In this document: piece by piece, positions 1-64,000 of the stretch | How the letters are laid out: each line of letters opens with the position of its first letter | Position numbering within the stretch: position 1 is the first letter of the stretch | Origin: Methyloversatilis sp. | Lineage (GTDB): Bacteria; Pseudomonadota; Gammaproteobacteria; Burkholderiales; Rhodocyclaceae | Reading direction: 5' to 3' | Assembly (NCBI RefSeq): GCF_030696805.1 | Contig: NZ_JAUYRO010000096.1 | Location: forward strand, 62,001 to 126,000 | DNA length: 64,000 bases | Notes under the pieces: generated by a model | What the model was told of the DNA's origin: nothing | Database searches by the model: none | The model's input: the letters and a program-made list of their open reading frames with translations, nothing else | Position numbers and translations under genes: made by a program

Positions 1-1971
1 ACTGCCAATCGGCTGCCGGACCTTGCCGGGACCGGGCAGATCATCGACAGCAAGGAACTTGAAGGTAGCCGTGTCTTCACGGTCAACGAAGCACTGCGGC
101 GCGTCACCGGGGTGAACGTGAGGGACGAGGAAGGGTTCGGACTGCGTCCGAACATCGGCATCCGTGGCCTCAACCCGACCCGTTCAACCAAGGTGACCCT
201 GCTCGAGGACGGTGTGCCGCTGGCTTATGCACCGTATGGCGACAACGCGAGCTACTACCATCCGATGGTCGATCGCTACGAGCGCATCGAAGTGCTGAAA
301 GGACCGGGATCGCTGCTGTTCGGGCCGCAGACGGTCGGCGGCACGGTGAACTACATCACCCCCGCACCACCGCAGGAGGTCGGCGGGTACGTGCAGGGCG
401 CACTCGGCAATCGGGATTACGCCAATGCGAAGTTCAATATCGGCGGTCACGGGTTGTTGCTCGACTACACGCGTAAGCAGGGCAATGGCTCGCGCGACAA
501 CATGGAACATGAACTTGACGATCTGAACGTCAAGTACGTGATGAATCTGACCCGCGATCAGGTTTTGACGCTGCGCGGCAACTATTACACAGAGAACTCG
601 ACGGTGACCTACTCGGGTCTGACCCAGGCGGAATTCGATCGCTTCGGCGCGCGTTACAACCCGTTCAAGAACGACAGGTTCGACATCAGGCGGCATGGAT
701 TCTCCGCCACGCATGCCATCGCCGTCACTGAGAAAGCCGTGCTGACCACCAATCTGTACTACTCGCATTTCGATCGCGACTGGTGGAGACAGTCGAGCAA
801 CAGCACCGATACGCAGTGTGGGACGGGATTTCGCGATAGTCGCCTCGCGGGTATCGCAGTCGATCCCGACAACTGCAACTCCATCCAGGGACGTCTGCGC
901 GAATACGACACCTGGGGCATCGAGCCCAGGCTGACGGTAGAGCATCAGTTCGGTGAATTCCAGGCCGGCGTCCGCATGCATTACGAAGAACAGCGCAGGG
1001 TCCAGATCAATGCAACGTCACCGACCGGACGCACCGGCGCCGTGGCGGAAAACAATCTTCGCGAAACCAAAGCGTTCAGCGCCTATGTGTCGAACCGCTT
1101 CGATATCGGCAAATTCAGCATCACGCCCATCATTCGCCATGAGGACATCGATGCTGAACGCAGGAACCGTCTGACCGGCGACACGGGTGATACGCGGGTC
1201 AGCAAAACGACACCGGGCATCGGCATCACGTGGAATCCCTCCGATGCACTTACGGTGTTCGCCGGCGCACACAAGGGCTTTGCCCCTCCGCGCGTGGAAG
1301 ATCTGATTGGTGGCACGGGGACAGTGACCGAGGTAGATCCGGAAGAGTCGACCAACTTCGAACTGGGCGCACGCGTGCGCCCGACCGACAAGATTTCGTT
1401 GCAGGCTGCCTATTTCAGGTCTGATTTCGACAATCTGATTGCGGTGGGTTCGATCGCTGGCGGCAACACGCCGCTGTCCCAGGGAAAGGCGTTGTTCGAA
1501 GGTGTCGAATTCTCCGGTCAGGCCGCGTTGGCAAGCGGTGCATTCACACGCGTCGCCTATACCTGGCTGCCGGTCGCCGAGCAAAGCACGCCTTTCAGAA
1601 ACGTCGCAACGCAGGCTGTCATCGCAGGCAGCCAGTCCGGTCTGCGCCAGCCCTACACGTCAAGGAACACCCTCACTGCAGCGGCCGGCTACGAGAAGGG
1701 ATCGTTCCGCGGAGAGCTCGAAGCGCAGTACGTCGGCAGGCAGTTTTCGGATTTTGCGAACGTGATCGATCCGACGGCTGACGGTCAGCGTGGCGAAATC
1801 TCGTCCTACACGATCTGGAATGCCAGCCTCAACTACCGCTTCGATCGGGCCTTCAGCGTTTTCCTGACGGCGAAAAACCTCGGTGACAAGACTTACATCG
1901 TCGACCGTACCCGCGGCATCCAGGTTGGCATGCCCAGGCTGGTGTTCGCAGGCATTCGCTACACCTTCTGA
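1..1971 (+). CDS. TonB-dependent siderophore receptor, FecA-like (5' truncated)
   Basis: An outer-membrane beta-barrel receptor for ferric chelates, powered by TonB-ExbBD. The reading frame is open from base 1, so the signal peptide and early plug are missing and 656 codons are visible. The plug motifs IGIRGLNP and LLEDGVPLA (visible residues about 50-75) and VLKGPGSLLFGPQTVGG (about 98-114) are typical of FecA/ferric-dicitrate-type receptors. The rest is beta-barrel ending in RYTF, with the C-terminal aromatic residue expected of outer-membrane proteins. The next gene encodes a PiuC-type hydroxylase, a common companion of iron receptors. The actual ligand cannot be read from sequence. A start within the window is unlikely because the plug is already under way at base 1. 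Confidence 0.9.
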   Translation, partial: TANRLPDLAGTGQIIDSKELEGSRVFTVNEALRRVTGVNVRDEEGFGLRPNIGIRGLNPTRSTKVTLLEDGVPLAYAPYGDNASYYHPMVDRYERIEVLKGPGSLLFGPQTVGGTVNYITPAPPQEVGGYVQGALGNRDYANAKFNIGGHGLLLDYTRKQGNGSRDNMEHELDDLNVKYVMNLTRDQVLTLRGNYYTENSTVTYSGLTQAEFDRFGARYNPFKNDRFDIRRHGFSATHAIAVTEKAVLTTNLYYSHFDRDWWRQSSNSTDTQCGTGFRDSRLAGIAVDPDNCNSIQGRLREYDTWGIEPRLTVEHQFGEFQAGVRMHYEEQRRVQINATSPTGRTGAVAENNLRETKAFSAYVSNRFDIGKFSITPIIRHEDIDAERRNRLTGDTGDTRVSKTTPGIGITWNPSDALTVFAGAHKGFAPPRVEDLIGGTGTVTEVDPEESTNFELGARVRPTDKISLQAAYFRSDFDNLIAVGSIAGGNTPLSQGKALFEGVEFSGQAALASGAFTRVAYTWLPVAEQSTPFRNVATQAVIAGSQSGLRQPYTSRNTLTAAAGYEKGSFRGELEAQYVGRQFSDFANVIDPTADGQRGEISSYTIWNASLNYRFDRAFSVFLTAKNLGDKTYIVDRTRGIQVGMPRLVFAGIRYTF

Positions 1972-2059
1972 GATCACCGACGCACCGGGCTGGATGCAAC
2001 CTGGGGCGTCGTTCCATCTTTACCGGACCCGCCCTCACTCGTGCCGCCCTTGCCCATTC

Positions 2060-2743
2060 ATGTTGCTGACCATAAACAACCTGCTGCAGGACGATGAAGT
2101 CGCCCTTTTGCGCACCTTGCTCGCTCGCGCCGAGTGGTCGAGCGGCGCGGCCACCGCCGGTACGCAGGCTGTCACCGTCAAGAACAACCAGCAGATCGCC
2201 GAAGATGCGCCGCTGCTGCCGGAGTTGCGGCGCATCGTGCTGGCGGCACTGAACCGCTCGCCGCTGTTTTTCACGGCGGTGCTGCCACACCGCATCGTGC
2301 CGCCCTGCTTCAACCGCTACGCCGACGGCGCGGACCGATACGGCGCGCACATCGACAACTCGATGCGCGCGCTGCCCGATGGCAGTGGCTATATGCGTGC
2401 CGACGTGTCGGCCACATTGTTCCTGTCCGACCCGGCCGATTACGACGGCGGCGAACTGGTCATCGAAGATACCTACGGACGCCACGAAGTGAAGCTGCCG
2501 GCCGGCAGTCTGGTCACTTATCCATCATCGTCGGTGCATCAGGTGCAGCCGGTGACGCGCGGCGAGCGCATCGGCTGCTTCATGTTCATCCAGAGTCTGG
2601 TGCGCGACGCCGAACAGCGGCGCCTGCTGTTCGATCTCGACATGGAATTGCTGGCGCTGCGCCAGCAGCTCGGTGAAACGCCATCCATGGTCAGGCTGAC
2701 CGGGGTGTATCACAACCTGCTGCGCCGCTGGGGCGACACCTGA
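2060..2743 (+). CDS. Fe(II)/2-oxoglutarate PKHD-type hydroxylase (PiuC/YbiX family)
   Basis: A 227-residue member of the PKHD hydroxylase family usually found beside siderophore receptors. The metal triad is visible as H97-x-D99 (in YGAHIDNS) and H160 (in SSVHQV). R170 in TRGER is the expected 2-oxoglutarate anchor. The length matches the family (about 225 residues). The start MLLTINN was chosen because family members begin just ahead of this helix; longer in-frame starts would run into the end of the receptor gene. The gene follows the receptor by 88 bases and stops 2 bases before the next start, suggesting one transcript. Its substrate is unknown in the family; an iron-limitation role is inferred from context. 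Confidence 0.88.
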   Translation: MLLTINNLLQDDEVALLRTLLARAEWSSGAATAGTQAVTVKNNQQIAEDAPLLPELRRIVLAALNRSPLFFTAVLPHRIVPPCFNRYADGADRYGAHIDNSMRALPDGSGYMRADVSATLFLSDPADYDGGELVIEDTYGRHEVKLPAGSLVTYPSSSVHQVQPVTRGERIGCFMFIQSLVRDAEQRRLLFDLDMELLALRQQLGETPSMVRLTGVYHNLLRRWGDT

Positions 2744-2745
2744 AG

Positions 2746-3786
2746 GTGAATATGCCCGCGCCGCGTTCCATCGCCGACTATCGCGAATTGGCGCGCATGC
2801 GCCTGCACCCCGAGCTCTGGCACTACCTCGACGACGGCCGCGACACGCCGTGCGGGCGCGCCAACCGCGCAGCCTTCGACGCCGCGCCGCTGATGCCGCG
2901 CCCATTGACCGACGTGCGCGGCGGCCATACCCGCATCGAACTGTTCGGCGAGGTGCTTGGTCATCCGATGCTGCTCGCCCCGCTCGCCTATCAACGCCTG
3001 TATCACCCGGATGGCGAGCAGGCGAGCGCGATGGCGGCGAATGCGCAGGACGGACAGATGGTCATGAGCTCGCTGGCCAGTCAGCCGTTCGACGCCATTG
3101 TCCGCGCCGCCGAGCGCGCGCCCTGGTTCCAGCTTTACTGGCAAGGCAGCCGCGAGGCGACGCACCGGCTGCTCGATCGCGCGATCGCTGCCGGCGTCCG
3201 CGCGGTGGTGTTCACGGTCGATGCGCCGGTCAAGGTGACGGCGCTGGCGCTGCCGGCACAGGTTGGCGCAGTCAATCTCGATGCACCGGCAAGCGCGGTC
3301 GCCATCGCCGTCGGCCAGAGTCAGGTGTTCGACGGTTGGATGGCGAAGGCGCCGACCTGGGACGACCTGGCCTGGCTGAGGGAGCACACTTCGCTGCCTT
3401 TGCTGCTCAAGGGGGTGCTGCATCGGGACGACGCGGTACGTGCGGTGCAACGGGGCTGCGACGGAATCATCGTGTCCAATCACGGAGGGCGCGTGCTGGC
3501 CGGCGCTCCGGCCAGCCTGTCAATGCTTCCGGCCATCGTATCGGCCGTCGGGCCAGGCGTGCCCGTGTTGCTGGACAGCGGCATCGACAGTGGCAGTGAC
3601 GTGCACCGCGCACTGGTCGCCGGCGCACGAGCAGTGCTGATCGGCCGACCTTGCATCTGGGGGCTGGCCTGCAACGGTGCGCTCGGCGTCGCGCACGTCG
3701 TCCGGCTGTTGCGCGACGAGCTGGAACAGAGCATGGCGCTGTGCGGCCACGCCACCGTCGCTGCTAGCGCAGGAATGTCCGGCTGA
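2746..3786 (+). CDS. FMN-dependent alpha-hydroxy-acid dehydrogenase/oxidase
   Basis: A TIM-barrel flavoenzyme of the lactate dehydrogenase/glycolate oxidase family, about 346 residues. Visible family signatures are the FMN-binding Lys in LLLKGVL (K222), the catalytic His and Arg in SNHGGR (H246, R249), the DSGIDSGSD loop (about 278-286) and the phosphate-binding GRP (300-302). Translation can start at GTG 2746 or ATG 2752; the GTG lies 2 bases after the hydroxylase stop, so coupling is likely. The substrate (lactate, glycolate or another 2-hydroxy acid) cannot be told. The 3' end overlaps the convergent hydrolase gene by 23 bases. Confidence 0.87.
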   Translation: MNMPAPRSIADYRELARMRLHPELWHYLDDGRDTPCGRANRAAFDAAPLMPRPLTDVRGGHTRIELFGEVLGHPMLLAPLAYQRLYHPDGEQASAMAANAQDGQMVMSSLASQPFDAIVRAAERAPWFQLYWQGSREATHRLLDRAIAAGVRAVVFTVDAPVKVTALALPAQVGAVNLDAPASAVAIAVGQSQVFDGWMAKAPTWDDLAWLREHTSLPLLLKGVLHRDDAVRAVQRGCDGIIVSNHGGRVLAGAPASLSMLPAIVSAVGPGVPVLLDSGIDSGSDVHRALVAGARAVLIGRPCIWGLACNGALGVAHVVRLLRDELEQSMALCGHATVAASAGMSG

Positions 3787-4306
3787 TTTCGCGGAATTCG
3801 TCCGAGCCCGCCGCCCCCAGCCATTCGAACGCCACCATTTCGCGCGACACCACGATCACGCCATGCTGACGCATACGATCGAGTGCGACCAGGCGGTTGC
3901 TCGGGTCGCGTGACGCGATGCAGTCTGCGACAACAAACACCTGCTTGCCGCTGGACTGCAGGTCCAGTGCGCTCTGCAGTACGCAGATATGCGCTTCGGT
4001 ACCGCAGATCACGACCTGCGGCCGCTGCAGCCCGGCGACTGTGTCCAGGCAGCCATCGGTGACGCAGGAAAAATGCATCTTGGGCACAATGGACTGAACC
4101 GGCACGAGGTCGCGCAGTGCCTGCACGGTCACACCCAGACCTTTCGGATTCTGTTCGCAGATCGAAACCGGCACCGAGAGGCGCTGTGCGATGCGCACCA
4201 TCCACACGACATTGTCGAGCAGACGCTCGGCGTCATCCATTGCGGGCAACAGTCGCTCCTGCATGTCGATCAGCAGCAGCGATGATCCGTGGCGGTCAAT
4301 AAGCAT
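3764..4306 (-). CDS. Isochorismatase-family cysteine hydrolase
   Basis: A 180-residue alpha/beta hydrolase of the isochorismatase/nicotinamidase superfamily (YcaC-like branch). The catalytic triad is visible as D14 (LLIDMQ), K76 (PKMHFSC) and C108 (GTEAHICVL). The start ATG is preceded by GGAG at a good distance. It is convergent with the flavoenzyme gene and shares 23 bases with its end. The substrate is unknown. An isochorismatase role in siderophore synthesis is not supported because no entB-like partners are nearby. Confidence 0.85.
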   Translation of the reverse strand: MLIDRHGSSLLLIDMQERLLPAMDDAERLLDNVVWMVRIAQRLSVPVSICEQNPKGLGVTVQALRDLVPVQSIVPKMHFSCVTDGCLDTVAGLQRPQVVICGTEAHICVLQSALDLQSSGKQVFVVADCIASRDPSNRLVALDRMRQHGVIVVSREMVAFEWLGAAGSDEFREISRTFLR

Positions 4307-4401
4307 CGAACACTCCGTCGGTCCAGACTGACCAAGAGCTTACCAGTCGTTGATGGCTGCTTGCGACGCCGACGTTCGACGTTGCCGATTCGGGCGGCGG
4401 C

Positions 4402-6777
4402 TCAACGCACGCGTTGCTGGCCAAGTGCCTGACTGACCGCCCGATCGAACATCGGCTCGTTATTGACCACGCGCGCCTCGCCGTTGGCCAGCTGCAGCGC
4501 CAGCGCGTCTGGCGCGATCGAGGTCGCCCGCGTCGAACCGGGGTTCGTAAACAGATAGATGCCGCGTTGCGGGCTGACCCAGTTCAGGCGCATGCGCACA
4601 AAACTGCCATCGGCCTGCCTGAACTCGATCCAGTCGCCCCGCTTGAGTTCGAATACGCGGTCCTGCTCCTGGATATCGAGCGGTGACGGCAGGTTTAACG
4701 AAATGTCATTGAGTTCCAGTCCGTCCTGTTCGACACGCTCGCTGACCACTTCGGGCGCCGGCACATCGTCATTCGCCGAGTATGCCTCCGGTACCCACTG
4801 TTCGACTGCCGGTGCCGCTGTCGCCGCACCGGGCTTGATCCACTGCGCGTGCAGATCGAACAGGCCGTTGAGCAGCATCAGCTTGTCTGCCGGATGGGCG
4901 CCTGCCAGATCGAAGCCCTGGTTGAGGCGGCGCAGCAGACCGGGCAGCGCCACGACGAGGGCGCGGCGTTCATCCGCATCGGCCTTGGCTTGCACGCTCC
5001 AGATCAGTTCGTCGATGGTGGCGAGCGCCTGCTGGTAATCGACGGCCGCATCCGGACCGGTGTCGACATGCTTGCGCAGCAGCCGGCGCCATACGCCATC
5101 GAGCAGACTTTGCACCACGCCGGGCAGCGGTTTGCGCAGCCGGTCATCGATTTCGTCGTCGGCGGCGCGCCGCGCATCTTCGCGGCGCAGCCGTTCCTGC
5201 TCGCGCGCGCTGGCAATCAGCGCCGCCGCTTCCGCACGCTGCGTCTCGTCTGCTTCCAGTTCGATGACGAAGGCGCGCAGGTCGTCGCTGCACGCCTCGA
5301 AGAGACTCAGATCGCGGTCGAAATCGCGCAGGATGCGATCGACGATTTCCGCCAGCTTGATGTACAGCGGGTCTTCGTGTCCGACGTCACGCCCCCAGCG
5401 CATCATCGAATTGGAAATCAGGTCGAGCAGTCGACGTGCCGGATGCGCCTTGCTGGAGAAGAAGCTGCGGTCCAGCATGGCCACCTTGACCAGCGGAATC
5501 TGCAGCCGGCCGACCAGCGCCTTGATTGGATCGGCGATATCCGCGTCGTCGAAGATGAGGTCGAACAGCATGGCGACGATGTCGACCGTGATCGCATCGA
5601 ATTGTCCGAGATGGCGGCCCAGCTCGGAGGTGCGGAAACTGCGCAGCAGATTGGGCGGTATGCCGAGGTTGTAGGACGAAGCGGCGGGAACCGAGAGGTC
5701 AGCGTCGGACTGCAGCGCGCTCAGTGCCTCGAACACGAAAGGTGATGCAAGCCCGGCCGGGCTCGCCCCGGCGGCGCCGATCGGCGGCAGCGCAATACCC
5801 TGTGCCGCCATCTGGCCCTGGACCAGTTGCGACAGCATGGCGTAGATGTCGCCGTCTGCCTCCGCAGCGGCGCCAAACGCAGCCTGTTCTGCGAAGCCGC
5901 CATTCACCGACGACATGCCGAAGCCGGGCATCGATGCGGTGAAGCCTGCATCCTGGACACCGCCTATCGCAGGAAAACCACCCTGCCCACCAACTGATGG
6001 TGCAAATCCGCCGCTGGCCATTCCTGCCTGATCACTGGCTGCGCCGATGCCCTGACCATGCGTTGCGCCCACCACGCCGGCGCGCGCACCGACGTTGCGG
6101 CGGAATCCGCGACGCAGTCCCGGCAGCACGTTCTGCCGCTGCAACCGTACGTTCAGGTCCTGATACAACTTTGAAAGTTCGCGTGAAATCTGCGATTCGA
6201 GCGATTGCAGCAGCACCAGCCGCATCTGCACGCTGGCATCGACTTCTTCGCAGGCTGCGCGCAGCGCCTTGGCGACACCTTCGGTGCCGAGCGGATTGTC
6301 CTGATCGGTCGGATCCGTCTTGCCGAGCAGCGAGCCCAGACGCTGTTCGACGCCGAACAGCTCCTCGTCGCAGTGTTCCTTCAGCTTGCGGGTGAGTTCA
6401 TGAACAGCCAGATCCTGCGTCAGGTCGTCTTCGCCCACCAGGCTGAGCTCGTCGAGCGACGTCGGTACCGCAGATCGCGATGATTCAACCGGCTCGCCGC
6501 GCACACGCGCGTCGAAATAGCGGGTCAGGTGGTCGATGAAGGTTTGTTCGATGCCGGCCCACTGCTGGCGGGCCTTGCCGCAGGTAAACATGTAGAGGTT
6601 ACGCTGGTCACGGTCGAGCTCCGCTTCGGCCCGGGCGACGAGGTCTTCTTCGATTTTTTCCAGCATGCCGCGCAGCGAATCACGCAGGCGCCGGATCGTG
6701 AAATCCCGGCAGTCGCTGATCACCCGCCCTCGTTCGGGCGGTACGGCAGTCTGTTTCGGCAGGGGTACAGCGCTCAT
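4402..6777 (-). CDS. DUF1631 family protein under a c-di-GMP riboswitch
   Basis: A 791-residue cytosolic protein with no signal peptide or membrane segment, matching the DUF1631 family of beta/gammaproteobacteria, whose function is not known to me. It has a charged helical N-terminus (RDFTIRRLRDSL), a glycine/alanine-rich linker around residues 220-330, a long helical middle and a compact C-terminal segment (LKRGDWIEFRQADG, then LNWVSPQRGIYLFTN) that looks like a small beta-barrel. The last part recalls PilZ-type folds, but the canonical RxxxR and D/NxSxxG motifs are not visible. The leader carries a class I c-di-GMP riboswitch and a FliA-like promoter, so expression is probably tied to motility and second-messenger state. 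The ATG has AAAGGTG upstream. Confidence 0.9.
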   Translation of the reverse strand: MSAVPLPKQTAVPPERGRVISDCRDFTIRRLRDSLRGMLEKIEEDLVARAEAELDRDQRNLYMFTCGKARQQWAGIEQTFIDHLTRYFDARVRGEPVESSRSAVPTSLDELSLVGEDDLTQDLAVHELTRKLKEHCDEELFGVEQRLGSLLGKTDPTDQDNPLGTEGVAKALRAACEEVDASVQMRLVLLQSLESQISRELSKLYQDLNVRLQRQNVLPGLRRGFRRNVGARAGVVGATHGQGIGAASDQAGMASGGFAPSVGGQGGFPAIGGVQDAGFTASMPGFGMSSVNGGFAEQAAFGAAAEADGDIYAMLSQLVQGQMAAQGIALPPIGAAGASPAGLASPFVFEALSALQSDADLSVPAASSYNLGIPPNLLRSFRTSELGRHLGQFDAITVDIVAMLFDLIFDDADIADPIKALVGRLQIPLVKVAMLDRSFFSSKAHPARRLLDLISNSMMRWGRDVGHEDPLYIKLAEIVDRILRDFDRDLSLFEACSDDLRAFVIELEADETQRAEAAALIASAREQERLRREDARRAADDEIDDRLRKPLPGVVQSLLDGVWRRLLRKHVDTGPDAAVDYQQALATIDELIWSVQAKADADERRALVVALPGLLRRLNQGFDLAGAHPADKLMLLNGLFDLHAQWIKPGAATAAPAVEQWVPEAYSANDDVPAPEVVSERVEQDGLELNDISLNLPSPLDIQEQDRVFELKRGDWIEFRQADGSFVRMRLNWVSPQRGIYLFTNPGSTRATSIAPDALALQLANGEARVVNNEPMFDRAVSQALGQQRVR

Positions 6778-6860
6778 GATTCACCTTTGCGGCCGCGCAC
6801 GGCGGTCGGTAAAGGCTGAAACGGGGCGCAAAGTCAGGACCGGACGCGAGGCGTGGTACA

Positions 6861-6956
6861 GCATCACGGCGGCCCCGCTGTCATGGGGCGCTGGGCACCC
6901 GGTAGACCGGAAACTTTGCGTCGCCACCTTTCGGTGGGTTTGCCCTGGTTCAGCTT
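6861..6956 (-). promoter_or_regulatory. Cyclic-di-GMP-I (GEMM) riboswitch aptamer
   Basis: Read on the minus strand, the leader of the DUF1631 gene has the conserved GEMM blocks in order. GGGCAAACC (6945-6937) comes first, then a CACC-GAAA-GGTG hairpin with a GNRA tetraloop (6936-6925), then GACGCAAAG (6922-6914). A second helix follows whose base includes GGTC/GAC and whose tip is a perfect GGGTGC-CCA-GCGCCC stem (6900-6886). It closes with GCGGGGCCGCC. This layout is that of class I c-di-GMP aptamers. There is no U-run before the start codon, so control of translation is more likely than termination; whether ligand turns the gene on or off cannot be read. Confidence 0.85.
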
Positions 6957-6975
6957 CAATATGTCGTCACATCAT

Positions 6976-7002
6976 TTAACGACTGCGCTGCGCAAGACTT
7001 TA
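6976..7002 (-). promoter_or_regulatory. FliA (sigma28)-like promoter for the riboswitch-DUF1631 transcript
   Basis: Minus strand: TAAAGTCT (7002-6995), 11 bases, GTCGTTAA (6983-6976). The sigma28 consensus is TAAAGTTT-N11-GCCGATAA, so 7 of 8 and 6 of 8 positions match with exact spacing. It begins 5 bases after the HDOD stop codon, and the expected start point lies about 10-15 bases before the riboswitch aptamer. This is pattern matching only; no flagellar gene is in the window. Confidence 0.55.
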
Positions 7003-7007
7003 GGCCC

Positions 7008-7865
7008 TCATATCTGCAACGTGGCGATGATGGAGTCGAGTTCTTCCTTCGATTCCGCGACCACCGCCTCCAGCGTTTCATTGTCGATGTCCGAGGTCGC
7101 CGCGTCGGCAAGAACCCCGTCCTCTTCCGGCGACAGCGTGGAGAACGGATTAGGGAATGCTGCCATGCTTTCGGCGAGGAACAGCACGTCGCCCAGCGAT
7201 CGGGGCGGCACGACTGCGCCTTCGAACGACGGTGCATCAATGGCAGCGATCACCTGTTCCGGTACCTTGAGCGATTCGAGCACGGCGCGGCCGACGCTCT
7301 GGCTGAAACTGAACATCAGCCCGCCCAGTTCGGCTTCGCGCTGCAGCAGCGCAGGAAAGGCCGAGGCGCGGGCCAGCAGGTAGAACTGGCCGATTTCATG
7401 CACCAGACCGGCGAACATGGCCGTGTCGGCGTTGAGCCGCGAAAGGCGACGCGCGATGACGTAGCTCAGTGCCGAAACGTGAATGGTGTGCCGCCACAGG
7501 TCATGCGTCAGGACGCGCAGGCGTTCGTCGGCGCGCGCGTCCACCATCTGGCGGACGATGAGCGACATCGTGAGCATGCGGATCGGCTCGGTTCCGACGC
7601 GCGTGACCGCGGTACGGACGTCGGTGATTTCGTTGCCGCTGCGGTTGTAGGCGACCGAATTGGCGAGACGCAGCGCTTTCGCGCTGAGAACCGGCTCGGC
7701 GCCAACCAGCCGGCAGACCTCATTGACATTGATATCAGGATTCTCAAGCGCTTGCCGGATGCGCAGCGACACGTCAATGCTGGTCGGGAAGACGATGTCG
7801 CCCGATTCAAGTTCCGCTGACAGCCGCTGCAGTGCCTCAAGCGATGAATTCACCGGCTCACCCAT
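7008..7865 (-). CDS. HDOD domain protein
   Basis: A 285-residue protein made mostly of an HDOD domain (about residues 10-205), a non-catalytic relative of HD phosphohydrolases used in bacterial signalling. The VHEIGQF segment marks the HD-like core; a complete metal-binding HD set is not evident, as expected for HDOD. The last 60 residues are acidic. The ATG at 7865 was chosen because GGAGAA lies 7 bases upstream; a longer in-frame start 33 bases earlier is possible. The gene lies just upstream of the c-di-GMP-controlled DUF1631 gene on the same strand. Confidence 0.87.
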   Translation of the reverse strand: MGEPVNSSLEALQRLSAELESGDIVFPTSIDVSLRIRQALENPDINVNEVCRLVGAEPVLSAKALRLANSVAYNRSGNEITDVRTAVTRVGTEPIRMLTMSLIVRQMVDARADERLRVLTHDLWRHTIHVSALSYVIARRLSRLNADTAMFAGLVHEIGQFYLLARASAFPALLQREAELGGLMFSFSQSVGRAVLESLKVPEQVIAAIDAPSFEGAVVPPRSLGDVLFLAESMAAFPNPFSTLSPEEDGVLADAATSDIDNETLEAVVAESKEELDSIIATLQI

Positions 7866-7982
7866 GACATGTTCTCCGTGACGCACCGAGGTGCGCATAT
7901 GGTTCGATGTCTGTGTATACGGCAGCGTGCGGGTCGGACTTGATCCCCGATTCAGCTCACGCTGACGCCGCTCGCCTGCAGG

Positions 7983-9416
7983 TCATGCAGCGTTGCGGGC
8001 AATGAAGGCCTTCATGGCGGCCACGTCGGTACCCATCACCTCGTAACGCTGCGGCAGCGATTCAAGGTGCTCCATGCCGTGCGGGCGCACCGGCTCGCAG
8101 CCCAGCGCCTCGACCACCGTTTCCGAAAATTTGGCCGGCAGTGCGGTTTCAAGCACCACCATCGGCACACCGGCTTCGCGCCGCTCCAGCGCCACTTTCA
8201 GGCCGTCGGCGGTATGCGTGTCGATGGCGCGCCCCCAGCGCGCATGGGCCAGACGCATCGTGGCCAGACGATGGGCATGATTACTGGCGCCGGACTGGAA
8301 GCCATACTCAGACGCGACCTTGCCGAACAGCCCGGTGCCTGACAGATCGAACGGGCGGCCGCGATCGACTTCGCCCCACATCGCCCTCACCTGCTCGGTG
8401 TCGCGACCGGCCAGGTCGAAGATGAAGCGTTCGAAGTTGCTCGCCTTGGAAATATCCATCGACGGGCTGCTGGTATGCAGCGTTTCCGCGTTGCCACGCG
8501 GCCGATAGAGGCCGGTGCGGAAGAACTCGTCGAGCACGTCGTTTTCGTTGGTGGCCACCACCAGATGGCGGATCGGCAGGCCCATCATGCGGGCGATGTG
8601 ACCGGCGCACACATTGCCGAAGTTGCCGGACGGCACGGTAAAGCTCACCTGCTGGTCATCGCGCTGCGTCGCGGCGAAGTAACCCTTGAAGTAATAGACG
8701 ACCTGGGCCGACACGCGCGCCCAGTTGATCGAATTGACGGTGCCGATGCGGTACTTCGCCTTGAAATCGAGGTCGTTCGACACCGCCTTGACCATGTCCT
8801 GGCAGTCGTCGAACACACCGCGCACCGCGATATTGAATATGTTCGGATCCTGCAGGCTGAACATCTGGGCGCTCTGGAAGCGGCTCATCTTGCCGTGCGG
8901 GCTCAGCATGAATACGCGGATGCCGCGCTTGCCGCGCATCGCGTATTCGGCGCTCGAACCGGTATCGCCCGACGTGGCACCGAAAATGTTCAGCTCGGCC
9001 CCGTTTTTCGCCAGTGCATACTCGAACAGGTTGCCGAGCAGCTGCATTGCCATGTCCTTGAACGCCAGCGTAGGGCCGTTCGACAGTTCGAGCAGATGCA
9101 GGTCGGGCTCCAGCGTGAAGAGCGGCGTGATGTCGCGTGCGTCCGAGCCGGACACCGTGTTGCAGTAAACCTCGGGGCGATACGTGCGGTCGATCAGCGC
9201 GTGCAGGTCGTCTGACGGCAGGTCGTCGGCGAAGCGCGACAGCACGGCATAGGCAAGCTGGCGGTAATCCATGCTGCGCATCGAACCGAGTTCGAGCGGC
9301 GTGAATTTCGGGTACTGCACAGGCATGGCGAGGCCGCCGTCTTCCATCAGGCCGCCCAGCAGGATGTCGGTAAAGCGCTTCTGCGGCGCGAGGCCGCGGG
9401 TGGATACGTAATACAT
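7983..9416 (-). CDS. thrC: Threonine synthase
   Basis: A PLP enzyme converting O-phosphohomoserine to threonine, about 477 residues, the usual length of the long bacterial form. The N-terminal YVSTRG and the PLP-lysine motif NGPTLAFKDMA (K120) are diagnostic, as is the GATSGDTGSSA phosphate loop. MYYVSTRG was taken as the start; an ATG 12 bases upstream is also possible, and neither has a clear Shine-Dalgarno sequence. In many betaproteobacteria thrC directly follows hom. Here the two are separated by a gene on the other strand, so thrC must have its own promoter. Confidence 0.95.
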   Translation of the reverse strand: MYYVSTRGLAPQKRFTDILLGGLMEDGGLAMPVQYPKFTPLELGSMRSMDYRQLAYAVLSRFADDLPSDDLHALIDRTYRPEVYCNTVSGSDARDITPLFTLEPDLHLLELSNGPTLAFKDMAMQLLGNLFEYALAKNGAELNIFGATSGDTGSSAEYAMRGKRGIRVFMLSPHGKMSRFQSAQMFSLQDPNIFNIAVRGVFDDCQDMVKAVSNDLDFKAKYRIGTVNSINWARVSAQVVYYFKGYFAATQRDDQQVSFTVPSGNFGNVCAGHIARMMGLPIRHLVVATNENDVLDEFFRTGLYRPRGNAETLHTSSPSMDISKASNFERFIFDLAGRDTEQVRAMWGEVDRGRPFDLSGTGLFGKVASEYGFQSGASNHAHRLATMRLAHARWGRAIDTHTADGLKVALERREAGVPMVVLETALPAKFSETVVEALGCEPVRPHGMEHLESLPQRYEVMGTDVAAMKAFIARNAA

Positions 9417-9606
9417 CGCGTCGTGCATCGGATTCGTGGTCGGGAGGCGGTCGGGCGCAGCGCGCTCAATGGCGTCGGTTCAAGGGGCATCAATCTAGCA
9501 CAGCGCGCCCTTGCGGCCCGCCGATCCCCTCCCGGGTTATGGCTGCATGAATGCACCAAATTGGGGCGATTGGATACACTACGGCGTTTCGCCCGGATGT
9601 TTCCCG

Positions 9607-10833
9607 ATGACCGGCCTGACAGAACTGCTGCGCCGACATCTGATTTCCGATGCCCCGCCGCTTTCGTCCGCCGAACGATGGCGCAGTACGCTGGCCGGCC
9701 TGTTCGGCCTGTTGTTGTTCGAGTGCGTGCTGTTCGTGCTGCCGCTCGGAGCGGAAGAGAAGCGCATCCTGGCGCCGCTGGGCGCGACGTCCGTCATCCT
9801 GTTCGCGCTGCCGCACAGTCCGCTGGCACAGCCGTGGTCGGTCATCGGCGGCCTGCTGATTTCTGCGCCGCTCGGCTATGCCTGCGGTTACTGGCTACCG
9901 AGCGGGCCGTGGGTGATGGCCGTGGCACTCGCTGCATCAATCTGGCTGACCGCATGGGCGCGTTGCATCCATCCGCCGGCCGGTGCGATGGCACTGACCA
10001 TGGCGATGGCCGCCGCGCAGGGTGCGACGATCGAACCCGCACTGATGGCGACCGCCGCGAACACGATCGCCATCATGGTGGCAGTTATGGTCGTGAATAA
10101 CCTGATTCCCGGCCGCCGTTATCCGCAGGGTACGCCCCCCGCCGCGCAGCTGAGGATGCACGGGGCGCCGCCGGTGATCGCGCACCGCGATCTGGAGGCG
10201 GCTCTGGGCGAAATCGACGGGTTTCTCGACGTGCGTGAGGACGACCTCGTCGATCTCTACGAACGCACGCTCAGGCACGCCTTCATGCGCGTGCATGTGA
10301 TGCGCTGCAGCGATCTGATCGAACGTTCGAACAAGGCAGCTCCGGCGCTGGAGTTCGCGACCCCGCTCGCCGAGGCCTGGCAGCTGATGCGCACGCTGCG
10401 CGTCGATGCCTTGCCGGTGGTCGACCGCAGTCGGCGCGTGATCGGCCTGCTGTCGCTGGAAGACTTCCTGCGCGAGGTTTCGCCGCAAGCGAGCCGGTCG
10501 ATGGGCGACGCCGTGCGCCACCTGCTGGCGCGCTCGCCGCACATGCATTCCGACAAGGCAGAGGTGGTCGGGCAGATGATGCGCGACGTGCGCGATGGCG
10601 TACTCGTGCTGCGCCAGCACGACAGTGTGGCCGAGGCGGCCGAGGCGATTGCCGCTGGCCGTCAGCCCGCTGTGCCGGTGATCAATGGCGCCGACCGCTT
10701 GGTCGGTCTGCTCGATCGCACCGATCTGGTCGCGGCGCTTTACCACCGGATGGCGCTGGTCGATGCGACAAACGAACAGTCGATCTCCGGATCGGACCCC
10801 ACGTCGAACTCAACCGCGGCACAGGCCGGCTGA
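9607..10833 (+). CDS. HPP-family membrane protein with C-terminal CBS pair
   Basis: About 408 residues. The first 170 hold four to five hydrophobic segments with the HPP-family signature (CIHPPAGAMAL, residues about 120-130). After a linker come two CBS domains (about 245-300 and 320-385; MRTLRVDALPVVD and IAAGRQPAVPVIN), which commonly sense adenine nucleotides. HPP proteins have been linked to nitrite transport in plastids and cyanobacteria, but a bacterial substrate cannot be assigned. The start MTGLTELL matches the family N-terminus; earlier in-frame ATGs at 9511 and 9547 exist. The gene interrupts the hom-thrC pair and converges on hom with a 17-base gap. Confidence 0.85.
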   Translation: MTGLTELLRRHLISDAPPLSSAERWRSTLAGLFGLLLFECVLFVLPLGAEEKRILAPLGATSVILFALPHSPLAQPWSVIGGLLISAPLGYACGYWLPSGPWVMAVALAASIWLTAWARCIHPPAGAMALTMAMAAAQGATIEPALMATAANTIAIMVAVMVVNNLIPGRRYPQGTPPAAQLRMHGAPPVIAHRDLEAALGEIDGFLDVREDDLVDLYERTLRHAFMRVHVMRCSDLIERSNKAAPALEFATPLAEAWQLMRTLRVDALPVVDRSRRVIGLLSLEDFLREVSPQASRSMGDAVRHLLARSPHMHSDKAEVVGQMMRDVRDGVLVLRQHDSVAEAAEAIAAGRQPAVPVINGADRLVGLLDRTDLVAALYHRMALVDATNEQSISGSDPTSNSTAAQAG

Positions 10834-10850
10834 CCGCCGGCCCTGCCGTT

Positions 10851-12164
10851 TCAGCCGTTCAGCTCTTCCAGACGCAGTCGCGTCACGTTGCCCACCGTGC
10901 TGTCGAGCGCTTCGATGCGCGCGATGGCGGCATCGACCTTTTTCTCGCGCGTCACATGGGTCAGCATGATGATGTTGGCCTGCTGTTCACCCTCCGACGG
11001 TTCCTTCTGCAACATGGCGTCAATGCTGATTTCCTGGTCAGCCAGGATGCGCGTGATGTCGGCCAGCACACCCGGCCTGTCCTGCACACGCAGGCGCAGG
11101 TAGTAGGCGCTTTCGACTTCACTGATCGGCAGGATGGGGATGTCGGACAGCTGATCGGCGCGGAACGCCAGATGCGGCACGCGATGTTCCGGGTCAGCCG
11201 TATGCAGGCGGGTCACGTCGACCAGGTCGGCGATGACGGAACTGGCCGTCGGCTCTGCACCTGCGCCGCGACCGTAATACAGCGTGGCGCCGACCGCGTC
11301 GCCTTTCACCAGCACCGCGTTCATCACGCCTTCGACATTGGCGATCAGGCGCTTCGACGGGATGAGTGTCGGGTGCACGCGCAGTTCGAAGCCATCAGCC
11401 TTGCGCTTGGTGATGCCCAGCAACTTGATGCGATAGCCCAGCTCTTCGGCGTAGCGGATGTCGTCGGCAGTCAGCTTCGTGATGCCTTCGATGTGGGCGC
11501 GGTCGAACTGGACCGGGATGCCGAAGGCGATCGCCGACAGCAAGGTGATCTTGTGCGCGGCATCGACGCCTTCGATGTCGAACGTCGGATCGGCTTCGGC
11601 ATAGCCCAGCCGCTGCGCATCGGCGAGCGCGTCGGCGAAGGTCAGGCCCTTGTCGCGCATTTCGGACAGGATGTAATTGGTGGTGCCGTTGATGATGCCG
11701 GCCACCCATTCGATGCGGTTGGCCGTCAGCCCTTCGCGTACCGCCTTGATGATGGGAATGCCCCCGGCCACCGCCGCCTCGAACGCCACCATGACGCCCT
11801 TGGCCTGCGCCGCGGCGAAGATTTCCTGCCCGTGCGTGGCCAGCAGCGCCTTGTTGGCGGTCACCACGTGCTTGCCGTGGGCGATCGCCTCGAGCACCAG
11901 TTCCTTTGCGATGGTGTAGCCGCCGATCAGTTCGACCACGATGTCGATGTCGGGGTCGCGCACCACTTCGAAGGCATCGCCGGTCACCTTCACCTTGCCG
12001 CCGGTCAGTTGCTGCGCGCGGGCGGTGTCGCGATCGGCGACCGCCGTAATCTGGATCGGCCGGCCGGCGCGACGGGTGATTTCTTCCTGGTTGCGGGTCA
12101 ATACCGTCCAGGTTCCGCCGCCGACGGTGCCGATGCCGAGCAGACCTACATTGATGGGTTTCAT
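10851..12164 (-). CDS. hom: Homoserine dehydrogenase
   Basis: A 437-residue NAD(P)-dependent enzyme making homoserine from aspartate semialdehyde, the branch point to threonine and methionine. Visible features are the Rossmann loop GIGTVGGGT (residues 10-18), the substrate segment EADPTFDIEGVDAAHK and a C-terminal ACT domain (about 350-430, RPGVLADITRILAD) for threonine feedback. The ATG overlaps the stop of the upstream acetyltransferase gene (ATGA), so translation is coupled. It is the last gene of the aminotransferase-GNAT-hom operon. Confidence 0.96.
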   Translation of the reverse strand: MKPINVGLLGIGTVGGGTWTVLTRNQEEITRRAGRPIQITAVADRDTARAQQLTGGKVKVTGDAFEVVRDPDIDIVVELIGGYTIAKELVLEAIAHGKHVVTANKALLATHGQEIFAAAQAKGVMVAFEAAVAGGIPIIKAVREGLTANRIEWVAGIINGTTNYILSEMRDKGLTFADALADAQRLGYAEADPTFDIEGVDAAHKITLLSAIAFGIPVQFDRAHIEGITKLTADDIRYAEELGYRIKLLGITKRKADGFELRVHPTLIPSKRLIANVEGVMNAVLVKGDAVGATLYYGRGAGAEPTASSVIADLVDVTRLHTADPEHRVPHLAFRADQLSDIPILPISEVESAYYLRLRVQDRPGVLADITRILADQEISIDAMLQKEPSEGEQQANIIMLTHVTREKKVDAAIARIEALDSTVGNVTRLRLEELNG

Positions 12165-12646
12165 GCCTTGCCTCGTGTGGAATGACGTTGCGGGGCCGTG
12201 TTCAGGTCCCGCGAAAAAAGGAAACAGGCGATGTGCATGCCTTCGCGATGGTAGAAGCGGTGCGCATCGACACGCTGGGTGCCGGAATCCAGTCTGAGCC
12301 GCGTGGCGCCGCGACCTGTTGCCTCGTGTGCCAGCCAGTCGAGCAGGGTCTTGCCGACGCCCTGCGAGCGGGCAGCCGGTGCGGTGACCAGATCATCGAT
12401 ATAGAAATGCACGCCACTTGACGTGTTGCGGTGGCAGCGGAAGACCGCCACGCCGACGACCTGGTCACCGCGGACGGCCACCGCCATTTCGCCGCCGTCG
12501 TCGAAAATGCCCTGCAACGTGCCGGCGTAATCCACGGGCAGATCGGGGCGAAGTGCGCGATGCACCGATTCAGCGCGTGCCAGCCACGAAGGTTCCAGCA
12601 CGGCCCGTCTGCCGGCCACCCGCACTACGGCAACCTCAGCGGCCAT
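12161..12646 (-). CDS. GNAT-family N-acetyltransferase
   Basis: 161 residues with a GNAT fold. The acetyl-CoA motif A is visible as LVTAPAARSQGVGKTLLDWL (about 88-107), followed by RFYHREGMH near the end, as in aminoglycoside or amino-acid acetyltransferases. MAAEVAVV was chosen as start; it overlaps the aminotransferase stop by 11 bases, and the gene overlaps hom by 4. The operon position suggests an amino-acid-related role, but the acceptor is unknown. Confidence 0.82.
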   Translation of the reverse strand: MAAEVAVVRVAGRRAVLEPSWLARAESVHRALRPDLPVDYAGTLQGIFDDGGEMAVAVRGDQVVGVAVFRCHRNTSSGVHFYIDDLVTAPAARSQGVGKTLLDWLAHEATGRGATRLRLDSGTQRVDAHRFYHREGMHIACFLFSRDLNTAPQRHSTRGKA

Positions 12647-13907
12647 GACGCTTCCGGAAGCCGTCGAGAAAGCGGGCGATGCGTCCGATGGCTTCGCGCA
12701 GGTCGTCTTCGTGCGGCAGGAAGACCACGCGGAAATGGTCCGGCCGGGGCCAGTTGAAGCCGGTGCCCTGCACCAGCAGCACGCGCTGTTCTTCCAGCAA
12801 TTCGAGAATGAAGCGCTGATCGTCCTCGATCGGGTAGAGCTTGGGGTCAAGCCGCGGGAACAGGTAGAGCGAAGCGCGCGGTTTGACGCAACTGACGCCC
12901 GGGATCTGCGTCAGCAGTTCCCACGCGGTGTCGCGCTGCCGCGCCAGCCGCCCGCCCGGTGCGACCAGATCGTTGATCGTCTGATAGCCGCCGAGTGCAG
13001 TCTGGATCGCGAACTGCCCCGGTACGTTCGAGCACAGGCGCATCGACGCCAGCATGTTCAGGCCGTCGATGTAGTCGCGCGCATGACGCTTGTCACCCGA
13101 CACCACCATCCAGCCGGCGCGGTAACCGCAGGCGCGGTAGTTCTTCGACAGACCGTTGAAGGTAACGAACAGCAGGTCGTCAGCCAGCGAGGCGATTGAC
13201 GTGTGCGTGGCGCCGTCGTACAGCGTCTTGTCGTAGATTTCGTCGGCAAACACGATGAGGTTGTGCTGGCGCGCGATCTCCACCAGATCCTGAAGCAGCG
13301 CGTCGGAATACAGCGCGCCGGTCGGATTGTTCGGGTTGATGATGACGATGGCGCGCGTGTTGGGCGTGATCTTGGCGCGGATGTCAGCCAGATCGGGCAT
13401 CCAGTCGGCGCCTTCGTCACAGATGTAGTGACGCGCCGTGCCACCGGCCAGCGTCACCGCCGCGGTCCACAGCGGATAGTCGGGCGCCGGCACCAGCACT
13501 TCGTCGCCGCTGTTGAGCAGACCCTGCATGGCCATCACGATGAGCTCGGACGCCCCGTTGCCGATGAAGATGTCGTCCACACCCACACCCGGAATCCGCT
13601 TTTCCTGGCTGTACTGCATGATCGCCTTGCGCGGCGCGAACAGGCCGCGCGAATCGGTGTAGCCGGACGCGTCGGGCAGATTCCGGATCACGTCCTGCAC
13701 GATTTCCTCGGGCGCTTCAAAACCGAATGGCGCGAGGTTGCCGATGTTGAGCTTGATGACGCGCTGCCCTTCTTCCTCCATCTGGCGGGCCCGGGCAAGT
13801 ACGGGGCCGCGGATGTCGTAACAGACGTTGGCGAGCTTTGAAGACTTCGAAACCGGAGGATGCACGATGGGGCGATCTGGAGAGGCGATGATTGGATGAC
13901 TGGGCAT
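12636..13907 (-). CDS. PLP-dependent aminotransferase (AlaA-type, class I/II)
   Basis: 423 residues of aminotransferase fold I. The PLP lysine is in NGLSKNYRACGYRAGW, and the NNPTGALY and ADEIYDKTLYDG motifs are intact. AlaA-type alanine aminotransferases precede hom in many betaproteobacteria, which supports that assignment over tyrosine or aspartate aminotransferase. MPSHPIIA was taken as the start; a much longer open frame continues upstream but would cover the promoter. First gene of the operon with GNAT and hom. Confidence 0.9.
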   Translation of the reverse strand: MPSHPIIASPDRPIVHPPVSKSSKLANVCYDIRGPVLARARQMEEEGQRVIKLNIGNLAPFGFEAPEEIVQDVIRNLPDASGYTDSRGLFAPRKAIMQYSQEKRIPGVGVDDIFIGNGASELIVMAMQGLLNSGDEVLVPAPDYPLWTAAVTLAGGTARHYICDEGADWMPDLADIRAKITPNTRAIVIINPNNPTGALYSDALLQDLVEIARQHNLIVFADEIYDKTLYDGATHTSIASLADDLLFVTFNGLSKNYRACGYRAGWMVVSGDKRHARDYIDGLNMLASMRLCSNVPGQFAIQTALGGYQTINDLVAPGGRLARQRDTAWELLTQIPGVSCVKPRASLYLFPRLDPKLYPIEDDQRFILELLEEQRVLLVQGTGFNWPRPDHFRVVFLPHEDDLREAIGRIARFLDGFRKRHGR

Positions 13908-13981
13908 GTGTCGAAGAACGACAGTCACCGGGATGACCGCCGTCGCGCGGACTGCATTGTCCGCCAGCGAAAAAAGATATG

Positions 13982-14010
13982 ATTGTATGCGAGCCCGCAA
14001 TACAGGGCAA
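13982..14010 (-). promoter_or_regulatory. Sigma70-type promoter of the aminotransferase-GNAT-hom operon
   Basis: Minus strand: TTGCCC (14010-14005), 17-base spacer, TACAAT (13987-13982), about 75 bases before the chosen aminotransferase start. It faces away from the divergent MTH938-like gene. Confidence 0.5.
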
Positions 14011-14064
14011 AAGCCGGTTGCCGGCTGCGCTCCCAGTCCACTGGATCTTCCCGACCGAACCACC

Positions 14065-14454
14065 GTGAAGCTGCATCAGAACCCGCGCCCGACCACCTAC
14101 CTCGTCACCGGATTTGGCGATGGCTATCTGCAGATTGGCGAGCGCCTGCTGACGCGCACCGTGGTGCTTGGCCCCGGAATGCTGCGCGAGGACTGGGGCG
14201 CCGGCAGTATCGACCAGCTCAGTGCCGCCGACTTTGCGCAATTGACCACGCTCGATGCGCAGATTCTGCTGCTCGGCACCGGCCCGACACAACAGTTCCC
14301 CCACTCTTCGCTGCTGCGTCCGCTGATCGACGCGGGTATCGGCGTTGAAGTCATGGACACGCTGGCGGCTGCGCGCACCTACAACATACTGGTTGCGGAA
14401 GGCCGTGCGGTAGCCGCAGCACTCATCCTGCCGGATGCGGTGCCGTCAGCATGA
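14065..14454 (+). CDS. MTH938/NDUFAF3-like domain protein (DUF498)
   Basis: 129 residues of the Mth938/DUF498 family, small alpha/beta proteins related to mitochondrial complex I assembly factor NDUFAF3. Visible are VTGFGDGYLQIG near the N-terminus, LLLGTGPTQQFP, and GVEVMDTLAAARTYNILVAEGR near the end, all typical. The GTG start is inferred because family members begin with a KLHQ-like sequence; the frame is open further upstream. It is the first of a co-directional group with the peroxiredoxin and phoH. Its role in bacteria is unknown. Confidence 0.82.
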   Translation: MKLHQNPRPTTYLVTGFGDGYLQIGERLLTRTVVLGPGMLREDWGAGSIDQLSAADFAQLTTLDAQILLLGTGPTQQFPHSSLLRPLIDAGIGVEVMDTLAAARTYNILVAEGRAVAAALILPDAVPSA

Positions 14455-14485
14455 CCCCGACGCCATTCAAGGAGAGACGGCTCAG

Positions 14486-14938
14486 ATGAGCACCACCCCG
14501 ATCGACGATTTCACGCTGGCGTCCACCTCGGGACAGGATTTCAACCTGTCCGCTGCCGCCAAGCCGCTGGTCATCTATTTCTATCCGAAAGACAGCACAC
14601 CGGGCTGCACCACCGAAAGCGCAGCCTTCCGTGACCTTCATCCGCAGTTCGTTGCCGCCGGCTGCGGCGTGATCGGCATCTCGCGCGACAGCATCAAGTC
14701 GCACCAGAGTTTCAAGGCCAAGCTCGAACTCCCTTTCGAACTGATTTCCGACCCGGATGAAACCGCCTGCGCGCTGTTCGACGTCATGAAGATGAAAAAC
14801 ATGTACGGCAAACAGGTGCGCGGCGTGGAGCGGAGCACGTTCGTGCTCGGCAGTGGCAACCTTATCCTGCGTGAATGGCGCGGTGTGAAAGTGCCGGGCC
14901 ACGCAGACGAGGTGCTCGACTTCGTCAAGACTCTCTGA
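14486..14938 (+). CDS. bcp: Thioredoxin-dependent peroxiredoxin, BCP/PrxQ type
   Basis: 150 residues, thiol peroxidase. The peroxidatic cysteine is C41 in STPGCTTESAAF. The resolving cysteine five residues later in E. coli BCP is not present (Ala/Ser instead), so this is the one-cysteine or alternative-resolver form; other cysteines occur later (AAGCGVIG and ETACALF). GGAGAG stands well spaced before the ATG. Gaps of 31 bases on both sides suggest cotranscription with the MTH938-like gene and phoH. Confidence 0.93.
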   Translation: MSTTPIDDFTLASTSGQDFNLSAAAKPLVIYFYPKDSTPGCTTESAAFRDLHPQFVAAGCGVIGISRDSIKSHQSFKAKLELPFELISDPDETACALFDVMKMKNMYGKQVRGVERSTFVLGSGNLILREWRGVKVPGHADEVLDFVKTL

Positions 14939-14969
14939 AACCCGGCGCAACCGACACAGAAAAGATCCA

Positions 14970-16424
14970 ATGGCCACCCGACGCCCCGCTGCAGCACCCG
15001 CATCGCGCACCCGCAAGTCCGCCCCGGCCACCAAGCTCTTCATCCTCGACACCAACGTGCTGATGCACGACCCGACCAGCCTGTTCCGCTTCGAAGAGCA
15101 CGACATTTTCGTGCCGATCATGACGCTGGAAGAGCTGGACAACAACAAGAAGGGCATGACGGAGGTCGCGCGAAACGCTCGTCAGGCCAGCCGGTTGCTG
15201 GACGAGATCGTCAGCGGCGCGGAAGACCGCATCGCGCTGGGCATTCCGCTGGCGGCAGCGTCGAGCGACCTGGCGAGCGGCCACCTGCTGCTGCAGACCG
15301 AAGCGATCGACGGAGTGCTGCCGGCCGGTCTTCCCACCGCCAAGGCAGACAACCAGATCATCGCGGTCGTGATGCATCTGTCGCAACGCTACCCGGCGCG
15401 GCAGGTCATCCTCGTGTCGAAGGACATCAACATGCGCATCAAGGCCCGCGCGCTCGGGCTGCATGCGCAGGATTACTTCAACGACAAGGTGCTTGAAGAC
15501 ACCGACATGCTCTATACCGGCACGCGCGAGTTGCCGGAGAAGTTCTGGGACGATCATGGCGGCAATCTCGAATCGTGGAAGGAAAACGGCCGCACCTTGT
15601 ACCGGGTCAAGGGCCCGCTGTGCCCGGATCTGCTGATCAATGAATTTGTGTATCGCGAAGCGGGCGCCAAGCAGGACAAACCCTTCCATGCTGCCGTGCG
15701 GGAGCGCAGCGGCAAGACCGCAGTGCTCGAAACGCTGGTCGATTACGGACACCACAAGAATTCGGTTTGGGGCATTCTGGCGCGCAACCGCGAACAGAAT
15801 TTCGCGCTGAACCTCCTGATGAATCCGGACATCGATTTTGTCACCCTGCTCGGCCAGGCCGGCACCGGCAAAACGCTGCTGACGCTGGCTGCCGGGCTGA
15901 CCCAGGTGCTGGAAAGCAAGCTCTACAGCGAAATCATCATGACTCGCGTCACCGTGCCGGTGGGCGAGGACATCGGCTTCCTGCCGGGCACCGAAGAGGA
16001 AAAGATGACGCCTTGGATGGGCGCACTCGAAGACAACCTTGACGTGCTGAACAAGACTGACGATCCGAATGCGTCCGGCGAATGGGGCCGCGCCGCCACG
16101 CTCGACCTCATCCGCAGCAGGATCAAGGTGAAGTCACTCAATTTCATGCGCGGGCGCACCTTCCTGAACAAGTTCCTGATCATCGACGAGGCGCAGAACC
16201 TGACACCAAAGCAGATGAAAACGCTGATCACCCGCGCCGGTCCCGGCACCAAGGTGATCTGCTTGGGCAATATTGCGCAGATCGATACGCCTTATCTGAC
16301 CGAAGGTAGCTCAGGTTTGACCTATGTCGTTGACCGTTTCAAGGGCTGGCCGCACAGTGGCCATGTGACCTTGCAGCGCGGCGAGCGCTCGCGCCTCGCC
16401 GATCATGCAGCCGAAGTGCTGTGA
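14970..16424 (+). CDS. PhoH-family ATPase with N-terminal PIN domain (PhoH2)
   Basis: 484 residues. An N-terminal PIN-like nuclease domain begins at LDTNVLMHD (residues 26-34, first acidic residue present) and runs to about 155. The C-terminal PhoH helicase-type ATPase has Walker A GQAGTGKTLL (about 294-303) and Walker B FLIIDEAQNL (about 399-408). PIN-PhoH fusions in other bacteria act as RNA helicase-ribonucleases, so RNA processing under stress is a fair inference. The end LQRGERSRLADHAAEVL is the normal family terminus, so it is complete. Confidence 0.92.
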   Translation: MATRRPAAAPASRTRKSAPATKLFILDTNVLMHDPTSLFRFEEHDIFVPIMTLEELDNNKKGMTEVARNARQASRLLDEIVSGAEDRIALGIPLAAASSDLASGHLLLQTEAIDGVLPAGLPTAKADNQIIAVVMHLSQRYPARQVILVSKDINMRIKARALGLHAQDYFNDKVLEDTDMLYTGTRELPEKFWDDHGGNLESWKENGRTLYRVKGPLCPDLLINEFVYREAGAKQDKPFHAAVRERSGKTAVLETLVDYGHHKNSVWGILARNREQNFALNLLMNPDIDFVTLLGQAGTGKTLLTLAAGLTQVLESKLYSEIIMTRVTVPVGEDIGFLPGTEEEKMTPWMGALEDNLDVLNKTDDPNASGEWGRAATLDLIRSRIKVKSLNFMRGRTFLNKFLIIDEAQNLTPKQMKTLITRAGPGTKVICLGNIAQIDTPYLTEGSSGLTYVVDRFKGWPHSGHVTLQRGERSRLADHAAEVL

Positions 16425-16458
16425 GTGCCATGTGTGAAGTGATGAAGGAGCCGCAACC

Positions 16459-16914
16459 ATGATTGACCCGATGCTTCTTGACCAGCAGCTGTGTTTTGCC
16501 CTCTATGCGGCGACGCATGCCATCACCCGTTGTTATTCGCCGGGCCTCAAGGCCCTCGGCCTGACCTACCCGCAGTATCTGGTGATGCTGGTGCTGTGGC
16601 AGGAGGACGCACTGACACTGAAGGCGCTTGCCGAACGTCTGGACCTCGATTCGCCCACGTTGACGCCGCTGCTCAAGCGCCTTGAAGGCGCCGGCTACAT
16701 CACGCGGGCGCGCAGCCGGATCGACGAGCGGGCACTTGAAATCCGGCTCACCGATGCCGGACGCGCACTGCGCGAACAGGCGCGGCCAGTCCATGCCGGG
16801 GTGGCTGAACAGTCCGGCCTGCCGCCGGATGTGTTTGCCCGGATGCGCACGGAACTGCATATGCTGAGCGCGCACCTCAAGCAGCATGACCAGGCGGCGC
16901 ACGGCGCCGGCTGA
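16459..16914 (+). CDS. MarR-family organic-hydroperoxide regulator, OhrR-like
   Basis: 151 residues, winged-helix MarR fold. The N-terminal [17 protein letters not shown] has the OhrR signature with the peroxide-sensing cysteine C12. The wing and recognition helix are [16 protein letters not shown]. OhrR represses ohr peroxidases in other bacteria and releases DNA when this cysteine is oxidised. No ohr gene is in the window, so its target is elsewhere or is the upstream peroxiredoxin/phoH group. Convergent with dnaB. Confidence 0.88.
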
Positions 16915-17087
16915 AACCGCGATCGGAACCGCCACTCAGTCGCCGAACAGCTTGAGCGTGCTGGCGGTATCCAGTGCAGGAAGATCCACCGGCCCGATCG
17001 CTGCGTTGAAGGCTTGCAGCGTCAGCCGATGCGGTGTCCGGCGCACACTGGCATTGTGGAATTCGAGCGCCGGGATTCATGTGCGCG

Positions 17088-18503
17088 TCAGTAAGAACCC
17101 GGCCGCGCCGCGTTGACGAAGCGGGTGTGTTCGCCCTGGAAGCCGAGCGTGACCGTTCCGGTCGGGCCGTTGCGGTGCTTGCCGATGATGATTTCGGCAA
17201 GCCCCTTGTCCTGCGTATCCGGGTTGTAGACCTCATCCCGGTAGATGAACATGATGATGTCGGCGTCCTGTTCGATGGCGCCGGATTCGCGCAGGTCGCT
17301 CATGACCGGCCGCTTGTTGGGTCGCTGCTCCAGTGCGCGGTTCAGCTGCGACAGCGCGATGATGGGTACGTGCAGTTCCTTGGCGAGCGACTTGATGGAA
17401 CGGGAAATTTCCGAAATTTCCGCCGTCCGGTTCTCGCCATCGCGCGTGCCTGACATCAGCTGCAGGTAATCGACCACGATCAGGCCGAGCTTGCCGCATT
17501 GCCGGTACAGCCGCCGCGCGCGGGCGCGCAGATCGGTCGGATTGATGCCGCCCGTTTCGTCGATGTGGATGGGCGCTTCATGCAGCTTGCCCAGTGCCAT
17601 CGTCAGCCGGCCCCAGTCATCGTCGGTCAGCCGTCCGGTGCGCAGACGGCCCTGGTCGATCTTGGCGACCGACGACACAAAACGCATGGCCAGCTGGGTG
17701 CCGGGCATTTCAAGTGAAAAGATGGCAACCGGCAGCCCGATGTCGACGGCAATGTGTTCGGCGATATTCAGCGCGAATGAGGTTTTACCCATGGCCGGGC
17801 GTCCGGCGACGATGATCATGTCGCCCGGCTGCAGGCCAGCCGTCTTCGCGTCGAGATCGATGTACCCGGTAGGGACACCGGTGACGTCGGACGGATCGTC
17901 GCGGTCGTACAGTTCCTGGATACGGTTCACCACCTGGACCAGCAGCGGCTGGATGGCGACGAATCCAGAGCCGGTGCTGGCACCGGCTTCCGCAATCTCG
18001 AAAATCTTCGATTCCGCCTCGTCGAGCAAGGTCTTGGCGTCGCGTCCGCGGGGCGACAGCGCACTCGCTGCGATTTCATCGCCCACGCTGACCAGTTTGC
18101 GCAGGATCGCGCGCTCGCGGACGATTTCCGCGTAACGGCGGATGTTCGCTGCAGAAGGCGTGTTGTTGGCGATCTCGCCCAGATACGCCAGACCGCCGGT
18201 CTGCTGCCCCTCGTCGGACTTCTCGATCGACTCATACACCGTTACGACGTCGGCCGGCTTGCCCTGTTCGATCAACTTTGCGATGTGGCGGAAGATGCGG
18301 CGATGGTCGTCGCGGTAGAAATCCGACTCACCAACCTGGTCACCGACACGGTCCCAGGTACTGTTGTCGAGCAGCAGCCCGCCGATCAGCGATTGTTCGG
18401 CCTCGATCGAATGCGGCGGCAGCTTGAGGGCAGCGATCTGTCTGTCCTGGGAAGCTTGCGCCGCCTGCGCGTCGGGGTTGCCTGCGTTGCGCACGATGCT
18501 CAT
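17088..18503 (-). CDS. dnaB: Replicative DNA helicase
   Basis: 471 residues, the hexameric helicase of the replisome. The N-terminal primase-interacting domain (LPPHSIEAEQSLIGGLL) is followed by the RecA-like domain with Walker A GRPAMGKTSFA and Walker B LIVVDYLQLM, and the arginine-finger region near YRDEVYNPD. MSIVRNAG was chosen as start, with AGGAAA upstream; a GTG or ATG further out is possible. No intein is present. It lies downstream of the ribosomal rpsF operon, as in many proteobacteria, but behind a terminator. Confidence 0.96.
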   Translation of the reverse strand: MSIVRNAGNPDAQAAQASQDRQIAALKLPPHSIEAEQSLIGGLLLDNSTWDRVGDQVGESDFYRDDHRRIFRHIAKLIEQGKPADVVTVYESIEKSDEGQQTGGLAYLGEIANNTPSAANIRRYAEIVRERAILRKLVSVGDEIAASALSPRGRDAKTLLDEAESKIFEIAEAGASTGSGFVAIQPLLVQVVNRIQELYDRDDPSDVTGVPTGYIDLDAKTAGLQPGDMIIVAGRPAMGKTSFALNIAEHIAVDIGLPVAIFSLEMPGTQLAMRFVSSVAKIDQGRLRTGRLTDDDWGRLTMALGKLHEAPIHIDETGGINPTDLRARARRLYRQCGKLGLIVVDYLQLMSGTRDGENRTAEISEISRSIKSLAKELHVPIIALSQLNRALEQRPNKRPVMSDLRESGAIEQDADIIMFIYRDEVYNPDTQDKGLAEIIIGKHRNGPTGTVTLGFQGEHTRFVNAARPGSY

Positions 18504-18645
18504 TGTGTTGTTTTCATTTCCTGGAAGGTGCGTCGTCAATCCGGCAATCTAGTCCCGCCGGGCGTACGGCACAACGGCGCAAGCTGTGGATAAGCTGTGG
18601 GCAGCGATGTGGACATTCCGGAAGGACATCTGGACGCCGCATCGC

Positions 18646-18675
18646 AAAACAAAAAAGCCACCCTGAGGTGGCTTT
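18646..18675 (-). terminator. Rho-independent terminator after rplI
   Basis: Minus strand: GCCACC-TCAG-GGTGGC stem-loop (18672-18657) followed by TTTTTTGTTTT (18656-18646), 40 bases after the rplI stop codon. It closes the rpsF-priB-rpsR-rplI transcript before dnaB. Confidence 0.88.
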
Positions 18676-18711
18676 CCTGCTGCGATCCGGCCATCCGGCC
18701 GGAAGTGACGA

Positions 18712-19161
18712 TCAGCTTTCGCCGACCACTGCCACCGTCACATTGACGAGCACATCCGAATGCAGCGCGATTTCGAACTGGCTTTCGCCGGTTGTCTTCA
18801 GCGGACCGTCCGGCATGCGCACCATCGACTTGTCGACCGGGAAGGACTGGGCGACCAGTGCCTCCGCGATGTCGGACGTCGACACCGAACCGAACAAGCG
18901 ACCATCGACACCGGCCTTGCGCATCACCTTGACGGTCACGCCTTCCATTTTTTCGGCGACGGACTTCGCTGTCGCCAGACGTTCGGCAGAAGCCTTTTCC
19001 AGTTCGGCGCGACGTGTCTCGAACACCGCCAGATTTTCCGGCGTCACGCGCTTGGCGCGCCCGGTCGGAATCAGGAAATTGCGGGCGTAACCGTCACGTA
19101 CCTTCACCACATCGCCCAGATCGCCGAGCTTGGCCACTTTATCCATCAGGATGACTTGCAT
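18712..19161 (-). CDS. rplI: 50S ribosomal protein L9
   Basis: 149 residues, exactly the usual L9 size. The N-terminal rRNA-binding domain [19 protein letters not shown] and the GYARNFLIP motif are diagnostic, followed by the long connecting helix and C-terminal domain. Last gene of the rpsF operon, 14 bases after rpsR and just before a terminator. Confidence 0.98.
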
Positions 19162-19175
19162 GGTCGTCTCCTCGC

Positions 19176-19448
19176 TTACTGGTGCAGGTCAGTGAAAGGC
19201 ATCAGCGCAAGAAAGCGGGCGCGCTTGATGGCCGTGGACAGCTGGCGCTGATAGCCGGCACGGGTGCCGGTCAGTCGCGCCGGCATGATCTTGCCGTTCT
19301 CGGAAATGAAATCCTTCAGGATTTCGACGTCCTTGTAGTCGATTTCTTCGATCTTCTCGGCGCTGAAACGACAGAACTTGCGGCGCTTGAACATGCTGCG
19401 CGATCCGCGGTCGTCCTTCTTCTTTGCGTTTTTCGGTCTGAAAGCCAT
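19176..19448 (-). CDS. rpsR: 30S ribosomal protein S18
   Basis: 90 residues. The conserved [29 protein letters not shown] and [12 protein letters not shown] motifs define S18, which pairs with S6 in the small-subunit platform. The ATG follows GGAAGGA. The cysteine-containing form (FKRRKFC) is the ordinary type here. Confidence 0.98.
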
Positions 19449-19482
19449 GGTGGTTCCTTCCATTTTTGCGACGGTTCGCGGG

Positions 19483-19836
19483 TCAGCGTTCCGTCACGAA
19501 TTCGATGCTGTTCATGTGCATGACTGCCTGCCTGCTTCGTGCGCTGCGGGCAGCCATGAATCCTTGTGCAATCAACGCGGTTCCGAGCGGAGCGGCGGCG
19601 AGCAATCCGGCCTGGTCTCCGAGCAGCACGAAGTCGGTTTCAAGCCTGACTTCGCGCGGCACGCCGTTCTCGATCTGCTGCGAATGGTGTTCCAGACATC
19701 CCCGCAGGATCGGCACGCCAGCCGGTGTATGCCTCAGCGCATCACGTTCGATCAGGGTGGCGTGCAACGTGAAACTGTTGATCGCCTGACCGGACGGATT
19801 CGCCTCGCGCTCCGTATCCGTTCCGCCTTCGATCAA
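19483..19836 (-). CDS. priB: Primosomal replication protein N (PriB)
   Basis: About 117 residues, OB-fold single-strand DNA-binding protein of the restart primosome, always between rpsF and rpsR in this group. [23 protein letters not shown] matches the PriB N-terminal strand set. The only plausible start in frame is a TTG that overlaps the rpsF stop (TTGA), adding about 20 residues before the normal family N-terminus. Translation by coupling to rpsF is likely. The true start is uncertain. Confidence 0.88.
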
Positions 19837-20252
19837 GCGGCCGGCTGTTCGGCGACCGGCTCGGCTTCCACAGCCGGTGCCGAGTCAGCGGACGGCGCCG
19901 AATCAGCGGACGGTGCCAGCAGCGAGCGCGACTTTTCTTCCTTCATCATCGGCGAGGGCGTCACAACAGCCTTGCGCATCTTGATCGTCAGATGGCGCAA
20001 CACAGCGTCGTTGAATTTGAAAGCGTGCTCGAGTTCGGCCAGCGTTTCGTTGTCGCACTCGATGTTCATCAGCACGTAGTGAGCCTTGTGCACCTTCTGG
20101 ATCGGGTAGGCCAGCTGGCGGCGACCCCAGTCTTCCAGACGATGAATGCTGCCGCTGCGGCCCGTGACCAGCGTGCGGTAGCGCTCGACCATCGCGGGCA
20201 CCTGCTCGCTCTGGTCCGGATGGACGATGAAAACCACTTCGTAATGTCGCAT
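19833..20252 (-). CDS. rpsF: 30S ribosomal protein S6
   Basis: 139 residues. [19 protein letters not shown] and the [12 protein letters not shown] strand identify S6. The ATG has a strong AAGGAG. The C-terminal tail is acidic and contains an imperfect duplication (APSADS repeated) caused by two 18-bp direct repeats at 19879-19896 and 19897-19914. First gene of the rpsF-priB-rpsR-rplI operon. Confidence 0.97.
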
Positions 20253-20340
20253 GTAATCTCCTTGCGGTTTTTGCCCGCCTGCCGTGCGGCAGACTTGGCG
20301 GTTAAGCCTCCCGGCATGCGAATCCGGTGAGGCAAGGTAA
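20253..20340 (-). promoter_or_regulatory. rpsF leader with two hairpins (possible S6:S18 autoregulatory site)
   Basis: The transcribed leader before rpsF has two strong stem-loops on the minus strand: GCCTC-A-CCGG paired with CCGG-G-AGGC, then CCGCC enclosing CTGCCG/CGGCAG and closing with GGCGG. An unpaired AACCGCAAGGAG containing a CCG next to the ribosome binding site follows. Proteobacterial rpsF leaders are known to be bound by the S6:S18 complex through a CCG-containing motif. Assignment here is tentative. Confidence 0.35.
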
Positions 20341-20347
20341 GCCAAAC

Positions 20348-20377
20348 ATTATAGCCCGGAAAATCAAGGCGTCACAA
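20348..20377 (-). promoter_or_regulatory. Sigma70 promoter of the rpsF operon
   Basis: Minus strand: TTGTGA (20377-20372), 18-base spacer, perfect TATAAT (20353-20348). The -35 box overlaps the stop codon of rlmB. It gives an untranslated leader of nearly 90 bases before rpsF. Confidence 0.75.
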
Positions 20378-21127
20378 GCCGATCCGGGCGCTGCGCTGGC
20401 GTCTGGCCTCGAACAGGCAGATGCCGCTGGCCACCGATACATTCAGGCTTTCGACCGTGCCATGCATCGGGATCATCGCCAGCACGTCTGCGGTTTCGCG
20501 CGTCAGCCGGCGCAGGCCGTCCCCCTCCGCGCCGAGCACCCAGGCCACGGCGCCTGACTGGTCAACCGAATACATCGACTGCGTTGCCTCGCCGGCCGCG
20601 CCGATGGTCAGGATGTCGCGTTCCTTCATTTCGCGCAGGCTGCGCGCGAGGTTGGTAACCGTCACGTAGGGCACGGTATCAGCTGCGCCGCTGGCCACCT
20701 TGATCGCGGTGGCGTTCAGGCCGACCGCACGGTCGCGCGGCGCGATCACGGCATGGGCACCCGCCGCATCGGCGACGCGCAGGCAGGCGCCGAGATTGTG
20801 CGGATCCTGGATGCCGTCGAGCACCAGCAGCAGCGGCGGCTCGGACAGCGCATCGAGTACGTCGTCGAGCGAGCGATAGGGAATCTGTGCCAGCACGCGC
20901 GCCACCACGCCCTGATGGCGGGCTGCGCCACCTGCCAGACCGTCAAGTCGCGCCGGGTCGGTCTGCACCAGTTTCACACCGGCCGCTTCAGCCGCGCGGA
21001 TGAGGTCGCGCATGCGACCGTCTGTCCGTGCCGTCGAAACGAACACTTCCTTCACACTGTCCGCAGCATGACGGATCTTTGCCGTTACCGCGTGGAAGCC
21101 AAAGATGTAACGCGTATCACCACTCAT
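20372..21127 (-). CDS. rlmB: 23S rRNA (guanosine-2'-O-)-methyltransferase RlmB
   Basis: 251 residues, SPOUT-fold methyltransferase for G2251 of 23S rRNA. An N-terminal L30-like substrate-binding domain ([12 protein letters not shown]) is followed by the knotted domain with [21 protein letters not shown] and [13 protein letters not shown]. The ATG overlaps the rnr stop by 4 bases (ATGA), so it is coupled to rnr, the standard arrangement. Confidence 0.95.
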
Positions 21128-23847
21128 TTCTTGCCACCGCGCTTCGGTGCCGGCGACTCAGACGTGGTCGCTTTCGTCCCGGTGTTTGCTGCGGCCGGCT
21201 TCGACGATTTGGAAGGCGACTTCGACAGCAGCAAGGCGGCTGGCTTGGCAGCAGCCTTCGCGGCAGGGGTCGTGGTCTGTGTTTTTGCGGCTACCGGCTT
21301 TGCGGGCTCTTGCTTTGGCGTCTTGAGCTTTGCCCCCTTTTTCGTGCCTCCTTTGGGCGGTTTGGCCGGCGCGTCTGACGCAGACTTGGAGGCCGCTTTC
21401 TGTTTCTTGCCGCCAGACGGCTTTTCCAGGGCCGCCGCGTACGGGGACGATGGAGCCGCGGACGCCTGAGCCGCCTTTCTGGCTGCCCGACCGCGACCGG
21501 TTTTCACCGCCTTCGGCGGCGTCGCGGGTTCGACAGGTTCGACGGCGACTCGCTTGCGCGATGTAGGACCGGTCGGCCCGGCTTTCGGCGTCAGCGATGC
21601 GCGCGGCACGCGGCCGAAATCCTCACCGCCGTCCGCCAGCCTGAACTCGATGCGGGTGTTGTCCAGATCGACCCGCACCACCTGAATGCGCACCCGGTCT
21701 GCGAGGCGATACATGCGTCCGCTGCGCTCACCGACCAGACGATGCTTGCCCTCTTCGTAATGGAAGTAATCGGCGCCCAGTTCGGAAATGTGCACCAGCC
21801 CTTCGATGAAGACATTGTCGAGCGCAACGAACAGACCGAAAGGTACAACGGCCGACACGCTGCCTTCGAACGCCTCACCCACGCGATCCTGCATGAAGTA
21901 GCACTTGAGCCAGTTCTGGACGTCGCGGCTGGCTTCGTCGGCGCGCCGCTCGGTGGTCGAGCAGTGCAGGCCGATGTCCGACCAGTCACCTGGCTCGTAG
22001 CGCTTTTTCGCCAACGAGGCCTTGATCGCGCGATGCACCAGCAGATCGGGATAGCGGCGGATCGGCGACGTGAAGTGGGTGTAGGCCTCGTAGGCGAGCC
22101 CGAAGTGGCCCACATTGTCTGGGCTGTAGACGGCCTGGCGCAAGGAACGCAGCATCACGGTCTGCAGCAGCTGGCGGTCCGGGCGGTCGCCGATCTGCGT
22201 CAGCAGTGCGGCGTAGTCCTTCGCGTGCGGCTTGTCGCCACCACCCAGCTGGAAGCCGAACTCGCCGAGAAAGGCGCGCAGCTTCTGCAACCGGTCCTCG
22301 CTCGGTCCTTCGTGTACGCGATAAAGCGTCGGCTGCTTGCTGTCTTCGAGAAAGCGCGATGCGCACACATTTGCGGCGAGCATGCATTCCTCGATCAACC
22401 GGTGCGCATCATTGCGGGCGTAGGGCACGATGCGGTCGATCTTGCCCTCATCGTTGAACAGCATCAGCGTTTCGACGGTTTCAAAGTCGATCGCGCCGCG
22501 CTTTGCACGCGCCTTCTCGAACACGCGGAACACTGCATCGAGCGCTTCGAGGCGCGGCAGCAACGGCTTCAGGCGCTCGCATGTTGCGGGGTCCTTGTCG
22601 TAGATCGCTGCCGCCACTTCGGTATAGGTCAGCCGTGCCCTTGAATTCATCACGGCGGCGTAAAAGCTGTAATGCTGGATGGCACCGGTGGCCGATACGT
22701 CCATGTCGCACACCATGCACAGCCGATCGACTTCGGGATTCAGCGAGCACAAGCCGTTCGACAGCTTCTCCGGCAGCATTGGAATGACGCGGCGCGGGAA
22801 ATACACCGAATTGCCGCGTTCGAAGGCATCGATGTCGAGGGGTGCATCCGGCTTTACGTAGTGACTCACATCGGCGATGGCGACGATCAGGCGGAAGCCC
22901 TTGCCCTGCCGTTCGGCGTAGACCGCATCGTCGAAGTCGCGCGCCGTTTCACCGTCGATGGTGACCAGCGGTAGCGCACGCAGGTCTTCGCGCTTGCTCA
23001 TGTCTTCCGGTCGAACTTCTTCGGGCAGGCGCTTTGCCGCAGCAAGTGCCTTGGCGGAAAATTCGTGCGGCATGTCGTGCTTGCGCAGCGCAATTTCGAT
23101 CTCCATGCCGGAATCGCCGAAATTGCCCAGAACCTCGACCACGCGGCCGATCGGCGGCGTGTAGCGGGTCGGCTGTTCGATCAGTTCGACTTCGACCACG
23201 CTGCCAGCGGCGGCTTTCAGTGCCCGCTTGCCCTTCTCGGGCGCAGCCAGCACGATCTGCTGGCGGATGCGGCGGTTCTCGGCAATGCAGAACTGAACAC
23301 CGTGCTCTTCGACGACGCGTGCAACCAGACGAGTGTTGCCGCGCTCGGTCACTTCAACCACCCTGCCCTCACGCCGACCGCGGCGATCAAGTCCGGTGAC
23401 CCTCACCAGCACTCGGTCACCGTGCAGCACGCTGCGCATTTCCTGCGCGCTCAGGAAGATGTCGCCCTTGTCGCCTTTTTCGCCCTTCTTGTCCTTGCCG
23501 TCACCGGTGATGACGAATCCGAACCCGTCCGGGTGTCCTTCGACCCGACCCGCCACGAGGTCAGCCTTGTCGGGAATGATGTAGGCATCGCGCCGGTTGC
23601 GCATCAGTTGCGCCTCGCGCTCCATCGCGCTCAGGCGGCGCACGAAGTGTTCGCGTTCCTCAGGCTGGATGTCGAGTGTCTGCACAAGCTCGTCGGCGCT
23701 CATCGGCATGCCGGCCTCTTCGAGCATCTGCACGATGTACTCACGGCTCGGCAGCGGATTGTCGTACCGGGTCGACTCGCGTTCGAAGAACGGGTCGGCG
23801 CGACGGATCTTGCTGGGTGAATTCTTCTTCTCTGTTTCTCTTGACAA
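21124..23847 (-). CDS. rnr: Ribonuclease R
   Basis: 907 residues, processive 3'-5' exoribonuclease. Domains in order are an N-terminal helix-turn-helix-like segment ([11 protein letters not shown]), cold-shock domains, the RNB catalytic domain with [17 protein letters not shown] (metal-binding aspartates) and [10 protein letters not shown], an S1 domain (about 650-735), and a Lys/Ala/Pro-rich basic tail from about 745 to the end, typical of RNase R. The start is TTG; no in-frame ATG precedes the conserved region. This TTG lies inside the -35 box of the divergent tRNA-Leu promoter. Confidence 0.95.
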
Positions 23848-23868
23848 CGTAAATGCTTTCTTTAGAAT
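23841..23868 (+). promoter_or_regulatory. Sigma70 promoter of tRNA-Leu
   Basis: A perfect -35 TTGACA (23841-23846), 16-base spacer and TAGAAT (23863-23868), with the tRNA beginning 12 bases after the -10 box. It overlaps the rnr start codon on the opposite strand. Confidence 0.8.
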
Positions 23869-23880
23869 GCGCAGCCTCTT

Positions 23881-23965
23881 GCCCAGGTGGCGAAATTGGT
23901 AGACGCGCTAGTTTCAGGTACTAGTGCCGCAAGGTGTGGAGGTTCGAGTCCTCTCCTGGGCACCA
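23881..23965 (+). tRNA. tRNA-Leu (anticodon CAG)
   Basis: 85 nucleotides including an encoded CCA. The acceptor stem is GCCCAGG/CCTGGGC. The anticodon arm CTAGT-TTCAGGT-ACTAG gives CAG. A long variable arm (TGCCGCAAGGTGT) is present, as in class II leucine tRNAs, and the T arm is GGAGGTTCGAGTCCTCTC. Reads leucine codon CUG, the dominant one in GC-rich genomes. Confidence 0.97.
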
Positions 23966-23980
23966 AGAAGCAAGGACGAA

Positions 23981-24005
23981 AGCCGACAGCGATGTCGGCT
24001 TTTTT
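23981..24005 (+). terminator. Terminator of tRNA-Leu
   Basis: AGCCGACA-GCGA-TGTCGGCT stem-loop followed by TTTTT, 15 bases after the tRNA 3' end. The rest of the spacer up to purA holds nothing recognisable. Confidence 0.9.
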
Positions 24006-24114
24006 CTTTTCCTGTTCGCTTTATTCCTGCCGACGTTCCTGACTGCATCGGTCACTGTACGCATTATGAACCGCATGGCCTTCACGGACATGCGGCCCTC
24101 GGCCCCGCCATCAC

Positions 24115-25410
<1,296 letters not shown>

Positions 25411-26583
25411 TTAAACCTTTCTATCGAGCGACACGATTTGCCACTCACCTTCAACAAATTCCAGTTGGCGGTCACACCCGAGTTCGGCGACATCGGCCGA
25501 ATGACCCGGCAGGTCGACCACCACGATTTCGCCGGAGTCACGCAGTGCGCGAACTCGCTGCATCAGCGCGGCATCATGACCATGCGGCGCCCGGATGCCC
25601 GGCCGCCGTTCAAGTTGCGGCGCCTGCCGCGCCAGCTGTCGCAAGTCCAGGCTGAACCCGGTCGCAGGACGCGCACGGCCGAAACTCCTTCCAACTTCAT
25701 CGTAGCGCCCGCCGAGCGCAATCGCCTGCGCCTGCCCGGCACAGTATGCGGCGAACGTGATTCCACTGTGGTAGTGATAGCCGCGCAGGTCCGCCAGGTC
25801 GAAACCCAGCACATCAGTGTCGACCGATGCACCGACGCGCTCAAGTTCGGCCAGTGCAGTCGCAATTTCCAGGCAATCCGGCAGCGCAGCGCGTGCCCGC
25901 GCGAGCGTGTCGGCCTTTCCGTACAAATCGGGCAGCGCAAGGAAAGCAGCCCTGAGCATGGCGGATTCATCCACCAGCAGCTGTCGCAGCGATGGCATAT
26001 CCTTGGCCTGAAGCGCAGCAAACAAGTCCTGCAATCCGTCATCGCTGCGCAGCTGAGGCGACTCCAGTCGGTCTGCCAGCGCCCGAAAAATGCCGACATG
26101 GCCGAAATCGATGCGTGCCAGCTCAACCTGCGCAACATCAAGCGCCCTCAGCAGCAAGTTAACCACCTCGACATCGGCTTCGATCCCCGCATGACCGTAA
26201 AGCTCTGCGCCAAGCTGTATGGGCTCCCGCGTGGCATTGAATCCGGACGGCAGTGCATGTACGACCGCGCCGCAATAACACAGGCGGACAACGCCGTTGC
26301 GGTTCAGCAGGTGGGAATCGATGCGCGCGACCTGGGGCGTGATGTCGGCACGCAACCCCATCGTCCGACCAGACAGCTGATCCACCAGTTTGAAGGTGCG
26401 CAGATCCATGTCGCGACCACTGCCGGTCAGCAGGGACTCGATGTATTCGACCAGGGGCGGGACGACCAGCTCGTAGCCCTGGGTCAGGCACTCATCAAGC
26501 AGGCGCCGACGCAGGTTTTCGACCTGACGTGCCTCGTCGGGCAGCAGGTCTTCGATCGATTCGGGCAATAACCAGCGACGCAT
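25411..26583 (-). CDS. hisZ: ATP phosphoribosyltransferase regulatory subunit
   Basis: 390 residues of a histidyl-tRNA-synthetase-like fold without tRNA charging activity. It partners with the short HisG to start histidine synthesis and give feedback control. MRRWLLPESIEDLLPDEARQVENLRR is the typical HisZ beginning, and GLRADITPQVARIDSH is retained from class II synthetases. The start ATG shares one base with the stop of the DUF2065 gene (TGATG). hisG is not in the window. Confidence 0.95.
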   Translation of the reverse strand: MRRWLLPESIEDLLPDEARQVENLRRRLLDECLTQGYELVVPPLVEYIESLLTGSGRDMDLRTFKLVDQLSGRTMGLRADITPQVARIDSHLLNRNGVVRLCYCGAVVHALPSGFNATREPIQLGAELYGHAGIEADVEVVNLLLRALDVAQVELARIDFGHVGIFRALADRLESPQLRSDDGLQDLFAALQAKDMPSLRQLLVDESAMLRAAFLALPDLYGKADTLARARAALPDCLEIATALAELERVGASVDTDVLGFDLADLRGYHYHSGITFAAYCAGQAQAIALGGRYDEVGRSFGRARPATGFSLDLRQLARQAPQLERRPGIRAPHGHDAALMQRVRALRDSGEIVVVDLPGHSADVAELGCDRQLEFVEGEWQIVSLDRKV

Positions 26584-26768
26584 CACTTGAACAGCGCAAT
26601 CAGCGCAATACCGATAATCATTGAGGTCAGACCGACGAAACGAAGCTGGCCGTCGGCCAGCTCTGTCGCTCTGCGAAAGGTTTCGCGCCAAAGACGCGGC
26701 GCCACGAAAGGCAGAATGCCTTCAATGACGAGCATCAAACCCACGGCGATGAGAAGAATTGAATCCAT
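26583..26768 (-). CDS. DUF2065 small inner-membrane protein
   Basis: 61 residues with two predicted membrane helices (LLIAVGLMLVIEGILPFV and FVGLTSMIIGIALIALF) separated by a short RETFRRATEL loop. DUF2065 proteins are found between hflC and hisZ/purA in many betaproteobacteria, as here; function unknown. The ATG was preferred to a GTG just before it. There is no clear ribosome binding site because a hairpin plus a U-run ends a few bases upstream. Confidence 0.85.
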   Translation of the reverse strand: MDSILLIAVGLMLVIEGILPFVAPRLWRETFRRATELADGQLRFVGLTSMIIGIALIALFK

Positions 26769-26771
26769 CAC

Positions 26772-26800
26772 GAAAAAAGCACAGCCCGCATTGCGGGCTG
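26772..26800 (-). terminator. Hairpin with U-run between hflC and DUF2065
   Basis: Minus strand: AGCCCGC-AAT-GCGGGCT (26799-26783), four bases, then TTTTTT (26778-26773). It lies between the DUF2065 start and the hflC stop and is oriented to end transcripts entering from the hflC side... note that DUF2065 begins only 5 bases after the U-run in the direction of transcription only if read from upstream DNA at 26801-26874. It may act as an attenuator or partial terminator for the DUF2065-hisZ-purA genes. Confidence 0.55.
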
Positions 26801-26874
26801 GTGACTTTTCATTCCGTACGGCGAATAAATAACCGGTGGACTATACAGCAGCTCGGACGCCTGGGGTTCCGACC

Positions 26875-27759
26875 CTATTTCACGGACTGCCTGCCGCTAT
26901 TGTTGAGATAGCGGAAGAAGTCGGACGTCGGCTCGATAACCATCAGGTCGCTCTTGTTCCGGAAGCTCTTCTGATAGGCATCCATGCTGCGGTAGAACGC
27001 ATAGAACTCCGGATTGGAGCCAAACGCGTCAGCGTAGATGGCCGCTGCCTGGGCGTCGCCGTCACCCTTGACCTTCTGCGACTCGCGGTACGCTTCGGCA
27101 ACGATGATTTCACGCTGACGGTCGGCGTCGGCGCGGATCTTCTCGGCTTCGGCCGAACCCAGAGAGCGCAACTCGTTGGCAACCCGCTTTCGCTCCGCTT
27201 CCATCCGCCGGTACACCGATTCCGACACCTCGGTCGGCAGATCGACGCGCTTGAGCCGCACATCGACGATTTCCACACCAATCTTGACCGCGTCGACGTT
27301 GGCCTTGCTTCGCATGTCTTCCATGATTCTGTCGCGCTCGCCCGACACGACCTCATTGACCGTGCGACGCCCGAATTCCTCGCGCAGGCCCGCGTTCACC
27401 GTCTGCAGCAGACGCGTTTCCGCAAGTCGCTCGTTGCCGCCGACCGAGATGTAGTACTGCTTGACGTCGGTGATGCGCCACTTGATGAACAGATCAACCA
27501 GCACATTCTTCTTTTCCGACGTGATGTAGCGCTCCGGGTCGGCACTGTCGAGCGTGAGGATGCGACGATCGAACACGCGCACATTCTGCACCAGCGGCCA
27601 CTTGAAGTGCAGGCCGGGTTGCTCGATCACGGTGCGAACTTCACCGAGCTGGAACACGATCGCGTACTGGCGCTGGTCAACCGTGAAAAGCGAGCTGGAC
27701 AGTACGATCAGCGCAACAATGATTCCGCCGAAGAAAAGGGGCAGCTTTTCGCGCATCAA
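26875..27759 (-). CDS. hflC: HflC, FtsH protease modulator
   Basis: 294 residues of the SPFH/prohibitin family. One N-terminal membrane segment (LFFGGIIVALIVLSSSLF) anchors it with the large domain in the periplasm, followed by the SPFH domain with the RITDVKQYYISVGG and LRKEFGRRT-like segments. It forms a cage with HflK around the FtsH protease. The ATG overlaps the hflK stop by 4 bases. Confidence 0.96.
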   Translation of the reverse strand: MMREKLPLFFGGIIVALIVLSSSLFTVDQRQYAIVFQLGEVRTVIEQPGLHFKWPLVQNVRVFDRRILTLDSADPERYITSEKKNVLVDLFIKWRITDVKQYYISVGGNERLAETRLLQTVNAGLREEFGRRTVNEVVSGERDRIMEDMRSKANVDAVKIGVEIVDVRLKRVDLPTEVSESVYRRMEAERKRVANELRSLGSAEAEKIRADADRQREIIVAEAYRESQKVKGDGDAQAAAIYADAFGSNPEFYAFYRSMDAYQKSFRNKSDLMVIEPTSDFFRYLNNSGRQSVK

Positions 27760-28973
27760 CGTTCTCCTCGCTCACGGGCGCGCAGTGCATCGCGCGATCG
27801 CATGTCGGCCGCCGCGGCGTCACCGGACATTGATGGAAGCGTCGTCGTTTCATTGCTGCGATTGCCCGCCGCGACGTCAACCGCAGCCGCGCCAGCCTGC
27901 TGCATCAGCTTGTCGAGCGGGAGATACAGCAGGTTATTGCCGCCCTTCGCGTCGAGCAGCACCTTGCTCGTATTCATCATGACCTGCTGCACCGTGTCGA
28001 TATACATACGCTGCCTCGTGACTTCGGGCGCTTTCACATACTCGGCAAGAATCTGCTTGAAGCGGCTGGCGTCGCCCTGCGAAGTCGCGATGATCCGTTC
28101 CTTGTAGCCGTTTGCCTCTTCCAGCAGTCGCGATGCAGTACCGCGTGCCTTCGGAATGACGTCGTTGGCGTAGGCCTGACCTTCATTCTTCTGCCTTTCC
28201 AGATCCTGCCCGGCCTTGACGGCGTCGTCGAAGGCGGCCTGCACCTGCTCAGGCGGCTGGGCGTTCTGCAGCGTCAGGCGACTGATCTGGATGCCGGTCT
28301 GATAGCGGTCGAGTATCTGCTGCATGATGCGCTGCGCATCTACGGCGATCTGTTCCCGTCCTTCGTAAAGTACAAAGTCCATCTTGCTCTTGCCGACCAC
28401 CTCCCGCATCGCTGTTTCCGCCGCATGTACAACCGATTCCTCGGGCAGACGGTTCTGAAACAGGTAGGCCACCGGATCCTTCAGGATGTACTGCACCGCG
28501 AACTGGATATTGATGATGTTCTCGTCGTCGGTGAGCATCAGTGCTTCCTTGAGCACCTTGTTGCGTTCCGCGCCGCGGTAGCCAACCTCGACCGTCCGCA
28601 CGCCGGTCAGATTGACCAGTTCGTGCGAATCGATCGGATACGGCAAGCGCCACTGCAGTCCCGGGTCGGTCGTCTCGACAAGTTTGCCGAAACGCAGCAC
28701 GACGCCGCGCTGACTTGCGTCGACGATGTAAAGACCGCTCGCCAGCCAGACGATGACGATCAGGCCGAGCACCACGCCGATGCCACTGCCAAACTGACGA
28801 GGCGTCACAGGCGGACGGCTTTCGCCACCGCCGTTGTTCGACTTGCCGCCGAAAAGCCCGGCCAGGCGCTTGTTGAAATCGCGCCACAGGTCTTCCAGAT
28901 CGGGAGGTCCCTGGTTGCCGCCTTTGTTGCCATTGCCGCCCTGATTGCCCCAGCGGGGGTCATTCAGCGACAT
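27756..28973 (-). CDS. hflK: HflK, FtsH protease modulator
   Basis: 405 residues. A Gly/Asn-rich cytoplasmic N-terminus (MSLNDPRWGNQGG) is followed by a membrane helix (GVVLGLIVIVWLASGLYIV, about 75-95) and the SPFH domain (VEVGYRGAERN, DGREQIAVDAQRIMQQ-like). It is the partner of HflC. Its start overlaps the 3' end of hflX by 14 bases. MSLNDP was preferred to an upstream ATG because it fits the family. Confidence 0.96.
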   Translation of the reverse strand: MSLNDPRWGNQGGNGNKGGNQGPPDLEDLWRDFNKRLAGLFGGKSNNGGGESRPPVTPRQFGSGIGVVLGLIVIVWLASGLYIVDASQRGVVLRFGKLVETTDPGLQWRLPYPIDSHELVNLTGVRTVEVGYRGAERNKVLKEALMLTDDENIINIQFAVQYILKDPVAYLFQNRLPEESVVHAAETAMREVVGKSKMDFVLYEGREQIAVDAQRIMQQILDRYQTGIQISRLTLQNAQPPEQVQAAFDDAVKAGQDLERQKNEGQAYANDVIPKARGTASRLLEEANGYKERIIATSQGDASRFKQILAEYVKAPEVTRQRMYIDTVQQVMMNTSKVLLDAKGGNNLLYLPLDKLMQQAGAAAVDVAAGNRSNETTTLPSMSGDAAAADMRSRDALRARERGER

Positions 28974-30258
28974 CAAGATCGCATTCAGCACGTTCGGATT
29001 GGATAGGTAAGGATGAAAGTTGAGGGGAGCGTTTGTCGTCTTCCTTGGAAGACGTGTCACCGCTCTCTGGTGAGCTGATCACTCGGAGTGCGGAATTCGT
29101 CCGCGGTTCCAGGTTCAGGCCTCGGGGATCGTCATTTGGCTGCACACGCTGCGCGGCGGCAATCTTTTCAGCCTGCAATCGCGCCGCGATGACTGACCGC
29201 AAATCGGCCAGACCCGCACCGGTGCGAGCACTCACGCGCACTTTGCAAATGTTATCACAGCCAGCCGGGTCGGCTCCCGGCTGCAGCGCGGGCATGAGGT
29301 CCACCTTGTTCAGCACCCGGATCTGCGGCACCGCATCGGCGCCTATTTCGGCCAGCACACGATCAACCGCCTCGATCTGCGCATCGCGATCCGGCGCGGA
29401 CGAGTCGATGACGTGCAGCAACAGGTCGGCGCCAGCCGTTTCTTCAAGCGTCGCGTGAAAAGCGGCAACCAGCGTATGCGGCAGGTCGCGTATGAAGCCG
29501 ACCGTGTCCGATAACACCACCTGTCCGAACTCACCGAGATAGAGCTGGCGCGAAGTCGTGTCGAGCGTGGCAAACAACTGATCGGCGGCGTAACTGCCTG
29601 CTTTCGTCAGCGCATTGAACAGCGTGGACTTGCCTGCGTTCGTATAGCCGACGAGCGCAACGACAGGCGTGGACTGCCGCTCGCGCGACTTTCGGCGGAC
29701 GCCGCGTTGGCGCTCGACCTTTTCAAGCCGCTCTTTCAGCGCCTTCACCCGGTGGCCGAGCAGACGGCGATCCGTCTCTAGCTGCGTTTCACCCGGGCCA
29801 CGCAAGCCGATGCCGCCCTTCTGTCGCTCCAGATGGGTCCAGCCGCGGACCAAGCGGGTCGACAAGTGTTCGAGCTGGGCCAGTTCGACCTGAAGCTTGC
29901 CCTCGTGACTACGTGCGCGCAGCGCGAAAATGTCGAGGATGAGCGCATTGCGATCGATGACACGTCGCGAAAGCGCGCGCTCGAGATTGCGCTGCTGGCT
30001 GGCCGACAACTCGTGGTTGAACAGGACGATGTCTGCTTCGTTGGCATTGGCAAGGTCGAGAATCTCGGCCACTTTGCCCTTGCCGGCAAAGGTCGCGGGA
30101 TCGGGAGCCTGCCGCTTGCCACCTGCGCGAGCCACCGGCACCGCACCTGCACTCAGTGCGAGCAGCGTGAATTCGTCCAACCGGTCTTCGTAGTCGCCTT
30201 TGCCGAGATCGAGCTGGACAATGACCGCGCGCTCGCCGGTCTCGGGCCGCTCAATCAT
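28960..30258 (-). CDS. hflX: GTPase HflX
   Basis: 432 residues. An N-terminal HflX domain (LVRGWTHLERQKGGIGLRGPGETQLETD) precedes the G domain with GYTNAGKSTLFNAL (G1), DTVGFIRDLPHTL (G3) and NKVDL (G4). HflX splits stalled 70S ribosomes in other bacteria. The tail after about residue 370 is low-complexity and overlaps hflK. It follows hfq, as usual. Confidence 0.95.
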   Translation of the reverse strand: MIERPETGERAVIVQLDLGKGDYEDRLDEFTLLALSAGAVPVARAGGKRQAPDPATFAGKGKVAEILDLANANEADIVLFNHELSASQQRNLERALSRRVIDRNALILDIFALRARSHEGKLQVELAQLEHLSTRLVRGWTHLERQKGGIGLRGPGETQLETDRRLLGHRVKALKERLEKVERQRGVRRKSRERQSTPVVALVGYTNAGKSTLFNALTKAGSYAADQLFATLDTTSRQLYLGEFGQVVLSDTVGFIRDLPHTLVAAFHATLEETAGADLLLHVIDSSAPDRDAQIEAVDRVLAEIGADAVPQIRVLNKVDLMPALQPGADPAGCDNICKVRVSARTGAGLADLRSVIAARLQAEKIAAAQRVQPNDDPRGLNLEPRTNSALRVISSPESGDTSSKEDDKRSPQLSSLPIQSERAECDLDVAE

Positions 30259-30294
30259 GCGAACGTAGTGCCTGCAGGTGACCGTTTTCGCCGG

Positions 30295-30534
30295 TCAAGC
30301 GCTGTCGCCCTGATCGTGCTGGATATTGACCGGGCGCGCGGGCACGACAGTCGAAATTGCGTGCTTGTAGACCATCTGCGTCACCGTGTTCTTGAGCAGT
30401 ACGACGTACTGGTCGAACGACTCGATCTGACCCTGGAGCTTGATGCCATTCACAAGGTAGATCGCGACCGGCACGTGCTCGCGGCGCAGGGTGTTGAGGA
30501 AGGGGTCTTGTAGCATTTGCCCTTTGTTGCTCAT
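30295..30534 (-). CDS. hfq: RNA chaperone Hfq
   Basis: 79 residues with the Sm1 ([42 protein letters not shown]) and Sm2 ([10 protein letters not shown]) motifs intact. It forms a hexamer matching sRNAs to mRNAs. AGAGGTG precedes the ATG. The C-terminal tail is very short, as in many betaproteobacteria. Confidence 0.98.
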
Positions 30535-30634
30535 GTGGACACCTCTTGTTTATTTGAAATAGGACTCTACTGGATTTTTTGATGCACCGCAGCTTCAGAC
30601 CCCGCGCGGCGCATTTTGATTCCCGATCTCGTCA

Positions 30635-31963
30635 TCATTTCTTCGATGCGACGAACGGATTGTGTGCGGTGCGGAATTCGACCCTCAGCGGCGTGCCCTG
30701 AAGCCGGAATATTTCCAGAAAATAGTGTTCGAGATAGCGCCGGTAACTTTCAGCAATATGTTCGAGTGCGGCGCCATGGATGACGATCACCGGCGGATTC
30801 ATTCCGCCCTGATGGGCATAGCGCATCTTGGGCCGGAACAGGCCGTGTTTCGGGGGTGACTGTTTCTCGACCGCTGCCTGCAGCGCACGCGTCAACCTCG
30901 GCGTGGGCAGTTTGGTCATCGCAGCTGCGTAGGCGGCGTCCACAGCGCCGAACAGGCCACTGACCCCGAGGCCTTCGAGCGCAGAAATGTACAGATGGCG
31001 CGCAAAGCCGAGAAAACCCAGCTTGCGTGCGATTTCACGCTTGAAGATTTCGCGCCTGTAACTGTCTACGGCGTCCCACTTGTTGATGGCGAGCACCAGC
31101 GCACGGCCGCTTTCGACGATGAAACCGCCGATATGGGCGTCCTGATCGGACACTTCCTGCGTTGCATCGAGCACCAGCACACAAACATTGGCCTGCTCGA
31201 TCGCCTGCACCGTCTTGATGACCGAAAACTTCTCGATCGTTTCGAACACCCGCCCCTTGCGGCGCAGCCCTGCGGTATCGATCAGCGTGTAGCGCTTGCC
31301 ATTGCGTTCGAACGGGATGCTGATGGCGTCGCGCGTCGTACCGGCCTGGTCGAAGGCAATGACACGCTCTTCACCCAGCAGCGCGTTGATCAGCGTTGAT
31401 TTTCCGACGTTCGGGCGACCGGCCACCGCAATCTTCGGGACGCGATCATCCGGCTCAACTTCGTCGTCGTCGGCAAACCCGCTCAGACAGTGATCAAGCA
31501 GGCTGCGCACACCTTCGCCGTGGGCGGATGAGATCACGTGCAGCTCACCCAGCCCGAGCTCGTGAAACTCGGCCGCGACGATTTCCTGCCGCATGCCTTC
31601 CGCCTTGTTCACCGCAACCACAAGCGGCTTGCCGACACGGCGCAGACGGGCCGCAATCTCCCGGTCGTGCGCAGTCAGACCGGCCCGGCCATCGACCAGG
31701 AATATGAGGATATCCGCTTCGGCGATGGCCTGTTCGGCCTGCGCCGCCATTTCGACCATGATGCCGTCGCGAGCGGTCGGTTCGAAACCACCGGTGTCCA
31801 CGACGAGAAAAGGCCGGTCGCCGAGGCGGCCGGTGCCGTAATGACGGTCGCGCGTCAGACCGGGAAAATCGGCGACGAGGGCGTCTCGGGTTTTGGTCAG
31901 CCGGTTGAACAGCGTCGATTTACCGACGTTGGGGCGACCTACGAGTACCAGTACGGGTTTCAA
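30635..31963 (-). CDS. der: Ribosome biogenesis GTPase Der
   Basis: 442 residues with two tandem G domains. [12 protein letters not shown] (from residue 8) starts the first, and [17 protein letters not shown] (about 182) starts the second, followed by a KH-like C-terminal domain ([14 protein letters not shown]). It is needed for 50S assembly. The start is a TTG with GAGGATC upstream, 9 bases after the bamB stop. Confidence 0.96.
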
Positions 31964-31972
31964 GCTAGATCC

Positions 31973-33124
31973 TCAGCGGGCCGCCAGGGCCCGCACGATA
32001 CCGGCGCGGCTCTGCGCCACGAAAGCGGTGCCGTACGGGCGCAACGACGCATTGACCGTGCTGCCGTCACCCTTGATCCGGGCGACGAAGGCACCATTCT
32101 CGGTGCTTAACAGATGCATCAGCCCCTCGCCATCGGCGACGGCTACAGCACCTTCGAGCGCCAACGGTCGTCCTGGATAGCGGCGCTTGAGCTTGTCCTG
32201 CTTCCACACGCTGGCGCCGGTCGCGCGGTCCAGCGCGTGAATCGCGCCATTGTCGTCGCTGACGTACAGGTTCTGGGCGTCGATGTCGATGCCGGCGGCA
32301 CTCGATATGTCGCGTGTCCAGATCGACTTGCCGGTGCTCAGTTCGAAGCACGCCACACGCCCCTGAAAGGCCGAGGCGCACACATCGCGGCCGACGATGA
32401 CCGGCAGGCTGGATACGTCGGCGATGCGTTCCAGTTCGGTCGCGCCGCGCGACAGTGCCACGTTGGATTCCCACACCGCTACACCTGTGCTGCGATTGAT
32501 GGCAACGAGCTTGCCGCCCGGAAACCCTGCAATCAACAACGACGGTGTGCTGATCACACCGGCGTGGGTGCGCAGCGTGAGCGACGGATTCGGTCGCTGG
32601 TAATTCCACTTGCGCGCGCCATCGATCGCCGTGAACGCCTGGATGCGGCTATCGGCGCTGCGTACGAACACCATGTCATCGGTCACCAGCGGAGCACTGA
32701 GCACTTCGGAGCTCACGAGACCTTCCCACAGCGGCTTGCCATCAAGGTCGAACACCAGCACATCGCCCTTTTCAGTGCCCACGACCAGTTGCCGCTCGTT
32801 GGCGCCGATGCCGCCTGACAAGGGCTTGCCAGCGTTGATCTTCCAGACCTGCCTGCCGTCATCCAGACGGGCGATCGTGCCATCACGCGCAGCGACAAAG
32901 GTACTTTTGCCGATCACCGCAGGTTCGAAAACCGAATTGCCTGACTGGCCAACTTCATAGCGCCAAAGTTCGGTCACCGGAACACTGGCTTCAAGCGGCT
33001 CGAGTACCGGCATCTTGGGCTTGGGCGGGCCGCTGAACGGATTGAGGCTGTCGAGGCTGTCCAGCGTCGAGCCGCACCCCGCCAGCAGGGCGCAGGCCAC
33101 CAGCAAAACGGTCAGTCGCGTCAC
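31973..33124 (-). CDS. bamB: Outer membrane assembly lipoprotein BamB
   Basis: 383 residues, eight-bladed beta-propeller of the BAM complex. The signal peptide ends in the lipobox LLAGC (C17), and repeated PQQ-like blades (for example DGRQVWKINAGKPLSGGIG and DLDGKPLWEG) follow. The GTG start overlaps the yfgM stop by 4 bases. Located before der, the standard order. Confidence 0.95.
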   Translation of the reverse strand: MTRLTVLLVACALLAGCGSTLDSLDSLNPFSGPPKPKMPVLEPLEASVPVTELWRYEVGQSGNSVFEPAVIGKSTFVAARDGTIARLDDGRQVWKINAGKPLSGGIGANERQLVVGTEKGDVLVFDLDGKPLWEGLVSSEVLSAPLVTDDMVFVRSADSRIQAFTAIDGARKWNYQRPNPSLTLRTHAGVISTPSLLIAGFPGGKLVAINRSTGVAVWESNVALSRGATELERIADVSSLPVIVGRDVCASAFQGRVACFELSTGKSIWTRDISSAAGIDIDAQNLYVSDDNGAIHALDRATGASVWKQDKLKRRYPGRPLALEGAVAVADGEGLMHLLSTENGAFVARIKGDGSTVNASLRPYGTAFVAQSRAGIVRALAAR

Positions 33125-33795
33125 CGGGCGCCACCGACCGCGTCGAGCTTGATCTCGACCACATTGCGATAGCCCTGCGGTGCAGCGCCGGCCAGCGCGC
33201 CGCCTGCCTTGGCGTTTTCGTCGATCTTCGTCAGTGCGGACTGATAGGCGGTGCGGGCTTCGTCCCGTTTGTCCTGCATCAGCAGCACGTCGCCGCGTGC
33301 TTCGAGAAAGCGCGCTTCAAGCGTGGGATCGACCTTGTCGTCGAGCTGTTTGTTCGCCTCGTCAAACGCCTGTTCCTCGATCAGCACATACGCCAGACGC
33401 AGGCGGCCGAGGTCGCGCAGCATGTTCTCCGGCGCATTCGCCTTGACCCATTCCAGCTGTGCGCGGGCGGTCTTGGTGTCACCGTTGTCGACATGCAGCT
33501 TGGCCGACAGCAGCGCCCCCAGGCTCGCATACGAGCTACCGCCGAAGTGTTCGGTCAGCTGGCCCGAGGTTTCGCGGGTTTTCTTCAGGTCACCGGCGAG
33601 GGCGGCATCCTGCAGCGCGTCGAACACGACACTGGCCTTCACCGACTGGTCACGGTTGTACCAGTTCCACGCCTGATAACCGATCAGCGACGCTGAAACC
33701 GCGATCACCGTCCAGGTGATCAGGTTGCCCCACGCCGCCCACCATGCCTTGATGGTCGAAAGCTGTTCCTGTTCTTCAAGATCGAGTGCTGCCAT
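33121..33795 (-). CDS. yfgM: YfgM-like tetratricopeptide membrane protein
   Basis: 224 residues. A short cytoplasmic N-terminus, one membrane helix (WGNLITWTVIAVSASLIGYQAW, about 21-42) and a periplasmic TPR domain. In E. coli YfgM associates with the SecYEG translocon and PpiD. AGGAG precedes the ATG. The gene is between hisS and bamB. Confidence 0.93.
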   Translation of the reverse strand: MAALDLEEQEQLSTIKAWWAAWGNLITWTVIAVSASLIGYQAWNWYNRDQSVKASVVFDALQDAALAGDLKKTRETSGQLTEHFGGSSYASLGALLSAKLHVDNGDTKTARAQLEWVKANAPENMLRDLGRLRLAYVLIEEQAFDEANKQLDDKVDPTLEARFLEARGDVLLMQDKRDEARTAYQSALTKIDENAKAGGALAGAAPQGYRNVVEIKLDAVGGAR

Positions 33796-33837
33796 GTCCT
33801 GGACTCCTGTCCGGTATTTCCGGTTGTAGATTGATTT

Positions 33838-35139
33838 TCAGTGCAACAAAGGTTCTTCGTCGTCGGTGTCGTCGCCACCGAGCAGCAGCATGGCCAGATG
33901 TTCGGCCACGTCGTCACGGCTGATGCGCATCTGGTCACCACCGCGCAGGGGCTTGAATGTGACATCGCCTGATGCCACTTCGTCTTCGCCAAGTATCAGC
34001 GCAACCGCAGCGCCGGACGCATCCGCGCGCTTCATCTGTGACTTGAAGCTGCCTCCGCCACAATGCATCAGCGTGGCAAAGCCTGCGTCGCGCAGCTGCT
34101 CGGACAGCGCAAAAGCCTCCGCCTGGACACCTTCTCCCGAGTGGACGACATAGGCCTCCGGACGTTCGATCAGCGCGTCGGCCTGCACCGGATTCCACAG
34201 CGACAACAGACGTTCGATACCCATGGCAAAGCCGGCTGCCGGGGCCGGCTTGCCGCCGAGTTGCGAGACCAGTCCGTCGTAGCGACCCCCGGCACACACC
34301 GTTCCCTGGGCGCCAAGCTGGTCGGTTACCCACTCGAATACGGTGAGGTTGTAGTAATCCAGTCCACGCACCAGGCGCGGATTGATGCGGAACGGAATAT
34401 TGGCAGCGCGCAGCGTGTCCTGGATGGCGGTGAAATGCGCCAGCGATGCTTTGCCCAGGTAGTCGGACAGCTTCGGCGCCGACTCGACGAGTGCCTGCAT
34501 GGCAGGGTTCTTGGTATCGAGGATGCGCAGCGGATTGCTGTGCAGGCGGCGCTTCGCGTCCTCGTCCAGCTGTTCCTCGTGCGCCTCGAAATAGGCGATC
34601 AGTTCGGCGCGATGCTGCAGGCGCTCTTCTGGCGAGCCGAGCGAATTGATTTCCAGCCGGATGCCCATCAGGTCGAGATCGTCCCACAGGCGCTGGCACA
34701 TCATGATCAGTTCGGCATCGACATCGGGCCCGGCGTAGCCGAGCGCTTCTACGCCGACTTGATGAAACTGGCGGTAGCGACCCTTCTGCGGGCGCTCGTG
34801 GCGGAACATCGGGCCCATGTACCAGAGCTTGCGCGGACTGTCGTACAGCAGGTTGTGCTCGGTCACCGCGCGCACGCAGGAGGCCGTGCCTTCCGGGCGC
34901 AGCGTCAGGTGTTCACCATTGAGGGCGTCTTCGAAGGAATACATTTCCTTCTCGACGATATCCGTCACTTCACCGATCGCGCGCTTGAACAACGGTGTGT
35001 GCTCGAGCAGCGGCATGCGGATCGGCCGGTATCCGTACGCGCGCAGCCAGTCGCGCACGATGGTTTCAAAGGCTTCCCAGCGTTCGGCTTCGTCCGGCAG
35101 GATGTCGTTCATGCCGCGAACGGCTTGCAGTTTGCTCAT
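33838..35139 (-). CDS. hisS: Histidyl-tRNA synthetase
   Basis: 433 residues, class II synthetase. [21 protein letters not shown] is the standard start. Motif 2 ([24 protein letters not shown]), the histidine loop RGLDYYN and motif 3 (AMGIERLL) are present, followed by an anticodon-binding domain. Downstream of ispG by 10 bases, upstream of yfgM. Confidence 0.97.
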
Positions 35140-35149
35140 TGTTCTTTGT

Positions 35150-36405
<1,256 letters not shown>

Positions 36406-36406
<1 letters not shown>

Positions 36407-37290
36407 TACTCGAGCCTCAGTCGCGCGACATCAACCTTGATCGACGGCGCCAGGTCATGCGGCTGCCCATCGACCTTCAGGGTCACGGAACGCGCGTTTC
36501 CGATGACCAGAGAGACCGGGAAGGTGGCATTCACCGTCCGCGTGCTGCCGCGCCGGTTCAGTTCCGAGAGCAGGATGGCGTCGCTGGCGTCGCGAATTTC
36601 CACCCACGAGTCCGTAGTGAAGGTGAATTCGAGTCGGTGCTGTCCCGGTGCTGCCGCGCCAGCCGCCTCCGATACCATGTCCTGGACGACAGCGGCGGGG
36701 GCCGCTTCACTCGACAATTCAGCGGGCAGTGGCAGCGCATCGCTGGCCAACGCATCGGCTGGATCGAAGCGGACAACACCGTCCGTTGCTACCGGCGATG
36801 CGGAACCGTTGAGCGGCGACGCTTCGATCTGGGAAACGTCCGGCTGACCGGTGACCGGTACGTCCGGCCAGAACTCGAACCATACATACAAGGCAAGGCC
36901 TGCCAGCACCGGAACGCTCATCGCCAGCAGTGGCAACAGCCACTTGCGCCGGGCAGACTGTACCGGCATGGCGACACCGACATTGGCCTGTTCAATCAGC
37001 TGCGGCGTGGCACGTACATGCTGCTGGTCGAGACTGCCCAGCAGAGTCTGCGCGTCCAGACCGATCAGCGCTGCGTAGTTCCGGATGAAACCCCGAACGT
37101 AGGTTGGGCTCATCAGGCTGTCGAAATCATCCGCTTCAATGGCTTCCACCTGACGCGGTGCCAGCTTGATCGCACGTCCCACATTGTCGATGGACATGCC
37201 ACGCGCTTCGCGCGCCTGCTTCAGTCGTGTGCCGACCGAGCCTGTTGGCGCATCGCGCGGCAGATCGACCACCTCGTCCTGCTCAGACAT
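36406..37290 (-). CDS. RodZ-like helix-turn-helix membrane protein
   Basis: 294 residues. An N-terminal Xre-type HTH (about 20-80, [19 protein letters not shown]), a linker, one membrane helix ([22 protein letters not shown], about 117-138) and a periplasmic DUF4115 beta domain (about 215-290). It matches the RodZ layout, which links MreB to the cell-wall machinery. Coupled to pilW and ispG by one-base overlaps. Confidence 0.9.
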
Positions 37291-38150
37291 CAGTCGTAGT
37301 TCCCCTGCATCAGTTGCTGGTGTTCAGGCGTGCCGGCAAACCGGCGGCGCAACTGGCTGGCAAAACCGGCTTCGGACACCTTGTCGCCCAGTTTGCGTTC
37401 GATACGCACCGCAAGCCAGAGACTTTCCGCCACCGAATCGCGCTGCGCGTGGAAATTACTCAACTGCTTGCGCGCCTCGAGATAGCTGCCCTTGCGATAC
37501 AGCAGCGCCGACAGGTTGTAGATCGCCTGCGTATTGCCCGGATCGGCATTTATCGCCAGCAGGAAATTCACTTCCGCCGTCTGCAGGTCATTCGCCTGCA
37601 ATGCGCACAGCCCCGCATTCGTGTACGGACGGGTCGGTGTGGCGTACAGCGGATTCCTGACCGCCTCGTTGAACAATTGCATCGCACGTGCGGTGTCGCC
37701 GTCCTGGCACAGGAACCAGCCGTAGTTGTTGTTGATGTCCGGATCGCTCGATGCCAGACGCAAGGCTCGTTCGAAGTTGTCGCGCGCCTGCGGCTTCTCG
37801 CCAAGGTACATATGTGCCAGACCCATCAGGTTGTAGGCTGGGCCGTAGGACGAGTCATCGCGCAGCGCCATGCGCCCTTCTTCAAGCGCCACCGCCACGT
37901 TGCCCGCTTCGAGATAGGCCATGCCGAGTTCGGTATGCGACTTTGCACGGGTGCGCGCGGCGCCGGTCACGATCGGTTCGATCGGCTTGTATTCCGACGA
38001 CTGAGCGCCGGTGCGGCTCTGCACGGTGGTGGTCGTATTCGGATTGCCGCCCGCTGAGCCGGCTGTAGTCCCGCTCTGGCCACCCGCACATCCGGCGAGC
38101 AAAACAACGAACGAAAGGACGGTCGCAACACCTGCTGAAAATCTGGTCAC
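37290..38150 (-). CDS. pilW: Type IV pilus biogenesis/stability lipoprotein PilW (PilF)
   Basis: 286 residues. The signal peptide ends in lipobox LLAGC (C21), followed by a TPR array (for example [15 protein letters not shown] and [13 protein letters not shown]). In related bacteria it is the pilotin that localises the PilQ secretin. The GTG start with GGAGG upstream overlaps the rlmN stop (GTGA); a longer frame starting earlier is unlikely because it lacks a signal peptide. Confidence 0.93.
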
Positions 38151-39256
38151 CGTGCTGGAACCTCCACGAGTGGAATGGTTTTCTGCGCACGTCGCGTGCG
38201 GTCGAGCACCTGACCGGCAAGTTGCCCGCAAGCGGCATCGACATCGTCGCCGCGCGTCTTGCGTGTCGTTGTGACGATGCCTTCCGCCATCAGGATGTCC
38301 GAAAACGCACGGATGCGCTCTTTCGACGACCGTCCGAACGGTGCCGCAGGAAACGGGTTGAACGGAATCAGGTTGTACTTGCACGGCACCTGTCGCGCAA
38401 TCGCGACCAGTTCGCGCGCATGGGCGTCGCTGTCGTTCACGCCATCAAGCATCACATACTCGAAGGTGATGAAATCGCGCGGCGCGTGATCGAGGTAACG
38501 TACGCAGGCGGCAAGCAACTCGCGCAAGGGATACTTCTTGTTGATCGGCACCAGTTCGTCGCGCAGCGCGTCATTCGGCGCATGCAGCGAAACAGCCAGC
38601 GCGACCGGGCAGGCTTCGCCCAGGCGGTCCATGGCCGGCACGATGCCGGAGGTCGATACCGTCACCCGACGACGCGACAAGCCGTAGGCGTTGTCGTCCA
38701 GCATCAGGCGCAGCGCCTTCACCGTGGCATCGAAATTGGCCAGCGGTTCGCCCATTCCCATCATCACGACGTTCGAGATCACACGTTCGCCATCATTCTC
38801 GCCACCGCGTACGCCGCCCAGCGCGCGATTGGCCAGCCACAGCTGACCGATGATTTCCGATACCTCGAGATTGCGGTTGAAGCCCTGCTTGCCGGTCGAA
38901 CAGAATGCACAATCGAGCGCGCAGCCCGCCTGGGTCGAAATGCACAGCGTGCCGCGACGCTCTTCAGGAATGAAGACGGTTTCGATGGCATTGCCGGCGC
39001 CGACATTGATCAGCCACTTGCGCGTGCCATCGGTGCTGGTGCTGTCGCGCACCGGCACCGGCGCCTCCACGCAGGCGATCTGTTCGAGTTTGGCGCGCAA
39101 CGACTTGGCGACGTCGCTCATCTGAGCGAATTCCCCCTCGCCGTTGCGGTGAATCCAGCGCATGACCTGCCGCGCGCGAAAGGACTTTTCGCCAAGACCA
39201 GCGAAAAAGTCTGCGAACCCTTCGGCGTCGAACTGCAGCAGGTTGGTGCGGATCAC
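38147..39256 (-). CDS. rlmN: Dual-specificity RNA methyltransferase RlmN
   Basis: 369 residues, radical-SAM enzyme that methylates A2503 of 23S rRNA and some tRNAs. The CxxxCxxC cluster motif is C112, C116 and C119 ([20 protein letters not shown]). The start is GTG, since no ATG is in frame before the conserved region. Between ndk and pilW, the normal context. Confidence 0.96.
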
Positions 39257-39266
39257 GCGACGGCTC

Positions 39267-39692
39267 TCAGCGCGAGTAGACGTTCAGCGCGGGGAAGAAA
39301 TAGGCGATTTCGACGGCGGCGGTTTCCGGCGCGTCCGAGCCATGTACCGCATTGGCGTCGATCGAATCGGCGAAATCCGCGCGGATGGTGCCGGGCGCGG
39401 CCTTTTTCGGATCGGTTGCGCCCATCAGGTCGCGGTTCTTCAGGATGGCGCCTTCACCTTCCAGCACCTGGATCATCACGGGGCCGGAAATCATGAAATC
39501 GACCAGATCCTTGAAGAACGGACGCTCGCGGTGAACTGCGTAGAAGCCTTCGGCCTCGGCGCGCGACAGATGGGTCATGCGCGATGCGGCGACCTTGAGC
39601 CCGGCGTCTTCGAAACGCTGGTAGATCTTCCCGATAACGTTCTTGGCGACGGCATCGGGCTTGATGATCGAAAGGGTGCGTTCTGCTGCCAT
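39267..39692 (-). CDS. ndk: Nucleoside diphosphate kinase
   Basis: 141 residues. [15 protein letters not shown] start, catalytic His in NAVHGSD near residue 117, and EIAYFFP near the end are standard. GGAGATT precedes the ATG. First gene of the ndk-rlmN-pilW-rodZ-ispG-hisS-yfgM-bamB-der run. Confidence 0.97.
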
Positions 39693-39837
39693 GGTGAATC
39701 TCCGGAAAAATGCTGCGGGACGTAGAAGGACAACCATAGATTGTAGCAAGACCGGGGCCACAAGTCTTCGCCCTTGACGTCGCGAATTGGCGCCTCTGCT
39801 GTCCGACGGCGTCCTCTGCTTCAGGAGGTTATCGAAG

Positions 39838-39855
39838 TTTCAGTAATTACTGAAA
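39838..39855. promoter_or_regulatory. Perfect 18-bp palindrome, likely operator of the GbsR-like regulator
   Basis: TTTCAGTAATTACTGAAA is a perfect inverted repeat of 9-bp half-sites. It covers the -35 region of a likely promoter whose -10 is TATATT (39863-39868), about 37 bases before the regulator ATG. A dimeric MarR/GbsR protein would bind such a site, so autoregulation of the regulator-cydAB transcript is inferred. Confidence 0.6.
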
Positions 39856-39905
39856 TTTGATGTATATTAACGAAACCGCAAACAGTCCTTGCAATCCACA
39901 CGTTC

Positions 39906-40451
39906 ATGACACCACTGGTACAGAGCTTTGTCGGCCACTTTGGCGAAATGGGCAGCCGCTGGGGCATCAATCGTACGGTCGGCCAGATCTACGCGTTGAT
40001 CTTCGTGTCGCCGACTGCGCTGTGCGCCGACGAGATCGCGGACACGCTGGCCTGTTCGCGCTCGAATGTGAGCATGGGACTGAAGGAACTGCAGTCCTGG
40101 CGACTGGTGAAGATGAAGCACGTCGCCGGCGACCGGCGGGAGTTTTTCGAGGCGCCGACCGATGCCTGGGAAGTGTTCCGCACGCTGGCCGAAGAACGCC
40201 GACGGCGCGAGATGGAACCGACGCTGACCATGTTGCGTAGCGCGTTGCTTGAAGAACCGGGAAGCGAAGCCGACCGCATCGCGCAGGAGCGCATGCGCAG
40301 CATGCACGATCTGATCGATCTGTTGAGTACCTGGTTTGACGATGTACAGCGGCTCGATGCCCAGACGCTCGCCAAGCTCATGCGCATGGGTTCAAAGGTA
40401 CAGAAACTGCTGGAACTGACCGGCCAGCTCAAATCCGGCAGCAAGGAGTGA
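39906..40451 (+). CDS. GbsR/MarR-family transcriptional regulator upstream of cydAB
   Basis: 181 residues. A winged HTH (ALCADEIADTLACSRSNVSMGLKELQSWRLV, about 38-68) with the GNRREFF-like wing (VAGDRREFFEAP) places it in the GbsR branch of MarR-type regulators. The C-terminal half is helical. No strong Shine-Dalgarno is seen. It lies 4 bases before cydA, so it is probably the operon's own regulator; its signal is unknown. Confidence 0.85.
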   Translation: MTPLVQSFVGHFGEMGSRWGINRTVGQIYALIFVSPTALCADEIADTLACSRSNVSMGLKELQSWRLVKMKHVAGDRREFFEAPTDAWEVFRTLAEERRRREMEPTLTMLRSALLEEPGSEADRIAQERMRSMHDLIDLLSTWFDDVQRLDAQTLAKLMRMGSKVQKLLELTGQLKSGSKE

Positions 40452-40455
40452 CCTC

Positions 40456-41841
40456 ATGGATCTCGATCCCGTCCTGCTGGCGCGCATCCAGTTTGCGGCC
40501 AACATCACCTTTCACATCCTGTTTCCGACGATCACGATCGCGCTCGGCTGGATGCTGCTGTTCATGCGCTGGCGCTGGCTCAAGACAAACCAGCGTCCCT
40601 GGCTGACGGCCTACCGCTTCTGGACCAAGGTTTTTGCGCTCACTTTCGCGTTGGGCGTCGTCAGCGGCATCACGATGAGCTTCCAGTTCGGTACCAATTG
40701 GCCGGGCTTCATGGAAAAGGTCGGAAACATCGCAGGCCCGCTGCTTGGCTTCGAGGTGCTTACCGCCTTTTTCCTCGAGGCGACCTTCCTCGGTGTCATG
40801 TTGTTTGGCCATGGCCGCGTCAGCGAACGTATACATATGCTGGCCACCTTCCTGGTCGCCTTCGGCACCACGATGAGTGCCTTCTGGATACTGGTGCTCA
40901 ACTCATGGATGCAGACGCCGGTCGGCTACGAAATCATCGACGGCGAATTCCACGTCACCAGCTGGCTGGAAATCATCTTCAATCCGTCTTTCCCGTGGCG
41001 CTTTGCGCACATGCTGCTGGCCTCCTTCCTGACCATGTCCTTCCTGGTGGCGGGCGTGTCGGCCTGGCAAGTACTGCGTCGCAAGGCCAACCCATCCAGT
41101 GCGGTGGCACTGCGTGCCGCACTGACGCTGGCCGCTCTGTTGATTCCGGTGCAGATCGTGGTCGGCGACATGCACGGCCTCAATACGCTGCAGCACCAGC
41201 CGCAGAAGATTGCTGCGATCGAAGGCGTGTGGGAGACCGAGAGGGGCGTCCCGCTGCTGCTGTTCGCACTGCCGAACGAGGCGGAACGGCGCAACGATCT
41301 CGCGATCGGCATTCCGAAGATGGCCTCTTTCATCCTGACCCACGAATGGGACGGCGAACTGAAAGGACTGAACGAGTTCGAGAACCATCCGCCCGTCAAA
41401 CCCCTGTTTTTCGGTTTCCGCATCATGGTTGCGGTCGGCACGCTGATGCTGCTGGTCAGCTGGGTCGGATGCTGGATCCTGCGCCGCCATGGCTGGCAGC
41501 CTGAGCGAGCGCCGCGCTGGCTCATCGCATCGATTGCCGGCATGACCTTTTCGGGCTGGGTGGCCACCGTCGCAGGTTGGTATGTGACCGAAATCGGTCG
41601 TCAGCCCTGGATCGTGCAGGGCCTGATCAAGACCGCCGACGTAGCGTCTTCGACGCCTGCTCCCTACATCGCCCTGACGCTGGCCGGCTACCTGATCACG
41701 TATGCGGCGCTGATCGTCTGTTACATCGGCGTGCTGCGCTACATGGCCGAGAAGCCCTCCGATACCTATGACCCGGCGCCGAGCGGCGGTGCGAACGTAC
41801 TCGGGAGCACGCAACTGGCGCGCAAGGCAGGTGAAGCATGA
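40456..41841 (+). CDS. cydA: Cytochrome bd-type ubiquinol oxidase subunit I
   Basis: 461 residues, multi-spanning heme subunit of a quinol oxidase. The heme-ligand region ARIQFAANITFHILFPT (His19 family ligand) and the GRQPWIVQG motif near residue 380 are visible. It is shorter than E. coli CydA because the Q-loop is short, as in CIO-type (cyanide-insensitive) oxidases. AAGGAG precedes the ATG. It overlaps cydB by 4 bases. Confidence 0.95.
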   Translation: MDLDPVLLARIQFAANITFHILFPTITIALGWMLLFMRWRWLKTNQRPWLTAYRFWTKVFALTFALGVVSGITMSFQFGTNWPGFMEKVGNIAGPLLGFEVLTAFFLEATFLGVMLFGHGRVSERIHMLATFLVAFGTTMSAFWILVLNSWMQTPVGYEIIDGEFHVTSWLEIIFNPSFPWRFAHMLLASFLTMSFLVAGVSAWQVLRRKANPSSAVALRAALTLAALLIPVQIVVGDMHGLNTLQHQPQKIAAIEGVWETERGVPLLLFALPNEAERRNDLAIGIPKMASFILTHEWDGELKGLNEFENHPPVKPLFFGFRIMVAVGTLMLLVSWVGCWILRRHGWQPERAPRWLIASIAGMTFSGWVATVAGWYVTEIGRQPWIVQGLIKTADVASSTPAPYIALTLAGYLITYAALIVCYIGVLRYMAEKPSDTYDPAPSGGANVLGSTQLARKAGEA

Positions 41842-42833
41842 CCTGGGCCGAATTTCTGCCGGTCATCTTCATGGGCCTGATGGGTCTGTCGATGTTCCTC
41901 TACGTGGTCCTGGATGGTTTCGACCTGGGTGTCGGCATGCTGCTGCATCGTGCCGACGACAGCCAGAAAGACATGATGATCGCGTCCATCGGTCCGTTCT
42001 GGGATGCCAACGAAACCTGGCTTGTGCTCGGCGTCGGCATTCTGCTGATCGCCTTCCCGAAAGCGCATGGGGTCGTGATGACTGCGCTCTATCTGCCGAT
42101 TGCACTGATGCTGATCGGGCTCATCCTGCGCGGGGTCGCCTTCGATTTCCGGGTCAAGGCACAGGACACCCACAAGCCGCTGTGGAACCGTGGCTTCTTC
42201 ATCGGCTCGACCGTCACTTCGGTGGCCCAGGGCTGGATGCTCGGACGCTTCATCACCGGCTTCGCGGAAGGTACGGCTTATGACCTGTTCGCGCTGGCCA
42301 TCGCCATCGCCCTGCCCTGCGCCTATGTGCTGATGGGCGCCAGCTGGCTGGTGCTCAAGACGGACGGCGAGCTGCAGCGTCGTGCCGCACAGTGGGGCCG
42401 TACTGCACTGATACCGGTCATCATCGGTATGGGTCTCATTTCGCTGGCCACGCCCTGGGTCAGCAGCACGGTGGCCGAACGCTGGTTCAGCCTGCCGCAG
42501 CTGATCGGCCTGCTGCCCATACCGTTTGCCACCTTCGCCTGCTTTGTGGCGCTGTGGTGGACCCTTTCGGGCGCGCGCGCGCTGGGAACGTTGTGCTGGC
42601 TGCCGTTCATCCTGACCATCGGCGTATTCCTGATGGGTGGCCTGGGCCTGGCTTACAGCCTCTATCCCTATGTCGTGATGGACCGCATCACGATCTGGCA
42701 GGCCGCAAGTTCTACGGCTGCCCTCAACCTCATCCTCGCCGGCTGCGCCTTCACCGTGCCGGCCATCCTGGGCTACACCTTGTTCGCGCATCGCGTGTTC
42801 TGGGGCAAGGCCACCGAACTGCGCTACGGCTGA
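41838..42833 (+). CDS. cydB: Cytochrome bd-type ubiquinol oxidase subunit II
   Basis: 331 residues, multi-spanning partner of CydA. YVVLDGFDLGVGML and GPFWDANETWLVLGVGILLIAFP near the N-terminus are family hallmarks. It overlaps cydA by ATGA. No cydX-like small gene follows within the next 200 bases. Confidence 0.95.
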   Translation: MTWAEFLPVIFMGLMGLSMFLYVVLDGFDLGVGMLLHRADDSQKDMMIASIGPFWDANETWLVLGVGILLIAFPKAHGVVMTALYLPIALMLIGLILRGVAFDFRVKAQDTHKPLWNRGFFIGSTVTSVAQGWMLGRFITGFAEGTAYDLFALAIAIALPCAYVLMGASWLVLKTDGELQRRAAQWGRTALIPVIIGMGLISLATPWVSSTVAERWFSLPQLIGLLPIPFATFACFVALWWTLSGARALGTLCWLPFILTIGVFLMGGLGLAYSLYPYVVMDRITIWQAASSTAALNLILAGCAFTVPAILGYTLFAHRVFWGKATELRYG

Positions 42834-42837
42834 CCGA

Positions 42838-42873
42838 ATGACGGGAGGATGCCCATAGGCACCCGCCCGTCAT
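42838..42873. terminator. Stem-loop after cydB
   Basis: ATGACGGG (42838-42845) pairs with CCCGTCAT (42866-42873) around an inner imperfect GGATGCC/GGCACCC stem. There is no clear U-run, so it may be a rho-dependent end or an mRNA-stabilising hairpin for cydAB. Confidence 0.4.
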
Positions 42874-43054
42874 CTTCAGCGCAGCAAGTCGCACCTTGAA
42901 GTCCCGGATTTCTTTGCGCAATCATCGTCCTCGCGGTGTGAAGAAATGCTTCAAGTATCCGACCGGAGCGTCCGCTAACCACGAATCCACAAGGCGTGCC
43001 GATCGCCTTGCTAAAAGTTCGCCACAAGCGGGCGCATAACGGAGGAATAAAAAC

Positions 43055-44392
43055 ATGCTGAACAGCCTTTTCGGGTCGAACTTGCATCAGGAAATCCAGA
43101 AGATTGCAGACAACGCATTGCGTGGCGACGGCTACGCACCCTCTGCGCGTGGCAGCGCACGACAGCGCGCGTTGCTGGGCTCGCTGGCAAATGCGCTCAA
43201 TGGCGTGAAAAAGGGTCTGCACGTCGCGGAAGAACAGGTTGGGCAGCTGGAAGGCGATCTGGCGGCCGCGAAGGCTGAGCTGACTGAAGCGCGCGAGGCG
43301 GGCGATCGGGCGCGTACGCGTGGCGACATGATGGCGTCGGTGTCCGAAGCGGGTTTGTGGGAAGCCACGCCGGGCGACAGCCGAACTCTGGACCTGAAAG
43401 CGCCAGTCTGGTGGTCCGATACCGTCCGACACATGCTGGGCTTCGACAGCGAAGCCGACTTTCCGAACCGGCTCGAAAGCTGGTCGAGCCGCCTTCATCC
43501 GGATGACCGCAAGGCCACGCTGGAGGCGCTGAGCCAGGCATGGTGCAACCGCCGCGACGGCAGCTGGCCCGATATGCAGTACCGGATCGCCGCCAGGGAT
43601 GGCAGCTACCGCTGGATACGCGGTCGCATGGTGACGGCCTTCGGCGCGTCCGGCCAGTCGCTGCGCATTGCCGGTTCAATGACCGACATCACTCAGCGCC
43701 GGGAAGATGAAGCGATGCTGGACGTCACGCTGACCCGCTTCACGCTGGCCAGTGAAATGCTCAACGACGGCATCTGGGATCTGGACGTCGTCGCTGGCGA
43801 TCCGGTCAATCCGTCAAACACATTCTGGTGGTCGGATCAGTTCCGTCAGCTGATCGGCTTCGAGACCGAAGAGGAATTTCCCAACGTACTCGACAGCTGG
43901 GCCTCACGCCTGCATCCGGAAGAGAAACAGGCCGTTTTCAAGGCATTCATCGACCATCTGATGGACCGCAGTGGCCGCACACCCTACTGCATCGACTACC
44001 GGCTGCGCTGCAAGGACAACCAGTACCGCTGGTTCCGCGCCCGCGGCCGCACCCGGCGCGCCGCTGACGGCACGCCGCTGCGTGCGGTCGGCGCGCTAAC
44101 GAGCATCGACAGCGAACTGAACGAACGCCATCTCCAGGAACTGGAACTGAACCAGCGCCAGCAACTGAAGGACAACGTCCAGAAAATCCACGAAATCGTC
44201 ACGACGATCCGCGACATCGCCAGCCAGACGAACCGTCTGGCACTCAATGCGGCGATCGAAGCGGCGCGAGCCGGCGATGCCGGACGAGGCTTCTCGGTCG
44301 TGGCCGACGAGGTGCGTACGCTGTCCGAACGCACGCGCGAAGCGACTGAACAGATCGCCCATATCATCCCTGCGCAGGAAGTGATGCACTGA
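43055..44392 (+). CDS. Soluble PAS-PAS methyl-accepting chemotaxis-type protein (BdlA-like)
   Basis: 445 residues without signal peptide or membrane segments. An N-terminal coiled coil (about 45-85) leads into two PAS_3 domains (about 90-215 and 225-345; [11 protein letters not shown] and [11 protein letters not shown] mark equivalent positions). A short MCP signalling hairpin follows ([33 protein letters not shown], about 385-420) with little methylation helix. This is the layout of BdlA, the biofilm-dispersal receptor of Pseudomonas. GGAGGA precedes the ATG. The ligand is unknown. Confidence 0.88.
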
Positions 44393-44416
44393 GTGTTCGC
44401 CGGCTGCCCAGGCAGC

Positions 44417-47400
44417 CTACTTGATCGAAAAATCGGCGCGAGCCGGTGATGCCTTGTCATCAGTTGTCTTCTCGCCGTTTTTCGCGACCGTATTCGGCGC
44501 AATGACGAACAGCCGTGCGTCATCGATCTTTGCCTGCTGCGCGAGATAGTCCTTCACCGCCTGCGCGCGCGCCAGGCCGAGCAGGCGAAGATCTTCGTCG
44601 CTCACTTCGGTATTGGTCATGATGAGCGTTTCCATCTCGCCGACCGGCAGGCTCTTCGTCAGCCCGACAATATTGCGCGGCTTCGGAAACGAGGCCGCTT
44701 TGTAAACCGTCTCCAGCAGATCCGGGTACTCGGCCGGATCAACCACCACCTCATTGACCGGCAACTTGCTTTTCGCCGCCTTGACTGCCTTCACCTTGTT
44801 GTCGAGCAGCGCACGGCGATAGCCTTCCGCGTCGGTCGCTCGGTCGGTACGGCCAGTCACTTCGATCTTCAATGCCGGCCGATCGGTCAGCGCCTTGCCA
44901 AGCGTATCGAGCTTGCCGCGCGCGGTGTCGCCGAGCGAAGCCCGGCCCGGTTCGAACGCGACGTGGTCGAGGTCGGCGTCGGATCCGAACAGCGATCCGA
45001 GCAATGCAAACGGCGATGTGACCGCCTTGACGATCAGGTTCACGATCACTTTCACCACCAGACCACCGATCGAGAACTGCGGATCAGACAGCGACCCGCT
45101 GATCGGCAGATGGATGTCGATGACGCCGTTGCGGTCCTTCAGCAGTGACACCGCGAGAAGAATCGGTGCCTTGATCGCGTCCGGGCTGTCGACCGGCGCG
45201 CCGAAGGTGAGCTGGTCGAGCACCACATTGTTCTGCGCCGTGAGCTGGTCATTCTCGATCTTGTAGGCGATGCTGACACTCATCTTGCCCTTCTCGATGC
45301 CGTAACCCACGTACTTGCCCGAGTAGGGCGAAAGCGGCGCCAGCTCGATGCCGCGCGCATTGGCCTTGATGTCGAGAAATAGCGGCCCGGCCAGCGGATT
45401 GATGCGTCCGGTGATGTCGATCGGCGCCGAACCTTCGACCACGCCGCGCAGTTCGACCTCGCCCGCGGTACCCGACTTCGAACTCAGGCCGGACACCCGC
45501 CCGCCAAGTTTCGACAATTGCGCGCGGTAGTTCGGCTTGATGAAGAAGTCGCTGAAATCAACCTGTCCGCCCTGCAACACAATCGTCTTCACGTCGACCG
45601 GCGGCCGCGCTGCATCGATCATCCTGGCCAGTGCGGCGCTCTGTGAGGCCGGTGGCTTGGGCTTGGCCGGCGGCGCGGCAACGATCGGCGCGATGGGTGG
45701 CGCAACCGACGTGGAGGCGCTGGCCGGCTGCTTCACAATGTCCTGCAGATTGAGCCGGCCCTCTTTCGACAGGATGATGCGGGCGAAGTAATCGGACAGC
45801 GCAACCTCGCCGACCGACAGCGACGACAGCAGGTCGGATTTGCTGCTGTCGAGCTTCAACGCCACCGCACCGATGAACAGCGAGCGCCACTTGAGCAGGT
45901 CGGAGGCGTGTATTTTGTCGGTCAGATGGACGTCGGCCACGGTCGTCTCGCCGTTCCATGACAAGGCCCAGCTGCCTGCCGGGGCGACCTGCACGCCCAG
46001 GTCACCGCGCAGGCTGACATTGCCGCGCAGCAATTCGGCGTTGAGCCGCTCGGCCATCCACGGTTGTCCTGCCAGCAGGTCAAGACGTCGCGCATCCAGT
46101 TTCAGGCCGGCCGACACCGGTTGCAGCGAAAAGCCGCCGCGCGCGCCGAACAAGCCGCCCGCTGCATCGCGAAACGCCAGATCGACACGCGACTTGAGGG
46201 TTTTGTCGGTGCCGATGTTGTCCACGGTCAACGCGATCTTGTCCAGTTCGACCACACCAGGCTTCTTCAGCGTGCGGTCCTCGAACCGGACCGCGCCGTC
46301 CGTCAGGCGGAAGGCACCGAGTAACGCGGTCCAGGGCACACCTTGCTGCGGCGAGTCGGCTGCGATCGATGCTGTTGCCATCGGCGGCGGCGGCGCCACG
46401 ACAAGTCCTGCGAGATCGATGTTGCCATCGGCTTCGCGCGCGGCGCGCAGTTTCGGTTGCACGATGTCGAGCGCATCCACCTTCACCGTGCGGGCCGCCA
46501 GATCGACCGTTGCGCCGGACAGCACGATGTCGTCCGCCTGCGCGAACGGCTGCTTGGCGCCCTTGCGCACCAGCTTGAGCCCGGCCACCCCCGCCTCGGT
46601 CACGGTGACCTGACCCTGGGGCACGCCCTCGACCAGTGCGACCTTGAGCTTCGTACCCAGCCGCGCCTGCGCCTGTTCGATCATGAAGTCGAGCGACGCC
46701 GGCAGATACCCGGCAAAGCGCGGGATGTCGAGGCTGGCGACCGTCAGCTCTCCTTCGACAGTCATCGTCGAGGCTGTCGCACGGGCATCCACCGTGACCT
46801 GCAGACCGCCCTCGCCTTTTGCGTCGACCACCAGCGTGGCCGGCACGTCGCCCTGCAGTGAAAAGTCGCGCAGCACGATGTCGATCGGTTCGACGACAAA
46901 GGCGAACGGGCGCACCGGCAGCGCGTCGCTGACCCCGATGCGTGCCTGCACCACTTCGAACAGCGCTATCTTGATGTCCGGCTTCGTCGTCGCTGCCGCC
47001 TGCGACGCAGCGGCCGGAGCATCAGCCGGGGCGGGTTCGGCTTGCTCCGTCCTGGCCGATGGCACGAGCGACAACAGGTTGAGGCGGCCGTCCTTTGCAC
47101 GCGCGACATCAATGTCCGGTTGGTCGATGCGGACGCTGGCGATGTCCACCTTGCCGATCAGCGGCTCAATTTCGTTGAGCACGACATCGAGCGCCGGCAG
47201 CTTGATCAACGCTGCACCGGACTTGTCGTCAAGTTTCAGATCGTGCAGGCCCAGGGTGCCGCGCAGCGTGATGCGCGGCTCGCCTTTCAATGGCTGCCGG
47301 AAACCGATCTCGATGTCGGTATCAAGCGTGCCAGCGGCAATGCGGAAATCCAGCGGTACCGGAGAGTATTCGTCGCTTCGCGCCAGGCCCAACGCCTTCA

Positions 47401-48082
47401 GTTCCAGCTTGAGCGTCGCTTCGCGCTCGTCGATGAAGGGCCGCACCTTGCCCTGTAACGCAAATGCTGCGTCGTTGACCCGCGCGGAGATCGACGGCTC
47501 GACATGAAGCTCGATGTCGGACGGCAGATTGGACACGAAGGGCAGACCGATTTCGATGTTGCTGATCGTATGCTGCCGCCCCAATGGCTGGTCATCGATA
47601 TCGATGTGACCGCCGCGCAGGACGATGTTGTTGATCGAGAAGCGCGCCGGCTCGTCGTCGGTCGGGGGTTGATCGAGAATCTTGTTCAGTACGTCGCTGA
47701 AGTTGTAGGTCGATGAATCGATGCGCGCAAGCCGGACGCGCAGCTGATCGATCTCTACCGAGCGCACGATCGGCGCGCCACGGAATACCGAAGACCACTC
47801 CACATCCACCGCCAGCCGGGCAAGGCTCAGCGCCTCGGTTTCTTCGTTCGCCTCCAGGACGCGCAGGCCGACCAGAGACATTTCGAGCGTATAGGGGTTG
47901 ATCGATACCTCGTTCAGCGTGAGCTGTCGGCCGAGAAACTCCGAGCCGTGCTTTTCTGCCAGTGACCGCACGACGTGCGGCGCTGCAAAGAATCCGAACA
48001 GGCCGAACAAGACCAGAAAAATGATCAAACCGATCAAGGTCTTGCGAAGGCGTGGGCGGGAATCAAGAATGTGGACAGGCAT
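44417..48082 (-). CDS. Giant AsmA-like/DUF748 envelope protein with OmpA-like C-terminus
   Basis: 1221 residues. One N-terminal membrane helix (LIGLIIFLVLFGLFGFFA, about 14-31) is followed by a very long repetitive beta region of the DUF748/AsmA type, and an OmpA-like peptidoglycan-binding domain (LDTLGKALTDRPALKIEVTGRTD, about 1050-1090). AsmA-like proteins are thought to bridge inner and outer membranes for lipid transport. A Pro/Ala-rich linker is near 815. MPVHILD was chosen because earlier starts lack the helix at the N-terminus. Confidence 0.88.
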   Translation of the reverse strand: MPVHILDSRPRLRKTLIGLIIFLVLFGLFGFFAAPHVVRSLAEKHGSEFLGRQLTLNEVSINPYTLEMSLVGLRVLEANEETEALSLARLAVDVEWSSVFRGAPIVRSVEIDQLRVRLARIDSSTYNFSDVLNKILDQPPTDDEPARFSINNIVLRGGHIDIDDQPLGRQHTISNIEIGLPFVSNLPSDIELHVEPSISARVNDAAFALQGKVRPFIDEREATLKLELKALGLARSDEYSPVPLDFRIAAGTLDTDIEIGFRQPLKGEPRITLRGTLGLHDLKLDDKSGAALIKLPALDVVLNEIEPLIGKVDIASVRIDQPDIDVARAKDGRLNLLSLVPSARTEQAEPAPADAPAAASQAAATTKPDIKIALFEVVQARIGVSDALPVRPFAFVVEPIDIVLRDFSLQGDVPATLVVDAKGEGGLQVTVDARATASTMTVEGELTVASLDIPRFAGYLPASLDFMIEQAQARLGTKLKVALVEGVPQGQVTVTEAGVAGLKLVRKGAKQPFAQADDIVLSGATVDLAARTVKVDALDIVQPKLRAAREADGNIDLAGLVVAPPPPMATASIAADSPQQGVPWTALLGAFRLTDGAVRFEDRTLKKPGVVELDKIALTVDNIGTDKTLKSRVDLAFRDAAGGLFGARGGFSLQPVSAGLKLDARRLDLLAGQPWMAERLNAELLRGNVSLRGDLGVQVAPAGSWALSWNGETTVADVHLTDKIHASDLLKWRSLFIGAVALKLDSSKSDLLSSLSVGEVALSDYFARIILSKEGRLNLQDIVKQPASASTSVAPPIAPIVAAPPAKPKPPASQSAALARMIDAARPPVDVKTIVLQGGQVDFSDFFIKPNYRAQLSKLGGRVSGLSSKSGTAGEVELRGVVEGSAPIDITGRINPLAGPLFLDIKANARGIELAPLSPYSGKYVGYGIEKGKMSVSIAYKIENDQLTAQNNVVLDQLTFGAPVDSPDAIKAPILLAVSLLKDRNGVIDIHLPISGSLSDPQFSIGGLVVKVIVNLIVKAVTSPFALLGSLFGSDADLDHVAFEPGRASLGDTARGKLDTLGKALTDRPALKIEVTGRTDRATDAEGYRRALLDNKVKAVKAAKSKLPVNEVVVDPAEYPDLLETVYKAASFPKPRNIVGLTKSLPVGEMETLIMTNTEVSDEDLRLLGLARAQAVKDYLAQQAKIDDARLFVIAPNTVAKNGEKTTDDKASPARADFSIK

Positions 48083-48243
48083 GCTGCATCCATCGGGCAC
48101 GGGGAAAACGGAGCGTATCACCGCCCGGCACCGGCGGAGGCCCGGGAACCTGCGATGACTGTCGCCGCGGACGGCACTCAAGTGCCTGCGGGTCCGGGCC
48201 GATAACCACAACGATCCTCCTGTTTCCGGACACGCCGCCGTTT

Positions 48244-49251
48244 ATGTCAGATCTCATCGGATCAGTCGCCAATCTCACCGGATACCGTGACCGCGATCTC
48301 ATCGACAGTACCTTTGTTTCGGTACTGGGGGATTGGCTCGACCCGATGCGGCTGAATCTGTACCGCTGCGTCGGCGACGGTTCAGACCTGCGTCTTCTGC
48401 TGCAGGCGGCTATGGCAAAAGGTCAAGGCATGGTTGCGGCGGACCCTTCCTGGACACCACTCGAAGCGCTGCCACAGCTGTTGTCGCGCCCCCAGTTCGA
48501 ACAGGCTTTCGCACAGGACGAACCGCTGCTTGATCTGCCGCTGCGCGACGATGACGGTCCGTGGCTCAATCTTTTCGCGGTATGGGCCGGGCCACGACGC
48601 TTCGGCATCATCGAACTGATCAGCGAACAGCCTCTGCTGGCAGTTCAGCTCCGGCTGGTGACCGGCCTGCTGAAGATATATCGCAACCAGATCACGCTGC
48701 TCGACTACAGCGAACGCGACAGCCTGACAGGTCTGCTGAACCGCAAGACCTTTGATGAACAGTTCCTGAAATGCATCGAACCGACAAAGGACGACAGGCC
48801 TTTGTCCTGGTGGCTGGGCGTCATCGATATCGACCATTTCAAACAGGTGAATGACAACTTCGGTCACCTGATCGGCGACGAGGTCTTATTGCTCGTGGCC
48901 CGCCTGCTGCGCAGTGCTTTTCGCCAGAGCGAGCAGCTGTATCGTTTCGGCGGCGAGGAATTCATCGTGCTGCTGCGTGCCGAGCACGAAGGCGAGGCCA
49001 TGCTCGCCTTCGAGTTCTTCCGCGAACAGCTTGCAGGCTTCAATTTCCCGCGGGTCGGCACAGTCACCGCGAGCGTCGGGTTCACGCGCGTTCGCGCGAT
49101 GGACAATGCGAGCAGCGCGGTGGACCGTGGCGACCGCGCCGTGTATCACGCGAAGAAGCACGGGCGCAACCAGGTGCATTCGCACGAGGCTCTGCTGCGC
49201 AGCGACGAACTGCTCGAGGTGGACAACTGCGGCGAAATCGAACTGTTCTGA
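48244..49251 (+). CDS. GGDEF-domain diguanylate cyclase
   Basis: 335 residues. The first 155 form an unassigned, apparently soluble input domain. The GGDEF domain has DSLTGLLNRKTF, DIDHFKQVND and an intact RFGGEEF active loop. The product-inhibition I-site five residues earlier reads RQSE rather than RxxD, so feedback inhibition may be weak. Divergent from the DUF748 gene. The Shine-Dalgarno is weak. Confidence 0.9.
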   Translation: MSDLIGSVANLTGYRDRDLIDSTFVSVLGDWLDPMRLNLYRCVGDGSDLRLLLQAAMAKGQGMVAADPSWTPLEALPQLLSRPQFEQAFAQDEPLLDLPLRDDDGPWLNLFAVWAGPRRFGIIELISEQPLLAVQLRLVTGLLKIYRNQITLLDYSERDSLTGLLNRKTFDEQFLKCIEPTKDDRPLSWWLGVIDIDHFKQVNDNFGHLIGDEVLLLVARLLRSAFRQSEQLYRFGGEEFIVLLRAEHEGEAMLAFEFFREQLAGFNFPRVGTVTASVGFTRVRAMDNASSAVDRGDRAVYHAKKHGRNQVHSHEALLRSDELLEVDNCGEIELF

Positions 49252-49292
49252 ACCGACTCGCAGACTGTTCTCTACGGAACGCGAATCGGGCG

Positions 49293-49325
49293 ACAAAAGA
49301 AAAGGGCCGCATATGAGCGGCCCCT
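49293..49325 (-). terminator. Terminator of the tRNA-Ala/Glu/Asp operon
   Basis: Minus strand: GGGCCGC-TCATAT-GCGGCCC (49323-49304) followed by TTTTCTTTTG, about 40 bases after tRNA-Asp. It can also end the GGDEF transcript from the other side, though without a strong U-run there. Confidence 0.85.
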
Positions 49326-49362
49326 TCTTTGACCGAGGCGCATGCAGCGCCCCGATTATTGC

Positions 49363-49439
49363 TGGCGGAGTGGACGGGACTCGAACCCGCGACCCCCGGC
49401 GTGACAGGCCGGTATTCTAACCAACTGAACTACCACTCC
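49363..49439 (-). tRNA. tRNA-Asp (anticodon GTC)
   Basis: 77 nucleotides with encoded CCA. The acceptor stem is GGAGTGG/CCACTCC, the anticodon loop CCTGTCACG gives GTC, and the T arm is GCGGGTTCGAGTCCCGT. Last gene of the tRNA operon. Confidence 0.97.
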
Positions 49440-49494
49440 TTGTTGGTGCCGGCACTAGCATTTCCGGACTCACTTGACTGACCAGCGAAATCAC

Positions 49495-49570
49495 TGGCGT
49501 CCCCACGGGGATTCGAACCCCGGTACCTACCGTGAAAGGGTAGTGTCCTAGGCCTCTAGACGATGGGGAC
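49495..49570 (-). tRNA. tRNA-Glu (anticodon TTC)
   Basis: 76 nucleotides with encoded CCA. The acceptor stem is GTCCCCA/TGGGGAC, the loop CCCTTTCACG gives TTC, and the D arm GTCTAGAGGCCTAGGAC is typical. Middle gene of the operon. Confidence 0.97.
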
Positions 49571-49605
49571 CTAGTTTTTGCTTCTTTTGCTTCTTCTCTT
49601 TCGCT

Positions 49606-49681
<76 letters not shown>

Positions 49682-49697
49682 GTCGAAAGAGACGCGC

Positions 49698-49725
49698 ATT
49701 ATAAGCAGTCCGGGCGCTTTGTAAA
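49698..49725 (-). promoter_or_regulatory. Sigma70 promoter of the tRNA operon
   Basis: Minus strand: TTTACA (49725-49720), 16-base spacer, perfect TATAAT (49703-49698), with tRNA-Ala 16 bases after the -10. It lies in the spacer downstream of the FAD oxidase stop. Confidence 0.8.
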
Positions 49726-49803
49726 GTGAGCCAGCCGATTATTTTTGCCCGACACGCTCATGCATTCCATCGGAGTAGGTGTTTAGCATATAAGGGGGCA
49801 CCT

Positions 49804-51234
49804 TCAGTTCAAAGGCGGTGGCAGCAGTTTTCCTGGATTCATCAGCGCGTGCGGATCCAGCGCGCGTTTCACCGCGCGCATCAGGTCGAGCTCCACCGGA
49901 CTTTTGCACTCAGCCAGCAACTGTGTCTTGAGCTGGCCGATGCCGTGCTCGGCGGATACAGACCCCTCCAGCACGCGCACCGCTTCGTAGACGAGCGCGT
50001 TGGCAGTCACAGCGTCGGCCAGTAGACGCGCATTGTCGTCTGCCTGCGGGAAGGACAGGTTGTAGTGCAGGTTGCCGTCGCCGGCATGGCCGAACACCAC
50101 GATACGTACGCCGGGCAACGCCTGCGCGATGCGCTCGCCCGCCTGATCGATGAAACGCGCAATCGCGCTGACCGGCACGCTGATGTCGTGCTTGACGCTG
50201 AATCCCTCGATGCGCTGCGCCTCGGAAATGTTTTCGCGCAGCGCCCACAGTGCAGCCGCCTGCGAAAGATCTTGCGCGATCACTGCATCGCACACCACTC
50301 CCTGCTCCATCGAGGCCCCCAGAATCTCACCCAGTCGCTCATCGAGCCCGGGCTGGTTACCTGACAGCTCGATCAGCGCATACCAGGGCGCAACGCCGGA
50401 CAAGGGGTCGCGCGTGTCTGGCATGTGCTTGAGCACCAGTGTCAGCGCCTCGCGCCCGACCAGTTCGAAAGCGTTGAGTACGTCACTTGCCTGGGCGCGC
50501 AGCTGCGCCAGCAGATCGATCGCACGCTGGACATCATCCATCGCCACCCAGGCAAGCGCGGAGTGGGCCGGCAGCGGCGACAGCTTCAGCACAGCGGCAC
50601 TGATGAAGCCCAGCGTGCCCTCGGCGCCAATGAACATGTGCTTGAGGTCATAGCCTGTATTGTCCTTGCGCAAGGCGCGCAGACCGTCCCATATACGACC
50701 GTCGGGCAGCACGACCTCCAGTCCGAGCACCTGGTCACGCGCATTGCCATGACGCAACACATGCACGCCGCCCGCGTTGGTCGACAGGTTGCCGCCGATT
50801 TCGCACGATCCTTCCGACGCGAGGCTGAGCGGAAAGAGCAGGCCGGCATCGCGCGCGGCCGTCTGAACCGTAGCCAGCTTGCACCCTGCTTCCACAGTGA
50901 TCGACGCGTTATCGCGGTCCAGCGCCCGGATGCGGTTCAGGCGCGACAGATTGACCAGCACCTCGCCCTGCCCTGCGCGCGGCGTGGCGCCGCCGCACAG
51001 GCCGGTATTGCCGCCCTGCGGCACCATGGGCAGCCCGGCGTCGGCACACAGCCGCACGACGCGTGACAGCTCGTTGGTCGTCGCCGGGCGCACGACGCAC
51101 AGCGCATCGCCGATGTAGCGGCCGCGCCAGTCGGTAAAGTACCGGGCGGTATCGCCTGCGGCAGACAGAACATGGGCATCGCCGACGATGTCGCGCAGCC
51201 TGGTGAGCGCGTCAGCGATGCGCTCGCGCTCCAT
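49804..51234 (-). CDS. FAD-linked oxidase (GlcD/D-2-hydroxyacid dehydrogenase type)
   Basis: 476 residues, VAO-type flavoprotein. The FAD-binding PCMH domain (about 35-215) holds PMVPQGGNTGLCGGATP and LASEGSCEIGGNLSTNAGGVHVLRHGNA. The C-terminal oxidase domain has the metal-site FGHAGDGNLHYN and SVSAEHGIGQLK motifs. The likely substrate is a D-2-hydroxy acid such as D-lactate or D-2-hydroxyglutarate. It follows rimO with a 2-base gap. Confidence 0.9.
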   Translation of the reverse strand: MERERIADALTRLRDIVGDAHVLSAAGDTARYFTDWRGRYIGDALCVVRPATTNELSRVVRLCADAGLPMVPQGGNTGLCGGATPRAGQGEVLVNLSRLNRIRALDRDNASITVEAGCKLATVQTAARDAGLLFPLSLASEGSCEIGGNLSTNAGGVHVLRHGNARDQVLGLEVVLPDGRIWDGLRALRKDNTGYDLKHMFIGAEGTLGFISAAVLKLSPLPAHSALAWVAMDDVQRAIDLLAQLRAQASDVLNAFELVGREALTLVLKHMPDTRDPLSGVAPWYALIELSGNQPGLDERLGEILGASMEQGVVCDAVIAQDLSQAAALWALRENISEAQRIEGFSVKHDISVPVSAIARFIDQAGERIAQALPGVRIVVFGHAGDGNLHYNLSFPQADDNARLLADAVTANALVYEAVRVLEGSVSAEHGIGQLKTQLLAECKSPVELDLMRAVKRALDPHALMNPGKLLPPPLN

Positions 51235-51236
51235 CG

Positions 51237-52568
51237 TCAGTCCTCGATGACCAGCTCGGCGTACAGGTCATGCACATCGCAGTCGGTGATGCGTACGCGC
51301 ACGAAGTCGCCGACATCGAGGTCCTGCCCGTCAAGAATGTGCACCAGACCGTCTATGTCCGGCGCGTCGCCCTCGCTGCGTGCGAGGGCACCATCGTCAT
51401 CCACTTCGTCAACCAGCACGATCATTTCGCGATCGATCTTCTCTTCGAGACGTTGCGTGCTGATGTCTTCCTGGAACTCCATCAGACGCTGCCTGCGCTC
51501 TTCGCGCACCTCTTCCGGCACCGCGCCCGGCAGATCGTTGGCAGTCGCGCCATCGACCGGCGAATAGGCGAAGCAGCCGACGCGGTCCAGCCGCGCTTCA
51601 CCGAGGAACTGCAGCAGTTCTTCGAATTCGGCGTCTGTTTCGCCCGGAAAGCCGGCGATGAAGGTGCTGCGTATCGTGATGTCCGGACAGATTTCGCGCC
51701 AGGCGCGGATGCGTTCCAGATTGTTCTCGGCATTGGCCGGGCGCTTCATCGCCTTCAGGATGCGCGGGCTGGCGTGCTGGAACGGTACGTCGAGATAGGG
51801 AAGTATCTTGCCTTCGGCCATCAGCGGCAGGATGTCGTCGACGTGCGGGTACGGGTATACATAATGCATGCGTACCCAGATGCCCAGTTCGCCCAGCGCA
51901 CTGGCCAGATCGTACAGTTTGGTGCGCAGCGGCTTGCCGCCCCAGAAACCGGTTCGGTACTTCACGTCAACACCGTAGGCGCTGGTGTCCTGCGACACGA
52001 TCAGCAGCTCGCGCACTCCGGCGTCGCGCAGCGTTTCCGCCTCTCGCATCACGTCACCGATCGGACGGCTGACCAGGTCGCCGCGCATCGATGGAATGAT
52101 GCAGAAACTGCAGCGGTGGTTGCAGCCTTCGGAAATCTTCAGGTAGGCATAGTGCGACGGCGTCAGCCGGATGCCCTGAGGCGGCACCAGGTCGGTGAAC
52201 GGGTCGTGCGGCTTCGGCAGATGGCGATGCACCGCATTCATGACCTCCTCGGTCGCATGCGGACCGGTCACCGCCAATATCTGCGGATGCGTCTCCAGCA
52301 CCTGCTGGCGCTTCGGCCCTTCGGCACCCATGCAGCCGGTCACGATGACCTTGCCGTTCTCGGCCAGGGCTTCGCCGATCGCGTCCAGCGACTCCTCGAC
52401 CGCAGCATCGATGAAGCCACAGGTGTTCACCACGACGATGTCGGCACCGTCGTAGGTCGGAGAGATGTCGTAGCCCTCGGAGCGCAGCCGGGTCAGGATG
52501 GATTCGGAGTCTACCGTGGCCTTGGGACACCCAAGGCTGAGGAAGCCCACACTCGGATTCTTGCTCAT
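51237..52568 (-). CDS. rimO: Ribosomal protein S12 methylthiotransferase RimO
   Basis: 443 residues. An N-terminal UPF0004 domain ([15 protein letters not shown], with three cluster cysteines), the radical-SAM CxxxCxxC in [15 protein letters not shown], and a C-terminal TRAM domain are in order. It adds a methylthio group to Asp of S12. The [10 protein letters not shown] motif separates it from MiaB. Confidence 0.96.
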
Positions 52569-52586
52569 GAAGCACTCGATAGGAAA

Positions 52587-53126
52587 TCAACGCGCAAGTA
52601 TACCGCCCCGCTCGTCCCGGACCGCTTGGAACGGCGGCCGGACGTGGTCGATCATGTCAGGCGGCAGATCGGCCTGGGGCGGCATCGAACCAAGGCGGCG
52701 AAAGCCCATCGATCCGAGCATGCGGAGCGAAGCCAGATTGTCGCGGTGCGCTGCAGCATGCACCGGCCGTTCGTCGCCCAGACTGGCGACAAACCCGAGC
52801 ACGGACAGACAGGCCTCGCGAGCAAATCCGTTCCCCCAGTGCGCGCGGGCGAGGAAATAGCCGATCTGCAGGTCGCCGTTGCGCCGTTGCCCGAGTTGCA
52901 GGAAGCCGACCGGCTCGCCTGTTCTGAGACGGATCACGTGCTTGATGCGGTGCGCGTCGTTGGCAATCACGCTGCGCACCCAGCGTCCGGCGTCGAAAGG
53001 CAGCGGAATGTCGGGGATATAGCGGAAGATCGACGTGTCGGCTGCGATCAGTGCGAGATCGGATACGTCGTCATGCGTCATCGGCACCAGCACAAGTCGG
53101 CCGGCAAGCAGGGAGGCATTGATCAA
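52587..53126 (-). CDS. GNAT-family acetyltransferase (RimJ/RimL-type)
   Basis: 179 residues. LVLVPMTHDDVSDL start, YFLARAHWGNGFAREAC motif A and AAHRDNLASLRMLGSMGFRRLG near the end are typical of RimJ/RimL proteins. The start is probably TTG; no in-frame ATG is near, so it may be off by a few codons. Upstream of rimO by 18 bases; its target is unknown, although ribosomal N-acetylation is plausible from family. Confidence 0.8.
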   Translation of the reverse strand: MINASLLAGRLVLVPMTHDDVSDLALIAADTSIFRYIPDIPLPFDAGRWVRSVIANDAHRIKHVIRLRTGEPVGFLQLGQRRNGDLQIGYFLARAHWGNGFAREACLSVLGFVASLGDERPVHAAAHRDNLASLRMLGSMGFRRLGSMPPQADLPPDMIDHVRPPFQAVRDERGGILAR

Positions 53127-53201
53127 CGCGGCATGTCCGCAGACGACAAAGCCGACCCTGCGGATCGGCTCTGGGTGGTGCGCCCGGTCATTCGTCGCCG
53201 C

Positions 53202-53804
53202 TTACTTGGCCGGAGGCGGACCCTTGTCGCCGCTTTGCGGCGGCGTGAAGCCCGGGAATTTGAAGCCGGACATCATCGAACGCGTCTGCTGTTCAATCTG
53301 TTCCTGCATCTGCACGAACATGCGCTTGCTCTGTTCCATGTAGGCACCCATCATGCTCTGCATGGCGGGACCCTGGAAGTTCAGGAACTGGGCCCACAGA
53401 TCCTTGCTCATGGCGTTGTTGTCGCCGTAGATGGCGCGCGCCTGATCCTGCAACTTGGACTGGACGTCGGTGAATGCCTTGATGTTGCCCTCAAGGTACT
53501 TGCCCATCATGCCCTGCATCGCGTTGCCGTAGAAGCGGATCATCTGCGACAGCAGGTCGGAGGTGAACATCGGCACGCCTTCACTCTCTTCTTCGATGAT
53601 GATCTGCAGCAGTATGCTGCGCGTCAGGTCGTCGCCGGTTTTGGCATCGACAACCTGGAATTCCGCGTTTTCAAGGACCAATTCCTTTACGTCGGACAAT
53701 GTGATGTAGGAACTCGTACGGGTATCGTAAAGCCGGCGGTTGGGGTACTTCTTGATCAGCCTGTGGGTGGAACTGGTCCCCTCGCGGCTTTGCGAAACGC
53801 TCAT
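53202..53804 (-). CDS. phaR: Polyhydroxyalkanoate synthesis repressor PhaR
   Basis: 200 residues. The N-terminal DNA-binding domain has the signature LIKKYPNRRLYDTRTSSYITL, followed by PHB-accumulation regulatory domains (DLLSQMIRFYGNAMQGMMGKYLE). It represses phasin and its own gene until PHA granules bind it. The tail is Pro/Gly-rich. AGGACAGGA precedes the ATG. It closes the pha locus. Confidence 0.95.
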   Translation of the reverse strand: MSVSQSREGTSSTHRLIKKYPNRRLYDTRTSSYITLSDVKELVLENAEFQVVDAKTGDDLTRSILLQIIIEEESEGVPMFTSDLLSQMIRFYGNAMQGMMGKYLEGNIKAFTDVQSKLQDQARAIYGDNNAMSKDLWAQFLNFQGPAMQSMMGAYMEQSKRMFVQMQEQIEQQTRSMMSGFKFPGFTPPQSGDKGPPPAK

Positions 53805-53877
53805 TGTGTCCTGTCCTCGCTCGATGGCTCTGCGTCGGGACGGTGGGTTCCGTCCGCAACATTTTTGATCATACAGC

Positions 53878-53920
53878 AAGCAAAGGCCTTATGCGGCAGT
53901 GCCGCATAAGGCCTTTGCTT
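53878..53920. terminator. Perfect 21-bp inverted repeat between phaB and phaR
   Basis: Two perfect 21-base arms around one central base, AAGCAAAGGCCTTATGCGGCA and its complement. It stands between the phaB stop and the phaR start, so it may end or process the phaC-phaB-phaB transcript, although no long U-run follows on the minus strand. Confidence 0.6.
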
Positions 53921-53956
53921 TGATACTTTGCGCCCTGATTGTTCAGACGCCAAGGC

Positions 53957-54697
53957 TTACTGGTAGTAGAGCCCGCCGTTGATGTTCAGCGTTGCGCCGG
54001 TGACATAACCTGCCAGCTCCGACGCAAGATAAGACACCGCCGCACCGATTTCTTCCGGCTTGCCCAGGCGCTTCATCGGCACCGAGTCGATGATGCTCTG
54101 GCGGATGTCTTCGCGGATCGACATGACCATTTCGGTGCCGACGTAGCCCGGCGAAATGGCATTCACGGTGACGCCCTTGGTTGCCATTTCTGCTGCCAGT
54201 GCCTTGGTGAAGCCGATCACGCCGGCCTTGGCTGCCGAGTAGTTCGTCTGGCCTGCCTGACCCTTGACGCCATTGACCGACGAAATGTTGATGATGCGTC
54301 CCCAGCCACGCTCGGCCATGCGGCCAGCGACCTGATGAGTCACATTGAACAGGCTGTCGAGATTGGTGGTCAGCACTGCATCCCACTGGCCCTTGTCCAT
54401 TTTCGAAAAGAACTTGTCGCGGGTGATGCCGGCATTGTTGACGACGACGTCCACCGGCCCGAAATCCTGTTCGACCTTTTCGATCATGGCCTTGCAGGAC
54501 TCATAGTCCGACACGTCACCTTCGGCGGCCTTCAGGTCGAAACCTTCCGTCTGCATCTTCGTCAGCCACTCGTCCTTCTGCGGGAAACCCGGCAGACAGT
54601 TGGCCACCACGGTGTAGCCGTCCTTTGCCAGTGCCTTGCAGATTGCCGTGCCCAAGCCGCCCATACCGCCGGTTACCAGCGCCACTCTTTTCGTCAT
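53957..54697 (-). CDS. phaB: Acetoacetyl-CoA reductase (second copy)
   Basis: 246 residues, NADPH-dependent SDR that makes 3-hydroxybutyryl-CoA for PHB. The Rossmann loop VTGGMGGLGTAI, NNAGITRDKFFSKM, catalytic Ser in INISSVNGVKGQAGQTNYSAAKAG and GGLYYQ at the end fit PhaB. GGGAGATG precedes the ATG. It is about 85 bases downstream of the other phaB copy and clearly differs from it. Confidence 0.94.
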   Translation of the reverse strand: MTKRVALVTGGMGGLGTAICKALAKDGYTVVANCLPGFPQKDEWLTKMQTEGFDLKAAEGDVSDYESCKAMIEKVEQDFGPVDVVVNNAGITRDKFFSKMDKGQWDAVLTTNLDSLFNVTHQVAGRMAERGWGRIINISSVNGVKGQAGQTNYSAAKAGVIGFTKALAAEMATKGVTVNAISPGYVGTEMVMSIREDIRQSIIDSVPMKRLGKPEEIGAAVSYLASELAGYVTGATLNINGGLYYQ

Positions 54698-54728
54698 CTC
54701 TCATCTCCCAGCCAGCTGCGTCAGTGAG

Positions 54729-54756
54729 CTTCCACCCCCGCCGGACGGGGTGGAAG
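54729..54756. repeat. Stem-loop between the two phaB genes
   Basis: CTTCCACCCC (54729-54738) pairs with GGGGTGGAAG (54747-54756) across an 8-base loop. A U-run follows only on the plus strand, so on the minus-strand pha transcript it is more likely a processing or stability hairpin. Confidence 0.5.
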
Positions 54757-54782
54757 TTTTGCGCGGAAATCCGCGCTGGCGG

Positions 54783-55523
54783 TCAGGCCATATGCTGACC
54801 ACCGTTGATTGCAATGTTGGCGCCTGTCACAAAAGCGGCTTCGTCGGACGCCAGATAGGCCACCAGGCCTGCGATTTCTTCCGGCTTTCCCAGACGCGAC
54901 ACCGGAATCTGCGGCAGGATCTTGCTGTCGAGGATGTCCTGCGGAATCGCCATCACCATCTTGGTGCCGATGTAGCCCGGCGAAATCGTGTTCACGGTGA
55001 CGCCGTTGCGCGCAACTTCCAGCGCAAGCGCCTTGGTGAAGCCATGCATGCCGGCCTTGGCTGCTGAATAGTTGGTCTGGCCGAAGGCACCCTTCGAGCC
55101 ATTGACCGACGACACATTGATGACGCGGCCCCACTTGCGCTCGGTCATGCCGTCGATGACCTGCTTGGTCATGTTGAAGCAGGAGTCGAGATTGGTCGAA
55201 ATCACTACTTTCCAGTCCGCTGCCGTCATCTTCTTGAACGTCATGTCGCGGGTGATGCCGGCGTTGTTCACCAGCACATCCACTGGTCCCACTTCCTTGG
55301 TCACGGCTTCCACGCACGCCTTGCACGAATCGAAATCGGACACGTCGCACGCATAAGCCTTGAATCCGTAGCCCATGTTGTTCATCGACTGCAGCCATTC
55401 GGCTGCTTTCGTATTGCCCGGGCTGTGCGTGGTGACCACGCGGAAACCCAATGCAGCGAGCTTGATGCAGACCGCTTCGCCCAGTCCGCCCATGCCGCCC
55501 GTTACCAGTGCAACTCTTGCCAT
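54783..55523 (-). CDS. phaB: Acetoacetyl-CoA reductase (first copy)
   Basis: 246 residues. VTGGMGGLGEAVCIKLAALG, NNAGITRDMTFKKM, INVSSVNGSKGAFGQTNYSAAKAG and GGQHMA match the Cupriavidus PhaB pattern closely. GGAGGAGA stands before the ATG, the strongest ribosome binding site of the locus. It directly follows phaC and is likely the main reductase for PHB. Confidence 0.95.
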   Translation of the reverse strand: MARVALVTGGMGGLGEAVCIKLAALGFRVVTTHSPGNTKAAEWLQSMNNMGYGFKAYACDVSDFDSCKACVEAVTKEVGPVDVLVNNAGITRDMTFKKMTAADWKVVISTNLDSCFNMTKQVIDGMTERKWGRVINVSSVNGSKGAFGQTNYSAAKAGMHGFTKALALEVARNGVTVNTISPGYIGTKMVMAIPQDILDSKILPQIPVSRLGKPEEIAGLVAYLASDEAAFVTGANIAINGGQHMA

Positions 55524-55590
55524 GCTTGTCTCCTCCGATTTTGTGAGGGTATTTCGCTGCCGCAGCCCCCCTCTTTAAGGCTGCCATTTC

Positions 55591-57372
55591 TCAAGTCGTT
55601 GCCAACCCTTTCACATACCGTCCGGGTGCCGCTTCAATCACCGTGTGTCGAGCGTTTCCGGGGGCTTTCGGCGCGGCGACCTTCTTGCCGGACTTGCCTG
55701 CCAGCCATGCGGCGTAGTGCTTCCACCAGCTGCCGGGATGTTCGGTCGCACCCGCGCGCCACTCGAGCGCATTCGATGCGTCACCGCCGGTCCAGTGCGA
55801 ACGTTTGTCCTTCGAAACCGGATTGATCGTGCCGGCAACATGACCACTTGCGCCGAGCACGAAGGTGGTTTCGCCACCGAGCAGGCCACGCGCCAGATAG
55901 GCGCCTGTCCACGGCACGATGTGATCTTCCGATGTGGCGAGCAGGTAAGCCGGCATGTCGATCTTGCCAAGATCGAGCCGTACGCCGAGTACTTCGAGCT
56001 TGCCCGGAACGCGCAGGCTGTTTTCCAGATACAGATTGCGCAGATACCAGGCCAGGAAAGGCCCGGGCAGATTCGTGCTGTCGCAGTTCCAGTGCAGGAT
56101 GTCGAATGGCGGTGGCGTTTCGCCCTTGAGGTAGTTGCCGACTACGTAATTCCAGATCAGATCGTTGGGTCGCAGGCTGCTGAAGGTCTGCGCCAGTTCG
56201 CGCCCGGGCAGCACACCGCCGCGACCGATTGATGCTTCGCGTGCGGCCACCATGCCTTCATCGATCAGACAGGCGAGTTCGCCGGCGTCGGAAAAGTCGA
56301 GCAGCGTGGTCAGCAAGGCCATGCTGGCGGCCGGTTTTTCGCCACGACCGCAGGCCACGGCGAGCGCCGAAGCGAGAATGGTGCCGCCAACGCAGAAACC
56401 CAGCGTGTTCGGCTGCATATCACCGGTGATGTCGCGTACGACTTCGAGCGCTGTCAGCGGGCCGAGACTGAGGTAGTTTTCCCAGGTCAGTGTGCCCATC
56501 GAATCGTCGGGATTTCGCCACGACACGAGGAATACCGTGAAGCCCTGCTCAACCAGGTAGCGCACCAGCGAGTTTTCCGGCTGCAGGTCCATCAGGTAGT
56601 ACTTGTTGATGCAGGGAGGAATGATCAACAACGGCTTGGCATGTACCTTTGCGGTCAGCGGCGCGTACTGGATCAGCTGTATCAGCGTGTTTTCGAACAC
56701 CACGGAACCGGGCGTCACCGCCAGATTCCTGCCGACCTCGAAGGCGCCCGGTGTCGACATGGAAATGTAGCCCTGCTGCAGGTCGCGCAGCAGGTTTTCC
56801 ATGCCCTTGCGGATGCTTTCGCCTTCGGTGCGCAGCGCCGTCTGGATGAATTCGGGGTTGGTCGCGGCGAAATTCGCCGGCGACATCGCCTCGATCATCT
56901 GCTTTGACAGATAGCGCATGCGGTCCTTGGCACGTCCGTCTGCCACCGGAGTCGCTTCGACACACTCGCGCATGAAGGCCGAATTGAGCGCATAAGCCTG
57001 GCGCAGATAGTCGAAATACGGGCTTTCCGACCATTCCGGCGCCCGGAAGCGACGATCCGACGGATCCATCCTGACCACCGAAGTGCCCGCTTCATCGGGT
57101 TTGCGCTGAGTGAACGCCTGCCAGAGCTGATGCTGGTTGGTCAGCCACTGCTGGTGCAGGGCGTTGAAGCGCTCGATTTCGGGCGGCGGAAAACCGTTTG
57201 ACGGAAACGGTGTCTGAGCGGATGTGACACCGGCAGCGTCGGGACGCTGCTGGCGTGCCATGAAATCGCTGAAGTTGCGGCTCATGGCAGTCATGATGGC
57301 CATCCAGTCCTGGGTCTGCTCGCCGGAAGAAGGCAATGAAGAAGACCCGGGGCTTGCCGATTCGCTGCTCAT
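55591..57372 (-). CDS. phaC: Class I poly(3-hydroxyalkanoate) synthase
   Basis: 593 residues, the usual class I length. The lipase-like box is GFCVGGTIL with the catalytic Cys, the Asp is in TSEDHIVPW and the His in GASGHVAG. It polymerises 3-hydroxyacyl-CoA in the cytoplasm. It is first in the locus and is followed by two phaB genes; the thiolase phaA normally between them is missing here. Confidence 0.95.
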   Translation of the reverse strand: MSSESASPGSSSLPSSGEQTQDWMAIMTAMSRNFSDFMARQQRPDAAGVTSAQTPFPSNGFPPPEIERFNALHQQWLTNQHQLWQAFTQRKPDEAGTSVVRMDPSDRRFRAPEWSESPYFDYLRQAYALNSAFMRECVEATPVADGRAKDRMRYLSKQMIEAMSPANFAATNPEFIQTALRTEGESIRKGMENLLRDLQQGYISMSTPGAFEVGRNLAVTPGSVVFENTLIQLIQYAPLTAKVHAKPLLIIPPCINKYYLMDLQPENSLVRYLVEQGFTVFLVSWRNPDDSMGTLTWENYLSLGPLTALEVVRDITGDMQPNTLGFCVGGTILASALAVACGRGEKPAASMALLTTLLDFSDAGELACLIDEGMVAAREASIGRGGVLPGRELAQTFSSLRPNDLIWNYVVGNYLKGETPPPFDILHWNCDSTNLPGPFLAWYLRNLYLENSLRVPGKLEVLGVRLDLGKIDMPAYLLATSEDHIVPWTGAYLARGLLGGETTFVLGASGHVAGTINPVSKDKRSHWTGGDASNALEWRAGATEHPGSWWKHYAAWLAGKSGKKVAAPKAPGNARHTVIEAAPGRYVKGLATT

Positions 57373-57487
57373 CTATTTCGATCCCTGTCGTTCCTGAAGT
57401 ACCCGGATGCACGGCAAGCGACGGTAAGCTGCAGCGTCATCGGGTACGGATATACGGCCACCGAGCATAGCAGCGGCAACATTAAAG

Positions 57488-57505
57488 GGACCTGCCTTCA
57501 GGTCC
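57488..57505. repeat. Hairpin in the phaC leader
   Basis: GGACCTG-CCTT-CAGGTCC, a perfect 7-bp stem about 120 bases before phaC. On the minus strand it is followed by CTTTAAT. A leader hairpin or weak terminator; function not clear. Confidence 0.4.
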
Positions 57506-57570
57506 GGCATTGCATGAATGCAGCACATTTATATCTTGCACAGTTCAGCATCGCCGGGAATTGTTGCATT

Positions 57571-57582
57571 GCACAAAAACTG
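57571..57582 (+). promoter_or_regulatory. Candidate PhaR operator in the phaC upstream region
   Basis: GCACAAAAACTG matches the Ralstonia PhaR consensus GCAMMAAWTMMD (recalled) at 10 of 12 positions. It lies in the divergent region between phaC and the small membrane protein, next to a TTGACA-like element. Only a pattern match. Confidence 0.3.
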
Positions 57583-57616
57583 TGTCAATCCCGGATTGCG
57601 GAAGGAGTCACACCGG

Positions 57617-57997
57617 ATGTACATCGTCGCCATCGCCTGGATCTACGTCGTGCTGATGATGTCGATCACCGAACAGTCCATCATCGCAGGCATCATGACC
57701 TTTGTTTTCTACGGTCTGGCGCCACTGGCCCTCTTTTTGTGGATTTTCGGCACGCCGGCCCGACGGCGTGCCGCGTACCGGAAATCGCTGCTCGCACAAG
57801 CCGAAGCTTCAGTGGGCGAATCCGTCGACCAGATGGTGGATCAGCACGATGCTGCCGATGCCGGCCGAAATGAGCACCACCTGCTGAATGGTGGCGGACA
57901 GCTCGGCGCGACGGTGCAGTCCGGGGATCAGGTCGGCGACGGCAACATAGATCATGCTGGCAGCCGCGATGCACAGCAGGTAGGGCACCGCCCCTGA
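57617..57997 (+). CDS. Small membrane protein, overlapping the ZIP gene antisense
   Basis: 126 residues. Two hydrophobic helices (YIVAIAWIYVVLMMSI and GIMTFVFYGLAPLALFLWIFG) are followed by a basic PARRRAAYRK and a hydrophilic tail. GGAAGGAGT before the ATG supports real translation. The last 63 codons are antisense to the convergent ZIP gene, so they are partly dictated by it. The family is not recognised; similar small membrane proteins beside ZIP genes are recalled in betaproteobacteria. Confidence 0.7.
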   Translation: MYIVAIAWIYVVLMMSITEQSIIAGIMTFVFYGLAPLALFLWIFGTPARRRAAYRKSLLAQAEASVGESVDQMVDQHDAADAGRNEHHLLNGGGQLGATVQSGDQVGDGNIDHAGSRDAQQVGHRP

Positions 57998-58699
57998 CAT
58001 CGACGCCAGTGCGAAGTACGCGCCCACGGCGCCTACCAGCGTAGCCATGCTCGATAGCAGATTGAAGGCCAGCGCCTTCATGCGGCTCATGCCCGAGTGC
58101 AGCAGCACCAGATAATCGCCCACTTCCTGAGGAATTTCGTGCGCCACGATGGCGGTCGCGGTGACGATGCCGAGCGGAATGCTCTGTGTGAAGGCAGCGG
58201 CGATCAGTACGCCATCAACAAAATTGTGGAAGGCGTCGCCGATCAGGATCAACGATGCGCTGCGCATCGATTCTTCGCTGCCATAGCCATGCGCATGGCC
58301 CCCGCCCGCGACGTGGCTGTGCGCCTGGAGCGCCACGGGCGCAGTGGCCGGCGCGACCGGCCGGTACGAATGCGCCGTCGAAGTGCGCTTCACTTCGACC
58401 GGATCATGCGCCTCGCAGCTGACTTCATGGCAGTGCCGCCACAGCACCAGCTTTTCGAGCAGGAAAAAACCGAGGATGCCGGCCAGCAGTATGCTCGTGG
58501 CCAACTCGACGCTGCCGATTTCGGTGATCGCCTGGGGCAGCACACCCAGCAACGATGCACCGAGCAGCGCACCGACCGAATAGCTGATGAGCAGCGGAAT
58601 CGTGTGCGGCTTCGCGGCAAAACCGACCAGCGCAGCGGCACATACACTGATCACGCCACCCACGAACGAGGCAAGCACGATCCACATTAGTACAGACAT
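57809..58699 (-). CDS. ZIP-family divalent metal transporter
   Basis: 296 residues, about eight membrane helices. The signature motifs are HNFVDGVLIAAAF and HEIPQEVGDYLVLLHSG, which form the binuclear metal site, and a His-rich loop (HSHVAGGGHAHGYG) is between helices 3 and 4. MSVLMWIV start chosen; a longer frame exists upstream without hydrophobic content. Metal is probably Zn or Fe. It overlaps the small membrane protein gene by 189 bases. Confidence 0.9.
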   Translation of the reverse strand: MSVLMWIVLASFVGGVISVCAAALVGFAAKPHTIPLLISYSVGALLGASLLGVLPQAITEIGSVELATSILLAGILGFFLLEKLVLWRHCHEVSCEAHDPVEVKRTSTAHSYRPVAPATAPVALQAHSHVAGGGHAHGYGSEESMRSASLILIGDAFHNFVDGVLIAAAFTQSIPLGIVTATAIVAHEIPQEVGDYLVLLHSGMSRMKALAFNLLSSMATLVGAVGAYFALASMSGAVPYLLCIAAASMIYVAVADLIPGLHRRAELSATIQQVVLISAGIGSIVLIHHLVDGFAH

Positions 58700-58731
58700 A
58701 AAGTGCAGCGCGTAGCTGAAAAGAGGCCGGA

Positions 58732-59487
58732 TTATCCTTGATCCGGCGGCGCAGCGGGGCCTGCCGTCCGCCAGACCAGACTGGCCATGCGCCCGGTATG
58801 GCCGTCGCGCCTGAACGAATGGAACAGGCCGGACTGACCGACCGTGCACAAACCGCCGCCATAGACTGCCTGTACACCTGCCTGTGCCAGTTCGAGCCGG
58901 GCCAGCCGATAGATGTCGGCAAACAGCCGGTCGCCCTCACCCGGCCTGAAGGCATCTTCTGCCCGGGCCAGCCGCGCGACGAAGGCGTCCTTCACTTCAG
59001 GTCCGACCTCGAAGGCGTCCGGCCCGATGGCCGGACCCAGCCAGGCAAGGATGTCGCTCGCCGGACAGCGCATACGCTCGACGGTAAGGGTGAGCACCCC
59101 TGCGGCCAGACCCCGCCAGCCTGCATGCGCGGCGGCCACCACCGTACCCTGTCGGTTGCAGAACAGCACCGGCAGGCAGTCGGCGGTCAGAACGGCGCAT
59201 ACCGATCCCGGCTGATGCGACACCGATGCGTCGGCACGCGCGGTGCCGGCGATATCGGCATCCGCCACGTCCACGCCGTGCACCTGATCGAGCCACAGTG
59301 GTTCGGCCGGCAGGCAATCGCGCAGCAGCGCGCGATTGGCTGCAACCGCAGCCGGATCATCGCCCACGTGCGACGCCGGGTTGAACGGACCGAACGGCCA
59401 CTGGCTGACCCCACCGATACGGGTCGTCACGGCCGCGTGCACGCCGGGCGGGGCCGGCCAGTCGGGGCGGATCAGCGGCAGCGTCAT
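58732..59487 (-). CDS. pgeF: Peptidoglycan editing factor PgeF (laccase domain, YfiH)
   Basis: 251 residues. The copper/zinc-binding His-Cys set is visible in LDQVHGVDV, ADCLPVLFCNRQG and AHAGWRGLAAGV. PgeF of E. coli corrects L-Ser wrongly put into peptidoglycan precursors; older names call it polyphenol oxidase. The ATG overlaps the rluD stop by 4 bases, the common rluD-pgeF pair. Confidence 0.94.
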   Translation of the reverse strand: MTLPLIRPDWPAPPGVHAAVTTRIGGVSQWPFGPFNPASHVGDDPAAVAANRALLRDCLPAEPLWLDQVHGVDVADADIAGTARADASVSHQPGSVCAVLTADCLPVLFCNRQGTVVAAAHAGWRGLAAGVLTLTVERMRCPASDILAWLGPAIGPDAFEVGPEVKDAFVARLARAEDAFRPGEGDRLFADIYRLARLELAQAGVQAVYGGGLCTVGQSGLFHSFRRDGHTGRMASLVWRTAGPAAPPDQG

Positions 59488-60449
59488 CGGGGATCCCGCA
59501 GGCTGTCCATCAGTTGCACCATGTCGTCCGGCAGCGGTACCTCCCAGGCGACTTCGACGCCACTGCGTGGGTGAATCAGCCCGAGGCGCCAGGCGTGCAA
59601 CGCCTGCCGGCCGAACTGCGCCGCAACCGGGCGTGGCGCATAGGTGTCGTCACCGAGCAGCGGGTGAGCAATGGATGCCATGTGCACGCGTATCTGATGC
59701 GTGCGGCCGGTTTCCAGCCGGCACTCGAGGGCCGTGGCATCGCGCAACCGGTCGCGCACGGCGTAGTGGGTACGCGCCGGCCGCCCGGTCGGCACGACGG
59801 CCATGCGCGTGCGGTGCACCGGATGACGGCCGATCGGCGCGTCGACCACCCCGTCGGCCCGCACGGCGCCGCTGACCACTGCAATGTAACGACGCGACAC
59901 GGAGCGCGCCTGCAGCTGGCGCACCAGATCGGTCTGTGCTTCCAGCGTACAGGCCACTACCAGAAGGCCGGTCGTATCCTTGTCCAGCCGGTGCACGATG
60001 CCTGCGCGAGGAACCTGCGCCAGCGCCGGGCGGTGATGCAGCAGCGCATTGAGCAAGGTGCCGTCCGGCACGCCATTACCCGGGTGCACGACCATGCCGG
60101 CCGGCTTGCTGATCACCAGCAGTGTGTCGTCCTCATGAATGATGTGCAGCGGGATGTCCTGCGGCATATGCACGGTATCGGGCGCGGGTGCGTCGGGATC
60201 AAGTTCGAGCCGCTCGCCGGTGAAGGTGCGGCGCCGGGTGTCGCTCACCGGTACCTCGTCCACTTTCACCCGGCCCGCGCGCAGCCAGTCCTGAAGGCGT
60301 GCCCGCGAGTACTGCGGCCACACTGCGGCCAGCACCACGTCAAGTCGCTGGCCGACCACGCCGGGCGGTACCACTGCATGAAGTCGATGACCGGGCTGCT
60401 CGGCGATATAATCGTCGTCTTGAATCTCTTCCAGGGCTGGTGCGGTCAT
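59484..60449 (-). CDS. rluD: 23S rRNA pseudouridine synthase RluD
   Basis: 321 residues. An S4 domain (RLDVVLAAVWPQYSRARLQDWL) precedes the catalytic domain with the HRLDKDTTGLLVV motif (catalytic Asp). It modifies helix 69 of 23S rRNA. The start ATG overlaps that of divergent bamD on the palindrome CATG; an upstream frame remains open. Confidence 0.95.
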   Translation of the reverse strand: MTAPALEEIQDDDYIAEQPGHRLHAVVPPGVVGQRLDVVLAAVWPQYSRARLQDWLRAGRVKVDEVPVSDTRRRTFTGERLELDPDAPAPDTVHMPQDIPLHIIHEDDTLLVISKPAGMVVHPGNGVPDGTLLNALLHHRPALAQVPRAGIVHRLDKDTTGLLVVACTLEAQTDLVRQLQARSVSRRYIAVVSGAVRADGVVDAPIGRHPVHRTRMAVVPTGRPARTHYAVRDRLRDATALECRLETGRTHQIRVHMASIAHPLLGDDTYAPRPVAAQFGRQALHAWRLGLIHPRSGVEVAWEVPLPDDMVQLMDSLRDPR

Positions 60450-61239
60450 GTGGCGTATTTTAACGATAGTGTTCGTGGTGCTGTCCGCAGGCTGCAACAT
60501 CCTGCCGAAGAAGATCGACGAAACTGCCAACTGGTCGGCGCAGCGCCTCTACACCGAAGCGAAGCAGCTGCTCGACGAAGGTGCCTTCGATCAGTCGGTC
60601 AAGATGTACGAAAAACTGGAAGCGCGTTACCCGTATGGCCGCTACGCGCAGCAGGCGCAGATCGAGGTGGCCTACGCCTATTACCGCTCGGGTGACCGCG
60701 TACAGGCGCTTGCCGCCTGCGAGCGATTCATCCGTCTGCACCCCAATCACCCGAACATCGATTACATCTTCTATCTGCGCGGGCTGGTCGACTTCAATGA
60801 AGACATGGGCTTCATGAGCAAGATTTCGCGTCAGGACATGACCGAACGCGACCCCAAGGGACTGCGCGACTCGTTTGATGCGCTGAAGGAGCTGATCACC
60901 CGCTATCCGGACAGCAAGTATGCGCCTGACGCCAAGGCGCGCATGGGCTACCTGGTCAATGCGCTGGCCGCCGCCGAAGTACATGTGGCGCGTTATTACT
61001 TCCGCCGCGGCGCCTACCTCGCCGCCGCCAACCGCGCACAGTTCGCGATCAGCAGTTTCCAGGAATCGCCGTCGACCGAAGAAGCGCTGTACATCCTCAC
61101 CCGCTCGTACGAACAGCTCGGCCTGAGTGACTTGCAGGAAGACGCCCAGCGCGTCATGGTGAAGAACTTCCCCGACAGCACCTATCCGGAACTGGGCTTC
61201 CAGGACGGCAAGGACGACCCGTGGTGGAAGCTCTGGTAA
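60448..61239 (+). CDS. bamD: Outer membrane assembly lipoprotein BamD
   Basis: 263 residues. A short signal peptide ends with the lipobox LSAGC (C16), followed by TPR repeats (ARYPYGRYAQQAQIEVAYAYYRSG). It is an essential part of the BAM complex. The ATG is the only possible start, because an in-frame stop lies 27 bases upstream. The promoter must lie within rluD. Confidence 0.95.
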   Translation: MWRILTIVFVVLSAGCNILPKKIDETANWSAQRLYTEAKQLLDEGAFDQSVKMYEKLEARYPYGRYAQQAQIEVAYAYYRSGDRVQALAACERFIRLHPNHPNIDYIFYLRGLVDFNEDMGFMSKISRQDMTERDPKGLRDSFDALKELITRYPDSKYAPDAKARMGYLVNALAAAEVHVARYYFRRGAYLAAANRAQFAISSFQESPSTEEALYILTRSYEQLGLSDLQEDAQRVMVKNFPDSTYPELGFQDGKDDPWWKLW

Positions 61240-61296
61240 ACATCGTGCCGCGCAGTCCCGCGCGGCAGATCTGACTGCATCGACAGGGAGCGTCCC

Positions 61297-61734
61297 ATGT
61301 ACAGCAAGGTCCTGCTCGCCTACGACGGATCCGAATCCGGCCGCCGCGCACTGTTCGAGTGTGCCGACATCAACAACCTGCTGCACGCCGACATCCACCT
61401 GCTCGCGGTCGCGCCCATTGCGCCGACCTTGTTCGTCGCCGAAGGCTTTGTCGCCGACGTGCCGCAGGAAGAGGAAAACGCGCGCTTTGCGCAGGTGCTC
61501 GACGATGGCCTGGCCCAGCTTGCCGCGCGCAATGTCAAGGCAGCCGGTCATCTGGTGACCGGTGACGCAGTGCGCGAAATCAGCCGCATGGCGCGCGAAC
61601 TGAAGGTCGACCTCATCGTTATCGGACACAAACACCACCCGTCGCGGCTCGAGCGCTGGTGGAAGGGTTCGGTCGGCGCCTCGCTGGTCGAAGAAGCGCC
61701 GTGCAGCATCCTGGTCGCCGTGCAGAACCCGTGA
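61297..61734 (+). CDS. Universal stress protein, UspA family
   Basis: 145 residues. The ATP-binding set is visible: LLAYDGSESGRRAL at the start, VIGHKHHPSRLERWWKGSVGASL near the end (GxxG-type phosphate loop). GGGAG precedes the ATG. The stop overlaps the GTG of the following response regulator, so they are translated as a unit. Confidence 0.92.
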   Translation: MYSKVLLAYDGSESGRRALFECADINNLLHADIHLLAVAPIAPTLFVAEGFVADVPQEEENARFAQVLDDGLAQLAARNVKAAGHLVTGDAVREISRMARELKVDLIVIGHKHHPSRLERWWKGSVGASLVEEAPCSILVAVQNP

Positions 61735-63098
61735 CGGCTGCGGCGCGCGCGGGCACGCGCGACTGGCAGCAGTACTCGGTGCTGGTGGTCGATGACGAAG
61801 AAGGCATGCGCAGCTTCATCACGCGCGCTCTGGGTTCGCGCTGCGGTCTGGTGGAAGCCGCCTGCAGCGTCGAAACCGCGCAGCAGCTGTTCACCCGGCT
61901 TCACTTCGATCTCATCATCCTCGACATCACCCTGCCCGGCCGCAGCGGCCTCGAATGGCTCAATGAACTGCGCGAACAGGGGCACCAGTGCGATGTCATC
62001 CTGATCACCGCGTTTGCCGATATCGAAACCGCCATCAACGCACTGCGTGCCGGCGCGTCGGACTTCATCCTGAAGCCCTTCCGCATCGACCAGATGATGA
62101 ATGCCGTCGGCCGCTGTTTCGACCGCGCCGGGCTGCTGCGCGAGAACTATGTGCTGCGCCGGGAGATCGCACGCCAGACCGAAGGCGTCGAGGGCATGGT
62201 CGGCGAATCCGCGCCGGTGCGCGAACTGGCCACCGTACTGCGGCGCGCCGCAGCGATGCCCAGCACCGTGCTGCTGACCGGCGAATCCGGCGTCGGCAAG
62301 GAAGTCGCTGCGCGCGCACTGCACCAGATGAGCCCGCGCGCCGCCGCCCCGTTCGTGCCTGTCAATTGCGGCGCCATCAGCGCAGAACTGATCGAATCCG
62401 AACTGTTCGGCCACGTAAAAGGCGCCTTCACCGGCGCACAGGACAACTACCCCGGCCTGCTGTTCTACGCCCAGGGCGGCACGCTGTTCCTCGATGAAAT
62501 TTCCGAGCTGCCGCAAGCCATGCAGACCAAGCTGCTGCGCGTGCTCGAAGACCGCATGATCCGCCCCGTCGGCTCGACTCGCGAAGTCCCGGTCGACATC
62601 CGCATCGTCGCCGCCAGCAACCGCGACCTCGCCACCGAAGTGCGCACCGGCCGTTTCCGCCAGGACCTGTTCTACCGGCTCGACGTCGTGCGCATCACCA
62701 TTCCGCCGCTGCGCGAAAGGCGTGAAGACGTGAAGCTGCTGGTCGCCCACTTCATGGCGCAACTGTCGTCCCGCCTCGGTGTGGCGCCGATTCCGCTCGA
62801 CCGCGAAACTGTGCTGCGCATGGCCGGCTACGACTGGCCCGGCAACATCCGCGAACTGCGCAATCTGGTCGAACGCGCCCTCATCCTTGGCTACTTTCCG
62901 GCCGACGCCCTCGGCAGCCTGACCCCGCCCGCCCCCGCCGCAGGCGAGCGTACCGCGCTCGATGACGTCGAACGCAAGCACATCCTCGATGTACTCACCG
63001 CCTGCGGCGGCAACAAATCCGAAGCCGCCCGCCAGCTCGGCGTGTCGCGCAAGACGATAGAACGCAAATGCGCGCAGTGGGGTGTCGCCGGGGTTTAG
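61731..63098 (+). CDS. NtrC-family sigma54-dependent response regulator
   Basis: 455 residues. The receiver domain has the acidic pair D21-D22, phosphoacceptor D65 ([10 protein letters not shown]) and K in LKPF. The AAA+ domain has Walker A GESGVGKE (about 184-191) and the sigma54 contact loop GAFTGA (about 231-236). A Fis-type HTH ([19 protein letters not shown]) ends the protein. The GTG start overlaps the usp stop (GTGA). No histidine kinase is next to it within the window. Confidence 0.93.
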
Positions 63099-63120
63099 CG
63101 ACGCATGCGTCGCTCCGGCG
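63090..63120. repeat. 31-bp repeat, first copy, with 16-bp palindrome
   Basis: GGGGTTTAGCGACGCATGCG... shares 31 identical bases with 63158-63188. It contains the perfect palindrome GCGACGCATGCGTCGC. The stop codon of the response regulator (TAG) lies inside this repeat. Confidence 0.85.
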
Positions 63121-63126
63121 ACACGG

Positions 63127-63146
63127 GTCGGCTGTACCCAGCCGAC
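63127..63146 (+). terminator. Hairpin downstream of the response regulator
   Basis: GTCGGCTG-TACC-CAGCCGAC, a perfect 8-bp stem 28 bases after the stop codon. No U-run follows, so it may be a weak terminator or part of the repeat. Confidence 0.4.
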
Positions 63147-63157
63147 CTCCCTCACAA

Positions 63158-63188
63158 GGGGTTTAGCGACGCATGCGTCGCTCCGGCG
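63158..63188. repeat. 31-bp repeat, second copy
   Basis: Identical to 63090-63120, including the 16-bp palindrome, separated by 37 bases. Two copies only, so not a CRISPR array. Confidence 0.85.
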
Positions 63189-63196
63189 GTGCCAGA

Positions 63197-63391
63197 GGTA
63201 CGGCCGATTCGTTGGGCATCGCTGCGCTCACCCCAACCTACGGGTCGCACAGTACGTAGGGAAGTTCGTAGGTTGGGGTGAGCGCAGCGATGCCCAACAA
63301 CGGGCTGAAGACGGGTGACCGACGAGCGATCAGACGACCGCGTCGTGCTCGATGGCGCGCAGCCGTTGCCGCGCTCGCGCTCGACGCACAG
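63197..63391. repeat. Repeat unit A with captured copy of the mfnB 3' end
   Basis: This unit parallels 63448-63679 at an offset of 251 bases. It opens with GGTACGGCCGATTCGTTGGG, then a 32-bp arm (63211-63242) and its perfect inverted copy (63267-63298) built on the TAGGTTGGGGTGAGCGCAGCGA element widespread in proteobacteria. It ends with a degenerate copy of the last codons of mfnB (about 63331-63391) from which some 40 internal bases have been lost. Apart from this, bases 63099-63580 carry no gene. Confidence 0.85.
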
Positions 63392-63447
63392 CCGATCCCC
63401 CACATCCGGCGTTCAGCAAACGACCGGTTTGCTCCGGCGACGTGGGT

Positions 63448-63580
63448 GGTACGGCCGATTCGTTGGGCATCGCTGCGCTCACCCCAACCTACGGGTCGCA
63501 CAGTACGGAGGGTAGTTCGTAGGTTGGGGTGTGCGCAGCGATGCCCAACAACGGGCTGAAGACGGGCGACCGACGAGCCA
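63448..63580. repeat. Repeat unit B next to intact mfnB 3' end
   Basis: Second copy of the unit, with 32-bp arms at 63462-63493 and 63518-63549 (one mismatch in the inverted pair). It leads straight into the stop codon of mfnB at 63581. The paired arms can form a long hairpin that would act as the end of the mfnB transcript. Confidence 0.85.
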
Positions 63581-64000
63581 TCAGACGACCGCGTCGTGCT
63601 CGATGGCGCGCAGCCGCTGGCGCACGCGCCGCACTGCTTCGCGGTCGAGTTCGCTGCCGCGCTCGCGCCCGACGCACAGCGCGCCGCGAAAGCCGAGGTA
63701 GTCCGGAGCCTGCGCAGCCAGCACGTCTATATGTTCGATGCGCAATGACCCGGCCAGACCGCAAAGAAGACTGCGGCCGCGAGCGCGTGCGATGAAATCT
63801 GCCAGCCAGTCAGAAGAAGCAACGTCGCACAGACTGCGGCCCTGCTTCAGCGCGGTGTCGACCATGACACCGTCGAAGCCGGCCTCGGCCACCGCGTCGA
63901 CCAGATCAAGCGACGGCGCGAGGTCGGCGAACATGACCGCGATGCGGCGTGTGCCCGGCAGCGGCTGCAGCGCGGTGAGACAGCCGAACACCCCGGCGTA
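63581..64000 (-). CDS. mfnB: (5-formylfuran-3-yl)methyl phosphate synthase, MfnB-like (5' part beyond the window)
   Basis: 139 C-terminal residues are visible in a frame that is still open at base 64000. VAVMFADLAP-like RIAVMFADLA, DGVMVDTALKQG, ADFIARARGRSLLCGLAGSLR and DYLGFRGALCVG match the DUF556/MfnB family, which makes the furan precursor of methanofuran. In methylotrophic proteobacteria these genes sit with H4MPT-linked formaldehyde oxidation. The catalytic Lys of the family would be upstream or in DTALKQ (K visible). Assignment is from remembered motifs. Confidence 0.8.
   Translation of the reverse strand, partial: YAGVFGCLTALQPLPGTRRIAVMFADLAPSLDLVDAVAEAGFDGVMVDTALKQGRSLCDVASSDWLADFIARARGRSLLCGLAGSLRIEHIDVLAAQAPDYLGFRGALCVGRERGSELDREAVRRVRQRLRAIEHDAVV

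Follow-up and report, generated by a model that had tools for sequence, protein, structure and literature searches.

A single locus of Methyloversatilis sp. raises the question of whether a riboswitch for cyclic di-GMP (c-di-GMP) controls a gene of the DUF1631 family, annotated without a function, and, if it does, in which state of the cell the gene would be expressed. The locus lies in a window of 64,000 nucleotides, the whole stretch of DNA that was analysed, and coordinates below refer to it. The explanation that we consider probable as a whole is that a canonical c-di-GMP-I riboswitch controls the DUF1631 gene, acting as a translational off-switch in a leader transcribed by FliA, and that the product is a protein of motile cells.

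The aptamer and its target gene

Scanning the whole window with Infernal (cmscan) gave a match to the Rfam model RF01051 (c-di-GMP-I) at 6954-6865(-), with 59.5 bits and E 4.1e-9 against an Rfam gathering score of 35 bits, and by Rfam's own threshold this segment is a c-di-GMP-I aptamer. The match is full-length (model 1-87 of 87), in keeping with the original prediction that all conserved GEMM blocks are present; the coordinates predicted at that time, 6861-6956, were right to within 2-4 nt, and so were strand and identity. It is the single RF01051 match in the genome. The next gene on the minus strand, whose ATG stands 87 nt from the 3' end of the aptamer, matches PF07793 at 516.2 bits against a cut-off of 33.7, over profile positions 4-739 of 741, placing the aptamer in a DUF1631 leader as predicted; this gene, 6777-4402(-), is the only DUF1631 copy in the genome.

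6865..6954, minus strand: c-di-GMP-I (GEMM-I) riboswitch aptamer (RF01051, 59.5 bits; gathering score 35)
4402..6777, minus strand: target gene, encoding a DUF1631 (PF07793) protein of 791 aa (516 bits, E 2.3e-154)

For the DUF1631 protein, structure prediction gives largely helices and, at the C-terminus, a small beta barrel, which was weighed as a possible PilZ-like c-di-GMP receptor; no fold match to the protein was strong enough to name. PADLOC returned no match. The idea that the C-terminal domain occurs as a module joined to GGDEF or EAL proteins was rejected: profile A5 for this domain matched 21 of 31 genomes, nearly always in frames of 672-882 aa (taken as DUF1631, not each checked), and the two exceptions, in frames of 346 and 277 aa, were weak (E 0.005 and 0.007). 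In the literature searched, mostly without subscription journals, no paper linking DUF1631 to c-di-GMP was found, and the mentions of DUF1631 that were found stand in tables only, with no function given. The window also encodes the two further signalling proteins of the original prediction, a diguanylate cyclase (a GGDEF protein at 48052-49248(+)) and a BdlA-like receptor (a two-PAS plus MCP-signal protein at 43055-44389(+)).

A survey of DUF1631 leaders finds the link to be kept, and as far as searched it is unreported. Every one of 13 genomes of the genus has one DUF1631 gene with an aptamer before it, and the spacing from aptamer to ATG is 85-87 nt across the 13 leaders (four rows were shifted by 3 nt, the position given being that of the second codon). 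Among 80 named DUF1631 loci, the best 80 of 526, 50 carry an aptamer 5' of the gene and on the same strand according to model R1, each with E below 1e-13, and Rfam models confirm all 14 of these that were tested. Bearers include Desulfobacillus, Accumulibacter, Propionivibrio, Uliginosibacterium and Sulfuriferula; the named set also holds two Methyloversatilis loci (L084 and L089) whose DUF1631 is 96% identical to the window protein. No aptamer was found in the other 30 of the 80 loci, where the best match has E 0.15; these include Chitinimonas and the gammaproteobacterial Thiocapsa, and in three of them (L091, L129, L138) the DNA preceding the match is shorter than 100 nt. In a sample of 199 genomes of the family, RF01051 occurs in 101 and DUF1631 in 101; 27 genomes have the two no more than 3 kb apart, correctly ordered and on the matching strand, a figure that compares 120 DUF1631 places with 150 aptamers, both lists being incomplete. 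Adding the genome studied here and G005 brings the total to at least 29 of the 101 DUF1631-bearing genomes. As separate observations, a tandem pair of DUF1631 matches lies behind one aptamer at L053, L054, L059 and L060 (G172, G196, G106, G053), and at L151 and L138 the DUF1631 frame is broken on the contig.

Expression platform and direction of control

Downstream of the aptamer, the leader contains a Shine-Dalgarno sequence and two helices that could connect it to the aptamer.

6784..6788, minus strand: Shine-Dalgarno sequence AAAGG, read from the sequence, before the ATG at 6777-6775
6783..6816, minus strand: hairpin formed by 6816-6812 as 5' arm and the Shine-Dalgarno region at 6787-6783 (alignment A4, pair counts, single-sequence folds)
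6815..6954, minus strand: 6954-6940 and 6831-6815, which may form an alternative helix when no ligand is bound (consensus fold)

The hairpin over the Shine-Dalgarno sequence is kept in the genus, with 90.2% of cells paired as against 24-48% when the structure is slid; two of its pairs show double changes, and its covariation score was reached by 3 of 500 shuffles. The alternative helix is paired in 93% of cells in 11 distinct genus rows, and no covariation was seen in it among those rows. A candidate anti-aptamer element, ACUUUGCG at 6834-6827, which complements CGCAAAGU in the aptamer, was set aside as a main argument, being present in only part of the genus. Neither an intrinsic terminator nor a sigma-70 promoter was found in 6700-7100. 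With a hairpin predicted to cover the Shine-Dalgarno sequence, the platform looks translational.

The mechanism that we propose is an exchange between these helices. Where c-di-GMP is absent, the 5' side of the aptamer would pair with 6831-6815, and the Shine-Dalgarno sequence would be partly free. Binding of c-di-GMP would lock the aptamer and set 6816-6812 free to cover the Shine-Dalgarno region by base pairing, so that DUF1631 would no longer be translated. The presence of the riboswitch suggests that c-di-GMP influences how much DUF1631 is made, which bears on the production of the protein rather than on any signalling role of its own.

Folding calculations bear on the sign of this response. 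Enforcing the aptamer in the window leader lowers predicted access to the Shine-Dalgarno sequence from 0.47 to 0.01, a fall that 2 of 8 shuffles equal and that is not significant for this leader alone. Across the 13 genus leaders treated in the same way, access falls clearly in seven, is low in both states in four and rises in two. In 44 leaders, which are related and hence not independent, forcing the aptamer makes access fall in 18, rise in 3 and hardly change in 23, against 5-13 falls and 1-4 rises in eight shuffled sets of leaders. From this modelling we lean towards c-di-GMP turning DUF1631 translation off. The few rises, the many leaders with hardly any change and the existence of both on- and off-type c-di-GMP-I switches lend some weight to a different arrangement, in which c-di-GMP turns DUF1631 on, or acts on transcription through Rho or attenuation, and the gene serves biofilm or surface life. 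We judge such an arrangement rather unlikely, as 6700-7100 yielded no intrinsic terminator, the Shine-Dalgarno hairpin is conserved and the falls in access exceed those of the shuffles.

A sigma-28-like promoter motif ahead of the riboswitch

The interval between the aptamer and the gene upstream contains a motif that resembles the promoters of the flagellar sigma factor sigma-28 (FliA), for which the consensus is TAAA-N15-GCCGATAA.

6976..7002, minus strand: sigma-28 (FliA)-like promoter, TAAA-N15-GTCGTTAA (11 of 12 consensus positions)
7008..7898, minus strand: HDOD-domain gene, upstream neighbour, probably a separate unit (PF08668, 109 bits)

From this motif, transcription would be expected to start near 6969, and the leader RNA to begin about 15 nt upstream of the aptamer. 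The motif scores 10.5 or 11 of 12 in all 13 genus leaders, and the spacer between the boxes varies although the boxes themselves are kept. Among 51 linked loci, 18 reach at least 10 of 12 and 12 reach 11, whereas dinucleotide shuffles give means of 0.5 loci at 10 and 0.1 at 11, with maxima of 2 and 1 in 40 sets; of 4790 random 100-nt stretches from the same loci, 0.86% reach 10. Eight of these 18 loci come from this genus, if L085 (a MAG) is counted as a member, and ten from the other 43 loci. The remaining 33 of the 51 fall below 10, L137, with only N upstream, among them. In 10 of the 51, instead or additionally, a sigma-70-like pair scores at least 9 of 12 (shuffles 3.2, maximum 6), an excess which suggests that some members of the linked group rely on other promoters. 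DUF1631 genes without the aptamer (n=27) include three at 10 or more and none at 11, for which random 250-nt stretches (2.9% at 10 or more, 0.4% at 11) are the comparison; the sigma-28-like motif therefore appears to go with the riboswitch and not with the gene. Its place before the DUF1631 riboswitch is new here.

The motif alone is not specific, since a genome-wide pattern search allowing at most one mismatch returned 44 matches, the window copy (G000:C35:68976-69002(-)) included, vs 40 for the reversed control. Of the 44 places, 30 were viewed: the motif precedes fliD, flgM, fliS and fliL (four genes chosen by translation, with family search), and other places precede genes without an evident flagellar role. 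The genome encodes two FliA proteins, each at about 275 bits against a cut-off of 189.6; these FliA-type sigma factor genes are at G000:C20:5098-5763 and C52:87477-88148. Flagella, as judged by FliS, are weakly associated with DUF1631 (92 of 101 DUF1631 genomes vs 78 of 98 others; Fisher p 0.027, kinship ignored), and a FliS match is absent in 3 of the 29 genomes with riboswitch plus DUF1631 (G085, G121, G153). The locus of one of these (L034, G121) keeps only 8 of 12 sigma-28 positions, a single case; FliS-bearing relatives of it are degenerate in the motif also, L036 for example at 9 of 12.

The gene upstream offers another possible source of the transcript. The HDOD gene lies on the same strand, and its stop is 5 nt before the promoter-like motif and 53 nt upstream of the aptamer; an HDOD relative is present in 14 of the 50 riboswitch-bearing named loci, and neither a sigma-70 promoter nor a terminator was found between HDOD and DUF1631. 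One mRNA could accordingly run from the HDOD gene through an intercistronic aptamer, and the switch would then only tune the second gene. This strikes us as improbable. The distance from the sigma-28-like motif to the aptamer is nearly constant, 48-50 nt in 12 of the 13 genus leaders, and further off in one, at 67; and 36 of the 50 riboswitch-bearing loci yielded no HDOD relative, although in some of these the DNA available upstream is short. As an aside, c-di-GMP-I aptamers in two loci of other genera (L017, L029) precede HDOD-like proteins, judged by eye.

On the preferred reading, a FliA-transcribed leader, FliA (sigma-28) would transcribe from 7002-6976(-), and such transcription, as read from the conserved promoter sequence, would place the DUF1631 gene in the late flagellar regulon. 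The sigma-28-like promoter together with the predicted off-switch suggests that DUF1631 belongs to the swimming state; it would be a protein of motile cells, off when c-di-GMP rises.

The same order is seen elsewhere in the genus. Of 11 other c-di-GMP-I aptamers scored in the genus, nine reach 10 for the motif (L025, L062, L064-L067, L069, L074, L079), which stands at 36-38 nt, or 48 in L079; in other genera 0 of 28 do so. Four genes behind other aptamers of the genus were searched, and encode two reprolysin-like peptidases (L025, L067), one PAS protein and one protein without a match. In Methyloversatilis, promoter plus riboswitch in this order thus recurs before secreted reprolysin-like peptidases, and because of this recurrence the order may serve more generally, as a module through which RNA ties the motility programme to c-di-GMP. 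More tentatively, then, we propose a two-input gate, sigma-28 promoter first and c-di-GMP riboswitch second, by which DUF1631 would be made only in swimming cells low in c-di-GMP, and whose order is perhaps general. If true, this order would be a compact AND-NOT gate.

Ligand contacts, descent of the pairing and comparison with known systems

When 51 aptamers were aligned by fitting to the model, which favours the model's pairs, 94.7% of pair cells were standard, as against 29-44% for slid structures; 15 of 22 pairs had changes on both sides, and the covariation score was reached by 0 of 500 shuffles. A MAFFT alignment of 20 aptamer rows gave 93.2% paired, with double-sided changes in 13 of 22 pairs. 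Three alignment columns we take to be equivalent to G20, A47 and C92 of the Vc2 aptamer, in Vc2 numbering. The first is G in 51 of 51 rows and the third C in 51 of 51; the A47-equivalent column holds A in 40, G in 10 and T in 1. With G, A and C in these columns, the window copy has the canonical presumed ligand contacts, and would be expected to bind c-di-GMP. Some relatives linked to DUF1631 (L037, L093, L114, L119, L124) score best with RF03167, c-di-GMP-I-GGC, and one might ask whether the ligand of the fold is instead another dinucleotide, for example 3',3'-cGAMP. We hold this to be very improbable for the window copy, whose listed model is RF01051, given that the invariant G at the G20-equivalent column is presumably the residue that separates c-di-GMP from cGAMP binders.

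The pairing of aptamer and gene was also followed on a tree of 69 DUF1631 proteins, the window protein and 68 of the 80 named loci, in which 44 rows have the aptamer and 25 do not (L091 scored as aptamer-less). Aptamer-bearing rows fall on either side of the midpoint root, and the label is clustered, with 12 changes vs 20.7 in shuffles, 0 of 500 of which were as low. Given thousands of genes and roughly a single aptamer in each genome, we estimate that chance adjacency would be expected to yield far below one case. The recurrence before DUF1631 in Betaproteobacteria argues that the regulatory link is no chance neighbourhood and, with the Rfam threshold passed, supports the link originally predicted. 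That the aptamer is a non-functional remnant or a chance neighbour is hardly credible, considering that its pairs covary and that its clustered recurrence spans the root.

DUF1631 is a large family, and its conserved pairing with a sensor of c-di-GMP, often preceded by a promoter of flagellar type, points to motility and surface attachment; DUF1631 may take part in the switch between swimming and settling.

Four known systems allow comparison. The window riboswitch is an ordinary member of the RF01051 class, with which it shares the full-length match, a two-hairpin aptamer with a GAAA loop, a position in the 5' leader and canonical presumed ligand contacts. It differs in its target, DUF1631, in following a sigma-28-like motif, and in a 5' flank of the aptamer that is able to pair with the platform in a competing helix. 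RF03167 belongs to the same clan and precedes DUF1631 in some relatives, whereas the window copy is listed under RF01051, in a listing that keeps only the best model per clan. NCBIfam NF058594 (PacR) has a DUF1631 core in common with the window protein, which it matches at 207 bits, best over residues 390-781, but which stays far below the cut-off of 1200 bits. The FliA-type promoters of the genome before fliD, flgM and fliS are of the type TMAA-N15-GCCGWTAA and resemble the window motif, which differs from them in preceding the riboswitch leader of a DUF1631 gene annotated without a function. The interest of the locus resides in this target, its promoter and the predicted role of DUF1631 in motility, rather than in the class of the aptamer.
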